Below the pieces are notes generated by a model that ran no database searches, had not been told where the DNA came from, and was given only the letters and a program-made list of their open reading frames with translations. A stretch of DNA of 64,000 nt from Bacteroidota bacterium. Its GTDB lineage: Bacteria > Bacteroidota > Rhodothermia > JANXDC01. Of this stretch, positions 1 through 64,000 are shown piece by piece. The stretch is from NCBI GenBank assembly GCA_025059945.1, contig JANXDC010000004.1:248001-312000 (forward strand), in the 5' to 3' direction. The position numbers and the translations under genes were made by a program. How positions within the stretch are numbered: the first letter of the stretch is position 1; every line of letters begins with the position of its first letter.

Positions 1-1537
1 CTCTGCGGTTTTGCAATAGGATAACCTGCTCCCCTCGACGCAAGCGCTCCTGTAGGGCCCGCTCTAGAGGGGCCGATAGGCTTCCTTTGCAAGGATGGCG
101 CGTAAGGTCAATCAGACGCACCTCAGGCAGCTGGGCCTCGTGAATGCGCTCGGGCATCCTGAGCAGCAGGAACTTGCCCGTGCGCGCGTTCTGATACGCC
201 TCGAGCGAGGGCGTGGCAGAGCCCAACACGCAAACGGCCCCCGAGAAAGCGGCGCGCTGCACGGCCACGTCGCGCGCATGGTAGCGAGGGGCAGGATCCA
301 GCTGTTTATAGCTGGGCTCGTGTTCCTCGTCGACCACAATCAGGCGCAAATCCCGAACGGGGGCGAAAACGGCCGATCGGGCGCCGATGACCACGCGAAA
401 GCGCCCAGCGTGGATTCCCCGGTACGCGTCGGCCCGTTCGCCTTCGGAAAGCCGGCTGTGCAAGGCCACGACCGCCTCGGCGCCCAGGTGGCCGCAGAAG
501 CGCTCTACGATTTGCGGCGTAAGAGCAATCTCCGGCACTAACACGATGGCCGATCCCCCCGATCGCAGCACCCAGCGAATGGCCTCGATGTAGACCTGAG
601 TTTTGCCGCTTCCCGTTACCCCATGCAGCAGAAACGTCCGGTAGCGCCGCTGCCGAAGGGCCTCTTCGATGGCCGAAAGCGCTTGGCGTTGCGCTTCGGT
701 CAACGTGATCTTCGACGGGGCCGAATCGGGCTTCGCCGACTCGGCGCGCAGCCGAGGGCGTCTGTCGGCCCGGATAAGACCCTTTGCCTGTAGAGCCTGC
801 AGGGCTGAGCGCGACGTGCGGAGTCGGCCTTTAAGTTCCGAGGCGGACAAGGGTCCGTCTGCGGCAAGTAGCTCTTCTAGCAAGCGTGCCTGCGCTGGCG
901 CCCGCTCTTTGAGTGCATCCAGCGCTTCGGGGGCGCGTCCCTTCGGGGTGAGCTCGTAGTAAGTTTCCGACAAAGGGGCGGGCTCCGCGGATCGGGTGCG
1001 CCCCTCCAGGCGCACAAACCCGAGCTCGGCAAGGCGCAACAGATCCGAAAACCGCACGCCGTCTCGTTCTAGCTTTCTTGCATGCACTCCCTGCGCGGCG
1101 TGCAGACGCGCCAGGATCGCCCGAAGCCGTTTGGGTAGCTCCGCTTCGCCCTCCTTCCGAACAGGGTAAACCCGATAATCCTGCTCCGGCTCAAATACTC
1201 CGGGCAGGGCGGCTCGGAGCGCTTCTCCCCAAGAGCACAGGTAATAGGAGGCCACCCAACGTGTAAGCCGCAGCAGCTCCTCGGAGACGATGGGCTCGGC
1301 ATCCAGCACATCCAAGATCGGCTTAGGCGTTATGCCCTTTGGCGGCTGTTCGCACCATCCGGCTAGAAGCCCGATATCGCGCCGACGGCCAAAGGGCACG
1401 ACAACCCGTACGCCGGGCTTTAGACGGGCCGTAAGCTCCGGAGGCGTCGCGTACGTGAAAAGACCCCCCTCCTCCGATTCCCAGTCGATGGGGGGTAGCG
1501 GCAGGACGATCTGCGCGTATAAGTCCGAGCGACTCAC
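1..1537 (-). CDS. priA: Primosomal protein N' (PriA helicase), 3' end outside window
   Basis: Replication-restart helicase that reloads the replisome at stalled forks. The N-terminal DNA-binding region is recognisable (for example VVPFGRRRDIG near residue 50). The helicase core shows a Walker A motif GVTGSGKT near residue 304 and a DEEH Walker B box followed by PSYKQ near residue 402. About 512 codons are visible and the reading frame runs off the window start inside the helicase core, so the zinc-binding cysteines and the C-terminal lobe cannot be checked. The start is a GTG at 1537; I found no ATG that would keep the conserved N-terminus. The gene is divergent from the MoeB-like gene, with only about 85 bp between them. 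Confidence 0.93.
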   Translation of the reverse strand, partial: MSRSDLYAQIVLPLPPIDWESEEGGLFTYATPPELTARLKPGVRVVVPFGRRRDIGLLAGWCEQPPKGITPKPILDVLDAEPIVSEELLRLTRWVASYYLCSWGEALRAALPGVFEPEQDYRVYPVRKEGEAELPKRLRAILARLHAAQGVHARKLERDGVRFSDLLRLAELGFVRLEGRTRSAEPAPLSETYYELTPKGRAPEALDALKERAPAQARLLEELLAADGPLSASELKGRLRTSRSALQALQAKGLIRADRRPRLRAESAKPDSAPSKITLTEAQRQALSAIEEALRQRRYRTFLLHGVTGSGKTQVYIEAIRWVLRSGGSAIVLVPEIALTPQIVERFCGHLGAEAVVALHSRLSEGERADAYRGIHAGRFRVVIGARSAVFAPVRDLRLIVVDEEHEPSYKQLDPAPRYHARDVAVQRAAFSGAVCVLGSATPSLEAYQNARTGKFLLLRMPERIHEAQLPEVRLIDLTRHPCKGSLSAPLERALQERLRRGEQVILLQNRR

Positions 1538-1622
1538 GGCCGCAAGTTAGCCTTTGCGTTGGGGGTCTACAACGCTCTCCCGGTGGCGCAGAAGGAGGCG
1601 ACGGCGTTATGTTTTCGCTCCC

Positions 1623-2711
1623 GTGGAGCTAGAGCGCTACATCCGTCAAATCGTCTTGCCCGAGGTGGGGTTTCAGGGGCAGGAGCGCCTGCGTCGTTCC
1701 AGCGTGCTCATAATCGGCCTAGGGGGGCTGGGCTCGCCCCTGGCCTACTACCTGGCCGCAGCCGGGGTGGGCCGGCTGGGGCTGGTTGAGTTCGACCGAG
1801 TGGAGCTGGCCAACCTGCACCGGCAGATTCTCTACAGCACCCCCGATGTGGGGCGAAGCAAACTCGCCGCGGCCTCTGAGCGGCTGCGGGCCCTCAATCC
1901 AGAAGTAGAGCTACGGCTGTACGAAGAGCCCCTCGGACCGGAGAACGCCCTGCGTTTGCTGGAGGGCTTTGATGTGGTCGCAGACGGCTCGGATAACTTT
2001 CCGACCCGTTACGCCGCAAGCGACGCCTGCGTTCGACTGGGGCTGCCGTACGTGTACGGAAGCGTCTACCGGCTAGAGGGGCAGGTAGGCGTGCTGGCGG
2101 GCGGCGGCGCCTGCTACCGCTGCCTGTATCCCCAGCCCCCGAATCCGGATCAGGTGCCCAGCTGCGCCACTGCCGGCCTGCTGGGACCGATGACGGGCCT
2201 TATCGGCTCATTTCAAGCCCTGGAGGTGCTCAAGATCCTGCTGGGCCTGGGGCGTCCCCTTCGGGGTCGGGTGCTGCACGTAGACGGCCTGCGGGGGGAG
2301 GTGAGGGTCTTTTCGGTGGAGCCGGATCCGCGCTGTCCCGTCTGCGCTGGCCTGGAGGGCCCAGCCCTCACGACCGGTCGCTGCACCTTAAGCGCGCCGG
2401 CCCTGGAGCCCGAGGTGCTTTGGGCGCGCCTGAGCCGCGGAGACGTGTGTGTGTTTTTGGACGTGCGCGACGCCCTCGAGCGCGCCACGGGCCACCTGGG
2501 GGGGCTCTGGATACCGCTTGTTGAGTTAAACGGGCGCATTCAGGAGCTAGCCCCCTACCGGGACCAAGAGCTCATCGTCTACTGCGAAGAGGGCCAACGC
2601 AGCGCTCGAGCTGTGGAGTGGCTGCGGCAGTGTGGCTTTAGCCGGACCTATAGCCTCGCCGGTGGCCTGCGTCGCTGGCGGCAACGGGGCCTTCCGCTTC
2701 AAGGCGGCTAA
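1623..2711 (+). CDS. MoeB/ThiF-type adenylyltransferase fused to rhodanese domain
   Basis: E1-like enzyme that adenylates the C-terminal glycine of a ubiquitin-like sulfur carrier (MoaD or ThiS type). The fused rhodanese then supplies sulfur, as in MoeZ and Uba4. Numbering from the GTG at 1623: GLGGLG nucleotide-binding loop at 32-37, a DNFPTRY stretch near 122, two CxxC zinc pairs (CYRC near 165 and CPVC near 246), and a rhodanese active-site loop CEEGQR with the catalytic Cys near 321. The open frame extends upstream to a TTG at 1554, but that segment is an arginine run with no family similarity, so I prefer the GTG; the exact start is uncertain. Whether it serves molybdopterin, thiamine or tRNA thiolation cannot be decided, because no carrier gene is in the window. 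It converges with dapB, with a 4-bp overlap. Confidence 0.88.
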   Translation: MELERYIRQIVLPEVGFQGQERLRRSSVLIIGLGGLGSPLAYYLAAAGVGRLGLVEFDRVELANLHRQILYSTPDVGRSKLAAASERLRALNPEVELRLYEEPLGPENALRLLEGFDVVADGSDNFPTRYAASDACVRLGLPYVYGSVYRLEGQVGVLAGGGACYRCLYPQPPNPDQVPSCATAGLLGPMTGLIGSFQALEVLKILLGLGRPLRGRVLHVDGLRGEVRVFSVEPDPRCPVCAGLEGPALTTGRCTLSAPALEPEVLWARLSRGDVCVFLDVRDALERATGHLGGLWIPLVELNGRIQELAPYRDQELIVYCEEGQRSARAVEWLRQCGFSRTYSLAGGLRRWRQRGLPLQGG

Positions 2712-3397
2712 TCGAACAGTTGGGCAACGGCTTCCTCGAACGTGTACAGCCCCGTGCGGTGTCGAATCCAGCTTGCCGCCCAAAGGGCCCCCTCGGCGAA
2801 GATGCTGCGGCTGCGGGCCTCGTGCCGAATCCGAAGCCGTTCATGCAGTCCATCAAAACCCGCCTCATGCTCGCCTGGGATCTCGCCGGCCCGGATGACG
2901 GCCGCGGTTCGGGCGCCAAAGTGGGGCTCTAAAATCCTCTGCAACCGAAGGGCGGTGCCGCTCGGGACGTCGCGCTTGTGCCGATGGTGCGCCTCCAGTA
3001 CATAGGCGTCGAAGGTGCCCAGCCGTCCCAACAAGGCAGCGGCGCGCTCCACAAGTCGAAAGAACACCTGTACACCGAGCGAGAAGTTAGGCCCATACAC
3101 AACGCCCGTCGGGCGTTCCCGGAGCAGGGCCTGTAGCTCGGGAACGTGTTCATACCACCCCGTGGTGCCGATCACCATCCGGCATCCGGCCTGAATGGCG
3201 ATGCGCGCAGCTGGTAGCACAGCCTCAGCGTGCGAAAAATCCAGCATCACGTCCACACCTTCCAGCTGCTCCGGGTGCTCCAGTCGATGGGACCGGTCAA
3301 ACCGTTCGGCTACGGTCCATCCATAGCGCTGCGCTAGCGTCTCTAGCTCATGCCCCATGTGCCCATATCCGTGCAGAGCCAAAATCAAGCGTTCCAT
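2708..3397 (-). CDS. dapB: 4-hydroxy-tetrahydrodipicolinate reductase
   Basis: NAD(P)H-dependent reductase of the diaminopimelate/lysine pathway, acting in the cytoplasm. The N-terminal Rossmann loop GYGHMG lies at residues 10-15, the GTTG cofactor motif at 77-80, and the catalytic HHRHKRDVPSGTA block at 137-149 (general acid/base His plus Lys). At 229 aa it is slightly shorter than the usual 240-270 aa, as in other Bacteroidota. Another lysine-pathway gene, dapD, lies about 23 kb away in a separate operon, so the pathway is scattered. The gene is 43 bp downstream of the transglutaminase-like gene on the same strand and may be cotranscribed with it. Confidence 0.93.
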   Translation of the reverse strand: MERLILALHGYGHMGHELETLAQRYGWTVAERFDRSHRLEHPEQLEGVDVMLDFSHAEAVLPAARIAIQAGCRMVIGTTGWYEHVPELQALLRERPTGVVYGPNFSLGVQVFFRLVERAAALLGRLGTFDAYVLEAHHRHKRDVPSGTALRLQRILEPHFGARTAAVIRAGEIPGEHEAGFDGLHERLRIRHEARSRSIFAEGALWAASWIRHRTGLYTFEEAVAQLFD

Positions 3398-3440
3398 ATT
3401 TCGATGCCTCCATCCTCAGCAGGATCTAAGCCACAAGGTC

Positions 3441-4577
3441 TTAATTTGCTTGAGGCGCTTGCCATAAGGATTCGGCCTCATAAAGGGGCCAGATCCAGAC
3501 CGGATGCGGTCCGAATCGGCGGAGGTGTTGCGTCCGTTCCGGCTCAGGGCCTCTTTCTTCGTAGGCGATGTGGTGAGCGCACCATCCTCGTCCCATTTCG
3601 GAGTGTGCGGGCCGGGAAGTTGGCTCGGTCTCTTCTGGGGGCTTCGTGTGTCCGTTCAGGCGGCTCTGTCGCAGCAGCCGGCTCAGTATGAAAAGCAGAC
3701 CGAGTGTGCTCAACAACCCGCCTACTAAGAGCGTCTGCAATCCGGCGGGCTCTTGTAGGAGGGAGCTCGCCTCCGAAGCCTCTGCCCGCAGTGGAGCCCG
3801 TAGGCGATCGGCCAAAATATCTCGGATGCGTTCCCACGCGAGGGTCGGCACAAGCAAAGAAAGGGAATCCTGAGCCCGCCATTGGTACCAGTCCGCGTAA
3901 AACCGGTTGGCGGTCGGCACGCGGGGTGCGTATCGACTCGCATACGGCCAACGGGAGCGCATGAAGGACCCCCGCGTTTGATCTACTACGAGCCATAAGT
4001 CCGGGCTCAAAGCTACGGCCGTCTGCACGTGACTGGGCTCGGGCATCACGATGCGCGCCGGCACGTTCGCCATCCGAAGCAAGGCCACGTAGGCCATCTC
4101 CAGTTCGCTGCACCAACCGAAGCCGTACAGCAAGGTGTCCCCCCACCGGTATCGCGGAGCGGGCGCCAAGAGGTCCTCTAAAAAAACGCGAGGAACGCGC
4201 TCCATCCGGTCCTCTGAGGCCGGCCAAGGGTGATCCGAGCGCAGCACGCCGCTCAGAGGACGGCTTCGCCAGAGCAGGGAATCGTCGGGGTAGAGCCGTT
4301 CCAGTTCCGCTCGGCGCTCTAAGGGCACGTAACGCACCCCAAGCCAACCTCCAGGCCGGAGGAGTTCATATAGCAGCCCCGCTATGGCCCAGCGCCGGCG
4401 TGCCACGCTATCCCGCTCCAGCCCATATTGAAGGGCCAGCGCGTGCCATCGATCTTCTTTTTGGCGCTCGTAGACGGGGGCGAACGTCGTCCGGATCGCC
4501 CGCATGACCTCGGGCAAGGGGAGAAGAGAGTCTGACGTGGCCGCAAGCAACAGTAGCGCACCCCAACCCGTTGGCAT
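3441..4577 (-). CDS. Membrane-anchored transglutaminase-like protein
   Basis: No precise family is recognised. The central region has a papain-like transglutaminase layout: Cys in GWCSE (residue 156), His in PSHVQTAV (183) and Asp in VVDQT (199), with spacing typical of bacterial transglutaminase-like hydrolases or peptidases. The N-terminus is a hydrophobic signal-like segment, and a single transmembrane helix at about 280-300 is followed by a basic tail of about 78 residues, so the catalytic domain is probably periplasmic. I chose the ATG at 4577 because an AGAAGAG precedes it; an ATG at 4610 is possible. Substrate unknown. Confidence 0.65.
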   Translation of the reverse strand: MPTGWGALLLLAATSDSLLPLPEVMRAIRTTFAPVYERQKEDRWHALALQYGLERDSVARRRWAIAGLLYELLRPGGWLGVRYVPLERRAELERLYPDDSLLWRSRPLSGVLRSDHPWPASEDRMERVPRVFLEDLLAPAPRYRWGDTLLYGFGWCSELEMAYVALLRMANVPARIVMPEPSHVQTAVALSPDLWLVVDQTRGSFMRSRWPYASRYAPRVPTANRFYADWYQWRAQDSLSLLVPTLAWERIRDILADRLRAPLRAEASEASSLLQEPAGLQTLLVGGLLSTLGLLFILSRLLRQSRLNGHTKPPEETEPTSRPAHSEMGRGWCAHHIAYEERGPEPERTQHLRRFGPHPVWIWPLYEAESLWQAPQAN

Positions 4578-4719
4578 GGTAAAGGCTCTTCTTTGGGCTT
4601 GACTCTGCAAAGAAAAAAATCATCGCCTTCCTCATTAAAGGCCGGCGTTTGCGGCCGTGGTCGGCTTCAGAGCGGAAGGCCTTAAGGCTTTTGGGAGGCG
4701 CGCAACTTGCCAGGGCTCT

Positions 4720-4752
4720 GTTGACAGCTTAACGAAGAGGCGGCTATATTTG
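4720..4752 (+). promoter_or_regulatory. Promoter of tRNA-Val (TTG-N21-TAnnTTTG type)
   Basis: A TTGACA box at 4721-4726 and TATATTTG at 4745-4752 match both the general -35/-10 pattern and the Bacteroidota consensus of a TTG element, 19-21 bp, then TAnnTTTG. The tRNA begins 13 bp further on. The same arrangement, with the same 21-bp spacing, precedes the tRNA array at 36799. Confidence 0.75.
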
Positions 4753-4765
4753 ATAATACACGATT

Positions 4766-4840
4766 GGGCGCATAGCTCAGGTGGTTTAGAGCGCTTGCTT
4801 CACACGCAAGAGGTCCGGGGTTCGAATCCCTGTGCGCCCA
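4766..4840 (+). tRNA. tRNA-Val (anticodon CAC)
   Basis: Complete cloverleaf. The acceptor GGGCGCA pairs with TGCGCCC, the anticodon stem is CTTGC/GCAAG with loop TTCACAC (anticodon CAC), and the T-arm contains GGTTCGAATCC. The discriminator base is A, and the 3' CCA is not encoded. It has its own promoter and terminator and so is a single-gene transcription unit. Confidence 0.95.
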
Positions 4841-4855
4841 CCCGCGAAAAACCCC

Positions 4856-4900
4856 AAAACCCAACCCAAGGGGGCGATTGCCTCGGGGTTGGGGTTTTTT
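4856..4900 (+). terminator. Rho-independent terminator of tRNA-Val
   Basis: AAAACCCAACCC at 4856-4867 pairs with GGGGTTGGGGTTTT at 4885-4898 with one bulge, and ends in a T run. It lies 15 bp after the tRNA. Confidence 0.75.
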
Positions 4901-5006
4901 GCTTTATTTTCCCGATGAGGTCCGCCATTTCGGATGAGGGTCGCCGAGCGCTCGTGCGCGGAGGAGAGGGCTTTCGTATTTTGCGTGGCCCGTTCAGGCA
5001 TCGGGG

Positions 5007-5732
5007 ATGATGATGGCCACTTCAGGGCGCTTTGTGGTGGGCACAGACCGCAACGTAGGCAAGACGGTGCTTTCGGCCGCGTTAGTGGCATTGTTGCGCG
5101 AACGCGGGGTGCCGGCGACCATGATGACCCCGATCGAAACCGGAGGCATGGTAGAGGACGCCTACGAGTTGCTGCAGCAGATTGGAGTGCAAGAGCCCCG
5201 TCGCCTGGTTACGCCCATTCGTTATGAGACTCTAGCCTCTCCTTACGTGGCCAGCCTGATCGAACGCCGGCCGGTGGATCTAGATCTCATCGAAGCGGCC
5301 TTTCAGGAGCAGGTGCGCTCCGGCAAATTTGTGATTGTCGAGGGGGCGGGGGCGCGGGTCCCGCTGGCCAAAGGGGTTTTCATGCTCGATCTGATGCGGC
5401 GTTTGGGGCTTCCTGCGCTCATCGTGGCGCGCTCCGGACGCGGCACGCTCAATCATTGTTTGCTTACGCTAGAGGCGCTCGAACGGGCTGGCATCGCGGT
5501 TGATGGGTTTATTTTAAACGGATTCGGCCAGTATGGAGAGGGTTTTGCTGAGGCGCTTAACCCCGAAGTTTTAGAGGAGCTGGCCGCTCCAGTGCCCGTG
5601 TTGGCCGTTGTCGAATGGCGTCCTCAGTACCAAGGTAACATAGAGGCTCTGATTCGTGATCTAGCCAAACAGCCTAAACTGCGGCTATACTTGGACGAGT
5701 TGGCCGCCTCTGTGGGCCCCGCGCTAGCTTGA
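5007..5732 (+). CDS. BioD-like (dethiobiotin synthase family), catalytic Lys replaced
   Basis: P-loop protein of the BioD family, whose known role is ATP-dependent closure of diaminopelargonate to dethiobiotin. GTDRNVGKT at residues 12-20 matches the BioD P-loop, and VEGAGA at 111-116 matches the second conserved motif. However, the KP(V/I)xxG segment that normally carries the substrate-carbamate-binding lysine (Lys37 in E. coli) reads TPIETG at 41-46, with Thr in place of Lys. No other biotin gene is nearby. It may be a BioD with altered catalysis or a diverged paralogue. Three consecutive-frame ATGs (5007, 5010, 5013) make the start uncertain by two codons. It is the first gene of a tight five-gene operon that runs to 9767. 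Confidence 0.75.
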   Translation: MMMATSGRFVVGTDRNVGKTVLSAALVALLRERGVPATMMTPIETGGMVEDAYELLQQIGVQEPRRLVTPIRYETLASPYVASLIERRPVDLDLIEAAFQEQVRSGKFVIVEGAGARVPLAKGVFMLDLMRRLGLPALIVARSGRGTLNHCLLTLEALERAGIAVDGFILNGFGQYGEGFAEALNPEVLEELAAPVPVLAVVEWRPQYQGNIEALIRDLAKQPKLRLYLDELAASVGPALA

Positions 5733-6526
5733 TGGGGCAAAAACCTATGGAAACCGTGCACCAGTGTTTCAAGGAGCATTCGGCTGAGCGGCTGCGGCAG
5801 TGGGTCTGTGGATGGGTGGATGCGACCCCTAAGGGTTCATCTGCAGGTGCGGTGCGGGCTCTGATCGTACCCGGGCGCTTTGATTCGGACTCCGGCCCCG
5901 TGGCCGCGGCGGCTTTTCGGGCTGTACAGGGTGAGCCCTTTGACACCGTCGCCATCGTGGCCTCAAGCCCTGTGGGCGCTTTTCAGCGCATATCGATCAC
6001 CGAAGTCGATGCCTATGAGACCCCCTTGGGGGTGATCCGAATTGATGACGGGTTGCGCAACGAGCTCTGCGATGAAGACGACGACATTTTTCTCTCCAGC
6101 GAAGGGCATGAGCATAACGCGGGCATCGAGGCGCAGCTGCCCTTTCTGCAGTGCGTGTTGCCGGGCTCCTTTGGGCTTGTGCCCATTGTCATGGGCTGGG
6201 AGACGTGGGATTTCTGCCGCGAGCTCGGTAGCGCCCTAGGTGAGGTGCTCTCGATTCGGAATGCGCTTTTGATCGCCGCAGCCGAGGTGCGATCGGCCAC
6301 TCAAGCGGCCTTAGCGGAGCTTGTGCGCCTGCTGGAGGGGCTGGAGGTTGAGCGTTTATCTGCCTTCTTGCACGCCCAGCAGGTTGAGCTCTTTGGGGTA
6401 GGACCTGTATTGGCCACGCTTATGGCCGCTGGTGATTTGGGGGCAAATCGAGCGCGTGTTGTAGCTCTTCGGCACAGGGCCGATGGCTCGGCGGATCTCG
6501 GCTTGCTCGTCTATCGAGCGGACTAG
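5732..6526 (+). CDS. MEMO/AmmeMemoRadiSam-B-like protein, metal ligands missing
   Basis: Resembles the MEMO1-like family. VPIVMG near 150-155 and HEHNAGIEAQLPF at 126-138 match the family's EHSIEVQLPFL block, and the overall length (264 aa) is normal. The residues that form the metal site in MEMO relatives are absent: the PHAGY region reads PGRFD (47-51), the (S)SPHH region reads SSPVG (78-82), and the SSDxSHY region reads AAEVRSA near 183-189. It is therefore likely a non-metal, non-catalytic member. The ATG at 5732 overlaps the preceding stop codon by 1 nt. No AMMECR1 or radical-SAM partner is in the window. Function unknown. Confidence 0.7.
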   Translation: MGQKPMETVHQCFKEHSAERLRQWVCGWVDATPKGSSAGAVRALIVPGRFDSDSGPVAAAAFRAVQGEPFDTVAIVASSPVGAFQRISITEVDAYETPLGVIRIDDGLRNELCDEDDDIFLSSEGHEHNAGIEAQLPFLQCVLPGSFGLVPIVMGWETWDFCRELGSALGEVLSIRNALLIAAAEVRSATQAALAELVRLLEGLEVERLSAFLHAQQVELFGVGPVLATLMAAGDLGANRARVVALRHRADGSADLGLLVYRAD

Positions 6527-6532
6527 GGGGCT

Positions 6533-7444
6533 ATGGAGGCGCGCACCGAGCCCGTTGTGGCGCTTGTGGGAGCAGGGGCCGTCGCCACAAGCCTAGCCCA
6601 TGCCCTGCGGATGCAAGGGGTCTCCATAGCGGCGGTCTTGAGTCGCTCTTCCGCTTCTGCAGAGGCCTTGGCCCATGCGGTGGGGGCTGCCGCGTGGGGG
6701 AGCCTCGGGCGCGTTCCCCTTCCCCCGGTCACCGACGTCTTCATCGCCGTGCCGGATAGCGCGCTCTCTGCGGTGGTCGCGAGCTTGGCTGAGGGCTCAT
6801 GGGAGGGGGTTTGGGTAGCCCACCTCTCCGGGGCCTTAAGCCATCAGGAGCTGGATCCCTTGCGCCGTCGGGGCGCACGGATCTGCTCCTTTCACCCCAT
6901 GCAGAGCTTCATTCGGGGTCGCTTAAGTACCTTTGCCGGCATCTGCATCGGGGTGGAGGGGGAGCCTGAGGCGGTGGCCAGGGCTACCTGGTGGGCCGAA
7001 CAAATCGGAGCGCGTCCCATTCTGGTGCCGGGCTCGGCTAAGGGGGCCTACCACCTAGCCGGTACTATGGCCAGCAACTATCTGGTCGCTTTGCTCGGCA
7101 TCTCGAGCGAGATCTTGGCTAGCTTAGGCCTGAGCAGCGCGCAGGCCCTGGAGTTACTGCGTCCCCTTGTGCGGGGGGTTCTGGAGAACGCGGAAGCGCT
7201 TCGATGCCCGGAGCAGGCCCTATCCGGTCCCATTCGACGCGGGGATGCGGTGACCCTGCGGCGTCACGGACGGGTGCTTGCGGAACGCTTCCCGCATCTC
7301 ATCCCTGTTTATGTGGCCCTAGGCGTGGAGACTTTACGCCTCGCTGTTCGCCAAGGCTGGCTCAATCCGGAGCGGGCGCAGGCCGTTTTGGCTGAGTTGG
7401 AGGCCATGCTGCGGCTGGATCCTTCGGTAGAGGCCCCGTTATGA
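6533..7444 (+). CDS. Rossmann-fold / DUF2520 protein
   Basis: Two-domain protein. The N-terminal NAD(P)-binding Rossmann domain has GAGAVA at 13-18. The C-terminal helical DUF2520 domain resembles ketopantoate or pyrroline-5-carboxylate reductase. FHPMQSF near 122 corresponds to the HPLQTF motif common in this family. The family occurs widely in Bacteroidota and Chlorobi, with no established substrate. The start lies 6 bp after the MEMO-like stop, and the end overlaps recO by 4 bp (ATGA), so translation is probably coupled. Confidence 0.8.
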   Translation: MEARTEPVVALVGAGAVATSLAHALRMQGVSIAAVLSRSSASAEALAHAVGAAAWGSLGRVPLPPVTDVFIAVPDSALSAVVASLAEGSWEGVWVAHLSGALSHQELDPLRRRGARICSFHPMQSFIRGRLSTFAGICIGVEGEPEAVARATWWAEQIGARPILVPGSAKGAYHLAGTMASNYLVALLGISSEILASLGLSSAQALELLRPLVRGVLENAEALRCPEQALSGPIRRGDAVTLRRHGRVLAERFPHLIPVYVALGVETLRLAVRQGWLNPERAQAVLAELEAMLRLDPSVEAPL

Positions 7445-8205
7445 TCCGCAAAACCGATGCGCTTGTGCTGCGCGCCCTTGATTACGGGGAGACGAGTCGA
7501 ATCGTCACCTTATATAGCCGCCGATTCGGCAAGCTGACCCTCATGGCCAAAGGCGCTCGGCGCCCGGGCAGTCGCCTGGCCGCTTGCCTGGAGCCTTTAG
7601 CTTACATTGAGGCAGTCTTTTATTACCGAGCGGGACGGGAGCTGCAGTACCTCTCAGATTGCGCTTTCATCCGCCCCATGCCCCGCTGGGGCGAGGATGT
7701 GGAGCGAGCCGCTTTGGGGTCGTTCCTGTTGGAATGGCTAGATCGTCTCACCCCGGAGGGGGAGCCCAATCCTATGCTGTTCAACTGGGCTCTGCGAGCC
7801 CTGGCCTCCATTTACGAGGGCAGGGGGCAGAAGCGCACGTGGGCTCTTCTGTTTCTGTTGCGGGCGCTGCCCCTCATAGGGTACACCCTGCGGATCGAGG
7901 CGGAGGCGGGTTGCTCAGGTCCCGGATCGTGGGTCTTAGAGGCGGCGCACGGCCGCATAGCACCCCAGGGGGGCGTCGAAACCTATGCACGGCCTATATC
8001 GGCGGCCGCGGTGCGCTTGCTGGAACCCCTTTTGCGAGATCCCGTAGAACGGATACAACATTTGGTAGTGCCTGCTGGGGTGTGGGACGAACTGGTCGGG
8101 CATGTCTATGCGTTTGTGCAGGCGCATCTGGGGCCGCTGCCTCAGGTGCGCAGTTGGGAAGTATTGCGCAGTATGCTGATTAGGGAGCGGGGCGAAGCGC
8201 TATGA
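7441..8205 (+). CDS. recO: DNA repair protein RecO
   Basis: RecFOR-pathway mediator that helps load RecA onto SSB-coated single-stranded DNA. The N-terminal OB-fold is clear (KTDALVLRALDYGETSRIV, then GARRPGSRLAACLEPL). The C-terminal helical half has only one conspicuous cysteine and no four-Cys zinc site. The length of 254 aa is normal. It overlaps both neighbours by 4 bp. Confidence 0.92.
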   Translation: MIRKTDALVLRALDYGETSRIVTLYSRRFGKLTLMAKGARRPGSRLAACLEPLAYIEAVFYYRAGRELQYLSDCAFIRPMPRWGEDVERAALGSFLLEWLDRLTPEGEPNPMLFNWALRALASIYEGRGQKRTWALLFLLRALPLIGYTLRIEAEAGCSGPGSWVLEAAHGRIAPQGGVETYARPISAAAVRLLEPLLRDPVERIQHLVVPAGVWDELVGHVYAFVQAHLGPLPQVRSWEVLRSMLIRERGEAL

Positions 8206-9767
8206 GGCGAATTCGATGGATCTGGGCTGCCGGGCTGATGTTGCTGGGGGTCTTGATCGGGGCCCTGGGCGTATCGCACTTCGGTCCGAGCCGTCCTCGG
8301 CCTCTTTGGGGGAACTCGGGCGGGGAGCCGCCTCTGATTGGAAAGGCCACTTATGAGCCGATTGATCCCGGCTTGGCGGGTACGCTTAACGAGCTCTTCG
8401 TGCGCGTGGCGCGTCAGGTCAGGCCTACAGTGGTCTACATTATGGTGGAAAGCCGGCTTCGGGCTGTACCCCCCCAGGACCGGTTCCACCAGTTTGATCC
8501 CGGCGATCCGCGTTGGCGCCGTTTCTTTGAGCGCCCCCGACAGGGCGCGGGCTCCGGGGTGATCGTAAGCTCCGACGGATACATCGTGACCAACGACCAC
8601 GTCGTTGAGGGGGCTAGCGAGGGGGGGATTCGGGTGCAGTTGGCCGACAAGCGCGAGTTTACGGCCCGGCTTGTGGGGCGGGATCCCTCCACGGATCTGG
8701 CTGTGCTGAAGATCGAAGCCCGAGGGCTTCCGGCGATCGCTATCGGAAACTCCGATGCGGTGCAGGTAGGAGAGTGGGTCTTGGCGATCGGCAACCCGTT
8801 TCGGCTTACCTCCACGGTCACGGCCGGTATCGTGAGCGCCACGGGCCGCAACGTGGGCGTGATCAACGAGCGCTTCGGCATTGAGGACTTTATCCAGACC
8901 GATGCCGCGATCAACCCCGGCAATTCCGGGGGAGCGCTCGTGAACCTGCGCGGAGAGCTCATCGGCATTAACACGGCCATCGCCACCGAGGGGGGGTCTT
9001 ATGAGGGCTACGGGTTCGCTATCCCTTCGAACATGGTGCGGCGCATTGCCGAGGATTTGATTCGTTACGGCACGGTACGGCGGGGCTTCATCGGCGTCGA
9101 AATTGCGGATGTAGACGACGCCCTGGCGCGTCGGGTAGGCTTAGAGCGTGTAATGGGCGCGGTCATTAACCGCGTTCTGCCCAATGGAGCGGCCGAGCAA
9201 GCGGGTCTCCGGGTGGGGGATATCATCTTGCAGGTGGGCGGGGAAGAGGTAGAGGCGGCCAACCACCTGCAGTCCAAGGTGCTCAAGTACCGTCCTGGTG
9301 ATCGGGTCCCCCTGCTCATCTGGCGGGAGGGCCGTGCGTACACGGTGCAGGTCGTGTTGCAGGGACCTGAGGATCAGCCGATCCGTCGGTGGGCGCAGGC
9401 TCCTTCGGAGGAGGCCGATACCTCCGGGGGGTCCTTCCCGCTCCCCTTGCCGGATCCGGAAAACCCCGAAGAGGCCACCTTGAGCGCCTGGGGATTGGTC
9501 TTAGAGCCTATCTCCCCAGACCGCAAACGAGGGCAAGGGACCTCGGCCGGGGTTCGGATTCGTCAGATCACGCCCGGCAGCTTGGCTGCGCGGCGGGGCC
9601 TTGAGCCGGGCTCTGTGCTGTTGGCGATCGGTCGCCATTCAGTACGCTCTCTCGTAGAAGCCCAACAGGCGTTGTCGCAAGCGCTGCGCGCCGGCGGTGC
9701 CCTGCTTAAAGTGCGTCGGCCAGATGGGACGGTGTTGTACTACGATCTTTACTGGACGCAACGATGA
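8202..9767 (+). CDS. HtrA/DegP-type periplasmic serine protease with two PDZ domains
   Basis: Membrane-anchored envelope quality-control protease. A single N-terminal hydrophobic helix (about 5-25) is followed by a trypsin-like domain with the triad His133 (TNDHVVEG), Asp165 (STDLAVLK) and Ser242 (NPGNSGGALV). There are two PDZ domains, about 288-385 and 430-515, separated by an acidic Pro-rich linker. The length of 521 aa is typical. The start overlaps recO by 4 bp. It is the last gene of the operon starting at 5007 and converges on the rhodopsin gene. Confidence 0.93.
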   Translation: MRRIRWIWAAGLMLLGVLIGALGVSHFGPSRPRPLWGNSGGEPPLIGKATYEPIDPGLAGTLNELFVRVARQVRPTVVYIMVESRLRAVPPQDRFHQFDPGDPRWRRFFERPRQGAGSGVIVSSDGYIVTNDHVVEGASEGGIRVQLADKREFTARLVGRDPSTDLAVLKIEARGLPAIAIGNSDAVQVGEWVLAIGNPFRLTSTVTAGIVSATGRNVGVINERFGIEDFIQTDAAINPGNSGGALVNLRGELIGINTAIATEGGSYEGYGFAIPSNMVRRIAEDLIRYGTVRRGFIGVEIADVDDALARRVGLERVMGAVINRVLPNGAAEQAGLRVGDIILQVGGEEVEAANHLQSKVLKYRPGDRVPLLIWREGRAYTVQVVLQGPEDQPIRRWAQAPSEEADTSGGSFPLPLPDPENPEEATLSAWGLVLEPISPDRKRGQGTSAGVRIRQITPGSLAARRGLEPGSVLLAIGRHSVRSLVEAQQALSQALRAGGALLKVRRPDGTVLYYDLYWTQR

Positions 9768-9861
9768 CGAGCGCGCCGGAAACACGACCTGATACATCGA
9801 CAGCTCAGCTCCTTCGCATCGGCAAATCAGCAGCCGCCTCTGCATGAGGGCCGCACCGAAA

Positions 9862-9897
9862 TAAAAAACCAAGGGGTGGCGGTGCACACCACCCCTT
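9862..9897 (-). terminator. Terminator of the rhodopsin gene
   Basis: The perfect 9-bp stem AAGGGGTGG (9871-9879) / CCACCCCTT (9889-9897) is followed on the minus strand by GG and a T6 tract (9862-9868). It lies between two converging genes and may act weakly in the plus direction as well. Confidence 0.85.
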
Positions 9898-9923
9898 AAC
9901 CATATTTTTGGACGGGGTGAAAC

Positions 9924-10712
9924 TTATGCTGCTCTGGGTATGGGCGCCGTTTCCAGTCCTTCTTCTAAACTCTTGGCTCGAGCTATGGCATAGACCATGA
10001 TCCCATATATGGGCTTTGCGAGAATATCGGCAATACTATACCCTACCTGAACGGCGACTTCTTGCGTTGCCCCACCAGGCAGCCAGCTACCCAATACGTA
10101 AGCAATAGGATAAAAGCCCCAGGAGGCAAGCAGCAGTAGGCGCGTATTCCGAAGCAGTATGTTGACTTGGTCGCTGTACTTGGCTTCTTTGACTACTCGA
10201 CTAAGCTCTATCCACAGCACATATAGGATGTACACGAATGGTATGCTGGACAAAGTTCCCCACAAATTGCGTGTTGCAACATCTCTACTGACTTCTCCAA
10301 CATAACCCAAGCCTAGCATCAAAATAGCGGCAAATACCAATCGAATCGACAAGCTCTGAGTGCGATTCTTTGGAAGTCCTAGTACTAATATCAGCTCCAC
10401 CAGAAGCAGAGGGACTGTTACGAGCCAATCGGCATACCGATAGAAGTCGTTAAACGGTTTACCGGTCGGAATGTAGCGTCCATCAACAAGTTGAAACGCT
10501 CCTGTCCAACTCTCCCAAATGCGTAGGTAATGATAGGCCGCAACAAGTACAATTACCGCTGAAAGGTAGAGTGCAATGCGGTACCTCTGGTTAACACGCT
10601 CTCTAGATAGGATAAAATACACGAAGGCAGCCAGCATGCCGGCTATGGTAAGAGAAATGACGTTAAATACAAGCCAATACTGGCCATACGTGAGCTCCGG
10701 TAACGTTCTCAT
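9924..10712 (-). CDS. Xanthorhodopsin-family light-driven proton pump
   Basis: Seven-helix retinal protein. Helix C reads RYADWLVTVPLLLVE, giving the DTE pump motif (Asp95 acceptor, Thr99, Glu106 donor). Leu103 is at the spectral-tuning position, which suggests green absorption. His61 matches the His that partners the acceptor Asp, and Lys233 (ADILAKP) is the Schiff-base lysine. Gly152 in LWGTLSS corresponds to the glycine that opens the carotenoid-antenna fenestration in Salinibacter xanthorhodopsin, which the whole protein resembles closely. The start at 10712 has an AGGAG 10 bp upstream. Sampled lines of the gene are about 43-53% GC, against roughly 60-65% around it, which suggests acquisition by transfer. 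No retinal- or carotenoid-synthesis gene is in the window. Confidence 0.95.
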   Translation of the reverse strand: MRTLPELTYGQYWLVFNVISLTIAGMLAAFVYFILSRERVNQRYRIALYLSAVIVLVAAYHYLRIWESWTGAFQLVDGRYIPTGKPFNDFYRYADWLVTVPLLLVELILVLGLPKNRTQSLSIRLVFAAILMLGLGYVGEVSRDVATRNLWGTLSSIPFVYILYVLWIELSRVVKEAKYSDQVNILLRNTRLLLLASWGFYPIAYVLGSWLPGGATQEVAVQVGYSIADILAKPIYGIMVYAIARAKSLEEGLETAPIPRAA

Positions 10713-10763
10713 AGCTGCTTCTCCTCTATCATCTTTGCCTTTTGAAAAACATAGAATTTGAGG

Positions 10764-10834
10764 GGGAAAGTTCCCTCCTTATTGATTTGACCCCCCTACG
10801 TTAACGGGCAAGCGCCCAGCGTAGGTGTTTGCCC
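10764..10834. promoter_or_regulatory. Cluster of dyad symmetries upstream of the rhodopsin gene
   Basis: GGGAA-AG-TTCCC at 10764-10775 is an operator-like palindrome about 52 bp upstream of the rhodopsin start. At 10795-10825 CCTACG and CGTAGG enclose GGGC-AAGC-GCCC, and GGGCAA (10806-10811) can instead pair with TTGCCC (10829-10834). These could be regulator sites or alternative RNA folds. On the minus strand, TATGTTTT, close to TAnnTTTG, lies just downstream near 10748. Confidence 0.4.
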
Positions 10835-10933
10835 TATAATGTATCTGGGTTAGCGCGCCGGAGGCTTCATCAGAAGCTGCTCAAAAAAATTTTTCAGGCC
10901 GGTAAGGCCTGTTTGAAGGGGCTCGCCTAGGGT

Positions 10934-10964
10934 CTTGACAGGCTTAGGGTGTCCACATAATTTG
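10934..10964 (+). promoter_or_regulatory. Candidate promoter for the TonB-dependent receptor operon
   Basis: TTGACA at 10935-10940 is followed by CATAATTTG ending at 10964. It gives a fair -10 (CATAAT, 15-bp spacing) and a TTTG end as in the Bacteroidota consensus, but not an exact TAnnTTTG. It lies about 175 bp before the ATG. Confidence 0.45.
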
Positions 10965-11138
10965 CCCCCTGGTCCCGCTACTTACCTAGAGGTGCGCATC
11001 GGTGCTTGTTACGGAAGACGATTTTGATGGCCGATCTCGAATAGCCCATTCGTTCAGGTTTCTTCTGCTGATCCGGGCCAGCGGGGTCGAGGTGCATCTT
11101 TCCACCCCGAACAGACCGTTTATGAGGAGGTCTATCCC

Positions 11139-14100
11139 ATGATCCGACGTGCGGGTCTGATAGCCTTTGGGCTGCTCTTTCCGTTTTGGGCGTGGGCCCA
11201 GACGGGTAAACTGGCCGGTCGGGTGACCGATGCCCGGACCGGGGAGCCTCTGCCGGGGGCGAGCGTGGTGTTGGAGGGCACCACCCTCGGCACCGCGGCC
11301 GACGCCAACGGCAACTACTTTATTCTGGCCATCCCACCCGGTATCTACACCGTTCGGGTTTCGTTTGTAGGTTACGAGACCCGGCGCATCGAGGGGGTGG
11401 TCATCAACGCCAACTTCACCCGCGAGCTTAACGTCGCGCTGCGCGAGCAGGTCGGACAGCTGGGCGAGGTGGTCGTCGAGTATGAAAGGCCGCTTATCCA
11501 AAAAGACGCCATAGGCGTGCCCAAGATCGTGGATGCCGAGCAGATCCAAAACTTGCCTGTGCGTGGCGTAAACAGCATTGCGGGTCTGCAGGGTGGGGTG
11601 GTGCAAGATGAGCGTACCGGCGTGCTCAACGTGCGCGGAGGCCGCACCGATGAGGTCATCTACATCGTCGACGGCGTGCGCATCTCCGCGGGAGCCCTCG
11701 GGGTCCCCCAAAACGCCATCCAAGAGCAAACCATGCTCATCGGCGGGTTGCCAGCTGAGTACGGCGATGCCATGTCCGGCGTAATCCAGGTGACCACCCG
11801 GGAGGCCGGATCTCGTTTCTTCGGGACGCTGGAGGGGATCTCCAGTCAGTTCCTGGACCCCTATGGCTACAATACCACCAGCTTCATCATCGGGGGGCCC
11901 TTGGTGGGCACGCGCCTGGGCTTCGTGATGAGCGCGGAGTACAACTACCGCAAGGACGCCGATCCTACCCCCATCACGATGCAGACGGTGCCGGATTCTA
12001 TCTTCCAAAAGTTCCTCAAACGGCCCCGGTACATCGACGCCCAAGGCAGGCTGATCCGCGCTCCGGAGACCAATCGCACGTTCGTGCAAACGCGCGTCAA
12101 ACCCAATAACGACGCCTGGAACCTCAACCTAGTGGGACGCTTGAGCTTCCGGCCTCTTCCAGGCATCTCGCTGCGCGTCGGCGGCACTTACTACCAGAGC
12201 CTCAGCGACAACTGGGTGCTGCAGCGGATGCTGTATAACTGGGATCATAACGGCCGGGGCGAACGCCAGGACTACCGGGTCTACATAAACTGGACGCACT
12301 CGCTTTCGGCCAGCACCTTCTATCAGGTTCAAGCTGACTACTTGCGCGCCTACGGCAAATCTTATGACCCGGTGTATAAGGACAACCTTTTCGCCTATGG
12401 CGATCCCCGCTTTGGCCTGGCTCGCGGGGACACCTCGGCCATGTACTGGTACAACAAACTAGACAACGACGGCGACGACGACGTCACAGATCGGGGCGAT
12501 GGTTTCGTCAAAAACCCCGGCGCGATCGAATATCCGGCCATCACGGGCATCTATCGTGTCATGGCCGAGCCCGGCACGGTCTTCAACAACTACTCTTTCA
12601 GCCAGACCGAACAGTTTCGGGTCTCGGCCAATATGACGACCCAGATTGGCATCCACCAGGTCAAGTTCGGCGGGGAGTTTGAGCAGAAAATCCTGCGAGG
12701 TTGGGCTATCAGCCCCCTTGTGCTCTATAAGCGCCTAGCCCCTCTAGGGGTACCCTTGGCGGAGGCCAGCCTGAGCAAGTTCCGCAACGGGTTCCGCGAT
12801 ATTGAAGACATCATAAGCCACTATGGCTACGACGCGCTCACGCGGAGCAAGATTAACCCCCGGTGGGAAGAGTGGTTTAAACCCGAAAATCGCACCAACC
12901 CACCTATTGCTCCGTTTAGACCCCTATACGCGGCTGGCTTCGTCCAGGACAAGATCGAGTACCGCGACTTGGTGCTCAATATCGGGGTGCGTGTAGACTG
13001 GTTTAACGCCAACCAGAAGGTGCTCAAAGACCCCTACGCACTCTTCCCGATTGAATATCAGCGGCCCTCCTGGGCCAAAGAGGAGCTGGCCGTCTACTAC
13101 AACAACGCCAATCAGATTGTGGGCTATCGGGACAAGCGGGGCAACTTCTACGACAAAAACGGCCAAGCTTCCGATGGCTTTACCATCACGCGCACGCTCG
13201 GTGGAGATGTGCGCTTTTTGGCCAACGAGCTGCGTCCTGAGGTTTTTGAAGATTATAAGCCCGAGCTCATCGTGATGCCGCGTATCGGCTTCGCCTTTCC
13301 CGTCACCGATCGGGCGATCTTCCATGCCCACTACGATGTGCTCACCCAGCGGCCCTCCGAAGGGCAGCTGTACGCCTCTTTGGAGGATTTCCGGGATATC
13401 GCCGAGTCCGGTGGCCTGCTGCCCAACGCGAACCTGCGCCCGATGAAGACGATCGAGTACGAGCTCGGTTTCCGACAAACCCTCTCTGAGCGAGCCGTAA
13501 TTGGGATTTCGGGTTTCTATAAGCAGATCAAGGACCTCATCCAGCGCCGCAACATCTTCTTCGTGCGGCCCTTTGATTATACGGGGTATCAGAATGTGGA
13601 CTTCGGCACCGTTAAGGGGGCCACGCTCGAGTTTCAGATGCGGCGCACGAACAACGTATCGGTTGATGCGAACTACACGCTCTCGTTCGCCGATGGAACG
13701 GGCTCGGACCCGAATACGCTATCCCTGGTGACGTGGGTACAGGGGGTGGTGCCGAATATCATCTCCCCGCTGGACTTCGACCAGCGACATCGGATCAACC
13801 TCAACCTCGACTGGCGTCTGGGCCGCGGGGAGGGGCCGGCCTTCGGAGGTGTGCGGCTCCTGGAGAACTTCGGCCTAAACGTGCTGGTGCAGGCTGCTAG
13901 CGGCCGACCTTACACGCGCTCCAAAAACGTGGGGCCCTTCTGGACGAGCCGAACCCGGGCGCCCTTGGGCGGCATCAACGGGGCCCGTATGCCGTGGTCG
14001 ACCCTTGTAAATCTGCGCCTGGATCGGCGCTTTGATATGGGGCAGGCCAACCTTACTGTGTACCTCTGGATCCAGAACCTGCTCAACAGCCAGAACGTGC

Positions 14101-14288
14101 GCGCCGTGTATCCTTACACGGGAGTACCTAACGACGATGGGTTTTTGGCCACCCCAGAGGGCAGAGGAGAGCTGGAGCGCGTCTTGGACCCGATCTCCTT
14201 TGTGCAGCACTACCGGATTCGGGCCGATAATCCGAACAACTACGGCATCCCGCGTTCGGTTCGCTTGGGGGTGCGGGTGAACTTCTGA
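11139..14288 (+). CDS. TonB-dependent outer-membrane receptor with carboxypeptidase-like N-domain
   Basis: Outer-membrane importer or secretory receptor of the CarboxypepD_reg/plug/β-barrel type. A signal peptide ends near residue 20 (WAWA-Q). A carboxypeptidase-regulatory-like domain occupies about 22-110 (GRVTDARTGEPLPGASV, FVGYETR). The plug follows (VRGGRTDEVIYIVDG, GGLPAEYGDAMSGVI), and then a barrel of about 800 residues ending in Phe, the usual terminal aromatic. An acidic DNDGDDDVTDRGDG loop near 448 looks metal-binding. There is no SusD homologue downstream; instead a very large secreted protein and a PorV-like barrel follow, so it is not a standard starch-utilisation pair. Substrate not predictable. 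Confidence 0.9.
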   Translation: MIRRAGLIAFGLLFPFWAWAQTGKLAGRVTDARTGEPLPGASVVLEGTTLGTAADANGNYFILAIPPGIYTVRVSFVGYETRRIEGVVINANFTRELNVALREQVGQLGEVVVEYERPLIQKDAIGVPKIVDAEQIQNLPVRGVNSIAGLQGGVVQDERTGVLNVRGGRTDEVIYIVDGVRISAGALGVPQNAIQEQTMLIGGLPAEYGDAMSGVIQVTTREAGSRFFGTLEGISSQFLDPYGYNTTSFIIGGPLVGTRLGFVMSAEYNYRKDADPTPITMQTVPDSIFQKFLKRPRYIDAQGRLIRAPETNRTFVQTRVKPNNDAWNLNLVGRLSFRPLPGISLRVGGTYYQSLSDNWVLQRMLYNWDHNGRGERQDYRVYINWTHSLSASTFYQVQADYLRAYGKSYDPVYKDNLFAYGDPRFGLARGDTSAMYWYNKLDNDGDDDVTDRGDGFVKNPGAIEYPAITGIYRVMAEPGTVFNNYSFSQTEQFRVSANMTTQIGIHQVKFGGEFEQKILRGWAISPLVLYKRLAPLGVPLAEASLSKFRNGFRDIEDIISHYGYDALTRSKINPRWEEWFKPENRTNPPIAPFRPLYAAGFVQDKIEYRDLVLNIGVRVDWFNANQKVLKDPYALFPIEYQRPSWAKEELAVYYNNANQIVGYRDKRGNFYDKNGQASDGFTITRTLGGDVRFLANELRPEVFEDYKPELIVMPRIGFAFPVTDRAIFHAHYDVLTQRPSEGQLYASLEDFRDIAESGGLLPNANLRPMKTIEYELGFRQTLSERAVIGISGFYKQIKDLIQRRNIFFVRPFDYTGYQNVDFGTVKGATLEFQMRRTNNVSVDANYTLSFADGTGSDPNTLSLVTWVQGVVPNIISPLDFDQRHRINLNLDWRLGRGEGPAFGGVRLLENFGLNVLVQAASGRPYTRSKNVGPFWTSRTRAPLGGINGARMPWSTLVNLRLDRRFDMGQANLTVYLWIQNLLNSQNVRAVYPYTGVPNDDGFLATPEGRGELERVLDPISFVQHYRIRADNPNNYGIPRSVRLGVRVNF

Positions 14289-14382
14289 GAGCGGACTGGG
14301 GAGAGGCCTCTGCGACGGCGTAGGATAGGGCCCCAGGTAGAAAGCATGCCAAGAACCCAACAGCAAATACAGGACGTGAGCC

Positions 14383-17300
14383 ATGAGAGCACCCCGAATG
14401 TTTGCGAGCCTGCTTCTGCTTTCGGCGCTTCCTGAAGGCGCTCAGCTGGCTTGGGCCGAGCGCAACAAGGCGGAGCCCTCTTCAGCCCGCGCCGCCATAA
14501 GCAGTGTGCAGGCCGGCTGCAATACGGGAAGCGCCTTCAAGACGCTCGATGTCAACAACGTGAGCGCAGGCCTGCTCAACACGGGCGGTTTCTGGTGGGA
14601 TAACCAGAACCCCCGTTATGAGGTGCCCAAAGGCAGCGGCAAGACTTCGATCTTCGCCGGCGCCATGTGGATCGGCGGTCTGGCCAATGGCCAGCTGCGG
14701 ATCTCGGCCGCCCGATACGGGAACTACGAGCTATGGCCTGGACCCCTTGAAGCGGGCCTAAACGGCACCTGCGCACAGTACGACCGGATCTGGAAAGTGG
14801 ACCGCAAAGACCTGGAAGCGTTGGATGCGGGCGCAGAGCCCACTCCGGATATCCGGGACTGGCCCTGGCGGCTAGGGGCGCCGTGGATCGACAAAAACCG
14901 TGATGGCGTCTATCGCATCCAAGATGGTGACCGCCCTCGCATTCTAGGCGATCAGATGCTCTGGATGATCATGAACGACGTGGGCGGTCAGCACCGGGCT
15001 ACAGACGGGATTCCAATCGGGCTTGAGGTCCGTTTCTCAGCTTTCGCCTTCAACCGCGAGGGCGCCCTCGGCAACACGACGTTCTATAAGATCGAGCTCG
15101 TCAACAAAGGCGATGCGGACTTGACGAACGCTTATGTCTCTATCTTCCATGACCCAGACCTGGGGAATTTCCAGGACGACTACATCGGCTGTGACACCCT
15201 TCTGGGGTTGGGTTTCTGCTACAATGGGGACAACGTCGATGAGGGAGCGGCCGGCTACGGGGACCGCCCCCCCGCGGTGGGGACCGACTTCTTCCAGGGG
15301 CCGCTGGTCGATGACGATGGGATCGATAACAACCGAGACGGCCAGATCGATGAGCCAGGTGAACGGCTCAAGATGACGTCCTTTACGTACTTCAACAACG
15401 GCGCCTGCAACAACTGCGATCCGACCACCGGGATACAGTACTACAACTACATGCAGGCGCGTTTCCGAGATGGGTCTCCGCTCACTTTTGGGGGAGACGG
15501 TACGAACCCGGCCAACCGGCGCGTGTTTTTCGCCTTCCCTTCGGATCCCAACGAGCCCTGCGGCCCCAACGTTTGGCATGAGGTCTGCGCAGGCAACGTC
15601 CCCGCGGACCGCCGGTTTGTCATGACCACCGGGCCCTTTACGCTCAAGCGCGGCCGCGTGCAGGAGATCGTCTTCGGCACCGTCTGGGCTCAGGGCCTGA
15701 ACCGACTGGCCTCTGTTACGGCTCTGAAGAGCGCCGACGCCAAGGCCCAAGCGGCCTTTGATGTGAACTTCGAGCTCCCTTCCGGGCCCGCAACGCCGCG
15801 CGTCGAGGTCGCCCAACTGCCCAATCAGGTGGTGCTCTCTTGGGATGACCGGGCCGTCAGCTACCGGGCGGGCAACTACCGCTTTGAGGGCTATATGATC
15901 TATCAGTACCGCACGCCCTCTACCACCGCAGAGCGCAAGCTCCTGGCCACATATGACATCAAAAACGACATCACGGTCGTCTTTGATGACGTTTTCGATG
16001 AACGCTACGGTGTTGAGGTGAACGTGCCAGTGGCTTTTGGTTCGGATTCGGGGCTTAAGTTCTCCATCACGATCGATAAGGACGCTTTCACCGGTGGGCC
16101 TTTGATTAACGGCAAGGACTATTACTTTGCCGTTGTAGCCTACGCAGTCGACCCACAGGGCGCTCCGGGGCTTCGGCTGCTCACAAGCCCGCTTTCCGCC
16201 TCCGAGATCATCACGGTTCGGCCCACATACGTGGGCAGTTTGGGAGGAGGGCTCATGACCAGGGCCCAATACGGCTCCAAAGCCCCGGTCGTGCAGACCA
16301 CGGGGAAGAGCGACGCTACGATCATCCCAGCCGTGATCAATCCACTTAAGATCAAGGCGAACACTTACCAGATCACCTTCCGGGATGCGGGTCGAGATGA
16401 GCATGGGCAACAAATCCTCAAGTGGTCGGTCCGTAACAAGAACACCGGACAGGTGCTCAAAACAGATCTGCCGCTAAGCCCGCAGCCTGTGGTGTTGCTC
16501 GATGAGGGTCTAGAGCTCATCGTCGACGGTCCTCCGCCGGGCATAAAGCGGGAGGATATGTTCTCCACCGAGGATGAGTCTAAGTGGGGCTGGAAGGTTA
16601 TCTCCGGGACCCGGCGTTTCACCTGGGCGGGCGGGCAAAACGAGGAATTTGAGGGCTTCCAACATGCCCTCACCGGACTGTGGGATCCCTACTCCTATTT
16701 CGGCTTCGGTCCGCGGGCCGTGCCCCCCACCCAGCTGCGGGATGTGGAGCTGCGCCTGGCGCGCACGGATGTAAACGGCAACGTCTTGGACGCCAACGAT
16801 CCCAACTGGTCCTTGGGATATCGATACCTGCGTGCGGCCACGGCCGCACCGGCCAGGCCCGAATTTGCCCCTTATATCATCAACCGCACCGGTGGGTACG
16901 CGTTTCAGGTCTTTGAGCGCAACGTGCCGCTCTCGGCTTGGGACGTAACGGATCCTAATAATCCAAGACGACTGGCCGTAGGCTTCCTGGAGAACAACGT
17001 CTCCGGTGGTCTAGTGGACGGCAAGTACTGGCCCGGGCCCACGGACACAGACAACTGGGCGGCCAGCGGTCCGCGGGAGTGGCTGTTTATCTTCACCAAG
17101 CCTTATAGCGAGAGCCGAGATCCGGAGCTAGCGGGCAACCTGCTTACCCAGCCCCTGCCGGTCATGTACTGGGCCTCTTGGAACCGCCGGGGGAACGTGG
17201 CCTTTTCGCCTAACCGAACCGGAGAGGACCGCTTCGGCATCTATCCCAACAAGGTGATCGCCCCCACGGACGTATACGAGTTCTCCCTGGCTGCGTTGGC

Positions 17301-17661
17301 ACCGATGAAATCCGACAGCGCCCTCTCGGCCGCGCTGGACCAAATCCGGGCCGTGCCGAACCCGTATTATGGGGCGAGCGCTTATGAGATCCGCAACGTC
17401 ACGGACGTGATCCGCTTCACAAACCTACCGGAGCGCGCTGTGCTGCGCATTTTCACCATAGCCGGCACGCTGGTGCGGACGTTGGTTAAGGATAATCCGA
17501 ACAGCACGACGCTGGATTGGGACCTGCAAAACGAGCAGGGCCTGCCGGTGGCCTCGGGGATGTACATCGTGCACGTGGAATTTCCGGATTATCCCCAGCA
17601 GAAGCCCCGGATCCTGAAGGTGGCCATCTTGAAGAAGATCCTCCAGCTGTCCGACTTCTAA
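14383..17661 (+). CDS. Large secreted protein with C-terminal sorting-like domain
   Basis: A 1092-aa exported protein with no recognised enzymatic family. The signal peptide ends around residue 25 (LAWA-E). It contains several Asp-rich, EF-hand/thrombospondin-type-3-like loops: DKNRDG at 170-175 and DDDGIDNNRDGQID at 310-323. A fibronectin-like middle section lies around 460-560. The last 90 or so residues (VPNPYYG, FTNLPERAVLRIFTIAG, WDLQNEQGLPVASGMYIVHVE) match the FlgD-Ig/Por-secretion type C-terminal domain found on cell-surface proteins of Bacteroidota, Ignavibacteria and Rhodothermota. It lies between the receptor and the PorV-like gene in an apparent operon, so it may be surface-displayed and partnered with both. 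Confidence 0.75.
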   Translation: MRAPRMFASLLLLSALPEGAQLAWAERNKAEPSSARAAISSVQAGCNTGSAFKTLDVNNVSAGLLNTGGFWWDNQNPRYEVPKGSGKTSIFAGAMWIGGLANGQLRISAARYGNYELWPGPLEAGLNGTCAQYDRIWKVDRKDLEALDAGAEPTPDIRDWPWRLGAPWIDKNRDGVYRIQDGDRPRILGDQMLWMIMNDVGGQHRATDGIPIGLEVRFSAFAFNREGALGNTTFYKIELVNKGDADLTNAYVSIFHDPDLGNFQDDYIGCDTLLGLGFCYNGDNVDEGAAGYGDRPPAVGTDFFQGPLVDDDGIDNNRDGQIDEPGERLKMTSFTYFNNGACNNCDPTTGIQYYNYMQARFRDGSPLTFGGDGTNPANRRVFFAFPSDPNEPCGPNVWHEVCAGNVPADRRFVMTTGPFTLKRGRVQEIVFGTVWAQGLNRLASVTALKSADAKAQAAFDVNFELPSGPATPRVEVAQLPNQVVLSWDDRAVSYRAGNYRFEGYMIYQYRTPSTTAERKLLATYDIKNDITVVFDDVFDERYGVEVNVPVAFGSDSGLKFSITIDKDAFTGGPLINGKDYYFAVVAYAVDPQGAPGLRLLTSPLSASEIITVRPTYVGSLGGGLMTRAQYGSKAPVVQTTGKSDATIIPAVINPLKIKANTYQITFRDAGRDEHGQQILKWSVRNKNTGQVLKTDLPLSPQPVVLLDEGLELIVDGPPPGIKREDMFSTEDESKWGWKVISGTRRFTWAGGQNEEFEGFQHALTGLWDPYSYFGFGPRAVPPTQLRDVELRLARTDVNGNVLDANDPNWSLGYRYLRAATAAPARPEFAPYIINRTGGYAFQVFERNVPLSAWDVTDPNNPRRLAVGFLENNVSGGLVDGKYWPGPTDTDNWAASGPREWLFIFTKPYSESRDPELAGNLLTQPLPVMYWASWNRRGNVAFSPNRTGEDRFGIYPNKVIAPTDVYEFSLAALAPMKSDSALSAALDQIRAVPNPYYGASAYEIRNVTDVIRFTNLPERAVLRIFTIAGTLVRTLVKDNPNSTTLDWDLQNEQGLPVASGMYIVHVEFPDYPQQKPRILKVAILKKILQLSDF

Positions 17662-17680
17662 GCGCGAAGGAGACCAGGCC

Positions 17681-18706
17681 ATGACGCGATACATGCTCGC
17701 GCTCAGCCTTTTGGGGGCGCTCTTGGTGAACGCCCCCGCGCAGGCGGGCGATCGCAACCGCCGCGGCGGAGCAGGAGCTCAAGAGCTGCTCATCCCCTTC
17801 GGAGCCCGCACCTACGCTTTAGGCGGGGCTGTGACGGCGAACATGACCGGCATAGAGGCCCTTTTCACGAACCCAGCTGGATTGGCCTACACGGGCGGCA
17901 CGGAGGCCATGTTCAGCCGCGTGCAGTACGTGGCCGATATCGGGCTAAACTACCTGGGGGTAGCCCAAACGTTCGGCTATAATACCCTGGGCCTAAGCGT
18001 GCAGGCTTTAACCTTCGGGGACATTCCCATTACGACCGAAGACCAGCCCGAAGGAACAGGCTCAACGTTCAACCCCACCTTTATTACGGTGGGCTTTTCG
18101 TACGCTAGGATCTTCACCGATCGCATCGCCGGGGGCGTGACGATCAAACTGATCAACGAGTCCATCGACCGTGTCTCGGCCTCCGGCGTGGCCGCCGACC
18201 TGGGCGTGCAGTATGTGGTTGGGGAGACAGGCCTGCGCTTCGGCGTGGCCCTTAAAAACATCGGTCCCGCCATGCGATTCGATGGGGATGGGTTTATCCG
18301 CTTTGTCAACCTGCCCGAACAACGGCCAGATGCTACGACGAACGGACTGAAAATGAACCCGGCCTCTTTTGAGCTGCCCAGCTTGATGAACGTGGGGGTC
18401 TCCTACCGGCGCAACATAGCCGGCGGGGCGGCTCTGATAGCCATGGGGAACTTCCGATCCAATTCCTTTACGGAAGATGAATTTCAGGGCGGTCTGGAGT
18501 TCAGTCTGCGCGATCTGCTTTATCTACGCGGGGCCTATGCCTGGCAACAGACGCGCGAAGACACTTGGTACAACGGGCTCAACTTCGGAGCCGGGCTAAA
18601 CCTTAAGCTCGCCTCCACCAACCTGAGCGTGGACTATAGCTACACCGGCACCCGCTACGCCGGGCTGGGGGCCGTGCAGACGATCAGTTTGCGCTTGAAG
18701 CTGTAA
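17681..18706 (+). CDS. PorV/PorQ-family outer-membrane β-barrel
   Basis: FadL-like barrel of the PorV/PorQ (UPF0164-related) family, whose characterised members shuttle type IX secretion cargo at the outer membrane. The signal peptide ends near residue 22 (AQA-G). The family hallmark follows: an early FGARTYALGGA segment, then EALFTNPAGLAY, then repeated amphipathic strands to a C-terminal LRLKL. It is preceded by GAAGGAGA about 10 bp before the ATG and lies 19 bp after the large secreted protein, whose C-terminal domain is of sorting type. It fits a carrier for that protein, but no core type IX gene (porT, sov, porK-N) is in the window. Confidence 0.8.
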   Translation: MTRYMLALSLLGALLVNAPAQAGDRNRRGGAGAQELLIPFGARTYALGGAVTANMTGIEALFTNPAGLAYTGGTEAMFSRVQYVADIGLNYLGVAQTFGYNTLGLSVQALTFGDIPITTEDQPEGTGSTFNPTFITVGFSYARIFTDRIAGGVTIKLINESIDRVSASGVAADLGVQYVVGETGLRFGVALKNIGPAMRFDGDGFIRFVNLPEQRPDATTNGLKMNPASFELPSLMNVGVSYRRNIAGGAALIAMGNFRSNSFTEDEFQGGLEFSLRDLLYLRGAYAWQQTREDTWYNGLNFGAGLNLKLASTNLSVDYSYTGTRYAGLGAVQTISLRLKL

Positions 18707-18728
18707 GCCAATCGCTTGGATGTGCTCC

Positions 18729-18766
18729 GGGGCGCGGCCCGGATCGGGCCGCGCCCCGTGTTTTTT
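18729..18766 (+). terminator. Terminator after the receptor/PorV operon
   Basis: The 13-bp perfect stem GGGGCGCGGCCCG (18729-18741) / CGGGCCGCGCCCC (18745-18757) with a 3-nt loop is followed by GTG and T6. Because of it, the GWxTD gene must start downstream at 18824. Confidence 0.93.
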
Positions 18767-18823
18767 GCTTCTGTGCCCTCCGAGGCGTATCATGCAGCGG
18801 GCATGAGAAGGAGTGTGACGGCG

Positions 18824-20251
18824 ATGCGCATATGGACCGTATCGGGGCTCGCGTGGACTTTGTTCGCTTTGGGCTCACCGCTTGTTGCTCAACCGCCGAT
18901 TCGGGCTGAACTGGACCTGGCTGTCTTCCGGTACGATTCCACGCAAGCTTACGTGGAGCTCTACACGGGTGTAGAGGCGGCCTCTATGCGTTTTCTGCCC
19001 CGATCCGACGGACCCGGCTTCTGGGCTCGCCTGGAGTTCGAGCTTGAGGTGCTCAAGAGCGCTGAGCGCGTCCTGCACGACCAATGGCGTCTGCAGGTGC
19101 CCATCGATAGCCTCGGGCAAGTACGGGCTGGCCAGCAAGTGATCGATGTGTATCGGTTTCTGCTCCCGCCCGGCGCGTATCAGCTGCGCCTGCTGGTGCG
19201 CGACGAATCGGACCCTGTCGATCGCCGGCAACTGCTGGAACGCGACCTCTTGGTGCCGGACTTCACTCGGCCCATGCCGCGTATCAGCGGTATTACGCTG
19301 GCTAGCCGCGTAGAACGCTCCGAGGAGGCGCAGAATCGCTTCTATCGCAACGGCCTCCTGATCTACCCCAATGCAAGCGCCCTATTCGGCAGCACGCTTA
19401 ACACGATGTACTACTACGTGGAGCTGTATCATCTGGATCGCACCCCGGCGCTTAACTCCGGCCAATATGAGGCGCTGGTGTATTTGAGCGAAGCCAATAC
19501 CGATCGCCCGCTTGAGGCGTATACGCGGCGCCTTACGCGGCCCGTAAAACCGATCGACGTGCTTGTGGGCGGTTTCGACGTGGGCGGGCTGCCCACGGGG
19601 GCGTACGTGTTGCGCGTGCTGGCCCTGGATGCCAACCGTCAGCCGGTGGCCGTGGCTGCCAAGCGCCTCTACGTCTACAACCCGCAGGTGCGCGCTCCGG
19701 AGATCTCCAGCACCCAGCCGGCGGCGTTTGCCTCCAGCCTCTTCGCCCACATGGAGGAGGCCGAGCTACAGCGAAGCTTCGACTATGCCAGCGTAATCGC
19801 CACAGAAACCGAAAGGCGCACCTTCCGCAGGCTTCAGAGCCTTGAGGAGAAGCGTCAGTTTCTCTATGAGTTTTGGCTGCGACGGGACCCCAACCCCAGC
19901 ACCCCCCTTAACGAGGCCTATCAAGAGTACATGAATCGGGTGCGCTACGTTAATGAGCGCTACTCGGTCAAGAACCGAGAGGGCTGGCGCACGGACCGCG
20001 GAAGGGTATACTTGAAATATGGGCCGCCCAACAACATCCAGCCGTATTACTACAACCCGGACACAGTGCCTTATGAGATCTGGGAGTACTACAACATCCC
20101 CGGAGAGGGGCCCGGCATGTTTGTGTTTGCGGACAAGACAGGCTTTCAAGACTTCCAGCTCATCCACTCCACCGTCTCAGGTGAGGTAAAAAGCGCCGAC
20201 TGGCAGCGGGAGGTGCGGCGCGTGCTCTCCAACAAGCCGTATCAGGACTAA
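18824..20251 (+). CDS. GWxTD domain protein
   Basis: Secreted protein of the GWxTD family, common in Bacteroidota, Chlorobi and Rhodothermota and of unknown function. The hallmark GWRTDRGRVYLKYGPP lies at residues 387-402, followed by an IWEYYN element and a C-terminal DFQLIHS strand. The signal peptide MRIWTVSGLAWTLFALG ends at LVAQ. I chose the ATG at 18824 because AAGGAG lies 11 bp upstream; longer frames from 18716 run through the terminator. It is transcribed separately from the receptor operon. Confidence 0.85.
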   Translation: MRIWTVSGLAWTLFALGSPLVAQPPIRAELDLAVFRYDSTQAYVELYTGVEAASMRFLPRSDGPGFWARLEFELEVLKSAERVLHDQWRLQVPIDSLGQVRAGQQVIDVYRFLLPPGAYQLRLLVRDESDPVDRRQLLERDLLVPDFTRPMPRISGITLASRVERSEEAQNRFYRNGLLIYPNASALFGSTLNTMYYYVELYHLDRTPALNSGQYEALVYLSEANTDRPLEAYTRRLTRPVKPIDVLVGGFDVGGLPTGAYVLRVLALDANRQPVAVAAKRLYVYNPQVRAPEISSTQPAAFASSLFAHMEEAELQRSFDYASVIATETERRTFRRLQSLEEKRQFLYEFWLRRDPNPSTPLNEAYQEYMNRVRYVNERYSVKNREGWRTDRGRVYLKYGPPNNIQPYYYNPDTVPYEIWEYYNIPGEGPGMFVFADKTGFQDFQLIHSTVSGEVKSADWQREVRRVLSNKPYQD

Positions 20252-20253
20252 GG

Positions 20254-20302
20254 CCCCGGACCGGGAAGCTTGCCTGAGAGCATGCCGGGTACGGTTTTTT
20301 GT
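20254..20302 (+). terminator. Weak terminator after the GWxTD gene
   Basis: An imperfect stem pairs CCGGACCGGGAAGC with GCATGCCGGGTACGG (mismatches in the middle) and ends in T6. It is placed immediately after the GWxTD stop codon. Confidence 0.45.
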
Positions 20303-20346
20303 GGCGGTCAGCGGGGATCCCTGCAGCCTACTGGAGGGAGAGGAAT

Positions 20347-21582
20347 ATGAAGCGCAGGCGGATCGTGGTGACCGGCATGGGGCTCATCTCCCCGGTGGGG
20401 CACTCGGTGGCCGAGTCCTGGCGTTCGATTGTGGAGGGGCGCTCCGGAATCAACCGGATTACGTATTTCGACCCCTCCCCATATCCGACTCAAGTGGCCG
20501 CCGAAGTGAAAAATTTCGACTCGGCCCAGGTGTTGGATCCTAAAATAGCCCGGCGTTACGACCGGTTCTTGCATTTTTTGCTCGTTGCCGCCCGGGAGGC
20601 TCTCGAGCAATCCGGGCTTCTGGAACATCCCGAGCTATTTGAGGAGACGGGGGTGTTGATCGGATCCGGCATTGGGGGAATTCGCAACATCGAAGAGACC
20701 GTGTTGCTGTTGCACCAGAAGGGCCTCAAATACGTCTCCCCGTTTTTTGTGCCGGGCAGCATCGTGAATATGGCTAGTGGGCTGCTCTCCATCCTATACG
20801 GATTCAAAGGACCCAACCTGTCCGTGGTTTCCGCCTGTTCCACGGGAAATCACGCGATCGGGGAAGGCTATCACATCTTGCAGCGCGGCGACGCGCGGGT
20901 TATGATCGTCGGGGGCACGGAGTCCTCGATTACCCCGCTTGGTTTGGCCGGTTTCTGCGCTGCGCGCGCCCTTTCGACGCTTAATGATCCGCCCGAGGCC
21001 GCCTCCCGTCCTTTCGATCGGAGCCGGGATGGCTTCGTGATGGGGGAAGGGGCCGGGGTGCTGGTTCTGGAGCCTTTGGAGCAGGCCCTGGAGCGGGGCG
21101 CCCAGCCGCTGGCCGAGATCGTAGGCTACGGCATGTCCGCCGACGCCTACCATGTTACGGCCCCCCATCCCAGTGGAGAAGGCGCCTACCGAAGCATGGA
21201 ACGCGCCCTTAGGCACGCCGGGATTCCCCCCGCGGAGATCGGCTACATCAACGCGCACGCCACGGGCACACCGGTGGGGGATATCATAGAAGTGGAGGCC
21301 ATCGTGCGTCTATTCGGTGAGAACGCCCCCCCCACGAGCTCCACTAAGTCCGCTGTAGGCCACCTGCTCGGCGCAGCTGGGGCCATAGAGGCCATCTTCA
21401 CCATTCAAGCGCTCCGGGATCAGATGCTGCCGCCCACGATCAATTTCCGCGAACCCGAGCCGAACGATCCTTTGGATCATGTGCCCACCTCGCGGCCGGC
21501 TACGTTTGAATACGCGCTCTCGAACGCCTTCGGCTTTGGGGGGACCAACACTACGGTCATCTTTCGGCGCTACGAGGGCTAA
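20347..21582 (+). CDS. fabF: Beta-ketoacyl-ACP synthase II (FabF-type)
   Basis: Condensing enzyme of fatty-acid elongation. The catalytic triad is complete: Cys164 in SACSTG, His304 in NAHATGTPVGD and His339 in KSAVGHLLGAAG, with the closing GFGGTN motif near the end. 411 aa from the ATG at 20347, which follows GGAGGGAGAGG; the longer frame from 20299 adds unrelated sequence. No acyl-carrier-protein gene precedes it, unlike the common acpP-fabF order. A phosphatase gene follows after 6 bp. Confidence 0.95.
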   Translation: MKRRRIVVTGMGLISPVGHSVAESWRSIVEGRSGINRITYFDPSPYPTQVAAEVKNFDSAQVLDPKIARRYDRFLHFLLVAAREALEQSGLLEHPELFEETGVLIGSGIGGIRNIEETVLLLHQKGLKYVSPFFVPGSIVNMASGLLSILYGFKGPNLSVVSACSTGNHAIGEGYHILQRGDARVMIVGGTESSITPLGLAGFCAARALSTLNDPPEAASRPFDRSRDGFVMGEGAGVLVLEPLEQALERGAQPLAEIVGYGMSADAYHVTAPHPSGEGAYRSMERALRHAGIPPAEIGYINAHATGTPVGDIIEVEAIVRLFGENAPPTSSTKSAVGHLLGAAGAIEAIFTIQALRDQMLPPTINFREPEPNDPLDHVPTSRPATFEYALSNAFGFGGTNTTVIFRRYEG

Positions 21583-21588
21583 GCATCC

Positions 21589-22365
21589 ATGACGGCCTCT
21601 TGGCGAGCCCTGCTGGACTTCGCCGTTGAAGCGGCCTGGGAGGCGGGCCGCATCACGCTTCGCTACTTTCAGATGCCCATCCCCGAGGAGCGCAAGGCCG
21701 ATCAGTCGCCCGTTACGATCGCCGACCGAGAGGCCGAAGCCCACTTGCGCAGGCGGATCGCGGAACGCTATCCGGATCACGGCATTGTGGGAGAGGAGTA
21801 CGGCTTGACCCGTCCGGAGGCCCCCTTCCAATGGGTGCTGGATCCGATTGACGGCACGCGCTCCTTTCTATGCGGGGTTCCCTTGTATGGGGTGCTGGTG
21901 GGGCTGCTCCATGAGGGTCAGCCCGTGCTTGGGGTAGCCTGTTTCCCCGCCCTGCAGGAGATCGTCTACGCGGCCCTCGGAGAGGGCTGCCGTTGGAACG
22001 GGCGCCTGGTGCGCGTCTCGCGGAGAGACCGCCTAGAGGAAGCGGTGCTGCTCTATACCGATCCCCGAGGCTTTGAGGGGCCCAAGAAGGCCTTGCTTGA
22101 ACGCCTGCGGCCGCGGGTGCGCCTGGAGCGCTCCTGGGGTGATTGCTATGGGCATATTCTCGTGGCCACGGGGCGGGCTGATGTGATGCTCGATCCCGCA
22201 ATGCACCTGTGGGACTCTGTGGCGCTGTATCCGATCCTGCACGAAGCCGGGGGGACGTTTACAGACTGGGAGGGACGGGCGACCATTCAAGCCGGAGAGG
22301 CCGTAAGCACAAACGGCTTGTTGTTATCTGCCCTGTTGGAGGAGTATCGCTTTGCATCCCCTTGA
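21589..22365 (+). CDS. Inositol-monophosphatase-family phosphatase (HisN-like)
   Basis: Mg-dependent, Li-sensitive-type phosphatase. GEEYG at 68-72 and VLDPIDGT at 83-90 supply metal ligands, and the C-terminal LDPAMHLWDSVALYPILHEAGG is the second metal/substrate block. The whole pattern is closest to histidinol-phosphatase-like members, which remove phosphate from L-histidinol phosphate or myo-inositol phosphate; no his operon gene is nearby to decide. 258 aa, as usual. It overlaps the next gene by 14 bp. Confidence 0.85.
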   Translation: MTASWRALLDFAVEAAWEAGRITLRYFQMPIPEERKADQSPVTIADREAEAHLRRRIAERYPDHGIVGEEYGLTRPEAPFQWVLDPIDGTRSFLCGVPLYGVLVGLLHEGQPVLGVACFPALQEIVYAALGEGCRWNGRLVRVSRRDRLEEAVLLYTDPRGFEGPKKALLERLRPRVRLERSWGDCYGHILVATGRADVMLDPAMHLWDSVALYPILHEAGGTFTDWEGRATIQAGEAVSTNGLLLSALLEEYRFASP

Positions 22366-23665
22366 AGAGGCCATCCTTCAGCGCCGCGCGCGCGTGGGCG
22401 TCATCGGGCTGGGCTACGTGGGGTTGCCCTTGGCTCGGGTTTTCTATAGGCGCGGTTTCTCCGTGATCGGCTTTGACATCGACCCCGATAAGGTGGCGCA
22501 GTTGCGCTTTGGGCGCTCCTACATCCGGCATATCCCCTCGGAGTGGGTGGCCGAGGCGGTGGGCTCAGGCCGCTTTGAGCCCACGGACGCCCCTGAGCGC
22601 CTGCCGGAGGCGGATGTGCTGCTTATCTGCGTCCCCACGCCCTTGGGGCCTCATCAGGAGCCCGATTTGCGCTTTGTGCGCCAAACCGCTGAGACGATCG
22701 CGCTTTACCTAAGACCAGGCCAACTCGTGGTCCTGGAGAGCACCACCTATCCGGGCACAACCGAAGAGGAACTGCTGCCGATCCTATCCCGGAGCGGTTT
22801 GCAAGTGGGGCGGGACTTTTTTCTGGGCTACTCCCCGGAGCGCGAAGACCCGGGAAACGCCCGCTACACGACAGAGCAGATCCCGAAGATCACAAGCGGC
22901 GTTACGAATCTTTGCGCTCATCTGGTCGATGTGCTTTACCGAAGCGTGGTCGCACAGACCGTTTCCGTCAGCTCCCCGCGGGTGGCCGAGGCGGCCAAGC
23001 TGCTGGAGAACATCTATCGAGCCGTCAACATCGCCCTTGTCAACGAACTGAAGCTCGTCCTCGATCGGATGGGGATCGATATCTGGGAGGTTATCGAGGC
23101 GGCCTCGACCAAGCCCTTCGGGTTTCAGCCGTTTTATCCGGGTCCCGGACTCGGCGGGCACTGTATTCCGATTGATCCCTTTTACCTTACCTGGAAGGCG
23201 CGTGCCTACGGGGTGCACACGCGTTTTATTGAGCTGGCGGGCGAGATCAACACGGCTATGCCTGATTTCGTGGTGAGCAAGCTCATCCGAGCCCTAAACG
23301 AACAGGGTAAAGCCGTGCGCGGATCGCGTCTGCTGCTCATCGGCGTCGCTTACAAGCCCGACGTAGATGACCTGCGTGAAAGCCCCGCCCTTGTGATCAT
23401 GGACCGGCTAGAGGAGCTGGAGGCGCAGGTGGACTACCATGACCCCTACGTGCCGGTGCTGCCCCCAACGCGCAAGTTTCGCTTCAACAAGGCCTCGGTT
23501 CCGCTGGAAGCGGAGCTGCTGCGGCGCTACGACGCCGTGCTTATCATTACCCACCACAGTGGGATCGATTACGAGCTGATCGCTCAGGAAGCGGCCCTGA
23601 TCCTGGATACGCGCAACGCGCTTCGGGTTCGCGGGCTTCGAGTGGGTCGCATCTGGAAAGCATAA
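22352..23665 (+). CDS. Nucleotide-sugar dehydrogenase (UDP-GlcNAc 6-dehydrogenase type)
   Basis: NAD-dependent double oxidation of a UDP-sugar C6 alcohol to the uronic acid, feeding polysaccharide synthesis. The Rossmann loop GLGYVG lies at 19-24. ESTTYPGTTEE at 129-139 and GYSPERxxPGN near 159-169 are of WbpA/TuaD type, and the catalytic nucleophile is Cys271 in GPGLGGHCIPIDPF. The C-terminal UDP-binding domain contains GVAYKPDVDDLRESPA. The start is TTG at 22352 with GGAGGAG 7 bp upstream, inside the end of the preceding gene. 437 aa. No other polysaccharide genes are adjacent, so this is an isolated metabolic step. Confidence 0.9.
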   Translation: MHPLEEAILQRRARVGVIGLGYVGLPLARVFYRRGFSVIGFDIDPDKVAQLRFGRSYIRHIPSEWVAEAVGSGRFEPTDAPERLPEADVLLICVPTPLGPHQEPDLRFVRQTAETIALYLRPGQLVVLESTTYPGTTEEELLPILSRSGLQVGRDFFLGYSPEREDPGNARYTTEQIPKITSGVTNLCAHLVDVLYRSVVAQTVSVSSPRVAEAAKLLENIYRAVNIALVNELKLVLDRMGIDIWEVIEAASTKPFGFQPFYPGPGLGGHCIPIDPFYLTWKARAYGVHTRFIELAGEINTAMPDFVVSKLIRALNEQGKAVRGSRLLLIGVAYKPDVDDLRESPALVIMDRLEELEAQVDYHDPYVPVLPPTRKFRFNKASVPLEAELLRRYDAVLIITHHSGIDYELIAQEAALILDTRNALRVRGLRVGRIWKA

Positions 23666-23691
23666 AAACACCCCGCCTGGGGGGCGGGGTG
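23664..23691 (-). terminator. Bidirectional terminator, best on minus strand
   Basis: CACCCCGCC (23669-23677) pairs with GGCGGGGTG (23683-23691). On the minus strand it is followed by T5, so it terminates the TPR gene; it may also stop the dehydrogenase transcript. Confidence 0.85.
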
Positions 23692-23712
23692 CCGTATTGG
23701 GACGAGCCAAAT

Positions 23713-24489
23713 TCAATTGATGTTCTTTAAGAGCTCCAACTCATAAAGGGCCGCTTGCCGGTATGGGCCTACGGCGGCTCGCTGAAAGGCCTCTCGGGCC
23801 TCGTTGTAGCGTCCCAAAGCCCGATAAGCTTGGCCCAGCTCGAAGTAAGCTTTGGCCTTCTGAGCCGGCCCGCCCGGGATCATCTCCACAGCCTTCTGAG
23901 CCGCTTCTAGACCCTTTTGAAAGTTGCCCGATCCGTTATAAGCGCGAGCCAGATACCAGTAAGCGTCCCCTTGATCGCCTCCCCGGAGGGATTTAACCGC
24001 CTCCTCGAGCACCGGGATGGCCTTGTCGAATTCTTGTTTTTGCATGTAGACGGTGCCCTTGGACAGGAGCAGCTCGGCCCGGTTTGCGGCCGGCGCGATG
24101 GTCAGGGCCTTGTCGTAGGCGGCTAAAGCCTGGTCGAATTTGCCCTGCTGGGCGTAGATTTTGCCGATCTGCTCATAGGAAAGGTACTCTACGCGTGTAT
24201 CTTTGGCCCCGCTGGCTATCTCGGCGGCGCGTTGATAGCTGGCTATCCCTTCATCGAGCCGATTCAATCGAACCAGCGCCAATCCCTTCATGTACAGGGA
24301 TCGGTAGTTTTGAGGGTCCAGTTTGAGTGACTCATCGAACTTGGCCAGGGCCTCTTGATACTTCTGCTGGCGCACCAGCGCCAAGCCCTCGTTGTAGGCG
24401 AGCTTAGAGCGCTCTTCGTTTGTCTGCGCCTTGATAGCCGAAGCCGTCACCAGGAGCAGAAGCCCGATCAGGGTAAGCCGTACCTGCAT
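23713..24489 (-). CDS. Secreted tetratricopeptide-repeat protein
   Basis: The signal peptide ends at IKAQ (residue 22). Five to six TPR units follow (for example ALVRQQKYQEALAKFDESL, IYAQQGKFDQALAAYDKAL, QAYRALGRYNEAREAFQRA). Such proteins act as periplasmic or outer-membrane scaffolds. No further domain is seen in its 258 aa. It lies 77 bp downstream of the lytic transglycosylase gene, possibly in its own unit. Confidence 0.8.
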   Translation of the reverse strand: MQVRLTLIGLLLLVTASAIKAQTNEERSKLAYNEGLALVRQQKYQEALAKFDESLKLDPQNYRSLYMKGLALVRLNRLDEGIASYQRAAEIASGAKDTRVEYLSYEQIGKIYAQQGKFDQALAAYDKALTIAPAANRAELLLSKGTVYMQKQEFDKAIPVLEEAVKSLRGGDQGDAYWYLARAYNGSGNFQKGLEAAQKAVEMIPGGPAQKAKAYFELGQAYRALGRYNEAREAFQRAAVGPYRQAALYELELLKNIN

Positions 24490-24566
24490 CCCAAAGCCCC
24501 CCGTTTTGATGAAGCATTTTACGCCCGAATCGCAACCGGAAAATACGTAGAGACCTCTTAAGGATG

Positions 24567-25499
24567 CTAGCCCGATGCTGGGATATCAAGCTCAAAGCGC
24601 CCTACCGGAAGCTCGGGCCTTCGGATCCACGGATTAAGCAGGCGCACCAGCCGATATGAAAGCCCCTGCTGACGACACCAGGCCGCTAGATCTGCCACAG
24701 GGCCCTCGACCAGGACCGTGCGCGTAGGGTATTCCGGATAGGGTTCAAGACCCGATAAATCAAAGCCGAACCGATGCGGCTGCTCGAATATGGCCTTTAT
24801 GGCGGCGGCCTTGAGCACATACCGGGCCGTTTCATCGGCCAACCAGAGCTCGTAATAGCTGCGCGTTCCTTGCTGGCGTATGAGCGCCTCCAGCCTACCG
24901 GGGCCCAGATTATAGGCGGCGCCCGCCAAATGCCAGCTGCCAAAGCGCCTGTAGAGCTGATCCAGATAGCGCAGGGCGGCTTGGGTGGATTTCCGGAGGT
25001 GCAGGCGCTCATCTACGGCCTCATCCACCCGAAGCCCAAACTGACGGGCCACATCGGGCATAAACTGCCACAAGCCGGCCGCGCCAGCCGGCGATATGGC
25101 CTGAGGCAGGAGATCGCTTTCGGCCACGGCCAGATACTTCAAATCCTCCGGCAGGCCGCGACTGCGCAGTTCGGCCTCGATATAGCGGAAGTAACGCGCG
25201 CTGCGCTTGATGTGAAAGAAAACCTGAAACGGTCGGTAAACGAGCAGATACAACTCCCGCTCAAAGCGCTCCCGCACCTCAGGGTCTTTCAGGGGCACCG
25301 GCTCCCCGCAGAAGGATAGGCTATCCGGAAGCAGCAAAGCCCGAAACGGCTGCCAAGCGAGATCCGGGCCGCGCGCGGTCGAGCTCTGCCGATACCCCGC
25401 CCACCACCCCGCCCCAAGTAAGCTCACCCCCAGCAAGCAGCCCACAAAATAGCGCGCTTTTCTGCGCGAAAAGAGCTCAAAAGTTCGGTTTAAGCGCAT
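24567..25499 (-). CDS. Lytic transglycosylase (SLT/MltD-like)
   Basis: Peptidoglycan lytic transglycosylase of the GH23 fold. An N-terminal membrane anchor at 17-36 follows a basic segment. The catalytic domain contains KYLAVAESDLLP with Glu127 as catalytic acid, then SPAGAAGLWQFMP, and AAYNLGPGRL with the helper Tyr/Asn. After about residue 250 there is a short C-terminal segment instead of the LysM repeats seen in MltD. Its start lies inside the 3' end of the LOG gene (23-bp overlap). The operon runs from 28604. Confidence 0.88.
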   Translation of the reverse strand: MRLNRTFELFSRRKARYFVGCLLGVSLLGAGWWAGYRQSSTARGPDLAWQPFRALLLPDSLSFCGEPVPLKDPEVRERFERELYLLVYRPFQVFFHIKRSARYFRYIEAELRSRGLPEDLKYLAVAESDLLPQAISPAGAAGLWQFMPDVARQFGLRVDEAVDERLHLRKSTQAALRYLDQLYRRFGSWHLAGAAYNLGPGRLEALIRQQGTRSYYELWLADETARYVLKAAAIKAIFEQPHRFGFDLSGLEPYPEYPTRTVLVEGPVADLAAWCRQQGLSYRLVRLLNPWIRRPELPVGRFELDIPASG

Positions 25500-26196
25500 G
25501 CTCCTTGTAAAAGGTGTCGATCGTTTCGACGGCCTCTTGGGGCTCGTCCGTGAGGGAAAACAGAAACAGGTCCTCTAGCCCTATGTGCCCGGCTCCTAAA
25601 ACCGTCTGGCGCAACCAGTCGACAAGTCCTTGCCAATAGTCTCGGCCCATCAGCACGACGGGAAAGGGCGAGATCTTTTGCGTTTGAATGAGCGTAAGCG
25701 CTTCAAAAAGCTCATCTAAGGTGCCCAGGCCTCCGGGCAGCACAATGAAGCCCTGGGCGTATTTTACGAACATGACTTTGCGTACGAAGAAAAAGTCGAA
25801 CGTGAGCAGTTTATCGGGATCGATATAAGGGTTGGGGGTCTGCTCATGGGGCAGCTCGATGTTAAGACCCACAGAAGGGCCGCCGGCTTCCTGCGCCCCT
25901 CGATTAGCGGCCTCCATGATGCCCGGCCCGCCGCCTGTGATAACGCCATAGCCGTACTCGACAAGCAGGCGGGCGACTTGGCGGGCCATCTCATAGTAGG
26001 GGTTTCCGGGGCCGACCCGGGCCGAACCAAAAATGGACACGCAAGGCCCAAGGCGGCCTAGTTTTTCGAAACCCTCAACGAACTCGGCCATAATCCGAAA
26101 GGTCCGCCAGGCGTCTTGAATCGTGGCCTCCTGCCAGGCCTTCTGAACGCGTCGCTGGCGGCTTCGCGAGGATTCATATGGGGTGTGGTTGCGCAT
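25477..26196 (-). CDS. LOG-family (TIGR00730) Rossmann protein
   Basis: Lysine-decarboxylase-like LOG family, whose characterised members are nucleoside 5'-monophosphate phosphoribohydrolases. GGGPGIMEAAN at 88-98 is intact. The PGGxGTxxE motif reads PGGLGTLDE at 154-162, the form common in the larger LOG group. An N-terminal extension of about 50 residues precedes the core. It lies 12 bp after dapD. The physiological substrate in non-plant bacteria is not established. Confidence 0.85.
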   Translation of the reverse strand: MRNHTPYESSRSRQRRVQKAWQEATIQDAWRTFRIMAEFVEGFEKLGRLGPCVSIFGSARVGPGNPYYEMARQVARLLVEYGYGVITGGGPGIMEAANRGAQEAGGPSVGLNIELPHEQTPNPYIDPDKLLTFDFFFVRKVMFVKYAQGFIVLPGGLGTLDELFEALTLIQTQKISPFPVVLMGRDYWQGLVDWLRQTVLGAGHIGLEDLFLFSLTDEPQEAVETIDTFYKEHALKPNF

Positions 26197-26208
26197 GTGG
26201 GGCTCCCT

Positions 26209-27060
26209 TTATCGCACCGCGTCCTCCAGGGCCAGACGGGCTTCTGTGCTGGCATCTCGATACTTGACGATCACGGGAACGTAAAGCCCAATACCCTCTT
26301 CCTGTGCCAAGGTTCCCCGGTTGTGCGCAGCGCGCACGCCCGGTACGACCACGGCGCCCTCGGGCACGATCAGGGGTTGTCCGTTTTCCGCCCGCCAGAT
26401 CCGATCGCGCACCAGGTCATATAGCGGCGTGCTGGCGGTCAGCACCACGCTGGGCGCGATCACGGCTCGGCGCCGCACGATCGCGCCCTCCAGAATCGCC
26501 GCGTGAGCCCCCACGAAAGCCTCATCTTCGATGATCACGGGCAAAGCGCCCACGGGCTCGATTACGCCTCCGATCTGCACGCCGGCGCTCAGATGCACCC
26601 GCCGGCCGATTTGGGCGCAGCTTCCCACAAGCACATGCGAGTCGATCATCGCCCCCTCATCCACGTAAGCCCCCACGTTTACGTAACTGGGGGGCATAAG
26701 GATGACCCCCGGGGCCAGGTACGCCCCGTCGCGCACCGTGGTGCCTCCAGGCACGATGCGGACTCGCTCCCTTAGCGTGGTGGGCCGAACGGGCAGGGTG
26801 GCCTTATCGAAAAAGCGCCACGTGGGACCCGCCTGCACTTCGATGAGCTCTCCTAATCTGAACCCTAGTAGGATGCCCGCCTTGACCCACGCATGCACAC
26901 GCCAGCCCGCGGGGGCCTGGGGATCGGGCTCGGCGGCCCGGATGCGGCCCGTGCGCAGGGCCTCGAAGAGTTCCTGCACGCACCGGAGCGCCTCGCTGCG
27001 CTCCTTTCCTTCTAGGGGTCCGTGCGCGTAGCGTTCGATCCGCTCAGCTAGACTGCTCAT
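26209..27060 (-). CDS. dapD: Tetrahydrodipicolinate N-succinyltransferase
   Basis: Succinyl-CoA-dependent step of the succinylase branch of diaminopimelate/lysine synthesis. An N-terminal helical domain leads to a left-handed β-helix of hexapeptide repeats from about residue 105 to 230 (GAYLAPGVILMPPSYVNVGAYVDEG in overlapping turns, IDSHVLVGSCAQIG). WRVHAWVKAGILLGFRLG near 52-70 is characteristic of DapD. 283 aa. It begins 2 bp before the cupin stop and so sits in the same transcript as the RuBisCO-like gene. Confidence 0.93.
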   Translation of the reverse strand: MSSLAERIERYAHGPLEGKERSEALRCVQELFEALRTGRIRAAEPDPQAPAGWRVHAWVKAGILLGFRLGELIEVQAGPTWRFFDKATLPVRPTTLRERVRIVPGGTTVRDGAYLAPGVILMPPSYVNVGAYVDEGAMIDSHVLVGSCAQIGRRVHLSAGVQIGGVIEPVGALPVIIEDEAFVGAHAAILEGAIVRRRAVIAPSVVLTASTPLYDLVRDRIWRAENGQPLIVPEGAVVVPGVRAAHNRGTLAQEEGIGLYVPVIVKYRDASTEARLALEDAVR

Positions 27061-27061
27061 C

Positions 27062-27496
27062 TTAGACCCGAATAAAAGCGGCGATCTCTGGGTTTTGAGC
27101 TAGCTCAGCTAGCACTTGTTCCGTGGGCAGCTCCGGCCGATCGCGTTCGGAATCCACAAGGCACAAAAACCCCAACACCTCCTCATCGGCCCGAAATTGG
27201 TGCCAGTGACCCGGCGGTATATAGAGCACATCAAAGGGCCTAACGTCGTAGATCCGATCCCCGACAAGGACCCGGCCGCGGCCCCGGAGTACGATTACGG
27301 CGTGCGCATGCGCGTGACGCTCCAAGCTCGAATAACCGCCGGGATCGATCTCAAAATATCGCAGCTCGCAGCGGAGCCCGGCCACGTTATCCAGCAGCGT
27401 CTGCCGGCTGATGGCCCGATAGTGGGTTCCCTCTGGCTTATAGGCCCGAACCGGCACATCCGACCAGCGAAAGTTGGGCTCAAAACGTCGGATCAT
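27062..27496 (-). CDS. Cupin protein, candidate methylthioxylulose-5-phosphate methylsulfurylase
   Basis: 144-aa single-domain cupin. Motif 1 carries His61, His63 and His65 (RHAHAHAVIVLRGRGRV) and motif 2 His97 and His99 (PPGHWHQF), giving a plausible Mn/Fe site. The start ATG at 27496 lies 17 bp inside the end of the RuBisCO-like gene, so the two are probably translationally coupled. In Rhodospirillum rubrum a cupin encoded next to a RuBisCO-like protein removes methanethiol from methylthioxylulose 5-phosphate to give 1-deoxyxylulose 5-phosphate. The same role here is inferred from context and not visible in the cupin itself. The frame continues upstream to 27763, but that part is a shadow of the neighbouring gene. 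Confidence 0.75.
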   Translation of the reverse strand: MIRRFEPNFRWSDVPVRAYKPEGTHYRAISRQTLLDNVAGLRCELRYFEIDPGGYSSLERHAHAHAVIVLRGRGRVLVGDRIYDVRPFDVLYIPPGHWHQFRADEEVLGFLCLVDSERDRPELPTEQVLAELAQNPEIAAFIRV

Positions 27497-28604
27497 CGCG
27501 CATACTCCGGATTGTGAGCCTCTGTACGTTCTCCACAAAGGCGCGGCTGCGCTCCCGTATCCGGGGGCCGGCCTCGTAAAGAGCGCTCCCCATGAGCAAA
27601 ATCGCATGCCGACCGTAAAACCGAAGGGCCGCTTCCAGGCGCTCCCAGTGCAGGCCTCCGGCCGGCACGGGAAAGGCCGGGCGCAGCGGCGGCCAAGGCC
27701 CTCGCAATCGCTCGGCGATCCTGGTGCAGGTGGCCTCATCGTAGGCGAAGCGGCCGCCGGCATGCGGGAAAATAACGGCGTCGGCGCCTAGAAGCCGAAA
27801 CAGCCGACCCAGAAGCGCCTCCGGCGCTATGCGCGCCGCACCCCCCAGGGCGGGATGGGCCAAAAAGACCATATCCGGAAAGCGCCGCACCAGGCTCTCA
27901 AAAACGGGCAGGCCTACAAGCATCGGGGCGATGAGCACGACTTGTACGCCCAGGCTGCGCGCCAGGCCTAGCTGGGCCTCCAGCTCCTCAGGCCGGCCGA
28001 TGAGGTTTGGGGCGTACTGGGACCGGCGTCCCGTGCGGCGCGCCGCCTCTTCTACGGCCTCCTGACAGCGCCGCACGCGTTCCGCAAAGGGGCAAAACGG
28101 GTGATCGGCTAGCCCGTGATCATCCTTGATCAGGTCGATGCCGGCCTCGGCGAAAAGCCGGCACAGCTCCGCTATAGCCTCCGGCCCCAGCCCCATGGGC
28201 TTTAAGGCGGTGCACGTCAGGGGCCGATCCCAGACCTGTAGCAGCGCCCGCAGCCCCGCAATGCCGTGCTGCGGACCCGGAAAAAGGCCCCGGACGGATT
28301 CCGAAAGCTCCACATCCCATAGCTCCACATCGGGCTGCAGGGAGGAGTTGCCAAAGAGCACGTTTAGCAGCTGCGCCGGGTTGGCGGCTATCGCGGAGGC
28401 CGCATACCGGATCCGCGCCCGCACGCCGCCCTCGGGATCGGGCTCTAGGGCCTCCACATGCCCTATGATGTGGCCGCGCACAAAGGGATCCTGTACCAGC
28501 GGGTCCGGCAGCTCCACCGTCTGCTCCAGCGCCAGCGTCCGGGCGCGCTGTTTGGCCTCTTTTTCCGAAACGCGCAGCCTATAGGTGGCCCACAGGTACT
28601 CCAT
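27480..28604 (-). CDS. RuBisCO-like protein (form IV)
   Basis: 374-aa TIM-barrel member of the RuBisCO superfamily that should not fix CO2. Lys135 (TALKP) matches catalytic Lys175 and Lys160 in LIKDDHGLA matches the carbamylated Lys201; Asp162 matches Asp203, but Glu204 is His163. His250 (AHPAL) matches His294. The flexible loop-6 lysine (GKLEG) is missing: the corresponding region reads IFPHAGGRF at 278-286, and the phosphate-binding GGG reads LMGS. Characterised relatives are enolases or isomerases in methionine salvage. The directly overlapping cupin gene points to methylthioribulose-1-phosphate isomerisation. It is the first gene of a five-gene minus-strand operon. Confidence 0.92.
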   Translation of the reverse strand: MEYLWATYRLRVSEKEAKQRARTLALEQTVELPDPLVQDPFVRGHIIGHVEALEPDPEGGVRARIRYAASAIAANPAQLLNVLFGNSSLQPDVELWDVELSESVRGLFPGPQHGIAGLRALLQVWDRPLTCTALKPMGLGPEAIAELCRLFAEAGIDLIKDDHGLADHPFCPFAERVRRCQEAVEEAARRTGRRSQYAPNLIGRPEELEAQLGLARSLGVQVVLIAPMLVGLPVFESLVRRFPDMVFLAHPALGGAARIAPEALLGRLFRLLGADAVIFPHAGGRFAYDEATCTRIAERLRGPWPPLRPAFPVPAGGLHWERLEAALRFYGRHAILLMGSALYEAGPRIRERSRAFVENVQRLTIRSMRDDPTF

Positions 28605-28665
28605 GGCCTCGCCAAATTACGACGTGCGCAAGCGTCACGGCGCAAGCATAAAACCTTTGGACCCG

Positions 28666-28673
28666 TAAATTTG
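28666..28673 (+). promoter_or_regulatory. TAnnTTTG element before the WbqC-like gene
   Basis: TAAATTTG fits the Bacteroidota -7 consensus and lies 20 bp before the ATG, but no matching TTG element is found 19-21 bp upstream. Confidence 0.35.
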
Positions 28674-28693
28674 CTGTCTCGGAAGCGCGAGGC

Positions 28694-29368
28694 TTGCGGA
28701 TGCGCTGGCTTCTTATGCCCCCCATGTATTGGCCCCCTATCACGGTGGCCGCCTCCTGGTGGCGCGCAGACGTGGTGGTGTTTCTAGACACGCTGCGCTA
28801 CCAGAAGCAATCCTATCAGAATCGAGCCCGTATTCGCACTCCGCAGGGCTGGCAATGGCTGATCGCGCCCGTCCGATCGGGCCGTTCCGCCCAGCCCCGC
28901 GCGATCGCCGACATAGAGCTCGACACAAGCCACCGGTGGTTCGACAAGCACAAAAAGGCTTTCGAGTTTTTCTATCGCCGCGCGATGTACTTCGAGTATT
29001 ACGAGGATCGCTTCATGCCCCTCTATGAGGGTTCCGCGCCGAATCGGCTAAGAGAGTTGCTCGAGCCCACGCTTGGGTGGCTGTGGGAGGCGCTAGGGGT
29101 TCCGGCCAAAAGCCTGTGGGCCAGCGCGCATCCGGACTGGGAAACGCGGGCCGACTCCGGCACCTGGTGGACGGTTCCAGAGGCCGGGCTACCGCCCCGG
29201 TATCGGTCCCGATGCGGCCTGCTTGAGGCAGAGCCCCCCGTGTATGAGCAGGCTTTTTCAGGTTTTGAGCCCAACCTTTCGGTCCTGGACCTGCTTTTCA
29301 ACCTCGGGCCTCAAGCCGCGGAGCGCCTATCTCAGGCCCCAGTGCGGAGGGCGGACGTTGCAAGGTGA
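28694..29368 (+). CDS. WbqC-like family protein
   Basis: WbqC family, named from an O-antigen cluster; biochemical function not established. The N-terminal pattern fits well: MPPMYWPP, then ADVVVFLDTLRYQKQSYQNRARIRTPQGWQW, written here as overlapping pieces ADVVVFLDTLRYQ and NRARIRTPQGWQW, followed by IAPV. The family's internal HRWFDKHKKAFEFFY segment is also present. 224 aa, as usual. Its last 71 bp overlap, in antisense, the end of the DUF4359-like gene. Confidence 0.85.
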   Translation: MRMRWLLMPPMYWPPITVAASWWRADVVVFLDTLRYQKQSYQNRARIRTPQGWQWLIAPVRSGRSAQPRAIADIELDTSHRWFDKHKKAFEFFYRRAMYFEYYEDRFMPLYEGSAPNRLRELLEPTLGWLWEALGVPAKSLWASAHPDWETRADSGTWWTVPEAGLPPRYRSRCGLLEAEPPVYEQAFSGFEPNLSVLDLLFNLGPQAAERLSQAPVRRADVAR

Positions 29369-29672
29369 CGAAACGGCCCAGTACGCCCAGAAAACGCCAC
29401 CGATCCGCTCTCCGGCCCGTGTAGCGGCTTAAGTCAACGGTATACAGGCTAAGCAGCAGCAAGTTTTGTCGCTTTACCCCCAGCACGGCTAAAAAGCTCA
29501 TCCCTTGCGCCAAGGCGCGCCCCTGTTCGTGATCCGAGCCCCAGGCCTGCTCCGTTAGCCAGCGCTCCAGGTGAGCCGTGGCAAAGCGCGAAAAAGCCTC
29601 CTGATCGGGGTTTGTGGCGATCAAGACGGCGCACAAACACAGGCCAGCCGCGCTCCAAATCCATCTGAGCAT
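29298..29672 (-). CDS. DUF4359-like small exported protein
   Basis: 124 aa. An N-terminal hydrophobic signal or anchor (MLRWIWSAAGLCLCAVLIA) is followed by TNPDQEAFSRFA and, further on, VKRQNLLLLSLYTVDL, the two blocks typical of the DUF4359 group. The cysteines that many members carry are absent here. I took the ATG at 29672 because GGGAGGG lies 8 bp upstream; a GTG at 29687 is possible. It converges with the WbqC-like gene, with overlapping 3' ends. Function unknown. Confidence 0.65.
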   Translation of the reverse strand: MLRWIWSAAGLCLCAVLIATNPDQEAFSRFATAHLERWLTEQAWGSDHEQGRALAQGMSFLAVLGVKRQNLLLLSLYTVDLSRYTGRRADRWRFLGVLGRFVTLQRPPSALGPEIGAPRLEARG

Positions 29673-29729
29673 GCGATGCCCTCCCACGGACTGGACGCAA
29701 AGTAATTAAGCGGCCGATACGAAGCAATT

Positions 29730-30986
29730 TTAGGTTTTCTGGGGCTTTTTGCGCGCAGCCGGAAACAGGATGTTGTTCAGAATCAGCCGATATCCGGGTG
29801 AGTTCTTGTGCAAGGCCAGGTCCGTTGGCGGGTCTCCCACGAAATGCTGATAATCCTCCGGGTCATGTCCCCCGTAGAAGGTGAACGTGCCCTTTCCGTA
29901 GTTGCCGTGCAGGTAGCGGACCTCCTCGCGCCCCGGCGCCTCGGCCAAGATGACCACGGACTCCTTGATGAGGGATTTCCGAAAGTTCGTCGTCTGCCCC
30001 ATAAAGCCCTTGATCACGCTTGTGTGGTTTTGGGTGAGCATCGTGGGCACGGGGTCGTGTTTAGCGGAAAACTCGAAGAGCACGAAATAGTCCAGAAGCG
30101 GGTTCTGAAGGGTAGGCGGCGGCTGCACGTCGATGTTGGAGTGCTCCGTCTCGTACGGATTCAGGCTCACGCGGAAGCCGTGGAAGGCGAGCGTGCGGCT
30201 GAAGTCGAGCTTTTCCTGCGCATCGGCCGTAACGGGCGTGCCGTCCAGCTCCGGAGGCACGATATCGATGCCCTCGGCGGCAAGGGCGATATCGAGGGTT
30301 TCGGTCGCCGTGCACATGGCGAACAAAAATCCCCCTTGGGCCACGTATTCCTTGATGGCGCGCGCGACGGCTTTTTTGAGCTCAGAGACCGTCGAAAAGC
30401 CCAGCTTGCGGGCCATCTCCATCTGGTCGCGTTGCTGCCGAACAAACCAAGGCATGTGCCGATACAGAGCCCAGAAGCGGCTGTACTGGCCCGTGAAGTC
30501 CTCGTGGTGCAAATGCAGCCAGTCGTATTCGGAGAGCTTGCCTTGCAATACCTCCTCATCCCAGATCTTGTCATAGGGCACCTCGGCGTAGGTCAAGGCG
30601 AGCGTGACGGCATCGTCCCAGGGCAGCGAATGCGGCGGGGTGTAGACGGCGATCTTGGGGGCTTTTTCGAGCCGAACGGCGTCCATGTTGGAGTCTTCGC
30701 TCATGATCTGGCTCAGGATCTGGGCCGCCTGGGCGGCCGATAGCTTCTCGTAGAAGACGCCTCGAACGCGCAGCTCCCGCTCCAGCGCCGCAAAGTCCTC
30801 GGTCAGAAACGAGCCGCCCCGATAGTTGAGAAGCCAGTCCACGTCCACCCCTTGGGCCAGCACCCAGTAGGCGACGCCGTAGGCCTTTAGGTGATCCGTC
30901 TGTCGCTCGTCCATGGGGATGAGGATTTTCTGCGCCTCTGTCCAATCGGGAACCGCAAGCAACAGCGCACAGAGCCATCGGATCAT
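29730..30986 (-). CDS. Secreted Bacteroidota protein often labelled 'asparagine synthetase B'
   Basis: 418 aa. The signal peptide ends at TEAQ (residue 19). The sequence is strongly conserved across Bacteroidota: ILIPMDERQTDHLKAYG, DVDWLLNYRGGSF, DWLHLHHEDFTGQY, GFLFAMCTATETLDIAL, MLTQNHTSVIKGFMGQTT and GKGTFTFYGGHDPEDYQHF. It has no N-terminal Cys glutaminase, no PPi-loop and no other asparagine-synthetase domain, so that database name is probably a misannotation. The MCTA Cys, the several His residues and the class I amidotransferase-like layout suggest an enzyme fold, but no activity is known. The start overlaps the upstream TPR gene by 4 bp, which suggests a joint envelope role. Confidence 0.85.
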   Translation of the reverse strand: MIRWLCALLLAVPDWTEAQKILIPMDERQTDHLKAYGVAYWVLAQGVDVDWLLNYRGGSFLTEDFAALERELRVRGVFYEKLSAAQAAQILSQIMSEDSNMDAVRLEKAPKIAVYTPPHSLPWDDAVTLALTYAEVPYDKIWDEEVLQGKLSEYDWLHLHHEDFTGQYSRFWALYRHMPWFVRQQRDQMEMARKLGFSTVSELKKAVARAIKEYVAQGGFLFAMCTATETLDIALAAEGIDIVPPELDGTPVTADAQEKLDFSRTLAFHGFRVSLNPYETEHSNIDVQPPPTLQNPLLDYFVLFEFSAKHDPVPTMLTQNHTSVIKGFMGQTTNFRKSLIKESVVILAEAPGREEVRYLHGNYGKGTFTFYGGHDPEDYQHFVGDPPTDLALHKNSPGYRLILNNILFPAARKKPQKT

Positions 30987-32818
30987 AACGCCTCTCCTCG
31001 CAGCCGCCGTATGCGGGATCGCGCCTCGTCGCCGAAAACACTTTGGGGATATCGTTCCAGCAGCGTCTCATAGGCCCGCAGGGCCTGCGTCGGATCGCGC
31101 AACACCTCCTCGTAAAGCTGCCCCAGCGCAAGCCAGGCTCGCTCGGCTTGAAAGGAGTGCGCGAAACGTTCCGTTACCAGCCGATACGTGGCCACCAGAC
31201 GCTCCCAGTTTCGGGTGCGACGGTAAACCTCGGCCTGCAGCATATAGAACGCATCCATCAGGGGGTTGAGCTCCGGGCTCGCCTGGGCCTGGGCGATCGC
31301 CTCTAGGGCTTCCCGGTAGCGGCGTTGGGCTACAAGCAGGGCCGCCTGTGCGTAGCGGCGCAAGGGCTCGGAGGCGGACGAAGAGTCAGGGCCACGGTTT
31401 TCCTGGATAAGCACCTTGAGCGCGATCGCGTCGTTGGCGATGTCGCGATCGGTGCTCTGGGAGAGCACATCGGCTAGCCCCAAGGCGCTTTCGAAGGCGC
31501 CTTGGTAGAAATCCAGCCAGGCCAGCTGCAGCCGGGCCTGATCGTAGAGTTCGCCCTCCTGGGCCCGTGCGGTGAGCCGGATAAAGCGCAGCCGGGCCTG
31601 TTCGAGGTTGCCCTCTTCGAGCGCAAGCTGACCCAGTTCGTAAAGGGCGCCGAGCACCTGCTCGGGCTCAGCTTGAGAGCTCTCCAGGACCCGCTCCAGG
31701 TATCCTCGCGAGGCGGAGAGGTCCCGGAACACCTCCCGATATAACCGGCCCAGGCGCAGCCAGATCTCCCCCGAAGAGACCGGATCGGCGCTCTGCCGTG
31801 CGTAGGTTTCGTAGTGCAGCAGAGCGGCCCGATATTGCGCGCTGTCCCCGCTTGCTGTGGCTAGGCGCTCGTAGATCTCCCCCAGCCGCAAGCTGGCAAG
31901 CCGGACTAGGCTCGTGTTGGCCGATTGCCGGCTGAGCTCCTCATAGGCCTGTCGGGCGGCCTCCCAGGCCTGGGCGGCGTAGGCCTGTTCGGCGAAGCGA
32001 AAAAGCAGCTGCCCTCCGGCGTTTTCGAGTCGATCCAGGGCCCGTATCGCGCGGTAGGCCTCCTCGTAACGCCCCGTTTCCAGATACAGCCAAGCCAAAA
32101 GCTCCCGATAGACGCGCAGCAGCGGTTCGCGCTGCACCCCGCGCTCCACAAGCCGGATTATCTGGGGCGCGAGCGTGGAATCCTCCAGCATCCGGCCCAG
32201 CCGGGCCCGCACAAAGCCCAACTGCTGGGGTTCAGCCTGAAGGTGCGCCAGGTACTCCTGCACGGCCGCCTCGTACTGGCCCGTGGCGCTGTAGAGCATG
32301 GCCAGATCCAAGGCGAAAAGCGTGGGGTTGTTGAGCCTTCGTCGGCCCTCTAGAAGAGTGCGCGCGGCTTCTTCGGGCAGCCGGTTGTTGAATTGCGAGT
32401 AGTAGACGATCCGATACACTTGGGGCTGCATGGGGGCGATCTCAAGGGCCCGGTTCCAGGACCGCAGCGCCTCCTCCCGTCGCCCCTGGGCTAGCTGTAC
32501 GGAGGCGAGATCGCACCACAGCGTGGGGTTGTCCGGCTGTCGGGCCAGCTGATCGCGCACCAGCCGCTCGGCTTCCCCGTAGCGCTTCAGGGCCGTGTAG
32601 GCCTCCCGGAGTTTGTCGTAAAAGACGTACGAACCGGGATCGGACCGGTACAAATCCTCCAGAATCGGCAAAGCCCGCTCAACCTGCCCGGATCGCAGAT
32701 AGGAGTCGGCCAGACGAAAACGGGCGATTCGCCCATCCGAAGGCGCCTCTTGGGCTTTGCTCAGATCGGCTCCGAGCAGCATGAGCGCTAGGGCCCAGCA
32801 GACAAGCAGAGGCCGCAT
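30983..32818 (-). CDS. Large secreted TPR protein
   Basis: 611 aa from the ATG at 32818. The signal peptide MRPLLVCWALALMLLG ends around SKAQ (residue 22). The rest is about a dozen helical TPR-type repeats (for example RLADSYLRSGQVERALPIL, ALYELGQLALEEGNLEQARL, LALGQLYEEVLRDPTQALRA), like the outer-membrane or periplasmic TPR assembly proteins of Bacteroidota. The frame extends upstream to 33208, but that part is antisense to the aminotransferase gene. It is translationally coupled to the following gene. Confidence 0.85.
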   Translation of the reverse strand: MRPLLVCWALALMLLGADLSKAQEAPSDGRIARFRLADSYLRSGQVERALPILEDLYRSDPGSYVFYDKLREAYTALKRYGEAERLVRDQLARQPDNPTLWCDLASVQLAQGRREEALRSWNRALEIAPMQPQVYRIVYYSQFNNRLPEEAARTLLEGRRRLNNPTLFALDLAMLYSATGQYEAAVQEYLAHLQAEPQQLGFVRARLGRMLEDSTLAPQIIRLVERGVQREPLLRVYRELLAWLYLETGRYEEAYRAIRALDRLENAGGQLLFRFAEQAYAAQAWEAARQAYEELSRQSANTSLVRLASLRLGEIYERLATASGDSAQYRAALLHYETYARQSADPVSSGEIWLRLGRLYREVFRDLSASRGYLERVLESSQAEPEQVLGALYELGQLALEEGNLEQARLRFIRLTARAQEGELYDQARLQLAWLDFYQGAFESALGLADVLSQSTDRDIANDAIALKVLIQENRGPDSSSASEPLRRYAQAALLVAQRRYREALEAIAQAQASPELNPLMDAFYMLQAEVYRRTRNWERLVATYRLVTERFAHSFQAERAWLALGQLYEEVLRDPTQALRAYETLLERYPQSVFGDEARSRIRRLRGEAL

Positions 32819-32969
32819 GCCGTAAAGAAACGGGCTTCCGTGAGCCCGGGCAAGCTCTGCGGTGAGCCCTATGTAAAGGAGGTGCGATTTTCCGAGCAGG
32901 CCCGGTTGCACGTTTGCCTTGGCGATCCGTTGTTTACCGCTGTGTCCTGAAGGCAGGGAGGAATACGGC

Positions 32970-34283
32970 ATGCTATCGCGCAGGCAATTTCTGGGCCGCA
33001 CAGTGGGCTGGACCGGTCTGGCCGTGGCCGCATTGCGCGAAGATGGGCTGGCGCGGATTCTAGAGGCCTCAGGCGGCCTGGATCCCCATCGGTCGCCGGA
33101 GGAGGTGGCCCGCGATGAGGACTTCTGGGCCGAGGTCCAGCAGGCCTTCGCTGTGGACCGAACCCTGATCAACCTCAACAACGGCGGGGTATGCCCGAGT
33201 CCGCGCATGGTGCATGAGGCCCTGAAGCAATATTTAGACTACTCCAACCTGGCGCCGGTTCTGCACATGTGGCGCCATCTTGAGCCCCGCATCGAGTCCG
33301 TGCGCGCGGCCTTGGCGCGGCACTTCGGCTGCGATCCCGAGGAGCTGGCCATCACCCGAAACGCGAGCGAAGCGCTGGAGATCGCGCAGCTGGGTGTCGA
33401 CCTTAAACCGGGCGATGAGGTCATTACGACCACGCAGGACTATCCGCGTATGCTCACAACCTGGGACCAGCGGGCGCGCCGGGACCGGATCGCGGTGCGC
33501 AAGATCACCTTTCCCGTGCCCTTGCTGGAGCCCCAGGAGTTTGTGCGGCGCATTGAAGCCGCCATCACCCCGCGGACGCGGATCCTACACATCTGCCACG
33601 TGATCAACATCACGGGCCAGATCCTGCCCGTGCGCGAGGTCTGCCGTCTGGCGCATCAATACGGCCTAGAGGTGATCGTGGACGGGGCGCACGCCTTTGC
33701 CCACTTTCCCTTCACTGTGGCGGATCTGGACTGCGACTACTACGGCACCAGCCTGCACAAATGGCTGTGCGCTCCGATCGGCACGGGGTTTTTGTACGTG
33801 CGCCGGGAGAAAATCCCGCGCCTTTGGCCGCTTATGGGGGCGCCAGCGGACATGACGGCCAACATCCGCAAATTCGAGGAGATTGGCACGCACCCGGCGG
33901 CCCCCCACAACGCCATCGCCGAGGCGCTGGCCTTTCATGAGGCCATTGGGGTGGAGCGCAAGGCGGCCCGTTTGCGCTACCTGAACCGGCGCTGGGCCGA
34001 GCGCGTGCGCGCCTACGAACGGGTTCGCTTCCTTACCAACCTCGATGATCCGGGGCAATGGTGTGGGCTGCTTGTGGTGGACGTCCAGGGGGTGGATCCA
34101 GTCAAGCTGGCCGATTGGCTCCTGGAGCGCCATCGGATCATCGTGACCCCGATCGTGCATCCGGAGTTTCAAGGTATCCGGGTGACGCCCAACGTATACA
34201 CGCGTCTTTCGGAGATCGACTACTTCGCGGACGTTCTGGAGCGCGTTGTGCAGGGTCAGGTGCCCGGGGTCGCGGCCCATTAA
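32970..34283 (+). CDS. Class V aminotransferase-fold PLP enzyme with Tat-type signal
   Basis: PLP-dependent enzyme of the cysteine-desulfurase/isopenicillin-N-epimerase superfamily. Asp238 in IVDGAHAF binds the PLP ring nitrogen and Lys264 in TSLHKW forms the Schiff base. The N-terminus MLSRRQFLGRTVGWTGLAVAAL is, in its first 9 residues, a twin-arginine signal (SRRQFLG), so export of a folded cofactor enzyme is likely; tatC lies 4-5 kb away. No desulfurase Cys loop is evident, which favours an epimerase, lyase or kynureninase-like activity. The ATG at 32970 follows GGGAGGA; the longer frame from 32919 lacks support. It converges with the glycosylase gene (4-bp overlap). Confidence 0.85.
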   Translation: MLSRRQFLGRTVGWTGLAVAALREDGLARILEASGGLDPHRSPEEVARDEDFWAEVQQAFAVDRTLINLNNGGVCPSPRMVHEALKQYLDYSNLAPVLHMWRHLEPRIESVRAALARHFGCDPEELAITRNASEALEIAQLGVDLKPGDEVITTTQDYPRMLTTWDQRARRDRIAVRKITFPVPLLEPQEFVRRIEAAITPRTRILHICHVINITGQILPVREVCRLAHQYGLEVIVDGAHAFAHFPFTVADLDCDYYGTSLHKWLCAPIGTGFLYVRREKIPRLWPLMGAPADMTANIRKFEEIGTHPAAPHNAIAEALAFHEAIGVERKAARLRYLNRRWAERVRAYERVRFLTNLDDPGQWCGLLVVDVQGVDPVKLADWLLERHRIIVTPIVHPEFQGIRVTPNVYTRLSEIDYFADVLERVVQGQVPGVAAH

Positions 34284-34954
34284 CGCAAGCCCGCTCTGCG
34301 TCCGGCCTCCTCGAGTACGGCCCGAAACATAGAGGCCGTCAGACGGCCGGTCTGCGTGTTCTGACGCGATACGTGATAGCTTCCAACTAGCCAACGGCGG
34401 TCCGGAAGTTCGTAGACGGCGCCGTGCGCAAAGGGATGCCGATGCGGCGAAAGCCCGTAGTGGCGCAGGAGGGCCTCATGGGCGATCCGACCTAAAGCTA
34501 CGTACGCCCTTAGCTGAGGCAGCAGCGCAAGCTCCTGACGCGTCCACTCCGCGCAGCGCAGGATCTCGCGCCGCTCAGGCCGGTTCTGAGGGGGCGCGCA
34601 GCGCACAGCAGCCGTCACGTAAACCCCCCGTAACAGCAGGCCATCACCCCGAGCCCGGGACGTGGGCTGGCTGGCCCAGCCCAGCTCGAAGAGGGCTCGG
34701 TATAAGAAGTCCCCTGAGGCGTCTCCCGTGAACATGCGCCCGGTGCGGTTGGCCCCGTGCGCGCCAGGGGCGAGCCCGAAAATGAGCAGCCGCGCCTCCG
34801 GATCTCCGAAGCCCGGAACGGGCCGAGCCCAATAGTCCCAATCCCGGTAGGCGGTGCGCTTGCTCCGGCCGATCGCCTCCCGCCAAGCGACCAAACGCGG
34901 ACAGGCGCGGCAGGTGATGAGCTCAGCGTACAGCGCATCGAGGGCGCAGGCCAT
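34280..34954 (-). CDS. Family 5 uracil-DNA glycosylase (UDGb), Fe-S
   Basis: Base-excision repair enzyme that removes uracil and some other deaminated bases. Motif A reads GLAPGAHGANRTGRMFTGD (residues about 60-78), typical of family 5 and lacking the Asp/Asn nucleophile of other UDGs. Motif B reads SYHVSRQNTQTGRLT near 191-205. Cys15, Cys18 (CRAC) and two cysteines in RCAPPQN and ILRCAEW are placed to hold the 4Fe-4S cluster. The family is concentrated in thermophiles and actinobacteria. It lies 2 bp downstream of the D-aminoacylase-like gene, so probably cotranscribed. Confidence 0.92.
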   Translation of the reverse strand: MACALDALYAELITCRACPRLVAWREAIGRSKRTAYRDWDYWARPVPGFGDPEARLLIFGLAPGAHGANRTGRMFTGDASGDFLYRALFELGWASQPTSRARGDGLLLRGVYVTAAVRCAPPQNRPERREILRCAEWTRQELALLPQLRAYVALGRIAHEALLRHYGLSPHRHPFAHGAVYELPDRRWLVGSYHVSRQNTQTGRLTASMFRAVLEEAGRRAGLR

Positions 34955-34956
34955 CT

Positions 34957-36654
34957 TCAGGGGCGCTCCTGGCGACCCGGACCCCAGACGATCCGGCCCG
35001 GTCGGGCGCCCGTGTGACGCCCCTGCCAGAGCACGGGCTCTCCGTTGACGAAGACGTATAGCACACCATCGGAGAGTTGATGCGGATCCTCGAAGGTGGC
35101 CCGGTCGCGGATTCGGACGGGGTCGAAGATCACGATGTCCGCGTAAAGGCCCTCCCGAAGCAGACCCCGGTCGCGGATCTGCAGCCGGTTGGCCACGGCG
35201 GAAGTCATCTTGCGGATGGCCTCCTCTAGGCTCAGTAGGCCCTCCTGGCGCACGTAGCGGCCCAGGATGCGCGGATAGGTCCCATAAGCGCGCGGATGCA
35301 CAGGTCCGCGAGCCGTGGCGGGATCAAAGCCGCCCGCATCGGTGCCGATTTTAATCCAGGGCTGCCCGAGGGCGAGCTTTAGGTTCTCCTCGCTCATGAG
35401 GAAATAGACCGAGGCGATCGGTTGGCCCTCGGCCAAAAGCAAGTCCATGACCACCTCGATCCAATCCTTGCCCAGTTCGGAGGCCACCTCCGATAGCCTC
35501 CGGCCGATGAAGCGCTGATGTTCAGACCGCCTAAGACCTAACAGGAGCACCCCTTCGGGGGTGGCCAGTTCGCAGAGGTTCTCCCACGTTGAGCTGGGGC
35601 GTTCGATCTCAGCCCGGATGCGGCGACGCATCTCCGGATCGCGCAGGTTGTCGAAGAGCCTCCCCTCAGCCGCCGCCCAAGGCGGCAGACAGGCGCTGAG
35701 CCCCGTGCCGCCGGCTGTATAAGGATACACGTTGGCCGCCACGTCGAGCCCGGCCCGGCGCGCCGAATCGATGTGGGCCACGGCCAGCGCGGCCTTGTGC
35801 CAGTTGCGCACGCCGGCGGCTTTCAGATGGTAGATCTCCACCGGCACCCCGGCTTCGCGGCCGATGCGCAGCGCCTCATCCAGGGCCTCCAGGAGCCGGT
35901 CGGCCTCGGAGCGCAGGTGCGTGATGTAGATCCCTCCGAAGGGCGCTATTTCCCGACAGAGGGCGATCAACTCCTCCGTGGAGGCGAAGCTGCCCGGTGG
36001 GTAAATCAGGGCCGAGGCCAGTCCGAAGGCGCCATCCTGCATGGCGCGGCGCACTAGGGCGCGCATGCTGTCGAGCTCCTCCGGCGTGGCCGGCCCCATG
36101 GAGAGGCCTTTGACGTACTGGCGCACGGTGCTCGCCCCCAGAAACGAGCCCACGTTGACAGATAGTCCGCGCGCCTGCAGGTATTCCAACCAGGCGCGAA
36201 ATCCACGAGGGCCCTGAAAGCGCTCCAGAAGGGGCCGATCTGCTGGGTCGGCCGTGCGGAGGATCTGCTCGTTTACAGGGGCGTCCGTCCAGCCTTCTCC
36301 GAGGATTTCCGTAGTCACCCCTTGGGTGACCTTGCTTAAGACGCGGCCGTCGCCGCGCAGAAAGGCCTCACGGGAATGGCTCTGGATATCGATAAAGCCC
36401 GGGGCCACGACAAGACCAGGCACCGCTAGCCGCCTGCGCGCCGGGGCCTGATCCAGCATGCCCGGCGGGGCTATGCGCGCGATCCGATCTCCCCGGATCG
36501 CCAAGTCGCCATAAAACCACGGGTTTCCCGTGCCGTCTACGATCCGTCCCCCCGTGATGACCCAATCGTAGGGCGCTTCAGATCCGGCGGGGCGCAGGCT
36601 GGCGCAGCCGGCAAAAAGGGCGCAAAGGACACCCAGGGCTCGGCCTGTGCGCAT
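34957..36654 (-). CDS. N-acyl-D-amino-acid deacylase-like amidohydrolase, lipoprotein
   Basis: 565 aa. The N-terminus is a lipoprotein signal with lipobox LFAGC (Cys about 17). The amidohydrolase start ITGGRIVDGTGNPWFYGDLAI is, in its core, IVDGTG, and THLRSE and IYHLKAAG supply the metal-binding histidines expected for D-aminoacylases. GTDAGGF carries the catalytic Asp. In the first metal motif the usual HxH reads QSH (FIDIQSHS), and the NCG cysteine region reads GEGW, so the metal site differs from the Alcaligenes enzyme. Substrates would be N-acyl-D-amino acids or related amides, for example from wall turnover. The ATG at 36654 has AGGAGGAG upstream. Confidence 0.85.
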   Translation of the reverse strand: MRTGRALGVLCALFAGCASLRPAGSEAPYDWVITGGRIVDGTGNPWFYGDLAIRGDRIARIAPPGMLDQAPARRRLAVPGLVVAPGFIDIQSHSREAFLRGDGRVLSKVTQGVTTEILGEGWTDAPVNEQILRTADPADRPLLERFQGPRGFRAWLEYLQARGLSVNVGSFLGASTVRQYVKGLSMGPATPEELDSMRALVRRAMQDGAFGLASALIYPPGSFASTEELIALCREIAPFGGIYITHLRSEADRLLEALDEALRIGREAGVPVEIYHLKAAGVRNWHKAALAVAHIDSARRAGLDVAANVYPYTAGGTGLSACLPPWAAAEGRLFDNLRDPEMRRRIRAEIERPSSTWENLCELATPEGVLLLGLRRSEHQRFIGRRLSEVASELGKDWIEVVMDLLLAEGQPIASVYFLMSEENLKLALGQPWIKIGTDAGGFDPATARGPVHPRAYGTYPRILGRYVRQEGLLSLEEAIRKMTSAVANRLQIRDRGLLREGLYADIVIFDPVRIRDRATFEDPHQLSDGVLYVFVNGEPVLWQGRHTGARPGRIVWGPGRQERP

Positions 36655-36752
36655 GAATCGCCTCCTCCTGGAAGGATCGACGGGAAAAAATCGACACAAG
36701 CCCCGTAAAAGGCAAAGCCCTCTCGGAAGAGTCTATTCCGGCGGGTTCTCGG

Positions 36753-36785
36753 CTTGACAGGCTTTCGGCCGGCATCCTACCTTTG
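36753..36785 (+). promoter_or_regulatory. Promoter of the tRNA array
   Basis: TTGACA at 36754-36759 and TACCTTTG at 36778-36785 give an exact TAnnTTTG with 21-bp spacing from the TTG, identical in layout to the tRNA-Val promoter. The first tRNA starts 13 bp downstream. Confidence 0.75.
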
Positions 36786-36798
36786 CGGGCCGGCTTAT

Positions 36799-36873
<75 letters not shown>

Positions 36874-36895
36874 GGCCTCTAACCCATAAACAGGA

Positions 36896-36969
36896 GCGCC
36901 CGTAGCTCAACCGGATAGAGCAGCGGCCTTCTAAGCCGCGGGTTGCAGGTTCAAGTCCTGCCGGGCGCG
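36896..36969 (+). tRNA. tRNA-Arg (anticodon TCT)
   Basis: Acceptor GCGCCCG/CGGGCGC, anticodon stem GCGGC/GCCGC with loop CTTCTAA (anticodon TCT), T-loop GGTTCAAGTCC, discriminator G. CCA not encoded. Confidence 0.95.
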
Positions 36970-36981
36970 CCTGGACGTCGT

Positions 36982-37056
36982 GGTGACCGTAGCTCAGCCG
37001 GTTAGAGCACCAGGTTGTGGCCCTGGGGGTCGGGGGTTCGAATCCCCTCGGTCACC
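36982..37056 (+). tRNA. tRNA-His (anticodon GTG)
   Basis: The anticodon stem CCAGG/CCTGG encloses TTGTGGC (anticodon GTG). The acceptor GTGACCG pairs with CGGTCAC, and the extra G at position -1 (36982) faces C73, the histidine identity element, which is encoded in the gene as usual in bacteria. Confidence 0.95.
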
Positions 37057-37066
37057 CGTCCAAGGT

Positions 37067-37138
37067 GGCGCGTTCGTCTAGGGGTTAGGACACGGCCCTT
37101 TCAAGGCCGGAGCACGGGTTCGAATCCCGTACGCGCTA
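37067..37138 (+). tRNA. tRNA-Glu (anticodon TTC)
   Basis: The anticodon stem CGGCC/GGCCG encloses CTTTCAA (anticodon TTC), the D-arm starts TCGTCTA as in other tRNA-Glu, and the T-arm is ACGGG/CCCGT. The acceptor GGCGCGT/ACGCGCT has a G1-U72 wobble, slightly unusual; discriminator A. Confidence 0.93.
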
Positions 37139-37141
37139 CGG

Positions 37142-37171
37142 AAGCGCCCATCCGAAGATGGGCGCTTTTTG
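37142..37171 (+). terminator. Terminator of the tRNA array
   Basis: The perfect stem AAGCGCCCAT (37142-37151) / ATGGGCGCTT (37158-37167) is followed by further T residues. It lies directly after tRNA-Glu. Confidence 0.9.
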
Positions 37172-37252
37172 TTTTGCGTTTTGGGCCTGTTTGTAACGCA
37201 AAAGAGCTCTTGGCGATCTTAATACTCGGTTAACTGCAAGTCCAGCTGGAAC

Positions 37253-37996
37253 ATGGAAGAGAAATGTCGCGAACATATCGCCATTTTTGAGTGGCTCTCC
37301 CCGGAAGAGCGGGAGCGGGTGCGCCGCTTTGTGGAGGAGCATCCCGAGTGGCAAGAGGAATTTGCGATCTATCGGCGTCTGTACCGCTTGCTGCGTCCTG
37401 AGGCTCCTCCGGAGGTGCGCGATGCGGCGGAGCTGGTGATCCCGTCTCCGGCGCGTTTCGTTAACCCCATTCCGCCGGTCCGTCCTCCTCTGGCCTGGAT
37501 TCGACGCGCTGGGCCGTGGGTCGCCGCGGCAGCGCTTTGGTTCGGTATGCTCTACGGGGGATTGTGGTGGTACGGCCAGAGCAGCCGTTCGGCGTGGTTG
37601 CGTTTGGCTGAAGTGCCCTCTGGGGCGGTTTCTCCGGCGCTGCTTGTGTTGCGGGATTCCGGGCCCGGGCTGAAAGATTCGGCGCGGACGCTTTTAGCCG
37701 AGGGGATTGGCGAGCTTCAGGGGGCCCGGCGCACGTATTGGGGCTTGTTTCCGCATTTTGACTTACGACGCGTAGAGCGCGCCATAGCGCTTCTGGAGTC
37801 CGTGCGACGGGAGCGCGATCTCTCCAGCTGGGAGGGGGTGGAGGCGCGGTACTTTCTGGTCAAGGCCCATCTGATGCGCCGCGACTATGCGAGCGCGCGC
37901 GCCCTGCTGGGTGAGCTTCTCGGGGCCGAACACGGCCGCCTTGCGGAGGCCCGTCGTCTGCTAGAGGGCCTTCAGGCCTTGGAGGACGCCCCGTAG
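37253..37996 (+). CDS. Single-pass membrane protein with anti-sigma-like layout, unknown
   Basis: 247 aa, no recognised family. A cytoplasmic acidic/helical N-terminus (HIAIFEWLSPEERERVRRFVE) resembles the short regulatory heads of anti-sigma factors. A transmembrane helix lies at about 85-107, and an extracytoplasmic C-terminal half ends in TPR-like helices (VEARYFLVKAHLMRRDYASARALL, split around the middle). There is no sigma-factor gene upstream and no CHCC zinc motif, so an anti-sigma role is only suggested by topology. It converges with tatC, overlapping by 25 bp. Confidence 0.65.
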   Translation: MEEKCREHIAIFEWLSPEERERVRRFVEEHPEWQEEFAIYRRLYRLLRPEAPPEVRDAAELVIPSPARFVNPIPPVRPPLAWIRRAGPWVAAAALWFGMLYGGLWWYGQSSRSAWLRLAEVPSGAVSPALLVLRDSGPGLKDSARTLLAEGIGELQGARRTYWGLFPHFDLRRVERAIALLESVRRERDLSSWEGVEARYFLVKAHLMRRDYASARALLGELLGAEHGRLAEARRLLEGLQALEDAP

Positions 37997-38835
37997 GCGA
38001 GGCGTTCCAGTTCCCGCTGGCGGCGGTGGGCGACCACGGATGAGATCCCGATGCTCGTCTCATAAAGCGCCACCAGGGGCACGGCCAGCAACGTCTGCGT
38101 AAACGGATCCGGAGAGGGCGTTAGCACGCCCGATAGAATCAAGATGGCCACGTAGGCATGCCGGCGGAAGCGGCGCATCAGCTGCGGCGATAGCAGACCG
38201 ATTTTAGACAGGAAGTAGGCCAAAACGGGCATTTCGAACAGCAAGCCGCTGGCTATGACCAACATGGCCATCATGCCGAAGTACGTATTGATGTCGATGA
38301 TGTTTTGCACCTGCGGATCGATCTGAAAGCGGGCGAAAAACCGGGTGGCCGCGGGCATCAGCACAAGGTATCCGAACGCAGCCCCGAGCAGAAAGCACAG
38401 GGAGACGAAGCCTACGGCCCAGCGCATGGCGCGGCGTTCGTGCGGATACAGGCCCGGCTTGATGAAGGCCCAAAGCTGATAGATCAGGACCGGCGATCCC
38501 AGGATCGCCCCCAAAAGCAAGATCGTGCCCCAATATGTGACGAACTGTCCGGGCAGTCGGCGGTTCTGCAGGGCCAGGTCCACCCCCTCAAGGCCCAGCA
38601 ACCGGTACATGAAGAAGTCCGCCCGCGCCGGCCCAAGCAGGATATGATGCATCACCCAGTCGGCGAAAAGCGCCACCAGCACAACCCCTGCGAGCAGGCC
38701 GGAAAGTCCCTTAATGAGCCGCCAGCGAAGCTCCTCCAGATGATCCCAAAAGGACATCTCCGCAGACGGCTCCTCAAAAGCGGAGGGTCGGCTGCGGGCC
38801 GGCTCTTCGGTTCGGCCTACGATAAGGGGTTCCAT
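37972..38835 (-). CDS. tatC: Sec-independent translocase subunit TatC
   Basis: Multi-spanning receptor of the twin-arginine translocase, which binds signal peptides of folded cargo. The conserved start MSFWDHLEELRWRL (about residues 27-40) follows a 26-residue acidic extension. Six hydrophobic helices follow, with FVTYWGTILLLGAILGSPVL and YQLWAFIKPGLYPHERR among the conserved blocks. 287 aa. No tatA/B gene is in the window. It lies 2 bp after glyA in a four-gene operon. A possible substrate with an SRRQFLG signal is encoded at 32970. Confidence 0.93.
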   Translation of the reverse strand: MEPLIVGRTEEPARSRPSAFEEPSAEMSFWDHLEELRWRLIKGLSGLLAGVVLVALFADWVMHHILLGPARADFFMYRLLGLEGVDLALQNRRLPGQFVTYWGTILLLGAILGSPVLIYQLWAFIKPGLYPHERRAMRWAVGFVSLCFLLGAAFGYLVLMPAATRFFARFQIDPQVQNIIDINTYFGMMAMLVIASGLLFEMPVLAYFLSKIGLLSPQLMRRFRRHAYVAILILSGVLTPSPDPFTQTLLAVPLVALYETSIGISSVVAHRRQRELERLAYGASSKA

Positions 38836-38837
38836 GG

Positions 38838-40172
38838 TTACGGATGGGTTGCTGTCATCTCTAGGGGATCTCCGACTGAGACGAAGTCATAAAGCGGAAA
38901 CCGCTCGCAGAGCGCCACCACCTCTTGGCGCACTCGCTTTAAGACCGTTTCGTTTTCAGGATTGGAAAGCACCTCGTGGATGAGATCCGCTACGTAGCGA
39001 ATCTCCGCCTCTCGAAGACCTCGGGTCGTCACGGCCGGAGTGCCGATTCGGATGCCGCTCGTCACCAGGGGGCTTTGGGTATCGAAGGGCACCATGTTCT
39101 TGTTGACCGTGATGCCGGCCCGCTCCAGGGCCTCCTCAGCCTGTTTGCCCGTAAGGCCCTGCGGGCGCAGATCCACGAGCACCAGGTGGTTGTCCGTGCC
39201 CCCGCTTACGAGCTTGTAGCCGTGCTCAAGAAGCCGTTCGGCCAAGGCCTGTGCGTTGCGGATAACCTGGCGGGCATATGCGACGAAGCTGGGTTGCAGG
39301 GCTTCGCCGAAGGCCACGGCCTTGCCCAAGATGACATGCATAAGCGGGCCGCCTTGGATGCCCGGAAAGACCGAGCTATCGAAGAGCTCGCTCATGCGCT
39401 TGGGCCGACCTGATTTGGGCGCGACGATCCCGAAGGGGTTTTCGAAGTCCCGGCCCATAAGGAGCATGCCGCCTCGGGGGCCGCGCAGCGTTTTGTGCGT
39501 CGTGGTGGAGACCACATGGCAGTGCGGCAGGGGGTCGTTGAGCAGCTTGGCCGCGATAAGGCCCGCCGTGTGGGCCATATCCATCCACAGAAAAGCGCCC
39601 ACTTCGTCGGCGATTTCCCGGAAGGCCGCGTAATCGAAATCGCGCGGATAGGCGCTGGCCCCGATCGAGATGAGCTTGGGACGGATCCGGCGTGCTTTCT
39701 CGCGCACCTCGTTCATGTCGATGCGGCCCGTCTCCGGGTGCACCCCGTAGTACTCGGCCCGATACAGGATGCCGGAGAAGTTCACGGGGCTGCCGTGGGT
39801 GAGATGGCCCCCGTGGGCAAGGTTAAGGCCCAAAAACACGTCCCCGGGTTTGAGCAAGGTCAGGTAGACCGCTGCGTTGGCCTGGGCTCCGGAATGGGGC
39901 TGCACGTTTACCCATTCGGCCCCGAAGAGCTGTTTGGCGCGCTCCTGAGCCAGGCGTTCGGCCTCATCGACGAACTGGCATCCGCCGTAATACCGGCGTC
40001 CGGGTAGCCCCTCGGCGTATTTGTTCGTGAGCGCCGAGCCCATGGCCTCCAAAACGGCCCGGCTGACGAAGTTCTCGGAGGCGATGAGCTCCAAAACCGT
40101 GTTTTGCCGTTCCACTTCGCGGCTCAGTATCCGATAAGCCTCTGGGTCCTGAAGACGCAGTGGGGTTCGCAT
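38838..40172 (-). CDS. glyA: Serine hydroxymethyltransferase
   Basis: PLP enzyme that interconverts serine and glycine with tetrahydrofolate, the main source of one-carbon units. [11 protein letters not shown] at 28-38, [13 protein letters not shown] at 52-64 and the Schiff-base Lys227 in [14 protein letters not shown] are all intact. 444 aa from the ATG at 40172, preceded by AGGAGAG; the longer frame from 40259 enters the rpiB spacer. It lies 11 bp after rpiB. Confidence 0.96.
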
Positions 40173-40183
40173 GCGGGGCTCTC

Positions 40184-40624
40184 CTATCGACCGGTGAGCG
40201 CGTGTACTTTTTCGATGCGGCGCGCATGCCGGCCGCCTTCGAAGGCGGCCTCCAACCAAGCGCGCGCGATCGCGATCGCCTCCTCGTCTGTGATGAAGCG
40301 AGCAGGCAAGCAGAGGATATTGGCGTTGTTGTGCGCGCGGGCCAACCGGGCTAGCTCCGGGTTCCAGGCCAGAGCCGCCCGGATGCCGGGGACCTTGTTG
40401 GCCGTCATGCAGACGCCGTTTCCGGTGCCGCAGAGCAGAATGCCCGCTTCGGCTTCACCGCGGGCCACGCCTTCGGCCACGGCCACGGCGTAGTCCGGAT
40501 AGTCGGTCGCCTCCGGGCTGTGGGTGCCCAAGTCCTCCACGTCCCAGCCCGACTCGATCAGGTGGCGCACAAGCGCCTGCTTGCGGGCGTAGCCTGCGTG
40601 ATCGGATCCGATGAGCAGCTTCAT
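40184..40624 (-). CDS. rpiB: Ribose-5-phosphate isomerase B
   Basis: Pentose-phosphate isomerase of the RpiB/LacAB family. GSDHAGY near 6-12 and the catalytic Cys65 in [13 protein letters not shown] are present, followed by the conserved [10 protein letters not shown] and HNNANIL blocks. 146 aa, the usual size. The start overlaps the DUF4159 gene by 4 bp. Confidence 0.93.
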
Positions 40625-41313
40625 CGTCCCGGAGCCTTCTGCTTTTCGTAAAGCCCTCCGTTGGAGAGAGCCCAAATTAGGACGTTTACGCCGAAACGCA
40701 GGGCCTCCAGGCGCTTCTCCGGGGGGTTATTGTGCACCTCCGGATCGGCCCAGCCGTCGGAGGGGTTGGATTCGTACGTGTAGAGCACCACCAAGCGGCC
40801 GTTGTGGAAGATGCCGAAGGCCTGAGGGGGTTTGCCGTCGTGCTCATGAATCTTCGGCACCCCTTTCGGAAAGGAGAAGTGGGCATGAAAAAGCCCATAA
40901 TCGAAGGGCAGCTCCAGAAGCTCTTTATCGGGGAAGATGCGCGCGATCTCGCGCCGAAAGGCGCGATCCATGCCGTAGTCGTCGTCCGCATACAGAAAGC
41001 CCCCGTTCTCCAAGTACAGCCGCAGACGGCGGACCTCCTCGTCGCTGAAGCGGATGTTCCCGTGTCCGGTCATGAAGATCCACGGGTAGGAGAAGAGGTT
41101 ATCGCTAGAAGCCTCCACGACGTCGGGTCTGGGATGCAGATCCAATAGCGTATGCTCTCGGGCAAAGCGAATCAGGTTGGGCAGGGCCGACGGGTCGTTA
41201 TACCAATCTCCGCCCCCGCCGTACTTGAGCCGGGCCAGCTTGATGCTCCCCTCTTGGGCCAAGGCGGCTCCGGAGGCCGCTAGCCAGACGGCTATAAGCA
41301 GGCTGCAGCGCAT
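40621..41313 (-). CDS. DUF4159 exported protein
   Basis: 230 aa. The signal peptide ends at ALAQ (residue 20). The DUF4159 hallmarks are present: LKYGGGGDWYNDPSALPNL, SYPWIFMTGHGNIRFSD, GGFLYADDDYGMD and FRREIARIFPDKEL. The fold is thought to be glutamine-amidotransferase-like, with no proven activity. It starts the operon DUF4159-rpiB-glyA-tatC and is divergent from the DUF1028 gene across 81 bp. Confidence 0.85.
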   Translation of the reverse strand: MRCSLLIAVWLAASGAALAQEGSIKLARLKYGGGGDWYNDPSALPNLIRFAREHTLLDLHPRPDVVEASSDNLFSYPWIFMTGHGNIRFSDEEVRRLRLYLENGGFLYADDDYGMDRAFRREIARIFPDKELLELPFDYGLFHAHFSFPKGVPKIHEHDGKPPQAFGIFHNGRLVVLYTYESNPSDGWADPEVHNNPPEKRLEALRFGVNVLIWALSNGGLYEKQKAPGR

Positions 41314-41394
41314 CGCGTTTGTGTCTTGGCGAAATAACCAGATAGTTTGCCAGCGCAGTCAGTTTATACCGTTTGAAAGTACGGGAAGTTCGTC

Positions 41395-42429
41395 ATGGGG
41401 AGCAAAGCGCTATGGGCGGCCTTGTTCGTGGGGGCCGCCTGCTGGGGCAGCGCCGACCGGGTTTTTTGGTCGGAGCGGCTTGTGGGCACCTTCTCGATGG
41501 TCGCCCTTGACCCCGAAACGGGCGATCTGGGCGTGGTGGTGCAGTCCAAGTTCCCGAACGTGCGGCCCATAGTGCCCTGGGCCGAGGCCGGTGTGGGAGC
41601 GGTGGCCACGCAGTCGTATGCGCGTCTGGACTACGCCCGGCGCGGTTTGGCGCTCATGCGCCAGGGCGCGACGGCCGAGGAGGCCCTGCGCATCTGCCTG
41701 CGCGAGGATCCCCATCCGGAGCTGCGCCAGGTGGGCATGGTGGATGCCCGGGGCAACGCCGCCTCCTGGACGGGGTCGGCCTGCTTCGACTGGGCCGGAT
41801 CAAACGCTGGAGGCAACGTGGGGGCGAAGGGGCGGCTCGTGGTGGGCCGGTTTTTTGCAGCTCAAGGCAACATCCTGGCCGGTCCCGAGGTCGTAGCGGC
41901 CATGGTGCGCGCTTTCGAGGAGAGACGCGGTCCCTTGGCCGAGCGCCTCCTGGCGGCCCTCGTGGCGGGCGGGCAGGCCGGAGGGGATCAACGCGGCGAG
42001 CAATCGGCCGCGCTCTTGGTCGTGCGCCAGGGGGCCGGCTACGATGGACTGGACAACTACATCGACATCTCCGTCTACGACCATCCGAGCCCGATCCAGG
42101 AGCTTGTGCGCCTGTATCGGCTGCATCAGCTCTACTTTAGCCGCTCCAGGCCCGAGGATCTTATCCCGATCACCCCCGATATCGCGCGGGAGCTGCAGCA
42201 GATTTGGCGGGCGCGCGGTTTTTACAGCGGCCCGATCAACGGCCGGGTCGATACGCTCTTTCAGCGGATCTTGATCGACTTTATGGGCTGGGAAAACTAC
42301 GATATGCGCATAGAGGAGGTGCAGCGCGTAAACCTCTTGCGAGGAGATACGCTCAAGATCGACCGCGTGGTGCTAGAGGACATCCGCCGCACGTTTCGCG
42401 AGGGGCGCTGGCGGCCGCGGACCCGCTAA
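41395..42429 (+). CDS. DUF1028 protein with C-terminal peptidoglycan-binding-like domain
   Basis: 344 aa. A short hydrophobic leader (LWAALFVGAACWGSA) suggests export. The DUF1028 core (Ntn-hydrolase-like) shows GTFSMVALDPETGDLGV, VGAVATQSYARLDYARRGLALM (in two pieces), QVGMVDARGNAASWTG and GNILAGPEVV. The last 100 or so residues (IQELVRLYRLHQLYF, ITPDIARELQQIW) form the peptidoglycan-binding-like helix bundle often attached to DUF1028. Biochemical role unknown. Confidence 0.85.
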   Translation: MGSKALWAALFVGAACWGSADRVFWSERLVGTFSMVALDPETGDLGVVVQSKFPNVRPIVPWAEAGVGAVATQSYARLDYARRGLALMRQGATAEEALRICLREDPHPELRQVGMVDARGNAASWTGSACFDWAGSNAGGNVGAKGRLVVGRFFAAQGNILAGPEVVAAMVRAFEERRGPLAERLLAALVAGGQAGGDQRGEQSAALLVVRQGAGYDGLDNYIDISVYDHPSPIQELVRLYRLHQLYFSRSRPEDLIPITPDIARELQQIWRARGFYSGPINGRVDTLFQRILIDFMGWENYDMRIEEVQRVNLLRGDTLKIDRVVLEDIRRTFREGRWRPRTR

Positions 42430-42474
42430 GGCGGAACCTTTGGGGGGCCGAAGCGGGTTCCGATACGAAAAACG

Positions 42475-42894
42475 ATGAAGCTACGCGGCTTATCGCGAAT
42501 CGTATTGCGGGCCAACAGGCTCCCCGAAACCGAAAACTTCTATCGGGACATCTTGGGGCTACCTGTGCGCTATCGCATCGGCCGCGACGGGGTGGTATTG
42601 GCCGTGGGGCCAGATGAACTAGTCCTGCGCCAGGCCGAGGCGGGTTTGTCTTCGGAGGCCCCAGATCCGCGGCTAGCGCACTTCGGATTCGACCTCCCTC
42701 ATCCGGAGGACGTTGACCGATGGGCGAAGCGTTTTCGAGAAGCCGGTGTCCCGATCCTGTGGGGGCCGTTTTGGCGCGCGGGCAGGCGCGTGCTCTTTAT
42801 CCTGGACCCCGATGGCAACCGCATCGAGCTATCCGCTCCGGGGGAGCAGGCGGAGCTCCAAGGACAAATCCAAGGCCGGGGCCGAATGCGTTAG
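42475..42894 (+). CDS. VOC/glyoxalase-family protein
   Basis: 139-aa single vicinal-oxygen-chelate module (βαβββ repeats): GLSRIVLRANRLPETENFYRD at the start is the usual first motif in shortened form LPETENFYRDILGLPVR, and [13 protein letters not shown] near 110-122 is the usual last. Enzymatic metal ligands cannot be assigned with confidence. The 3' end overlaps that of nadC by 66 bp in antisense, with the stretch [16 protein letters not shown] beyond the normal domain end, so the overlap reflects a short C-terminal extension. Confidence 0.8.
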   Translation: MKLRGLSRIVLRANRLPETENFYRDILGLPVRYRIGRDGVVLAVGPDELVLRQAEAGLSSEAPDPRLAHFGFDLPHPEDVDRWAKRFREAGVPILWGPFWRAGRRVLFILDPDGNRIELSAPGEQAELQGQIQGRGRMR

Positions 42895-43701
42895 CGCCCC
42901 CACGGAAATATAGTCGACGCCGGTCTCGGCGATCGCGCGCACGTTCTCCAGCGTGACGTTTCCGGAGGCCTCCGTTTCCAGGCGCCCGGCAACGCGCGCC
43001 ACCGCCTCGCGCAAGCCTTCTGGATCCATATTGTCCAGCAGGATGCGATGAACCCCCCCTAGGTGCAGGATACGATCCACCTCCTCTAGGGTGCGGGCTT
43101 CAACCGTTATGAACGGTTCCAGGCCGTGGGCGCGCAGGTATTCGCGGCAACGATATAGAGCCGCCTCCAAGCCGCCGGCTGCGGCGATGTGGTTGTTCTT
43201 GATGAGCACCTGATCGTATAGGCCCATGCGATGGTTTTCGCCGCCTCCGAGCCGAACGGCCCATTTGTCGGCCCAGCGCAGTCCGGGCGCGGTTTTGCGC
43301 GTGTCCAGGATGCGCGCCTTCGTGCCCAAGACGGCCTCCACGAAGGCGCGGGTGCGGGTGGCGATCCCGCTCATGCGCTGTAGGAAGTTAAGCGCCGTAC
43401 GTTCAGCGGCAAGCAGGCTGCGGGCGGGACCCCGGACGAAGCCGAAAGCCGTGCCGGCCTCTATGCGCGCCCCGTCGGAGACGGTCCAATGGACCCGCAC
43501 ACTGGGGTCGAGCCGATGGAAGACGCGTTCGGCCACCATCAACCCGGCCACGACGCCGGAGGACTTGGCCCAAAACGTTCCTTCGGCTTGCGCGGTGTCC
43601 GGAACCGTGGCCAGGCTGGTTAGGTCGCCGGAGCCCAGATCCTCCCGAAGCGCGGCCTCGATTGCCGGCTCTACGCGGGCCAGCCATTGGGTTGAGCTCA
43701 T
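42829..43701 (-). CDS. nadC: Nicotinate-nucleotide (quinolinate) pyrophosphorylase
   Basis: De novo NAD synthesis: quinolinate plus PRPP gives nicotinate mononucleotide. [10 protein letters not shown] near 20-29, [12 protein letters not shown] at 131-142, [12 protein letters not shown] at 152-163 and KNNH at 168-171 hold the substrate-binding basic residues, and DNMDPE is also present. 290 aa. It is the last gene of a six-gene minus-strand operon and overlaps ppa by 4 bp. nadA and nadB are not in the window. Confidence 0.95.
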
Positions 43702-44237
43702 AGGGGTCTTTGAGGGCGAGCGGCGTATCGCCTCATGGCGCTGCGGACGGCCTCTATGGCCTCCTGAGGCCCGAGGAAATCCTGAACCAGCACCTCTTTT
43801 TGTTCCAGTTTCTTGTAGTCCTCAAAAAAGCGCCGCAGCTCGGCCAGCCGGTGCGGGGGTAGCTGCTCGATATGTTGATAGATTTGGTACTCCGGATCGT
43901 CCAAGTGCACCCCGATGATTTTTTCGTCCGGTTGCCCCTGATCGAGCATGGTCATCATGCCGATGGGCCGTACGCGCAAAATCGCCAAAGGGTAGACGGG
44001 CTCCTGCATGAGCACAAGCACATCCAGGGGATCGCCGTCCTCTCCGAGGGTTTGGGGGATGAAGCCGTAGTTGGCCGGATATACCACCGAGGAGTACAGT
44101 ACCCGATCCACACGCAGCAGGCCCGTTTCTTTATCGAGTTCGTATTTAACTTTGGCGCCCTTTGGGATTTCGATAACGGCCTGAAAGAGCTCCGGGGCCT
44201 GGGGTCCTATCGAAATATGATGCCAGGGGTGTCGCAT
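43698..44237 (-). CDS. ppa: Inorganic pyrophosphatase
   Basis: Soluble family I pyrophosphatase. [14 protein letters not shown] at 23-36, [12 protein letters not shown] at 52-63 and the metal-binding DGDPLDV at 67-73 are complete. 179 aa from the ATG at 44237, which overlaps the preceding stop by 1 nt. Placement before nadC fits removal of the PPi released by that enzyme. Confidence 0.95.
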
Positions 44238-44653
44238 CAGGATCGCACAGCTTTCTGCCAAAGTTCGCGTACAAACCGAGGGGCCGGTATGGGGCGGTCT
44301 CGGCTCCTATCCACAAAGCAGAGCACCACGTATCCCGTGGCCAGCGCCGTAGAGGGCTCCTCAAGGCGATAAACCGTGTACTCAAAGCGTATGCGGACTC
44401 CTGGGGGATCGGGCGTGCGCACCTGGATCTCGAGCAGGTCATCGTAATAGGCCGGCCTGTGATAGCGAACGGCCGCCTCCACGACCGGCATCGCGATGCC
44501 GGAGGCTTCAAGCTGCTTGTAGGATATCCCCCAACTGCGAACCATCTCTGTACGCGCGGCCTCAAACCAGTCCAGGTAGTGCGTATGATAGGCCACGCCC
44601 ATGGGGTCGCATTCCCGGTATCGCACGCGGTGTCGGTATCGATACGGCTCCAT
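44237..44653 (-). CDS. YbgC-type acyl-CoA thioesterase
   Basis: 138-aa hotdog-fold thioesterase of the 4-hydroxybenzoyl-CoA type. The active-site segment [19 protein letters not shown] has Asp16 and His23 in the expected positions, and the internal FEYTVYR strand is typical. Substrate range not predictable. It lies 21 bp after accA in the operon. Confidence 0.88.
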
Positions 44654-44674
44654 TTTGCGCGGCCGATTTCGCCC

Positions 44675-45634
44675 CTATAGGTAGGTTTCGATCCAGGCCC
44701 CCATGCGGCTGTACTTTTCTAGCCGCTCCTCAACGAGCACCTCCGGCGGTTTGGGCAGGAGCTCTTCAAGCGCTTCCTCGATGGCCTGGCTTAGGAGGCG
44801 GGCGGCCTCCTGGGGGTCCCGATGCGCCCCGCCTAGGGGCTCGGGCACCACCCGGTCCACGATGCCCAGCTCGAAGAGGTCTTGGGCCGTGAGCTTGAGC
44901 GCCTCGGCTGCTTGCTCTTTGTAGTCCCAGCTCCGCCACAGGATGGCCGAACAAGACTCGGGCGCGATCACGGAGTACCAGGCGTTTTCCTGCATGAGGA
45001 TTCGGTCTCCGACCCCGATTCCCAAGGCCCCCCCAGATCCGCCTTCGCCGATGACGGCCACGACGATGGGCACGGGAAGCCGGGACATCTCAAACAGATT
45101 GCGCGCGATGGCCTCGGCCTGCCCCCGTTCCTCGGCCTCTAGCCCGGGGTAGGCGCCAGGCGTGTCCAGGAAGGTGATGATAGGCTTGCCGAACTTGGCC
45201 GCAAGCCGCATCAAGCGCAGAGCCTTTCGGTATCCCTCGGGGTTAGGCATGCCGAAGCGACGGTGTTGTCGATCCTTGACGTTGCGACCCTTTTGGTGGC
45301 CGACGAAGAGCACCGTGCGGCCGTTGAATTTGGCCAGCCCGCCCACGATGGCCGGATCGTCGGCGAAGGCCCGGTCGCCGTGCAGCTCCACAAACCCCGT
45401 GCTCATCAGGTGGATGTAATCGAGCGTGTAGGGCCGGTCCGGATGTCGGGCCAGTTGCACCCGCTGCCAACGGGTGAGGTTGCGGTAGATGCGCTCGCGC
45501 AGCTCCTGTACGCGCTGCTCTAGCCGATCGATTTCCGCGGTCAGGTCGGAGCCGGTTGATTCGGCCAGCAAGCGCATTTCGCGGATCTTTTCCTCCAGCT
45601 CCGCGATGGGGCGTTCAAAGTCCAGGTAGTGCAT
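44675..45634 (-). CDS. accA: Acetyl-CoA carboxylase carboxyltransferase subunit alpha
   Basis: Carboxyltransferase alpha half of acetyl-CoA carboxylase, the first step of fatty-acid synthesis. The N-terminal helical segment ([14 protein letters not shown]) is followed by [53 protein letters not shown] (cut to DTPGAYPG), [10 protein letters not shown] and [10 protein letters not shown]. 319 aa. The ATG at 45634 has GGGAGG 7 bp upstream. accD is not in the window. Confidence 0.96.
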
Positions 45635-47667
45635 CAGCAAACCTCCCGTAGCTCGGCAAGCGCGGCCGGCTCTGGTTGCCTATAGCGGGTTTGCGGCCCC
45701 ACTAGGAGTTTAAGCAGCAGCTCCAGATCCAGCAGTACCGTGTACAGACGCGCGTACTGTAGGTTGTAGCGATGCGCTTGTTGGGCGCCGATCGGCTGAG
45801 GTATCCAGCCCATCGCCTCTAACACGGTGAAGACCCCTGGCGAAATAGCGGGCAGATCCGGGGAGGCGGGTTCGGCGTATCCGATCCAGGTGCGTTTTCC
45901 GCGCCACACCAGAGGCCAGGCCTGCCAGAGCCGACGCAAGATAGCGCGCCGATCGGCTCGGGCCCAAGCATAAAGCAGGGGGGCCAGGCCTATCCACCCG
46001 AGGGCCCAGGCCAGATCAAAGAGCCGCTTGGCCCAGCGCTGGTAGGGCCGCGATAGGTTGAGCTGGATCTCGATGCTGGGCAACTCGCCAAGCAGGTCCA
46101 CCCGGGCTTTGCCGATGATAAAATCCCGATCCCGGGGGATGATGCGGGCCTGCACGGGCAGGTCCTGCACTTGGCGCAACAGGTGCAGGATGTCGGCGTG
46201 CGTGAGCTGATCGGTTGTAAACAGCAGATCGTCTACGTCCAGCAGCCGCACCAGCTCCCGCAGCTGCCGGGTGTGCCCGTGCACGGGCAGGTCCTCAGGA
46301 GGCGGGTCCGGGCCGTGGTGCACGTATCCGATCGGAACATAAGGCAGGTGAGCCTGGCGTTCCAGTTCGCCGCCTACGCGGCGCGCCTCCGGGCCTGTGC
46401 CCACGATGAGCGCGCGCCGATGGGCCGGTCCGGGCCGAAGCCGCCCCTCGTGGACGAGGTACCAGATGATGCGCCAGCCCGCGCTCAAGGCCGTGCCCAA
46501 TATCCAGGTCAGCGCCACCACGCCGCGCGAGAAGGCGATCGACTTGGCGAAGAAGGAGATCGTCGCCACGGCCATCAGGCCCAGCCCGATGCCGGCCGGC
46601 AGGGCCCGCCATCGGTCCCGGTTGCGTCCATAGGCCCCCGCCAGGGCCAGGCCCGCCAGACACAGGGCGGTGTATCCGGGCAGGATGAGGCTGAAGAAAA
46701 AATCCGGCCTTCGTTTTCCCCGCGCCTCCAGCCACAGGAGCTCAGCTAGGAGCACGCTCAGGGCCAGGGCCAGGGCGTCGAACAAGACGGGCCGCAGGCG
46801 CTTCAGCGCGCGCCCCAGCAGCGACAGGCCCGCATGGGCGTAGATGCCCATCTGAATGAGGCGCTCAAAAAGCGGGTTGTATTGTCCGGCGAAATGTTTG
46901 TGCGCGAAGGCGAGCATGGCCCCGTAGAAGAGCTTTACGTAGGCCAGGTCGCTTTTTTTGGTGCTCTCGCCCTTGTAGTGGACGATCTGGGTCCAGGGCA
47001 CGTAGTAGATCTTCCAGCCCGCCTGCTGGATGCGGTAGCACCAATCCAGGTCCTCTCCGTACATGAAGAAGGACTCATCCAGCAGGCCCACCTGTTCGAT
47101 CGCCTCCCGCCGCACGAACATAAAAGAGCCGGACAGGGCGTCGATTTCGGCCACCTCATCTTCGGGCAGGTAGCTGAGGTTGTAGCGGCCGAAGCGGCGG
47201 CTGCGCGGAAACAGCCGGCTCAGGCCCACCATCCTATAGAAGGCCGTGGCCGGGGTCGGAAAAGCGCGTCGGGACTCCGGAGCGAGCCGGCCTTCAGGGG
47301 TGAGGATCTTGCATCCGGCCGCTCCGGCCTCTGGATGGGCCTCCATGAAGGCGAGCATCTGCCGCAGCGTGTCCTCCTGCAACAGCGTATCGGGGTTGAG
47401 CAGGAGCACGTAGCGGCCGCGCGCAAGCCGAATGGCCTGGTTGTTGGCCCGGGCGAAGCCCACGTTTTCGGCATTTTCCAAAAGCTGCACTCCAGGGAAA
47501 CGCTCGCGCACCATGCGCGCGGTGCCGTCTACGGAGCTGTTGTCCACCACGAAAACCTCGACGGCGAGCCCCTCGGCGGCGCGCTCCAGCGAGTGCAGGG
47601 CCTGCTCCAGAAACCGGCGGACGTTGTACGTGACGATGATGACGCTGATGTCGGGCCTTGGGCTCAT
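45634..47667 (-). CDS. GT2 glycosyltransferase fused to degenerate polyprenyl-P sugar-transferase
   Basis: 677 aa, two parts. Residues 1-290 are a GT-A glycosyltransferase of the rhamnosyltransferase/WcaA type ([26 protein letters not shown] at 41-49, LLLNPDTLL at 88-96, [11 protein letters not shown]). Residues 297-410 hold four transmembrane helices. A Rossmann-like CoA-binding section ([13 protein letters not shown]) spans about 430-540, and a C-terminal piece begins with KRLFD (547-551), as in WbaP/CapD-type phosphoglycosyl transferases. The catalytic DE/KFRSM core of those enzymes is not recognisable, although an ISPGVFTV element recalls their PGxTG. The second half may be a membrane anchor or acceptor-binding module. 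It overlaps the phosphoesterase gene by 4 bp. Confidence 0.8.
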
Positions 47668-48170
47668 GCGAGAGTTCTGGTGCGCTCCTCTAGCTCCACA
47701 AGCTCTAGATCCCGCAGCCGGCCCTCCTGCAGGCGAAAGCGCATAACCGTCAGCTTCTGATGAGGGCCCTCCCGGCCGCAGGCGCCGGGGTTGAGCACAA
47801 GCGTTCGGCCCCATCGGCCCGCGTAGGGCACATGGCTATGGCCGCAGATAAAAACGTCCGGCTGTGTGCGCTCCAGGCGATCCCGAATTCCTTGAGGCCA
47901 TCGCGGGGGAACGCCTCCGATGTGTGTCATGAGCAGGTGCACGCCCTCCCAGGTTTCCTCCAGCCACTCAGGCAGCATCCGCCGCAGGGTCCAATCGTCC
48001 ACGTTGCCCCACACGGCCCGTACAGGGGCTATAGACTCCAGCTCCCAGAGCACCTCCGGACGCCCTACATCTCCGGCGTGCAGCAAGAAATCTACCCCTT
48101 GGAACACCTCGCCGAGGCGCGGGTGTACGTACCCGTGGGTATCGGAAAGCAGGCCTACGTATAGGGACAT
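47664..48170 (-). CDS. YfcE/MJ0936-type metallophosphoesterase
   Basis: 168-aa calcineurin-like phosphoesterase. The metal ligands are all visible: Asp10 and His12 (SDTHG), Asp34 (HAGDVG), Asn56 (WGNVDD), His83 (MTHIGG), and His111/His113 (GHSHVPY). Family members hydrolyse phosphodiesters in vitro; the cellular substrate is unknown. The ATG at 48170 is preferred over 48233, whose extra 21 residues precede the first β-strand. It is the first gene of the operon that ends with nadC. Confidence 0.88.
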   Translation of the reverse strand: MSLYVGLLSDTHGYVHPRLGEVFQGVDFLLHAGDVGRPEVLWELESIAPVRAVWGNVDDWTLRRMLPEWLEETWEGVHLLMTHIGGVPPRWPQGIRDRLERTQPDVFICGHSHVPYAGRWGRTLVLNPGACGREGPHQKLTVMRFRLQEGRLRDLELVELEERTRTLA

Positions 48171-48234
48171 GCGCCGGACAAATTGAGAAGGCTTTTCGGA
48201 TCTGCGCAAATGAGAAACGCTTCTTTTTCCCAAG

Positions 48235-48242
48235 TATGTTTG
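48235..48242 (+). promoter_or_regulatory. TAnnTTTG element before pdxH
   Basis: TATGTTTG matches the -7 consensus exactly, 23 bp before the pdxH ATG. No clear TTG element is seen 19-21 bp upstream, so the promoter is only partly supported. Confidence 0.4.
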
Positions 48243-48265
48243 CGGTGGACAGCAGGGGAGGAACG

Positions 48266-48910
48266 ATGACGCTCGCCTTAGAACAGCTGCGTCGGGAGTA
48301 TCGGCAGGCCGCCTTGGAGGAGGACAAGCTCGATCCCGATCCGATCCGCCAACTGGAGCGCTGGCTTGAGGAGGCCATACGCGCCCGGGTGCCGGAGCCG
48401 AACGCCATGGCTTTGGCTACGGCCACGCCAGAAGGCCGGCCTTCGGTCCGCATGGTGTTGCTTAAGGGCCTGGATGCGCGGGGGCTTGTCTTCTATACGA
48501 ACCTAGAAAGCCGCAAAGCCCGGGAATTGTTTCAGAACCCCTGGGCCGCGCTCTTGTTCTGGTGGCCGGAGCTTGAGCGCCAGGTGCGCGTCGAGGGCGC
48601 GGTGGAGCCCGTCTCGGATGAGGAGGCCGATGCGTACTTTCGGAGCCGCCCCCGAGCCAGCCGCATTGGGGCCTGGGCTTCGCCCCAGAGCCGGCCCCTG
48701 GAGAGCCGCTCAGCGCTCCTGCGCCGCGTCATCAAAACGATCGCCCGGTTTCCTATCGGCCACATCCCCCGGCCCCCGTTTTGGGGGGGGTTTCGGGTAC
48801 AAGTCCAGTCCGTGGAGTTCTGGCAGGGCCGGCCCAGCCGGTTACATGACCGGATCCTATATCGGCGCAACGCCGACGGCTCTTGGACGCGCCAGCGCCT
48901 GGCTCCGTAG
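48266..48910 (+). CDS. pdxH: Pyridoxamine 5'-phosphate oxidase
   Basis: FMN enzyme that makes pyridoxal phosphate from PNP or PMP. ATATPEGRPSVRMVLLKG near 51-68, FYTNLESRKARELFQNP, and the C-terminal GFRVQVQSVEFWQGRPSRLHDR in overlapping parts (VEFWQGRPSRLHDRI) are diagnostic. 214 aa. The ATG at 48266 follows GGGGAGGA. PLP serves glyA and the class V aminotransferase also encoded here. Confidence 0.95.
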   Translation: MTLALEQLRREYRQAALEEDKLDPDPIRQLERWLEEAIRARVPEPNAMALATATPEGRPSVRMVLLKGLDARGLVFYTNLESRKARELFQNPWAALLFWWPELERQVRVEGAVEPVSDEEADAYFRSRPRASRIGAWASPQSRPLESRSALLRRVIKTIARFPIGHIPRPPFWGGFRVQVQSVEFWQGRPSRLHDRILYRRNADGSWTRQRLAP

Positions 48911-48968
48911 GGTTGCGCGGCCCAAGCGGAACTTTGCAAGTTTTGAGCGCCTTCGCGGGGTGTTTGCC

Positions 48969-49586
48969 TTGAAAACGCCGCTGCTATTGGCCACCCGAAA
49001 CCGGGGCAAACGCGCGGAGCTAGAGGCCCTCTTGCGCGAGGCTGGGCTTGCGGTTTCGGTGCTCACGCTGGAGGATTTTCCCGGACTGCCCCCCGTCGAG
49101 GAGGACGGCCGAACGCTCGAGGAGAACGCGCGCAAAAAGGCCGAGCACGCCTACGCGCACACGGGGATTCCGGCGCTGGCCGACGATTCGGGACTGGAGG
49201 TCGAGGCCCTAAACGGGGAGCCCGGGGTGCGATCGGCCCGCTTTGCCGGCCCCAACGCCACGGACGCCGACAACAACGCGCTTCTGCTGGCACGTCTTGC
49301 GGGTATTGGCCATCGCCGGGCGCGTTTCCGCTGCGTGCTCGCCTACGCAGACGGTTTGGGTGTGCGCCTTTACGAGGGCTGCTGCGCGGGGCGCATCGCG
49401 GAGGCCGGCCGCGGAGAGCACGGTTTTGGGTATGATCCCCTATTTGTGCCCGACGGCTTTGAGCAGACCTTCGCCGAGCTTGAGCCGCAGCTCAAAAACC
49501 GCATCAGCCACCGAGGCCGCGCCTTTGAGGCCTTTTTAGCCGACCTCCGGCGTCGGCTCGCCGCATCCACCGGGGAGCGTCGCTGA
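48969..49586 (+). CDS. rdgB: XTP/dITP diphosphatase (RdgB/HAM1)
   Basis: House-cleaning pyrophosphatase that removes ITP, dITP and XTP from the nucleotide pool. [17 protein letters not shown] at the N-terminus, [30 protein letters not shown] and SHRGRA are all present in order. 205 aa from a TTG at 48969, with GGGG 8 bp upstream; a GTG at 48960 is an alternative. There is no ATG in a sensible position. It overlaps the next gene by 1 nt. Confidence 0.93.
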
Positions 49587-51991
49587 TGCCGTGGCTCCGC
49601 TCTCAATATCCCGTCGCCTTCCTCGCCTTGCTCGCCCTGTGGGCTCTGGTGCAGCTTTTGGACCCCGCCTGGGAGGCCTTTGAGGAGGAGACGCTTGAGT
49701 GGCGTTATCAGGTCCGGGGTCCGCGGCCGGCCGCCTCGGAGCTCGCAATGGTATATATCGACGAGGCCGTGTTGGGCCAGCTGGGCGACGGTATGCGCTT
49801 ACGCCGGAGCGCGTACCTACTCCTGCTGGAGGCCCTGCGCGCGCACGGGGTGCGCGCGATCGGTTTCGCCTTTACGCTTTCGGATCCTTCGCTCCTCTTT
49901 CCGGAAGACGATCGGGAGTTGGCCGCGGCCATGGCCGAGCGGCGCGATGTGGTCTTGGCCGCCTACTTCCGCAACCTCAAGACCGTCCCCCTTGGCCTGC
50001 CGCGGGGGGATACGCTCATCCGGCCCCTGCCTCTTTTTGAGCGCGCTGCGGCCGCCGTGGGGTTTTCGAATCTGGGGCAAGATCGCTATCACCTGCCCGT
50101 GGCTGCCCGATACGGGCGCGACACGGTCTGGGCCTTCGCTACCGCACTCGTGGCCCGGTACTGGGGGGTGGATCCCGGCAGAATCCGCATTCGGGGCGCG
50201 GAGCTGGAGATCGGGCCCGGGCGTCGGATCCGTGTAGACCGAAACGATCGGCTCAACCTACCCGGGGCTTTTCGGGACCTGCCGATCGTATCCTATCAAG
50301 AGCTCGTCGGTTCTTATGAGTACATGCGCCAGACCGGGCAAGTCCGCGAGGCCCCCTTGTATGGGGTGCTGCACGACAAGGCCGTGATTGTCGGATACGT
50401 GGCCGACGTGCTCAGCCCGGTGCTTGAGACCCCCTATGACCCGGCCTTCCCGCAGGTGGCGCTGAACCTGGTCTTGGCCAGCAACCTGATGCGCAACGAC
50501 TTTCTGCGCTATCCGGCCGGATGGGTTTCGGGCCTGCTGGCCCTTGCGCTGGCTTTTGCGCTGCTGTATGCGCTGCTGGAGCTGCGCGTGGGGGTGGCGA
50601 TCGGGACGGTTTTCGTTGTCATCGGAGGTTACCTGGCCTTGGCCGCTTTGCTGTTCGTGCTGGCCAACATCTGGGTGCCCCTGGTGGAGCCCCTGGTGCT
50701 GGGGCTGTTGGCTTTTCTCATCGGGGGCAGCATCCGGCTCGGGCAAGAGAGCGAGCGCGCGCTTCTTTCCGAGCAAAAGCGTCGCAGCATCGAGATCGAG
50801 CTGCGCAAGCGCGAGCAGCTGTTGGCTCAGGTCCGATCCGAGCTGCAGGCTCGGCAGGCCGACGAGGAGGCCTTCCCAGTGGCCGAGGAGGCCCCTGTGG
50901 AGGGCTTCCCCGAGATCGTGCGCGCCCCCACAAGCCCGCTTAACCGGGTCCTGCGCCTGGTTGAGAAGGTCGCTCCCACGGACGCCACCGTGCTCGTGCA
51001 GGGGGAATCGGGCACGGGCAAAGAGCTTATCGCGCGTGCCATCCATGAGCACAGCGCGCGCCGGGATCGGCCCTTTGTGGCCGTTAACTGCGGGGCGCTG
51101 CATGAGCAGCTGCTGGAAAGCGAACTCTTCGGACACCGCCGGGGCGCCTTTACGGGCGCGGTGGCCGACAAACCGGGCCGGTTCGAGTTGGCCGACGGAG
51201 GCACGATCTTTCTGGATGAGATCACGGAGACCAGCGAGGCCTTTCAGGTGAAGCTCTTGCGCGTGCTTCAGGAGGGTACTTTCGAGCGCGTCGGGGATAC
51301 GCAGACGCGCCGCGTAAACGTGCGCGTGATCGCCGCCACAAACAAGGACATCGAGCGGCTTGTGCAGCAGAGCAAATTCCGCGAGGACCTCTACTACCGA
51401 CTGAACGTGTTCCTGATCAAGCTGCCGCCTCTGCGGGAGCGGCCGGAGGACATACCGCTACTGGCGGTCCGCTTCGCCGAGGGCCTGGAGATCTCGGCGC
51501 AGGCCATGGAGCGGCTTTTGGCTTACTCATGGCCCGGCAACGTGCGAGAGCTGGAAAACACAATCCGCAGGGCCGTCATCTTGGCCCGCGCCGAGGGGCG
51601 CACACGCATCCAGGCTCGGGATCTGCCGGAGCAGATCGCAGGTCAACCGGAAGAGGACTTGGAGGAGCGCATTCTGGAGGGGCTGCGTCGCCGCCAGTTC
51701 GCCCATAGCGCCCTGACTCAAGTGGCGCAAGAGTTGGGGCTGCACCGCAGAACCGTATCTGACCATTTGCGCGGCCTCTGTCTGCGCGCCTACTGCGAGC
51801 AGGGCTTCGCGATAGAGCGCGCAGCGCGGGCTTTGGCCGGTACAGAGGATCCGGAGGTGATCGCGCGCGTAGCCGAAAAGATCCGAGAGCACCTGGAGGC
51901 GCTCCGAGAGCGTCCGGATCCGGTTTTGCGGCGGCTGCCGCGTCGGTACCACTTCTACGTGGAGCAGGCCCTGGAGGCGATGCGTTCATGA
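49586..51991 (+). CDS. Membrane-bound CHASE2 sensor fused to sigma-54 AAA+ activator
   Basis: 801 aa. An N-terminal helix (10-26) is followed by an extracytoplasmic CHASE2 domain, about 30-310 ([38 protein letters not shown]). Three membrane helices (about 312-382) and a coiled-coil (385-427) lead to a sigma-54 activator ATPase: Walker A GESGTGKE 473-480, GAFTGA loop 520-525, Walker B FLDE 542-545, arginine-finger region [12 protein letters not shown] 598-609, and GNVREL 651-656. A helix-turn-helix ([22 protein letters not shown], shortened [12 protein letters not shown]) lies near 707-728. It is a one-component membrane enhancer-binding protein without receiver or kinase. The gene sits between rdgB and dprA with 1- and 4-nt overlaps. 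Confidence 0.9.
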
Positions 51992-53103
51992 ACGCGCCCT
52001 TGGAAGAGGTAGCCCTGCTTGCCTTATGCCGCGTGCCCGGCATCGGACCGGCGCGCGTCCGCCGGCTCGTGAGCGCCTTCGGCTCGCCTTCCGGGGTTTG
52101 GCAGGCCACGGAACGGGACCTGGAGCGCATCGAGGGTATCGGCCCGAGCTTGGCTCGGGCGATTCTCGCCTGCCGCGATTGGGACTTCGGCCGACGGCAG
52201 CTGGACATGGCGGCGCAGATGGGGGTGCGTTTCCTGCCGTTCTGGGATCCCGCCTATCCGGAGCGGTTGCGATTCTGGGAGGAAGCCCCGCCGTTCTTGT
52301 TCCTGCGGGGTGAACTTCGGCCCGAGGACGGCGACGCCGTAGCGATTGTGGGCACGCGCAAGCCCACCACCTACGGCATCCGTATGGCCGAGGAGCTGGC
52401 GGCGGAGCTCGCCCAAAGGGGGCTGACGATCGTAAGCGGGCTGGCCTATGGGATCGACGCCGCCGCGCACCGGGCCGCGCTGCGAGCCGGCGGTCGCACG
52501 CTGGCCGTCTTGGGCAGCGGCGTAAACGTCATATATCCGGCTGCGCACCTGCAGTTGGCGCGCGAAATCGCGGCTCAAGGGGCGTTATTGTCAGAGTTTC
52601 CCCTAGGCATCCGGCCTGAGGCTGCGCATTTTCCGCAGCGCAACCGCACCATCGCAGCCTTGAGCCTGGGTGTGATCGTGGTGGAGTCCGCCGAAAACGG
52701 CGGGGGCATGATCACGGCCTGGTGGGCGCTGGAGCTCAATCGCGAGGTGTTCGCCGTGCCCAATGCGGCTCACGTGCCCCAGGGGCGCGGCCCAAACAGG
52801 CTGATTCAGCGGGGGCAGGCCAAGCTGGTGCTCGCAGCCGAGGACGTGCTCGAGGAGATCGAGGCCCTTCTGCAACATCGCCCCCCGACAGTGCAGGCTG
52901 AGGACGCAGGTTCCGAAAAAACGCCCCTTAAGGCGCACGCCGACCTGTACGCCCTCATCCCCAATCAGGAGCCCGTCTCCCTAGATTGGCTTGTGGAGCA
53001 AACCGGGCGCTCGGCTCCGGAGCTGCTTGCGGCTCTTTTGGAACTGGAGTGCCTGGGCCTGGTGCGGCAGTTTCCGGGCAAGCGCTTCCAGCGGGCCCGA
53101 TAG
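51988..53103 (+). CDS. dprA: DNA-processing protein DprA (Smf)
   Basis: Loads RecA on incoming single-stranded DNA during natural transformation. An N-terminal helix-hairpin-helix ([13 protein letters not shown]) is followed by the Rossmann-like Smf core ([66 protein letters not shown]) and a C-terminal winged-helix of about 60 residues ([21 protein letters not shown], shortened here). 371 aa. Translationally coupled to the CHASE2 activator gene. Confidence 0.94.
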
Positions 53104-53162
53104 GCTCCTTGGCTAGCGGTTGCGCAATAGGGTTGGATCGCGTATGTTCCTTCGGGGCAATC

Positions 53163-55934
53163 ATGTCTAATGCTATGCACGCCACACGCGAACGGCTTTT
53201 TCTGCTCGATGGGATGGCCCTGGCCTATCGGGCGCATTTTGCCTTCATCAGCCGGCCGCTTCTGACAAGCTACGGACTTAATACGAGCGCGGTCTACGGC
53301 TTTGCGCTGGCGCTGCTTAAGCTTCTCGAAGAGGAAAAGCCCGAGTACCTGGCCGTGGTCTTCGACACGGCCGCGCCTACGTTTCGCAAGCAGCTCTACG
53401 AGGCTTACAAGGCCAACCGGCCGCCGATTCCTCCGGAGTTGGCCGACGGGCTGCCGTACATCAAGGAGCTGGTGCACGCCTTCAACATCCCCTCTCTTGA
53501 GATCCCCGGTTACGAGGCCGATGACGTGATCGGCACGCTCGCCTGGGATGCGCGCGCCGCGCAGGCGGAGGTCTATTTGGTCACGCCGGATAAGGACTTC
53601 ATCCAGCTGCTCAACCATCGCGTTTACCTCTACAAGCCCGCCCGACGCGGCGATAGCTTCGAACTCGTCACGGCCGATCAGATCCGCCAAGAACTGGGCA
53701 TTGAGCCCCATCAGTATGTGGACGTGCTCGCCCTCATGGGGGATAGCACGGACAACGTCCCCGGCGTTCCGGGCATCGGGGAGAAGACCGCCCTGGAGCT
53801 GGTGCGGCGCTACGGATCCCTGGAGGGCATCTACGAGCACCTGCACGAACTCAAAGGACGAATCCGGGAAAACCTAGAGCGGCACCGAGATCAAGCTTTC
53901 CTATCCCGGCAGTTGGCCACGATCAAAACGGACGTCGAACTGGAGTTGGACTGGCACCGGCTGCGCGTAAGCCAGCCCCACCGGGAGCGGCTTGAGGCCC
54001 TGTTTCGAAAGCTGGAGTTCGGCACCCTTTTGGCTCGGCTCCGTCCTGCCTCGCAAGCGGAGCCCCTACAGGGAGCTTTGTTCGAAAAGCCGATGTCTTC
54101 GGTGTCAGCAAAGCCTGGGCTTCGGGATCTGACCACAGAGGGGGCCGATTACGCGGCCATCCCGATGAGCTCGGCCCTGGAGGCCCTTTGGAGGCAGCTT
54201 GAAGGGGCACGCCAGCTGGCCGTTGATACGGAGACGACCGGGCTCGATGCGCTTGAGGCGGATCTTGTGGGGCTGTCCCTGTCGGATCGGCCGCGCTTTG
54301 GTCGTTATGTGCCCATTCCGTTGCCAGATGGTACCCCGGCCTCCGTTGTGCTGAAGGGCTTGAGCACGCTGTGGGGGGATCCGGATCGCCAGTGGGTGGG
54401 GCACAACCTGAAATACGATCTGCTTGTGCTCCGTCGGGCTGGGCTAGCAGAGCCCGCTGGACGGCTTTTCGACACCATGCTGGCGCATTATCTGCTGGAA
54501 CCCGAGGCGCCGCATGATCTGGACACCTTAGCCCAAAGCTTACTGCACTATCGCACCGTTCCGATTGAGGACCTGATCGGGCGCCGGGGTCCGGAACAGC
54601 GCTCCATGCGGGAGGTCCCGCTAGAACGCATCGCCCCGTATGCCTGTGAGGATGCGGACGTGGCCCTGCAGCTGAGCCGGTTTCTGGAGCGTCGGCTTCG
54701 CGAGGAGGGTTTAGATCACATCGCCGAGCGCATCGAATTCCCTTTGATCCCGGTTCTGGCCGAGATGGAATGGACGGGCGTAAAGATCGACCCCGAGGTG
54801 CTGGCCGAAATCGGGGCTCAAATCGACCGAGAGCTAGCGGACCTAGAGGCCCGCATTTATGAAGCAGCCGGTTGCGTGTTTACGATCCAATCCCCGAAGC
54901 AACTGGCCGAAGTGCTCTTCAAGCGCCTAGGGCTTAAGCCGCGGGGACGCACCCCCACAGGGCAATGGTCGACCAGCGAACGCGTCCTGGAGGAGCTGGC
55001 CATGGAGCATCGGCTACCGGGCCTGATCTTGGATTATCGGTCCCTGGCCAAGCTCAAGTCCACGTACGTAGAGGCGCTCCCCAAACTTATTCGCCCGCAG
55101 ACAGGCCGGGTGCACACGAGCTTTAACCAGACCACGACGGCTACGGGAAGGCTTTCCTCCAGCAATCCCAACCTGCAGAACATCCCGGTCCGATCGGAAT
55201 TAGGCCGGGAGATTCGGCGCGCCTTCGTACCCGAGCCCGGTTGGTGGTTGCTGTCGGCCGATTATTCGCAAATCGAGCTACGCGTGATCGCGGCCTTAAG
55301 CCAGGACACCACTCTAATCGAGGCCTTCGAGGAGGGGGACGACATCCACACCCACACGGCCATGCGTGTCTTCCAAGTGCCCCGAGAGGCCGTCAGCCCC
55401 GAGATGCGCCGAAAAGCCAAGGAGGTCAACTTCGGTATCCCCTATGGGGTAAGCGCCTTCGGGCTAGCCCAGCGCCTGCGGATCCCCGTCGAAGAGGCCC
55501 GCCGGATCATCGACGAGTATTTTCGCCAGTTCCCGCGCGTAAACCAGTACATCCAGCAGACCCTCGAGAAGGCTCGTCAGCTGGGCTATGTGGAGACGCT
55601 GCTGGGACGGCGTCGCTACGTGCCGGGCATTTACGATCGCAACCCGAACGTGCGCAGCGCGGCTGAGCGCATGGCCATCAACATGCCCATTCAAGGCACG
55701 GCCGCGGACATGATCAAACTGGCTATGGTTGATCTGCACCGACTGTTTCGAGAGCGCGGCTACCGGACGCGGATGATCCTGCAGGTGCACGACGAGTTGC
55801 TCTTCGAGGTGCCCGAAGAGGAGCTGGAGCCTGTTCGGGAATTGGTTCGCCAGACGATGGAACAGGCTTTGCCCTTGGGTGTTCCGATCCAGGTGGAGAT
55901 CGGCGTGGGGAAAAATTGGCTCGATGCGCACTAG
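53163..55934 (+). CDS. polA: DNA polymerase I
   Basis: 923 aa with three domains. The 5'-3' exonuclease (FLLDGMALAYRAHFAF, YEADDVIGTLA, GDSTDNVPGVPGIGEKTA) spans roughly 1-300. A 3'-5' proofreading exonuclease retains the DxE motif in AVDTETTGLDA near 352 and appears catalytically competent. The polymerase domain has TATGRLSSSNPNLQNIPVR, SADYSQIELRVIAAL near 697, KEVNFGIPYG and LQVHDELLFEV near 873. The ATG at 53163 is the first that gives a normal N-terminus; the open frame upstream of it overlaps dprA. Its last 11 bp overlap the next gene. Confidence 0.96.
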   Translation: MSNAMHATRERLFLLDGMALAYRAHFAFISRPLLTSYGLNTSAVYGFALALLKLLEEEKPEYLAVVFDTAAPTFRKQLYEAYKANRPPIPPELADGLPYIKELVHAFNIPSLEIPGYEADDVIGTLAWDARAAQAEVYLVTPDKDFIQLLNHRVYLYKPARRGDSFELVTADQIRQELGIEPHQYVDVLALMGDSTDNVPGVPGIGEKTALELVRRYGSLEGIYEHLHELKGRIRENLERHRDQAFLSRQLATIKTDVELELDWHRLRVSQPHRERLEALFRKLEFGTLLARLRPASQAEPLQGALFEKPMSSVSAKPGLRDLTTEGADYAAIPMSSALEALWRQLEGARQLAVDTETTGLDALEADLVGLSLSDRPRFGRYVPIPLPDGTPASVVLKGLSTLWGDPDRQWVGHNLKYDLLVLRRAGLAEPAGRLFDTMLAHYLLEPEAPHDLDTLAQSLLHYRTVPIEDLIGRRGPEQRSMREVPLERIAPYACEDADVALQLSRFLERRLREEGLDHIAERIEFPLIPVLAEMEWTGVKIDPEVLAEIGAQIDRELADLEARIYEAAGCVFTIQSPKQLAEVLFKRLGLKPRGRTPTGQWSTSERVLEELAMEHRLPGLILDYRSLAKLKSTYVEALPKLIRPQTGRVHTSFNQTTTATGRLSSSNPNLQNIPVRSELGREIRRAFVPEPGWWLLSADYSQIELRVIAALSQDTTLIEAFEEGDDIHTHTAMRVFQVPREAVSPEMRRKAKEVNFGIPYGVSAFGLAQRLRIPVEEARRIIDEYFRQFPRVNQYIQQTLEKARQLGYVETLLGRRRYVPGIYDRNPNVRSAAERMAINMPIQGTAADMIKLAMVDLHRLFRERGYRTRMILQVHDELLFEVPEEELEPVRELVRQTMEQALPLGVPIQVEIGVGKNWLDAH

Positions 55935-58743
55935 CTGGACCGCGCTGCTCTTCTTAGTTCTCTTGCCCGATCCCGCAGGGGCCCAGCCGGCCGATACGGC
56001 CTGGATCGGCTGGGCGCGCCAGCGGTGGACCGAGGAGGCGCGACGGGCCAAGGTGCGCTTGGAGCGCGGCAGACCCTTTGCGATCGAGCTTGCGCGCCAA
56101 GCGGTTTTGGCCAAAGTCGCCCCGGAGGAGCGGCTTCGCCTTTGGCATCTGGACCTGAGCGTGGGCGTGGGGCTATATCGCGCTCGACGCTGGTCGGAAG
56201 CGGCCCGCTGGCTTGAGGCGCTCGATCGGGCCTACGAGCCTTATGTGGAGCCGCGCGACGATCTGCGCTGGTTCGCTGCGGAGGCCTGGCGCCGGGCCGG
56301 GGCGCTTGCTGAAGCCCGCAGACTCTATGAGCGCCTGCTCGCAGAGCCCGGCTCTTCGTATGCGGCCGCAGCCGGCTTTCGGCTCTTGGCCCTGGAGCCC
56401 GATACGGTGGGATGGCCGCAACGGATAGCGCTGCTGGCCCGCATGCCTGAGGGCGATTCGCTTACGCATCGGGCGCGGCTTTGGCTGGCCCGTTGGGCCA
56501 TGGAGCGTGGGCTTTTCCAGGAGGCGCGCGCCCTATTGCCTCCAGGTCCGGAGGCCCATTACCTGAGCGCCTGGGCCTATGAGCTAGAGGGCGATACGGC
56601 GGCTGCCCGACGGGAATACGAACGCCTGCTTGAGGGCGGTTGGCGAGCTCGGGCGCTATGGCGGATCGGGCTGCTGGAGGCGCAGCGGGGGGATTCGGCG
56701 GCCGCCATGGCCCGTTGGGCCACGCTGCTGCGCGCGCTCTCAGGCCCAGAGGCCATCGAGCTCGCTCTGCAGATGGGGCTGCCGGTGCGGGCCCGCATCT
56801 TGGCGGACAACGGGCTAAGGGAGCTGCCTGAAGACCCTCTGGATCGGGCCGAGGCGCTGCGCGATCTGGCCCCCGCCCTGCTGGCCGTGCTCGAGCGCGT
56901 TCCGCTCTCCCCAGAGCAACGCGCAAACTGGCTGCGGGCGCTTGACGATCCGGGGCCCGTGGGAGCCCTGACGGCTCTGAAGCTAGAGGCCATACGGGTC
57001 CTGCTGGAGGGGGGATCAGAGCGGGCGCTTCTGGGGCGCGCTCCGGGCTATCGGTTTTACCGGTACGCCGAGGAGGCCCATCGGGCCTACCGGCAACGGG
57101 GATCGGAGGCCGCGCTGGCCGTCTGGGCGCGCGCTTTGCGCGATAGCCTCCCGGCCGATGTTCGGGACGTTATCGCGCGTGAAGCGGCCGCCCTGTGGGC
57201 CAAAAGCAGCCCTCCGGAACCGGAGTCCGCGCTGCGATGGGCGCGCTCGGTGGGCCTGGATCCCGTGGCTTTTCTGGTGCAGATCGCCGAGCGCACCCCG
57301 GATGGGGCCCCTTTCTACCAGGCCGCCCTCAAGGAGCAGCCCCAGCATCCAGAAGCCCCTGCGATAGCGCGGCGTTGGATTCAGCATCTGCAGCAACTTC
57401 GGCAGCGCCTGCATCCGGAGCGGCAGGCGGCCGCCTGGATGGAGGCGACCACGCGGCTGGCCCTGCTGACCGAGGCTTTCTGGAAGGCCTACGGGCCCTC
57501 GGGGACGCATCCGGCCTCTGCCGACGAACAGGTGCGCGCTTGGGCGCGCGAAGCCCTGGAGGCGCATATCGGCTATGCGCTCCTGCTCGTTGACGTGCAA
57601 AGGTCTCCGCAAGAAGCCGCCCGTTGGGCCGAACGGGCTGTCTACTATACGGCCCTCATGGCTCTTCGAGCAGAGGGCTCGGCGCAGTGGCCTGAGGTGC
57701 GCAGGGCCGTTCAGCATCGCCTCCAGCGTTTTGAGGCCTTAACCCGATCTTGGGGACCGTGGTTTGCGGCCCTGGAGCGCATAGAGGACCCTTTCCCCTC
57801 TCCGCCTATTCCCCTGGATGCCGTGCCCGATTCCCTGCGCGCGCTCATTGGAGAGGCGATCGTGGTCTCGGAGGTGCCCCGGCCGGAGCTTGCGCGCACC
57901 CTTTGGGCCGTGGCGGCTAGAGCGGGGCTACCTAGAGCCCGTTATGAGGCCGCCCGGTGGTTTTATCGGTTCGGAAGCTTCGATTCGGCGGCCGCATATG
58001 CAGGCCCGCTTCCCGAGACAGCGGAGGGCAACCTGTGGCAGTCGAGCGCATGGCTGCTGAAGGGGATGGCCTGGCTTAAGCTGGGTCGTTTGGATTCAGC
58101 CGAGGCCGTTCTGGAGCGCTTTGCGCAGGCGTATCCGGAGGATCCGCGCGCAAGCTGGGCGCTCTGGGAGCTAGCACAGGCCTTGAGCCGATCTGGGCTT
58201 CGGGAGCGCGCCGCCCTTCATTGGGAAGGGATAGCGCGGCGCGCGGAGGGTCGAAGTCCCGCGCCCCTGCCCCCGGAAGCCTGGGCCGTGCGGGAGCTGC
58301 TCCGTTACAAATTGCAAGAGCTTTGGCAGGCGACCGAGGAGGCCTCCTCGGCTCCGCCGAGCTCCTGCGAAGCTCTTTACAGGCAGATTCAACGCCTGTA
58401 CGCCATCGCGGAGGCCTCGGAGCTAGAAGAGGCGCGGCCGCTGCGGTGGCGCGCAGAGCTGCGATGGGCCATGTACGCGCGAAGCCGTCTGGGGCGCGTC
58501 TACGGTCCGGAGCAAACCCAGATGCTCGCGGAGCGGGCCCTCCGGCTTGCGGAACGCGATCCGGAGCTAGCCCCCTGGGCTCGGGCCGTTGCGGCGTGGT
58601 TGTGGGTCGATCTGGCCAGCCGGGCCGACCGACCCGCTGATCGGGCCCAGTGGGCAAATCAGGCTCGTGCGCTTCTGGCTGCCCTTCCTCAGGCGGATCC
58701 GGCTCTGCAGGCCGCCATAGATCGGCTATCGAGGGCGCAATGA
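55924..58743 (+). CDS. Giant secreted TPR-like protein of ExbB/ExbD operon
   Basis: 939 aa. The signal peptide MRTSWTALLFLVLLPDPAGA ends before QPAD. The rest is rich in Ala, Arg, Leu and Glu and made of degenerate TPR/SEL-type helical pairs (for example RARLWLARWAMERGLFQEARALL in its core ARWAMERGLFQEARALL, ALWELAQALSRSGLRERAALHW). No catalytic domain seen. The start lies 11 bp inside polA and the stop overlaps the next gene by 4 bp, so it heads the transport operon that runs to 61594. It is likely the periplasmic or outer-membrane arm of that system, by inference from position. Confidence 0.75.
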   Translation: MRTSWTALLFLVLLPDPAGAQPADTAWIGWARQRWTEEARRAKVRLERGRPFAIELARQAVLAKVAPEERLRLWHLDLSVGVGLYRARRWSEAARWLEALDRAYEPYVEPRDDLRWFAAEAWRRAGALAEARRLYERLLAEPGSSYAAAAGFRLLALEPDTVGWPQRIALLARMPEGDSLTHRARLWLARWAMERGLFQEARALLPPGPEAHYLSAWAYELEGDTAAARREYERLLEGGWRARALWRIGLLEAQRGDSAAAMARWATLLRALSGPEAIELALQMGLPVRARILADNGLRELPEDPLDRAEALRDLAPALLAVLERVPLSPEQRANWLRALDDPGPVGALTALKLEAIRVLLEGGSERALLGRAPGYRFYRYAEEAHRAYRQRGSEAALAVWARALRDSLPADVRDVIAREAAALWAKSSPPEPESALRWARSVGLDPVAFLVQIAERTPDGAPFYQAALKEQPQHPEAPAIARRWIQHLQQLRQRLHPERQAAAWMEATTRLALLTEAFWKAYGPSGTHPASADEQVRAWAREALEAHIGYALLLVDVQRSPQEAARWAERAVYYTALMALRAEGSAQWPEVRRAVQHRLQRFEALTRSWGPWFAALERIEDPFPSPPIPLDAVPDSLRALIGEAIVVSEVPRPELARTLWAVAARAGLPRARYEAARWFYRFGSFDSAAAYAGPLPETAEGNLWQSSAWLLKGMAWLKLGRLDSAEAVLERFAQAYPEDPRASWALWELAQALSRSGLRERAALHWEGIARRAEGRSPAPLPPEAWAVRELLRYKLQELWQATEEASSAPPSSCEALYRQIQRLYAIAEASELEEARPLRWRAELRWAMYARSRLGRVYGPEQTQMLAERALRLAERDPELAPWARAVAAWLWVDLASRADRPADRAQWANQARALLAALPQADPALQAAIDRLSRAQ

Positions 58744-59006
58744 AACCCCGAGTGTGGTTTTGCCTCCTGTGGACCTTTCTTCCGCCGCCCTTGCTGGCGC
58801 AATCCTCCACGCCTGCGCCGCCCTGGACTGAGCCCGTACTCATCCGGGTCCATCAGGGGGCCACTCGCGCCTCTTTTCCCCTGTACCGAATTTCCTTTGG
58901 GCCGATTTCGGGGCCTCAGGATGCGCGCTTTCGGGATCCAGAGGTGATGTTACGGCGACCGCGTCGGTTTGTGCCGGCCTCCCCCCAATCGCAGCGCCGG
59001 CAATAG
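58740..59006 (+). CDS. Small secreted protein of ExbB/ExbD operon, unknown
   Basis: 88 aa. A signal peptide (VWFCLLWTFLPPPLLAQ) is followed by about 68 residues rich in Pro, Arg and Ser, with no recognised fold. The ATG at 58740 overlaps the TPR stop (ATGA), and the ExbB-like gene follows 6 bp later, so it is very likely a real gene of the operon. Confidence 0.65.
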   Translation: MKPRVWFCLLWTFLPPPLLAQSSTPAPPWTEPVLIRVHQGATRASFPLYRISFGPISGPQDARFRDPEVMLRRPRRFVPASPQSQRRQ

Positions 59007-59012
59007 GGAGCT

Positions 59013-59699
59013 ATGGGCCCTTTTTGGGGTGTTTTCTGGGATCAATTTCGGTTCTGGCCCGCCGTGGACGGGCGCGGGCAAGTGGTACCGCCGGCCGACG
59101 GATGGGTTTTCATGTGGACGCTGCTTTTGCTCTTCGCGTGGGCCATAGTAGTCGCGATCGAGCGGGCCTGGGTCTTTTGGCGAACCCTGCGGGTTGACTA
59201 CGGTGCTCTGGATCGGCTTGTCCGACCCTTACTTGAGGAGCGCAACTGGGGTCGGCTCTTGGAGCTTTGGCGCGCCCTACAGCCGCGTCTGGTCGGCCGT
59301 CTGGGCGAGGCGCTTACGGAGACTTACCTCAAAGGCGCAGATCTGGAGCGCATGCGGGCGGCCGCGGAGGTCGTCTTGCTGGAGGCGGCGCCGCGCCTAG
59401 AGCGGCGCGTGCGTTACCTCAACACGATTGCTCATGTCGCCACCCTGATGGGGCTCGCAGGCACCATCTATGGACTGATCGTTGCCTTTAGTGGATTGGG
59501 GGGAGCCATTTTGCCTACGGCTGAACGCGTGGCTGTGCTTTCGCGCAGTATCGCCACGGCTATGGTGACCACAATGGGGGGGCTTATGGTGGCCATACCG
59601 AGCTTTTTGGCCCATAGCTTCCTGCAACACCACTTAGAGCGGCGCTACGATGAACTTGAAGCCTTCGCCACGGGTCTGATCGAGCGACTGCTGGATTGA
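59013..59699 (+). CDS. ExbB/TolQ/MotA-family proton channel subunit
   Basis: 228 aa. Three membrane helices (about 28-50, 135-158, 175-197) with the large cytoplasmic loop after the first, as in ExbB. The conserved core LNTIAHVATLMGLAGTIYGL and TAMVTTMGGLMVAIPSFLAH carries the Thr/Gly residues that line the pore. It forms the stator with the ExbD-like proteins downstream and uses proton motive force to drive a TonB-like partner. Confidence 0.88.
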   Translation: MGPFWGVFWDQFRFWPAVDGRGQVVPPADGWVFMWTLLLLFAWAIVVAIERAWVFWRTLRVDYGALDRLVRPLLEERNWGRLLELWRALQPRLVGRLGEALTETYLKGADLERMRAAAEVVLLEAAPRLERRVRYLNTIAHVATLMGLAGTIYGLIVAFSGLGGAILPTAERVAVLSRSIATAMVTTMGGLMVAIPSFLAHSFLQHHLERRYDELEAFATGLIERLLD

Positions 59700-59704
59700 G
59701 GCGC

Positions 59705-60193
59705 ATGCGGGATCGCTTTAGTCGGCATCGGATTCGGCCCTCTGCGCCGGTGAGTTTATTGGCTGTGCTGAATGTGCTGCTGGTGCTGTTGGTGCTTTGG
59801 GCGAGTTTAGCCCCTTTGGAAGACCTCAGGGCTGTAGAAGTTTGGTGGCCTGCAGCCGAAGAGTCCACCGTGGCCGACCCGCCCTTGGGTCCGACGAACG
59901 CCCCGGCTCTGCGCATTTGGCTTACGCCCGATACGGTGTACCTATTTGACCCCCTTCGGGGCAACCGCATCGTAGAGCAGATGCCGCTGCAGGGCTTGGA
60001 TGCCCCCCACTGGCCCCGGCTGTTGCAGGCAGTGCAGCAGTGGCTACACCATCCGCCCCGGCCTGAAGGGCTGATTCAGCTTGTAGCCCATCCCGCCATT
60101 TCGCATCAAATGCTTGTGGAAGCGCTCAGGGTCCTTCAGAGACTGCCTGAACCATGGAGTCGTCGGGTAAGCTTGGCCTTGGTTGTGGAATGA
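59705..60193 (+). CDS. ExbD-like protein with Asn in place of the channel Asp
   Basis: 162 aa. A single N-terminal membrane helix (about 17-34) and a periplasmic α/β domain have the ExbD/TolR layout. The universally important membrane Asp is replaced by Asn23 (LAVLNVLLVLLVL); the paralogue encoded next has Asp23 at the equivalent position. It therefore probably cannot carry the proton alone. A TTG at 59696 is an alternative start that would overlap the ExbB stop. Confidence 0.7.
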   Translation: MRDRFSRHRIRPSAPVSLLAVLNVLLVLLVLWASLAPLEDLRAVEVWWPAAEESTVADPPLGPTNAPALRIWLTPDTVYLFDPLRGNRIVEQMPLQGLDAPHWPRLLQAVQQWLHHPPRPEGLIQLVAHPAISHQMLVEALRVLQRLPEPWSRRVSLALVVE

Positions 60194-60654
60194 ATAGGCT
60201 ACGTCCGCATCGGGTCGATTCCTCTACGGTGGAGCCCGCGCTCGTGCCGCTCTTGGACGTGCTCTTTATCCTCCTTCTGTTCTGGCTCACTACCGTGGTG
60301 GCGGCCGAAGAGCATCCGTGGCTTACCGATCCGTATGGGCTACCCCACGTACAGGCGCCGGATCGGGCTGAGCCCGGAGTCGTGGTACGGCTCGATAGCA
60401 CCTTTCTGTATGTGGAGGATCGACCCGTGGCTTCGATTGCAGACGTTGAGGTTCTGGGGCCAAATGAATGGCTAGTGCCGGCGCTGCTTGCGGCCTTAGA
60501 GGCACCACGAGGGTCCGTCCTCACCGATCGGTGCGTGCTCGTGGCTCCGGCTTCCACGCGATACCGGATCATCGCGCGGCTGCTGTACACGATCGGGCAG
60601 GCGGGCTTTACTCGGGTCTCCCTTGTGGCGCACCCGATGCGTAGGGAGCTATAG
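60190..60654 (+). CDS. ExbD/TolR-family protein
   Basis: 154 aa. A short basic cytoplasmic tail, then a membrane helix with the proton-carrying Asp23 in VPLLDVLFILLLFWL, then a periplasmic domain of about 110 residues. The ATG at 60190 overlaps the previous stop by 4 bp. A normal ExbD partner for the ExbB encoded two genes upstream. Confidence 0.85.
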   Translation: MNRLRPHRVDSSTVEPALVPLLDVLFILLLFWLTTVVAAEEHPWLTDPYGLPHVQAPDRAEPGVVVRLDSTFLYVEDRPVASIADVEVLGPNEWLVPALLAALEAPRGSVLTDRCVLVAPASTRYRIIARLLYTIGQAGFTRVSLVAHPMRREL

Positions 60655-60655
60655 G

Positions 60656-61594
60656 GTGTCTTATCGGATACGTATCATCCTAGAACCGAACGGTTCGGAT
60701 CCCTTGGATCTGCGGCAGGTCTTGCACCCCTTGCCCTCGCCTGCGGGGTTTGCTCGCTGGATGGCGGCGCTGAGTTTGGCCTTGCTCATCGGCCTTGGAA
60801 TCCTATCTCGGGATCTGGAACAAGCGCGCGCTTATTGGGCTCCTCCTGTGCGGTTTCCTCCGGTCCCTCAGCAGGCTGCCACCGAGCCGGGGAGCATAGC
60901 GGTAAAGCTGGTTTTGCCCCGCTATGGAGCCCCCCAAACGCGCTTGTTCTCGGCTCGGATTGGCCGAGATGGCTCTGGGGGGAGCCCCAATCCCGTCGAC
61001 CGACTGGGGCTCATACGTCGTCTGTATGATGCCCCTCGGCCGGATATGGATCCCGATTTGATGGTCAAACCCCTTGTGGCGCGCAACCGATACGAACCAC
61101 GGGCTCAGGAGGCCGTTTCCCCTTTGGAGGATCTCCCCGTGTTAGGCCCGGCTTCTTCTGCTTTTATGGCGGACGCGCTCACCCCCAATCGGCTATTACG
61201 CCACCTCTGGGGGTGGGGAAGTGGGAGGGGGGCGGGCATAGGCGCGATGATAGGAGATGGGAGCGGCCGCAGCCCGGAGGTAGCTGCGCCCGTTCTGCCC
61301 GTGGAAAGCCTATTTGTGCCTCTGCTGCAAGCATATCGCCCCGTATTGGATCGTCTGTACGCGCGCCACCGAGCCGCGGATCCGATGTTACGAGGTCGGG
61401 TCATGGCGAGCCTGTATGTTGCGGAGACGGGCTCGCTGCGCGTACTGGAACTCAGAGGGGTTGCGCTACGCGCAAGCCAACCGCGTGTGCGCCTCCAATT
61501 CCTGCGGGAGCTCGAGGTTACGCTGGAGCAACTCTCCGTATCGGAGCCGCGCCTGCTTAATCGCCGGCTCACGATTCCCCTTGAGTTTGAATAG
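60656..61594 (+). CDS. TonB/AgmX-like energy-transduction protein
   Basis: 312 aa from a GTG at 60656, 1 bp after the ExbD stop. A membrane helix at 34-51 anchors a Pro- and Gly-rich periplasmic linker (including GSGRGAGIGAMIGDGSGR near 185-202). A C-terminal domain of about 95 residues has RPVLDRLYARHRAADPMLRG then VMASLYVAETGSLRVLELRG (each here shortened in reading: YARHRAADPMLRG, SLYVAETGSLRVLEL), resembling the AgmX/PglI C-terminal module of gliding and TonB-like systems. It is the likely force-transmitting arm. Assignment rests on layout and operon more than on strong motif identity. Confidence 0.7.
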   Translation: MSYRIRIILEPNGSDPLDLRQVLHPLPSPAGFARWMAALSLALLIGLGILSRDLEQARAYWAPPVRFPPVPQQAATEPGSIAVKLVLPRYGAPQTRLFSARIGRDGSGGSPNPVDRLGLIRRLYDAPRPDMDPDLMVKPLVARNRYEPRAQEAVSPLEDLPVLGPASSAFMADALTPNRLLRHLWGWGSGRGAGIGAMIGDGSGRSPEVAAPVLPVESLFVPLLQAYRPVLDRLYARHRAADPMLRGRVMASLYVAETGSLRVLELRGVALRASQPRVRLQFLRELEVTLEQLSVSEPRLLNRRLTIPLEFE

Positions 61595-61600
61595 CCGCAA

Positions 61601-61633
61601 TTTGCGGCTTGCTCGTTCTAGATCGTATCTTTA
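61601..61633 (+). promoter_or_regulatory. Promoter of rimP-nusA-infB
   Basis: TTTG at 61601-61604, 21 bp, then TATCTTTA at 61626-61633, one base off TAnnTTTG. It has the same spacing as the two tRNA promoters. Confidence 0.6.
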
Positions 61634-61680
61634 CGCCGTCGCAACGGCGAAGTGGGATCGCGTTGAACCCACTTTTTTTA
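61634..61680 (+). promoter_or_regulatory. rimP leader: tandem hairpin plus terminator-like hairpin
   Basis: The hairpin CGCCGT-CGCA-ACGGCG (61634-61649) is followed directly by AGTGGG (61651-61656) pairing with CCCACT (61668-61673), then T7. It lies between the promoter and rimP, so it looks like a transcription attenuator of the nusA operon. It could also be read as a terminator of the preceding operon. Resemblance to the rimP-leader elements of other bacteria is by eye only. Confidence 0.6.
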
Positions 61681-61690
61681 TTATACCCCT

Positions 61691-62152
61691 ATGACCAACG
61701 CGGATATCCAAAGGCGGGTCGAGGCCCTGGTCCGTGAGATCCTCCAGGGACGTCCTTACCATTTGATCGAGGTCGTCGTACGGGGGGTCCCGCATAGCCG
61801 GGTGGTGACCATCTACGTAGACACCGAGCGCGGCATCACGGCCGATGAGTGCGCCGCCTTAAGCCTAGAAGTGGAACAGCGCTTGGACTTGGAGGATTTC
61901 ATAGGGGGGCGCTACCGGCTGGAGGTCTCCTCACCCGGTGTAGACAGGCCGCTTGCGTGGCCCTGGCAATACCGCAAAAACATCGGACGCCTGTTGCGCG
62001 TACGGTATCTGGCGTCCGATGGGGAGCGCGCTGTGGTGCTCGGTCGGCTTTGCGAGGCGGACACGCAGGGCTGCGTGCTGGAGACGTCGGCGGGTCCCAT
62101 GCGGCTCCCCTATGAGGACATTGAAGAGGCGGTAGTCCAGATAGAATTCTGA
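61691..62152 (+). CDS. rimP: Ribosome maturation factor RimP
   Basis: Needed for 30S subunit maturation. 153 aa with the two expected domains; GGRYRLEVSSPGVDRPL at about 74-90 (GRYRLEVSSPGVDRPL) is the signature. It is followed by nusA and infB, the conserved rimP-nusA-infB order. Confidence 0.94.
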   Translation: MTNADIQRRVEALVREILQGRPYHLIEVVVRGVPHSRVVTIYVDTERGITADECAALSLEVEQRLDLEDFIGGRYRLEVSSPGVDRPLAWPWQYRKNIGRLLRVRYLASDGERAVVLGRLCEADTQGCVLETSAGPMRLPYEDIEEAVVQIEF

Positions 62153-62188
62153 GGCGCGCCGCATCAGCGCAAAGTCGGATTGGGCGTC

Positions 62189-63442
62189 ATGAAAAACGAA
62201 CTGGTATCCTTATTTGCTGAACTGGCCCGGGAAAAGGGGATCGACCGGGACACGCTGCAGACGATCATCGAAGATGTGTTCCGGCTCATGTTGCGCAAAC
62301 GCTTCGGCAACGAGGAGCCCTTCGACGTGATCGTCAACTTCGACAAGGGTGATCTGCAGATCTGGCATGTGCGCGAGGTCGTCGAGGATGGGGCCGTTGA
62401 GGATCCGGTTTTGCAGATCCCCCTCTCCCAGGCTCGCCAGATCGATCCAGAATGCGAACTAGGGGAGGAGGTGGCCGAAGAGATCCAAATGAAAGCCTTC
62501 GATCGCCGCCTCATCCTCATGGCCAAGCAGCTCCTAAGCCAGAAGATCCGGGACATCGAGAAAGACAATATCTTCGAGGAATACTCCAAGATGATCGGCG
62601 AGATCGTCGTGGGCGATGTCTATCAGGTTCGCCGCGACGAGGTGCTGGTCAATCACGGTCGCACGGAGCTTATTCTGCCGAAAAAGGAACAAATCCCCAA
62701 GGATCGCTATCGCAAGGGGGATACGATTCGCGCCGTGATCAAGAGCGTGGAGCGCATCAACGGCAACCCACGCATCGTCATCAGCCGAGCCGATCCTTTG
62801 TTCCTGCAGCGTCTTTTTGAGATCGAGGTGCCGGAGATCTACGACGGGATCGTGGAGATCAAGAAGATCGTCCGGGAGCCCGGGGAGCGGGCCAAGGTGG
62901 CCGTGCTCTCCCACGATGACCGGGTCGATCCTGTGGGCGCCTGTGTGGGCATGAAGGGCGTGCGTATCCACGCCATCGTGCGAGAGCTCAACAACGAGAA
63001 CATCGACGTAATCGCCTGGACGGACGATCCCGTTGAGCTCATCCGGCGCGCCCTGCAACCGGCCAAAGTGCTGCAGGTGGAGCTCGATCAGGCTAACCGG
63101 CGTGCTCGGGTGCTAGTCAAGCCCGATCAAGTGGCGCTGGCCATCGGCAAGGGGGGGCAGAACATTCGCCTGGCTTCGGCGCTGACAGGCTATGAGATCG
63201 ATGTGTATCGCGACATCGACCAGAGCGAAGAGGACGTGCCTCTGGAGGAGTTTGCCGACGAAATAGCTCCCGAGATCATCGAACGGCTTAAGGCGATCGG
63301 CTGCGACACCGCCCGCTCTGTGCTGCAGCTCAGCCAGGTTGAGCTTGAACGCCGCACGGGGCTTCCGGCCAGCGTGATCCAAGAGATCTACCGGATCTTG
63401 GAGGAGGAGTTCGAGGAGGGCGAATACGAGGAGGAAGCGTAA
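62189..63442 (+). CDS. nusA: Transcription termination/antitermination factor NusA
   Basis: RNA polymerase-binding elongation factor. An N-terminal RNAP-binding domain (about 1-125) is followed by S1 (GEIVVGDVYQVRRDEVLVNHG in parts), KH1 (DPVGACVGMKGVRIHAIVREL) and KH2 (VALAIGKGGQNIRLASALTG). A short acidic C-terminus has one helix-hairpin segment (LKAIGCDTARSVLQLS). 417 aa. I took the ATG at 62189; a TTG at 62180 is also in frame. Confidence 0.95.
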   Translation: MKNELVSLFAELAREKGIDRDTLQTIIEDVFRLMLRKRFGNEEPFDVIVNFDKGDLQIWHVREVVEDGAVEDPVLQIPLSQARQIDPECELGEEVAEEIQMKAFDRRLILMAKQLLSQKIRDIEKDNIFEEYSKMIGEIVVGDVYQVRRDEVLVNHGRTELILPKKEQIPKDRYRKGDTIRAVIKSVERINGNPRIVISRADPLFLQRLFEIEVPEIYDGIVEIKKIVREPGERAKVAVLSHDDRVDPVGACVGMKGVRIHAIVRELNNENIDVIAWTDDPVELIRRALQPAKVLQVELDQANRRARVLVKPDQVALAIGKGGQNIRLASALTGYEIDVYRDIDQSEEDVPLEEFADEIAPEIIERLKAIGCDTARSVLQLSQVELERRTGLPASVIQEIYRILEEEFEEGEYEEEA

Positions 63443-63451
63443 CGGACGCCT

Positions 63452-64000
63452 ATGGCCCAAGTGCGTTTATTTAAAGTCGCCCGCGAGCTGAACCTGGGCA
63501 CCGATACCATCGTGGCCCACTTGCGGAAGAAGGGCTTCGACATCGAGAACAACCCCAATGCGAAGCTCACCGACGAGATGTACGTGGAGATCCTGACGCA
63601 TTTCCGCAAGGATAAAGAGGCCTTCGAGCGGCATCGGCGCAAGGAGCAGCTGTTTCGGGAGCGCGAGGAGCAGCGCAAGCGCCTCCGGCATGAGGTGGTG
63701 ACCGTGGACTCTGAGGTGGGCGAGGTTGTGGTGGCCGAACCCCCCGCAGCCCCTGAACCCTCTGTGGGGGCGCCAGCCGAGCTCGAGCCCCCTACGGAAC
63801 CCGTTGAGGTCCTAGAGGCCGCTCTTGAGGAGCCTCAAGAGGCCCCTCCGGTGGTGTCCGAAGAGGTGGCCTCAGAGCCCGCTGGTGAGGTCCCGTCCCC
63901 TTCGCAAGAGCCTGAGCCTCTTGCTGAGCCTGTCTCCGCTTCTGAGGAGCCCCACGAATCGGTTTTGTCCCCTCCCTCTGGTGAGGTCATTCGGGCTAAG
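63452..64000 (+). CDS. infB: Translation initiation factor IF-2, N-terminal part
   Basis: The first 183 codons; the gene runs off the window. The N-terminal domain VRLFKVARELNLGTDTIVAHL then KKGFDIENNPNAKL is the version typical of Bacteroidota IF-2. It is followed by a basic coiled-coil and a long Pro/Glu/Ala-rich low-complexity linker (from about residue 95). The GTPase domain is not reached. Starts 9 bp after nusA. Confidence 0.95.
   Translation, partial: MAQVRLFKVARELNLGTDTIVAHLRKKGFDIENNPNAKLTDEMYVEILTHFRKDKEAFERHRRKEQLFREREEQRKRLRHEVVTVDSEVGEVVVAEPPAAPEPSVGAPAELEPPTEPVEVLEAALEEPQEAPPVVSEEVASEPAGEVPSPSQEPEPLAEPVSASEEPHESVLSPPSGEVIRAK

Follow-up and report, generated by a model that had tools for sequence, protein, structure and literature searches.

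The methylthioadenosine (MTA)-isoprenoid shunt of Rhodospirillum rubrum employs a RuBisCO-like protein (RLP), Rru_A1998, and a cupin, Rru_A2000, the latter being the methylsulfurylase (PMC4958253). The corresponding genes of Rhodopseudomonas palustris, RPA2169-RPA2170, encode RLP1 and a cupin immediately downstream of it. RLP1 converts methylthioribulose-1-P into methylthioxylulose-5-P and methylthioribulose-5-P in a 3:1 ratio, and its MTRu-1P isomerase activity was found both in vitro and in vivo, with support from mutants and metabolites (PMC5893883). A form IV RLP with a cupin-fold partner also takes part in MTA salvage in Bacillus, where MtnW is the DK-MTP-1-P enolase. MtnW, however, belongs to another clade and retains KDDE, its partner cupin (ARD) is a dioxygenase, and the pathway needs MtnB, MtnX and MtnD. 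Pairs of an RLP and a cupin have already been noted in Meiothermus, Nitrococcus and Halorhodospira (mBio 2016, PMC4958253).

The pair described here belongs to a genome of the phylum Rhodothermota and lies within a stretch of 64,000 nucleotides, here referred to as the window. Its features are the following:

27480-28604, minus strand: RLP of 374 aa, a predicted 5-methylthioribulose-1-phosphate 1,3-isomerase of the DeepYkr-type RLPs
28116-28127, minus strand: KDDH motif, RLP residues 160-163, which replaces the KDDE of RuBisCO
27747-27758, minus strand: GGRF motif, with Arg285 aligned to the loop-6 Lys334 of RuBisCO
27480-27496, minus strand: overlap of the RLP end and the cupin start, 17 bp in the sequence
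27505-27508, minus strand: GGAG, a Shine-Dalgarno-like sequence 8 nt ahead of the cupin ATG
27062-27496, minus strand: cupin of 144 aa, a predicted 1-methylthioxylulose-5-phosphate methylsulfurylase
27302-27322, minus strand: cupin motif 1, with E59, H61, H63 and H65 as probable metal ligands
27200-27202, minus strand: the cupin motif 2 His, H99, a probable metal ligand

The coordinates agree with the 17-bp overlap reported in the first-pass annotation, and the overlap likely results in translational coupling of the two genes. Homology supports the 144-aa cupin, with its predicted start, over a longer frame of 233 aa present in the raw ORF list. No riboswitch was found upstream of the RLP gene, the Rfam search having returned only tRNAs in the window.

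The RLP is the sole PF00016 protein of the window's genome, and the profile search found no other protein of the RuBisCO family there. Its closest solved structure is PDB 3qfw (E 4e-96), an RLP from R. palustris. We infer that 3qfw is RLP1, since RLP2 has a separate entry, 2qyg, and since 3qfw clusters with those loci of Rhodopseudomonas in which the cupin is directly downstream. A maximum-likelihood tree built from 71 proteins, with 3qfw among them and without Rru_A1998, places the window RLP and 3qfw within one 44-row clade with a support of 100/98, and MtnW forms a separate clade of its own (100/100). The first-pass annotation had proposed a form IV tree as a check, with the R. rubrum protein on one side and MtnW on the other. 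The separation from MtnW stands, and the grouping holds for R. palustris RLP1, the counterpart via which membership of the form IV class of the R. rubrum RLP is judged.

Identity between the window RLP and the RLPs of Rhodopseudomonas is only 46-47%. The window RLP and R. palustris RLP1 share the supported clade, KDDH, the loop-6 Arg and a cupin immediately downstream. The change from KDDE to KDDH and the missing loop-6 Lys had been correctly read at the outset. In the alignment, His occupies the E204 position in 86 of the 87 members of the RLP clade and Arg the K334 position in all 87, and R. palustris RLP1 has both. Judged by this alignment, the two substitutions are marks of the RLP clade and not peculiar to the window RLP. 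The window RLP has Ser where the phosphate loop of RuBisCO has Gly (G404).

Several other RLP lineages were encountered. Rhodothermia families f2, f4, f16 and f18 (L010-L031) have RLPs of a sister clade, 32-42% identical to the window RLP and accompanied by the same cupin and mtnA; one class contains two RLP lineages. Two Rhizobiaceae plasmids (L132, L133) carry a different KDDH RLP clade in a cluster of mtnA, a Dxs-N-like gene, transketolase-C and the RLP, with no cupin nearby, and a more distant RLP on a Vibrio plasmid (L134) lies beside two transketolase halves, sugar transport and an FGGY kinase. These three clusters possibly represent another, transketolase-based salvage pathway.

The earlier reading had named a cupin unrelated to the methylsulfurylase among the findings that would speak against it. 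The best solved relative of the window cupin is Rru_A2000 itself (3jzv, E 6e-43), followed by 3kgz and 3ibm, and the next cupin family appears only at E 1e-6. E59, H61, H63, H65 and H99 are conserved at the level of at least 95% in an alignment of 81 cupins. This homology identifies the window cupin as orthologous to the methylsulfurylase of R. rubrum.

The RLP, counted as a strong match, and the cupin are confined to the identical 31 of 100 related genomes; G044, whose RuBisCO-family match is weak and divergent, was left out of the RLP count. These relatives are Rhodothermia, because a named Rhodothermus MAG has an RLP that matches the one in G003 at 94% identity. The two genes are about 5-12 kb apart in Rhodothermus (about 10 kb), in genus g9 and in G026, and are found on separate contigs in G027. 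Within genera g9, g13 and g19, each species has either both genes or neither. Since the co-occurrence holds where the genes lie apart or on different contigs, the association is more than adjacency. MtnA scores over its cut-off in 31/31 genomes with the RLP versus 16/69 without it (Fisher p ~2e-14, uncorrected for the relatedness of the genomes). Sixteen relatives, G008, G022, G071 and G073 among them, have MtnA over the cut-off without the RLP, the cupin or a full ARD match.

A scan of public genomes places the cupin directly downstream of the RLP, on the same strand, in 60 of 80 named loci from nine phyla. The pair is present in at least nine phyla among the 80 loci, namely Pseudomonadota, Verrucomicrobiota, Gemmatimonadota, Acidobacteriota, Chloroflexota, Deinococcota, Actinomycetota, Vulcanimicrobiota and Rhodothermota; mtnA adjoins the RLP in none of the 80. 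Two MAG contigs labelled Klebsiella pneumoniae (L046, L105) bear the pair and look mislabelled. The literature searched yielded no paper that places the RLP-cupin shunt in Rhodothermota, and to this extent the route is undescribed in the lineage, as had been supposed; the pair as such was, however, known outside Proteobacteria, in Meiothermus (PMC4958253).

In the window's genome, MtnA is encoded at G000:C10:74786-75757 (448 bits against a cut-off of 279) and Dxr at G000:C4:4413-5537 (464 bits), and Dxs is present. No PF03079 match (MtnD/ARD) and no PF00596 match (class II aldolase family) were found in the window's genome; with no protein of the latter family, it lacks both MtnB and the DHAP-shunt enzyme Ald2, and in this it differs from R. 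palustris, which has a DHAP-methanethiol shunt of its own. A complete conventional methionine salvage pathway, which would have spoken against the first reading, is therefore missing. The search for mtn genes proposed there succeeded for mtnA and for the absence of MtnB and MtnD, but yielded no canonical mtnP: nothing exceeds the MTAP cut-off in the window's genome, where two purine nucleoside phosphorylases score below it, and no MtnN-like nucleosidase was found.

With no match to a canonical MTA phosphorylase or nucleosidase, the step would have to fall to a purine nucleoside phosphorylase. The genome has only two PF01048 proteins (L113:8030-8911 and L114:6090-7457), and these are purine nucleoside phosphorylases of the trimeric kind. 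At the base-recognition position one has Asp, in a Thr-Asp-Glu that replaces the Asn of 6-oxopurine enzymes, and the other has Asn. Mutant studies of a Thermus enzyme reportedly indicate that Asp at this position favours 6-aminopurines. Thermus thermophilus has a phosphorylase active on 6-aminopurines only (PMC11430614). The Asp-type protein may be the MTA phosphorylase and is the candidate for this step.

In the proposed pathway, MTA would be converted, presumably by a phosphorylase, to 5-methylthioribose-1-P, from which MtnA, encoded elsewhere in the genome, would form 5-methylthioribulose-1-P. The RLP would isomerise this compound to 1-methylthioxylulose-5-P. The cupin, probably together with a low-molecular-weight thiol, would then remove the methylthio group to leave 1-deoxyxylulose-5-P, the substrate passed on to Dxr, and the methylthio group would proceed through a mixed disulfide to methanethiol and methionine synthesis. 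The pair very probably represents the committed part of the MTA-isoprenoid shunt, with enzyme activities predicted from the relatives described above. The support for the shunt consists of homology, clade membership, co-occurrence, the presence of MtnA, Dxs and Dxr and the absence of MtnB, Ald2 and MtnD; counted against it are the lack of a canonical MtnP or MtnN, the lack of any sign of glutathione synthetase and the change of G404 to Ser in the RLP. The two-step route like that of R. rubrum, as originally proposed for this locus, is upheld by the RLP clade, cupin orthology, active-site residues and co-occurrence.

The R. rubrum methylsulfurylase uses glutathione. The window's genome shares with R. 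rubrum the cupin orthologue, MtnA and the MEP pathway, but it differs in the phylum, in the dapD gene downstream of the pair, in the lack of a canonical MTA phosphorylase and in having a bacillithiol gene and no glutathione synthetase match. All 25 Rhodothermia examined for BshC, the bacillithiol gene, have it, the window's genome among them. The window's genome, its congener, Rhodothermus and G009 gave no match to the glutathione synthetase ATP-grasp (GshB family). These two results make bacillithiol a plausible co-substrate, and the thiol may differ from that of R. rubrum. Such a difference among organisms was expected by Danchin and Sekowska (PMC6302742). The search for glutathione synthesis, on the other hand, covered the GshB family alone, with GshA and the bifunctional GshF types outside it. 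That the shunt runs with bacillithiol instead of glutathione, a cofactor variant compatible with the main reading, is possible but somewhat doubtful.

A main role of the pair in the use of other 5'-deoxynucleoside sugars, with MTA salvage secondary, is quite improbable. The chemistry of MtnA and the RLP would not require sulfur, and 5'-deoxyadenosine could be a substrate for the genome's purine nucleoside phosphorylases; 5-deoxyribose derived from radical SAM by-products, for example, would then yield DXP directly and the cupin would be unneeded. A cupin would be pointless on a sulfur-free sugar, yet it accompanies the RLP in 31/31 genomes. The assignment of the RLP as an MtnW-type enolase of conventional methionine salvage, with the cupin as the acireductone dioxygenase MtnD, is rejected as extremely improbable: MtnW models give the top NCBIfam scores and MtnW operons include a cupin-fold protein, presumably ARD (L135), but the window RLP is far under the MtnW cut-offs (181 vs 409 bits and 138 vs 514), lies outside the MtnW clade and has KDDH, and the cupin has no ARD match in a genome devoid of MtnB-family and MtnD proteins.

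The RLP-cupin pair, read as part of the shunt, is followed by two genes outside the pathway:

26209-27060, minus strand: dapD, tetrahydrodipicolinate N-succinyltransferase (NF008808, 290 bits, over the cut-off)
25477-26196, minus strand: LOG-family (TIGR00730) nucleotide hydrolase, further downstream in this gene run and syntenic in G001 only

The continuation of the gene run into dapD is as first described, dapD starting 1 nt past the cupin stop, and judged by this spacing dapD probably belongs to the RLP-cupin transcription unit. Only the one congener, at 70-87% identity, preserves the run of RLP, cupin, dapD, LOG and transglycosylase; none of the other loci examined has it. A functional partnership of dapD with the pair was rejected, as the adjacency occurs within the same genus only and in 0/80 named loci and 0/5 other relatives. 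The adjacency left unexplained in the first-pass annotation is real, and the linkage now looks incidental, a case of local gene packing at the genus level. At 29730-30986 on the minus strand, the window also encodes a 418-aa protein that has no Pfam or NCBIfam match and is 87% identical in the congener.

Dxr is present in all 28 Rhodothermia tested. Nothing above the transketolase-like level was found for Dxs in Rhodothermus (G003, G013), G009, G019, G017, G025 and G090; the absence of Dxs is a wider known puzzle (PMC10663253). All seven genomes have Dxr; G003, G013, G009 and G019 possess the RLP-cupin shunt, and G017, G025 and G090 do not. Because these last three lack both Dxs and the RLP, the class must have some other DXP source, and the shunt is unlikely to be a general substitute for Dxs across it. 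It is likewise improbable that Rhodothermus, the G009 lineage and G019 physiologically require the shunt as a supply of deoxyxylulose phosphate, instead of running it as a side stream.

The pair in the window is well supported as a fresh occurrence of the pathway known from R. rubrum and R. palustris, and not as a new type of system. Two testable questions follow from it: can bacillithiol serve the cupin, and is isoprenoid synthesis supplied by the shunt in genomes that lack Dxs? The pair would extend an oxygen-independent, methanethiol-producing route of sulfur salvage into Rhodothermota.
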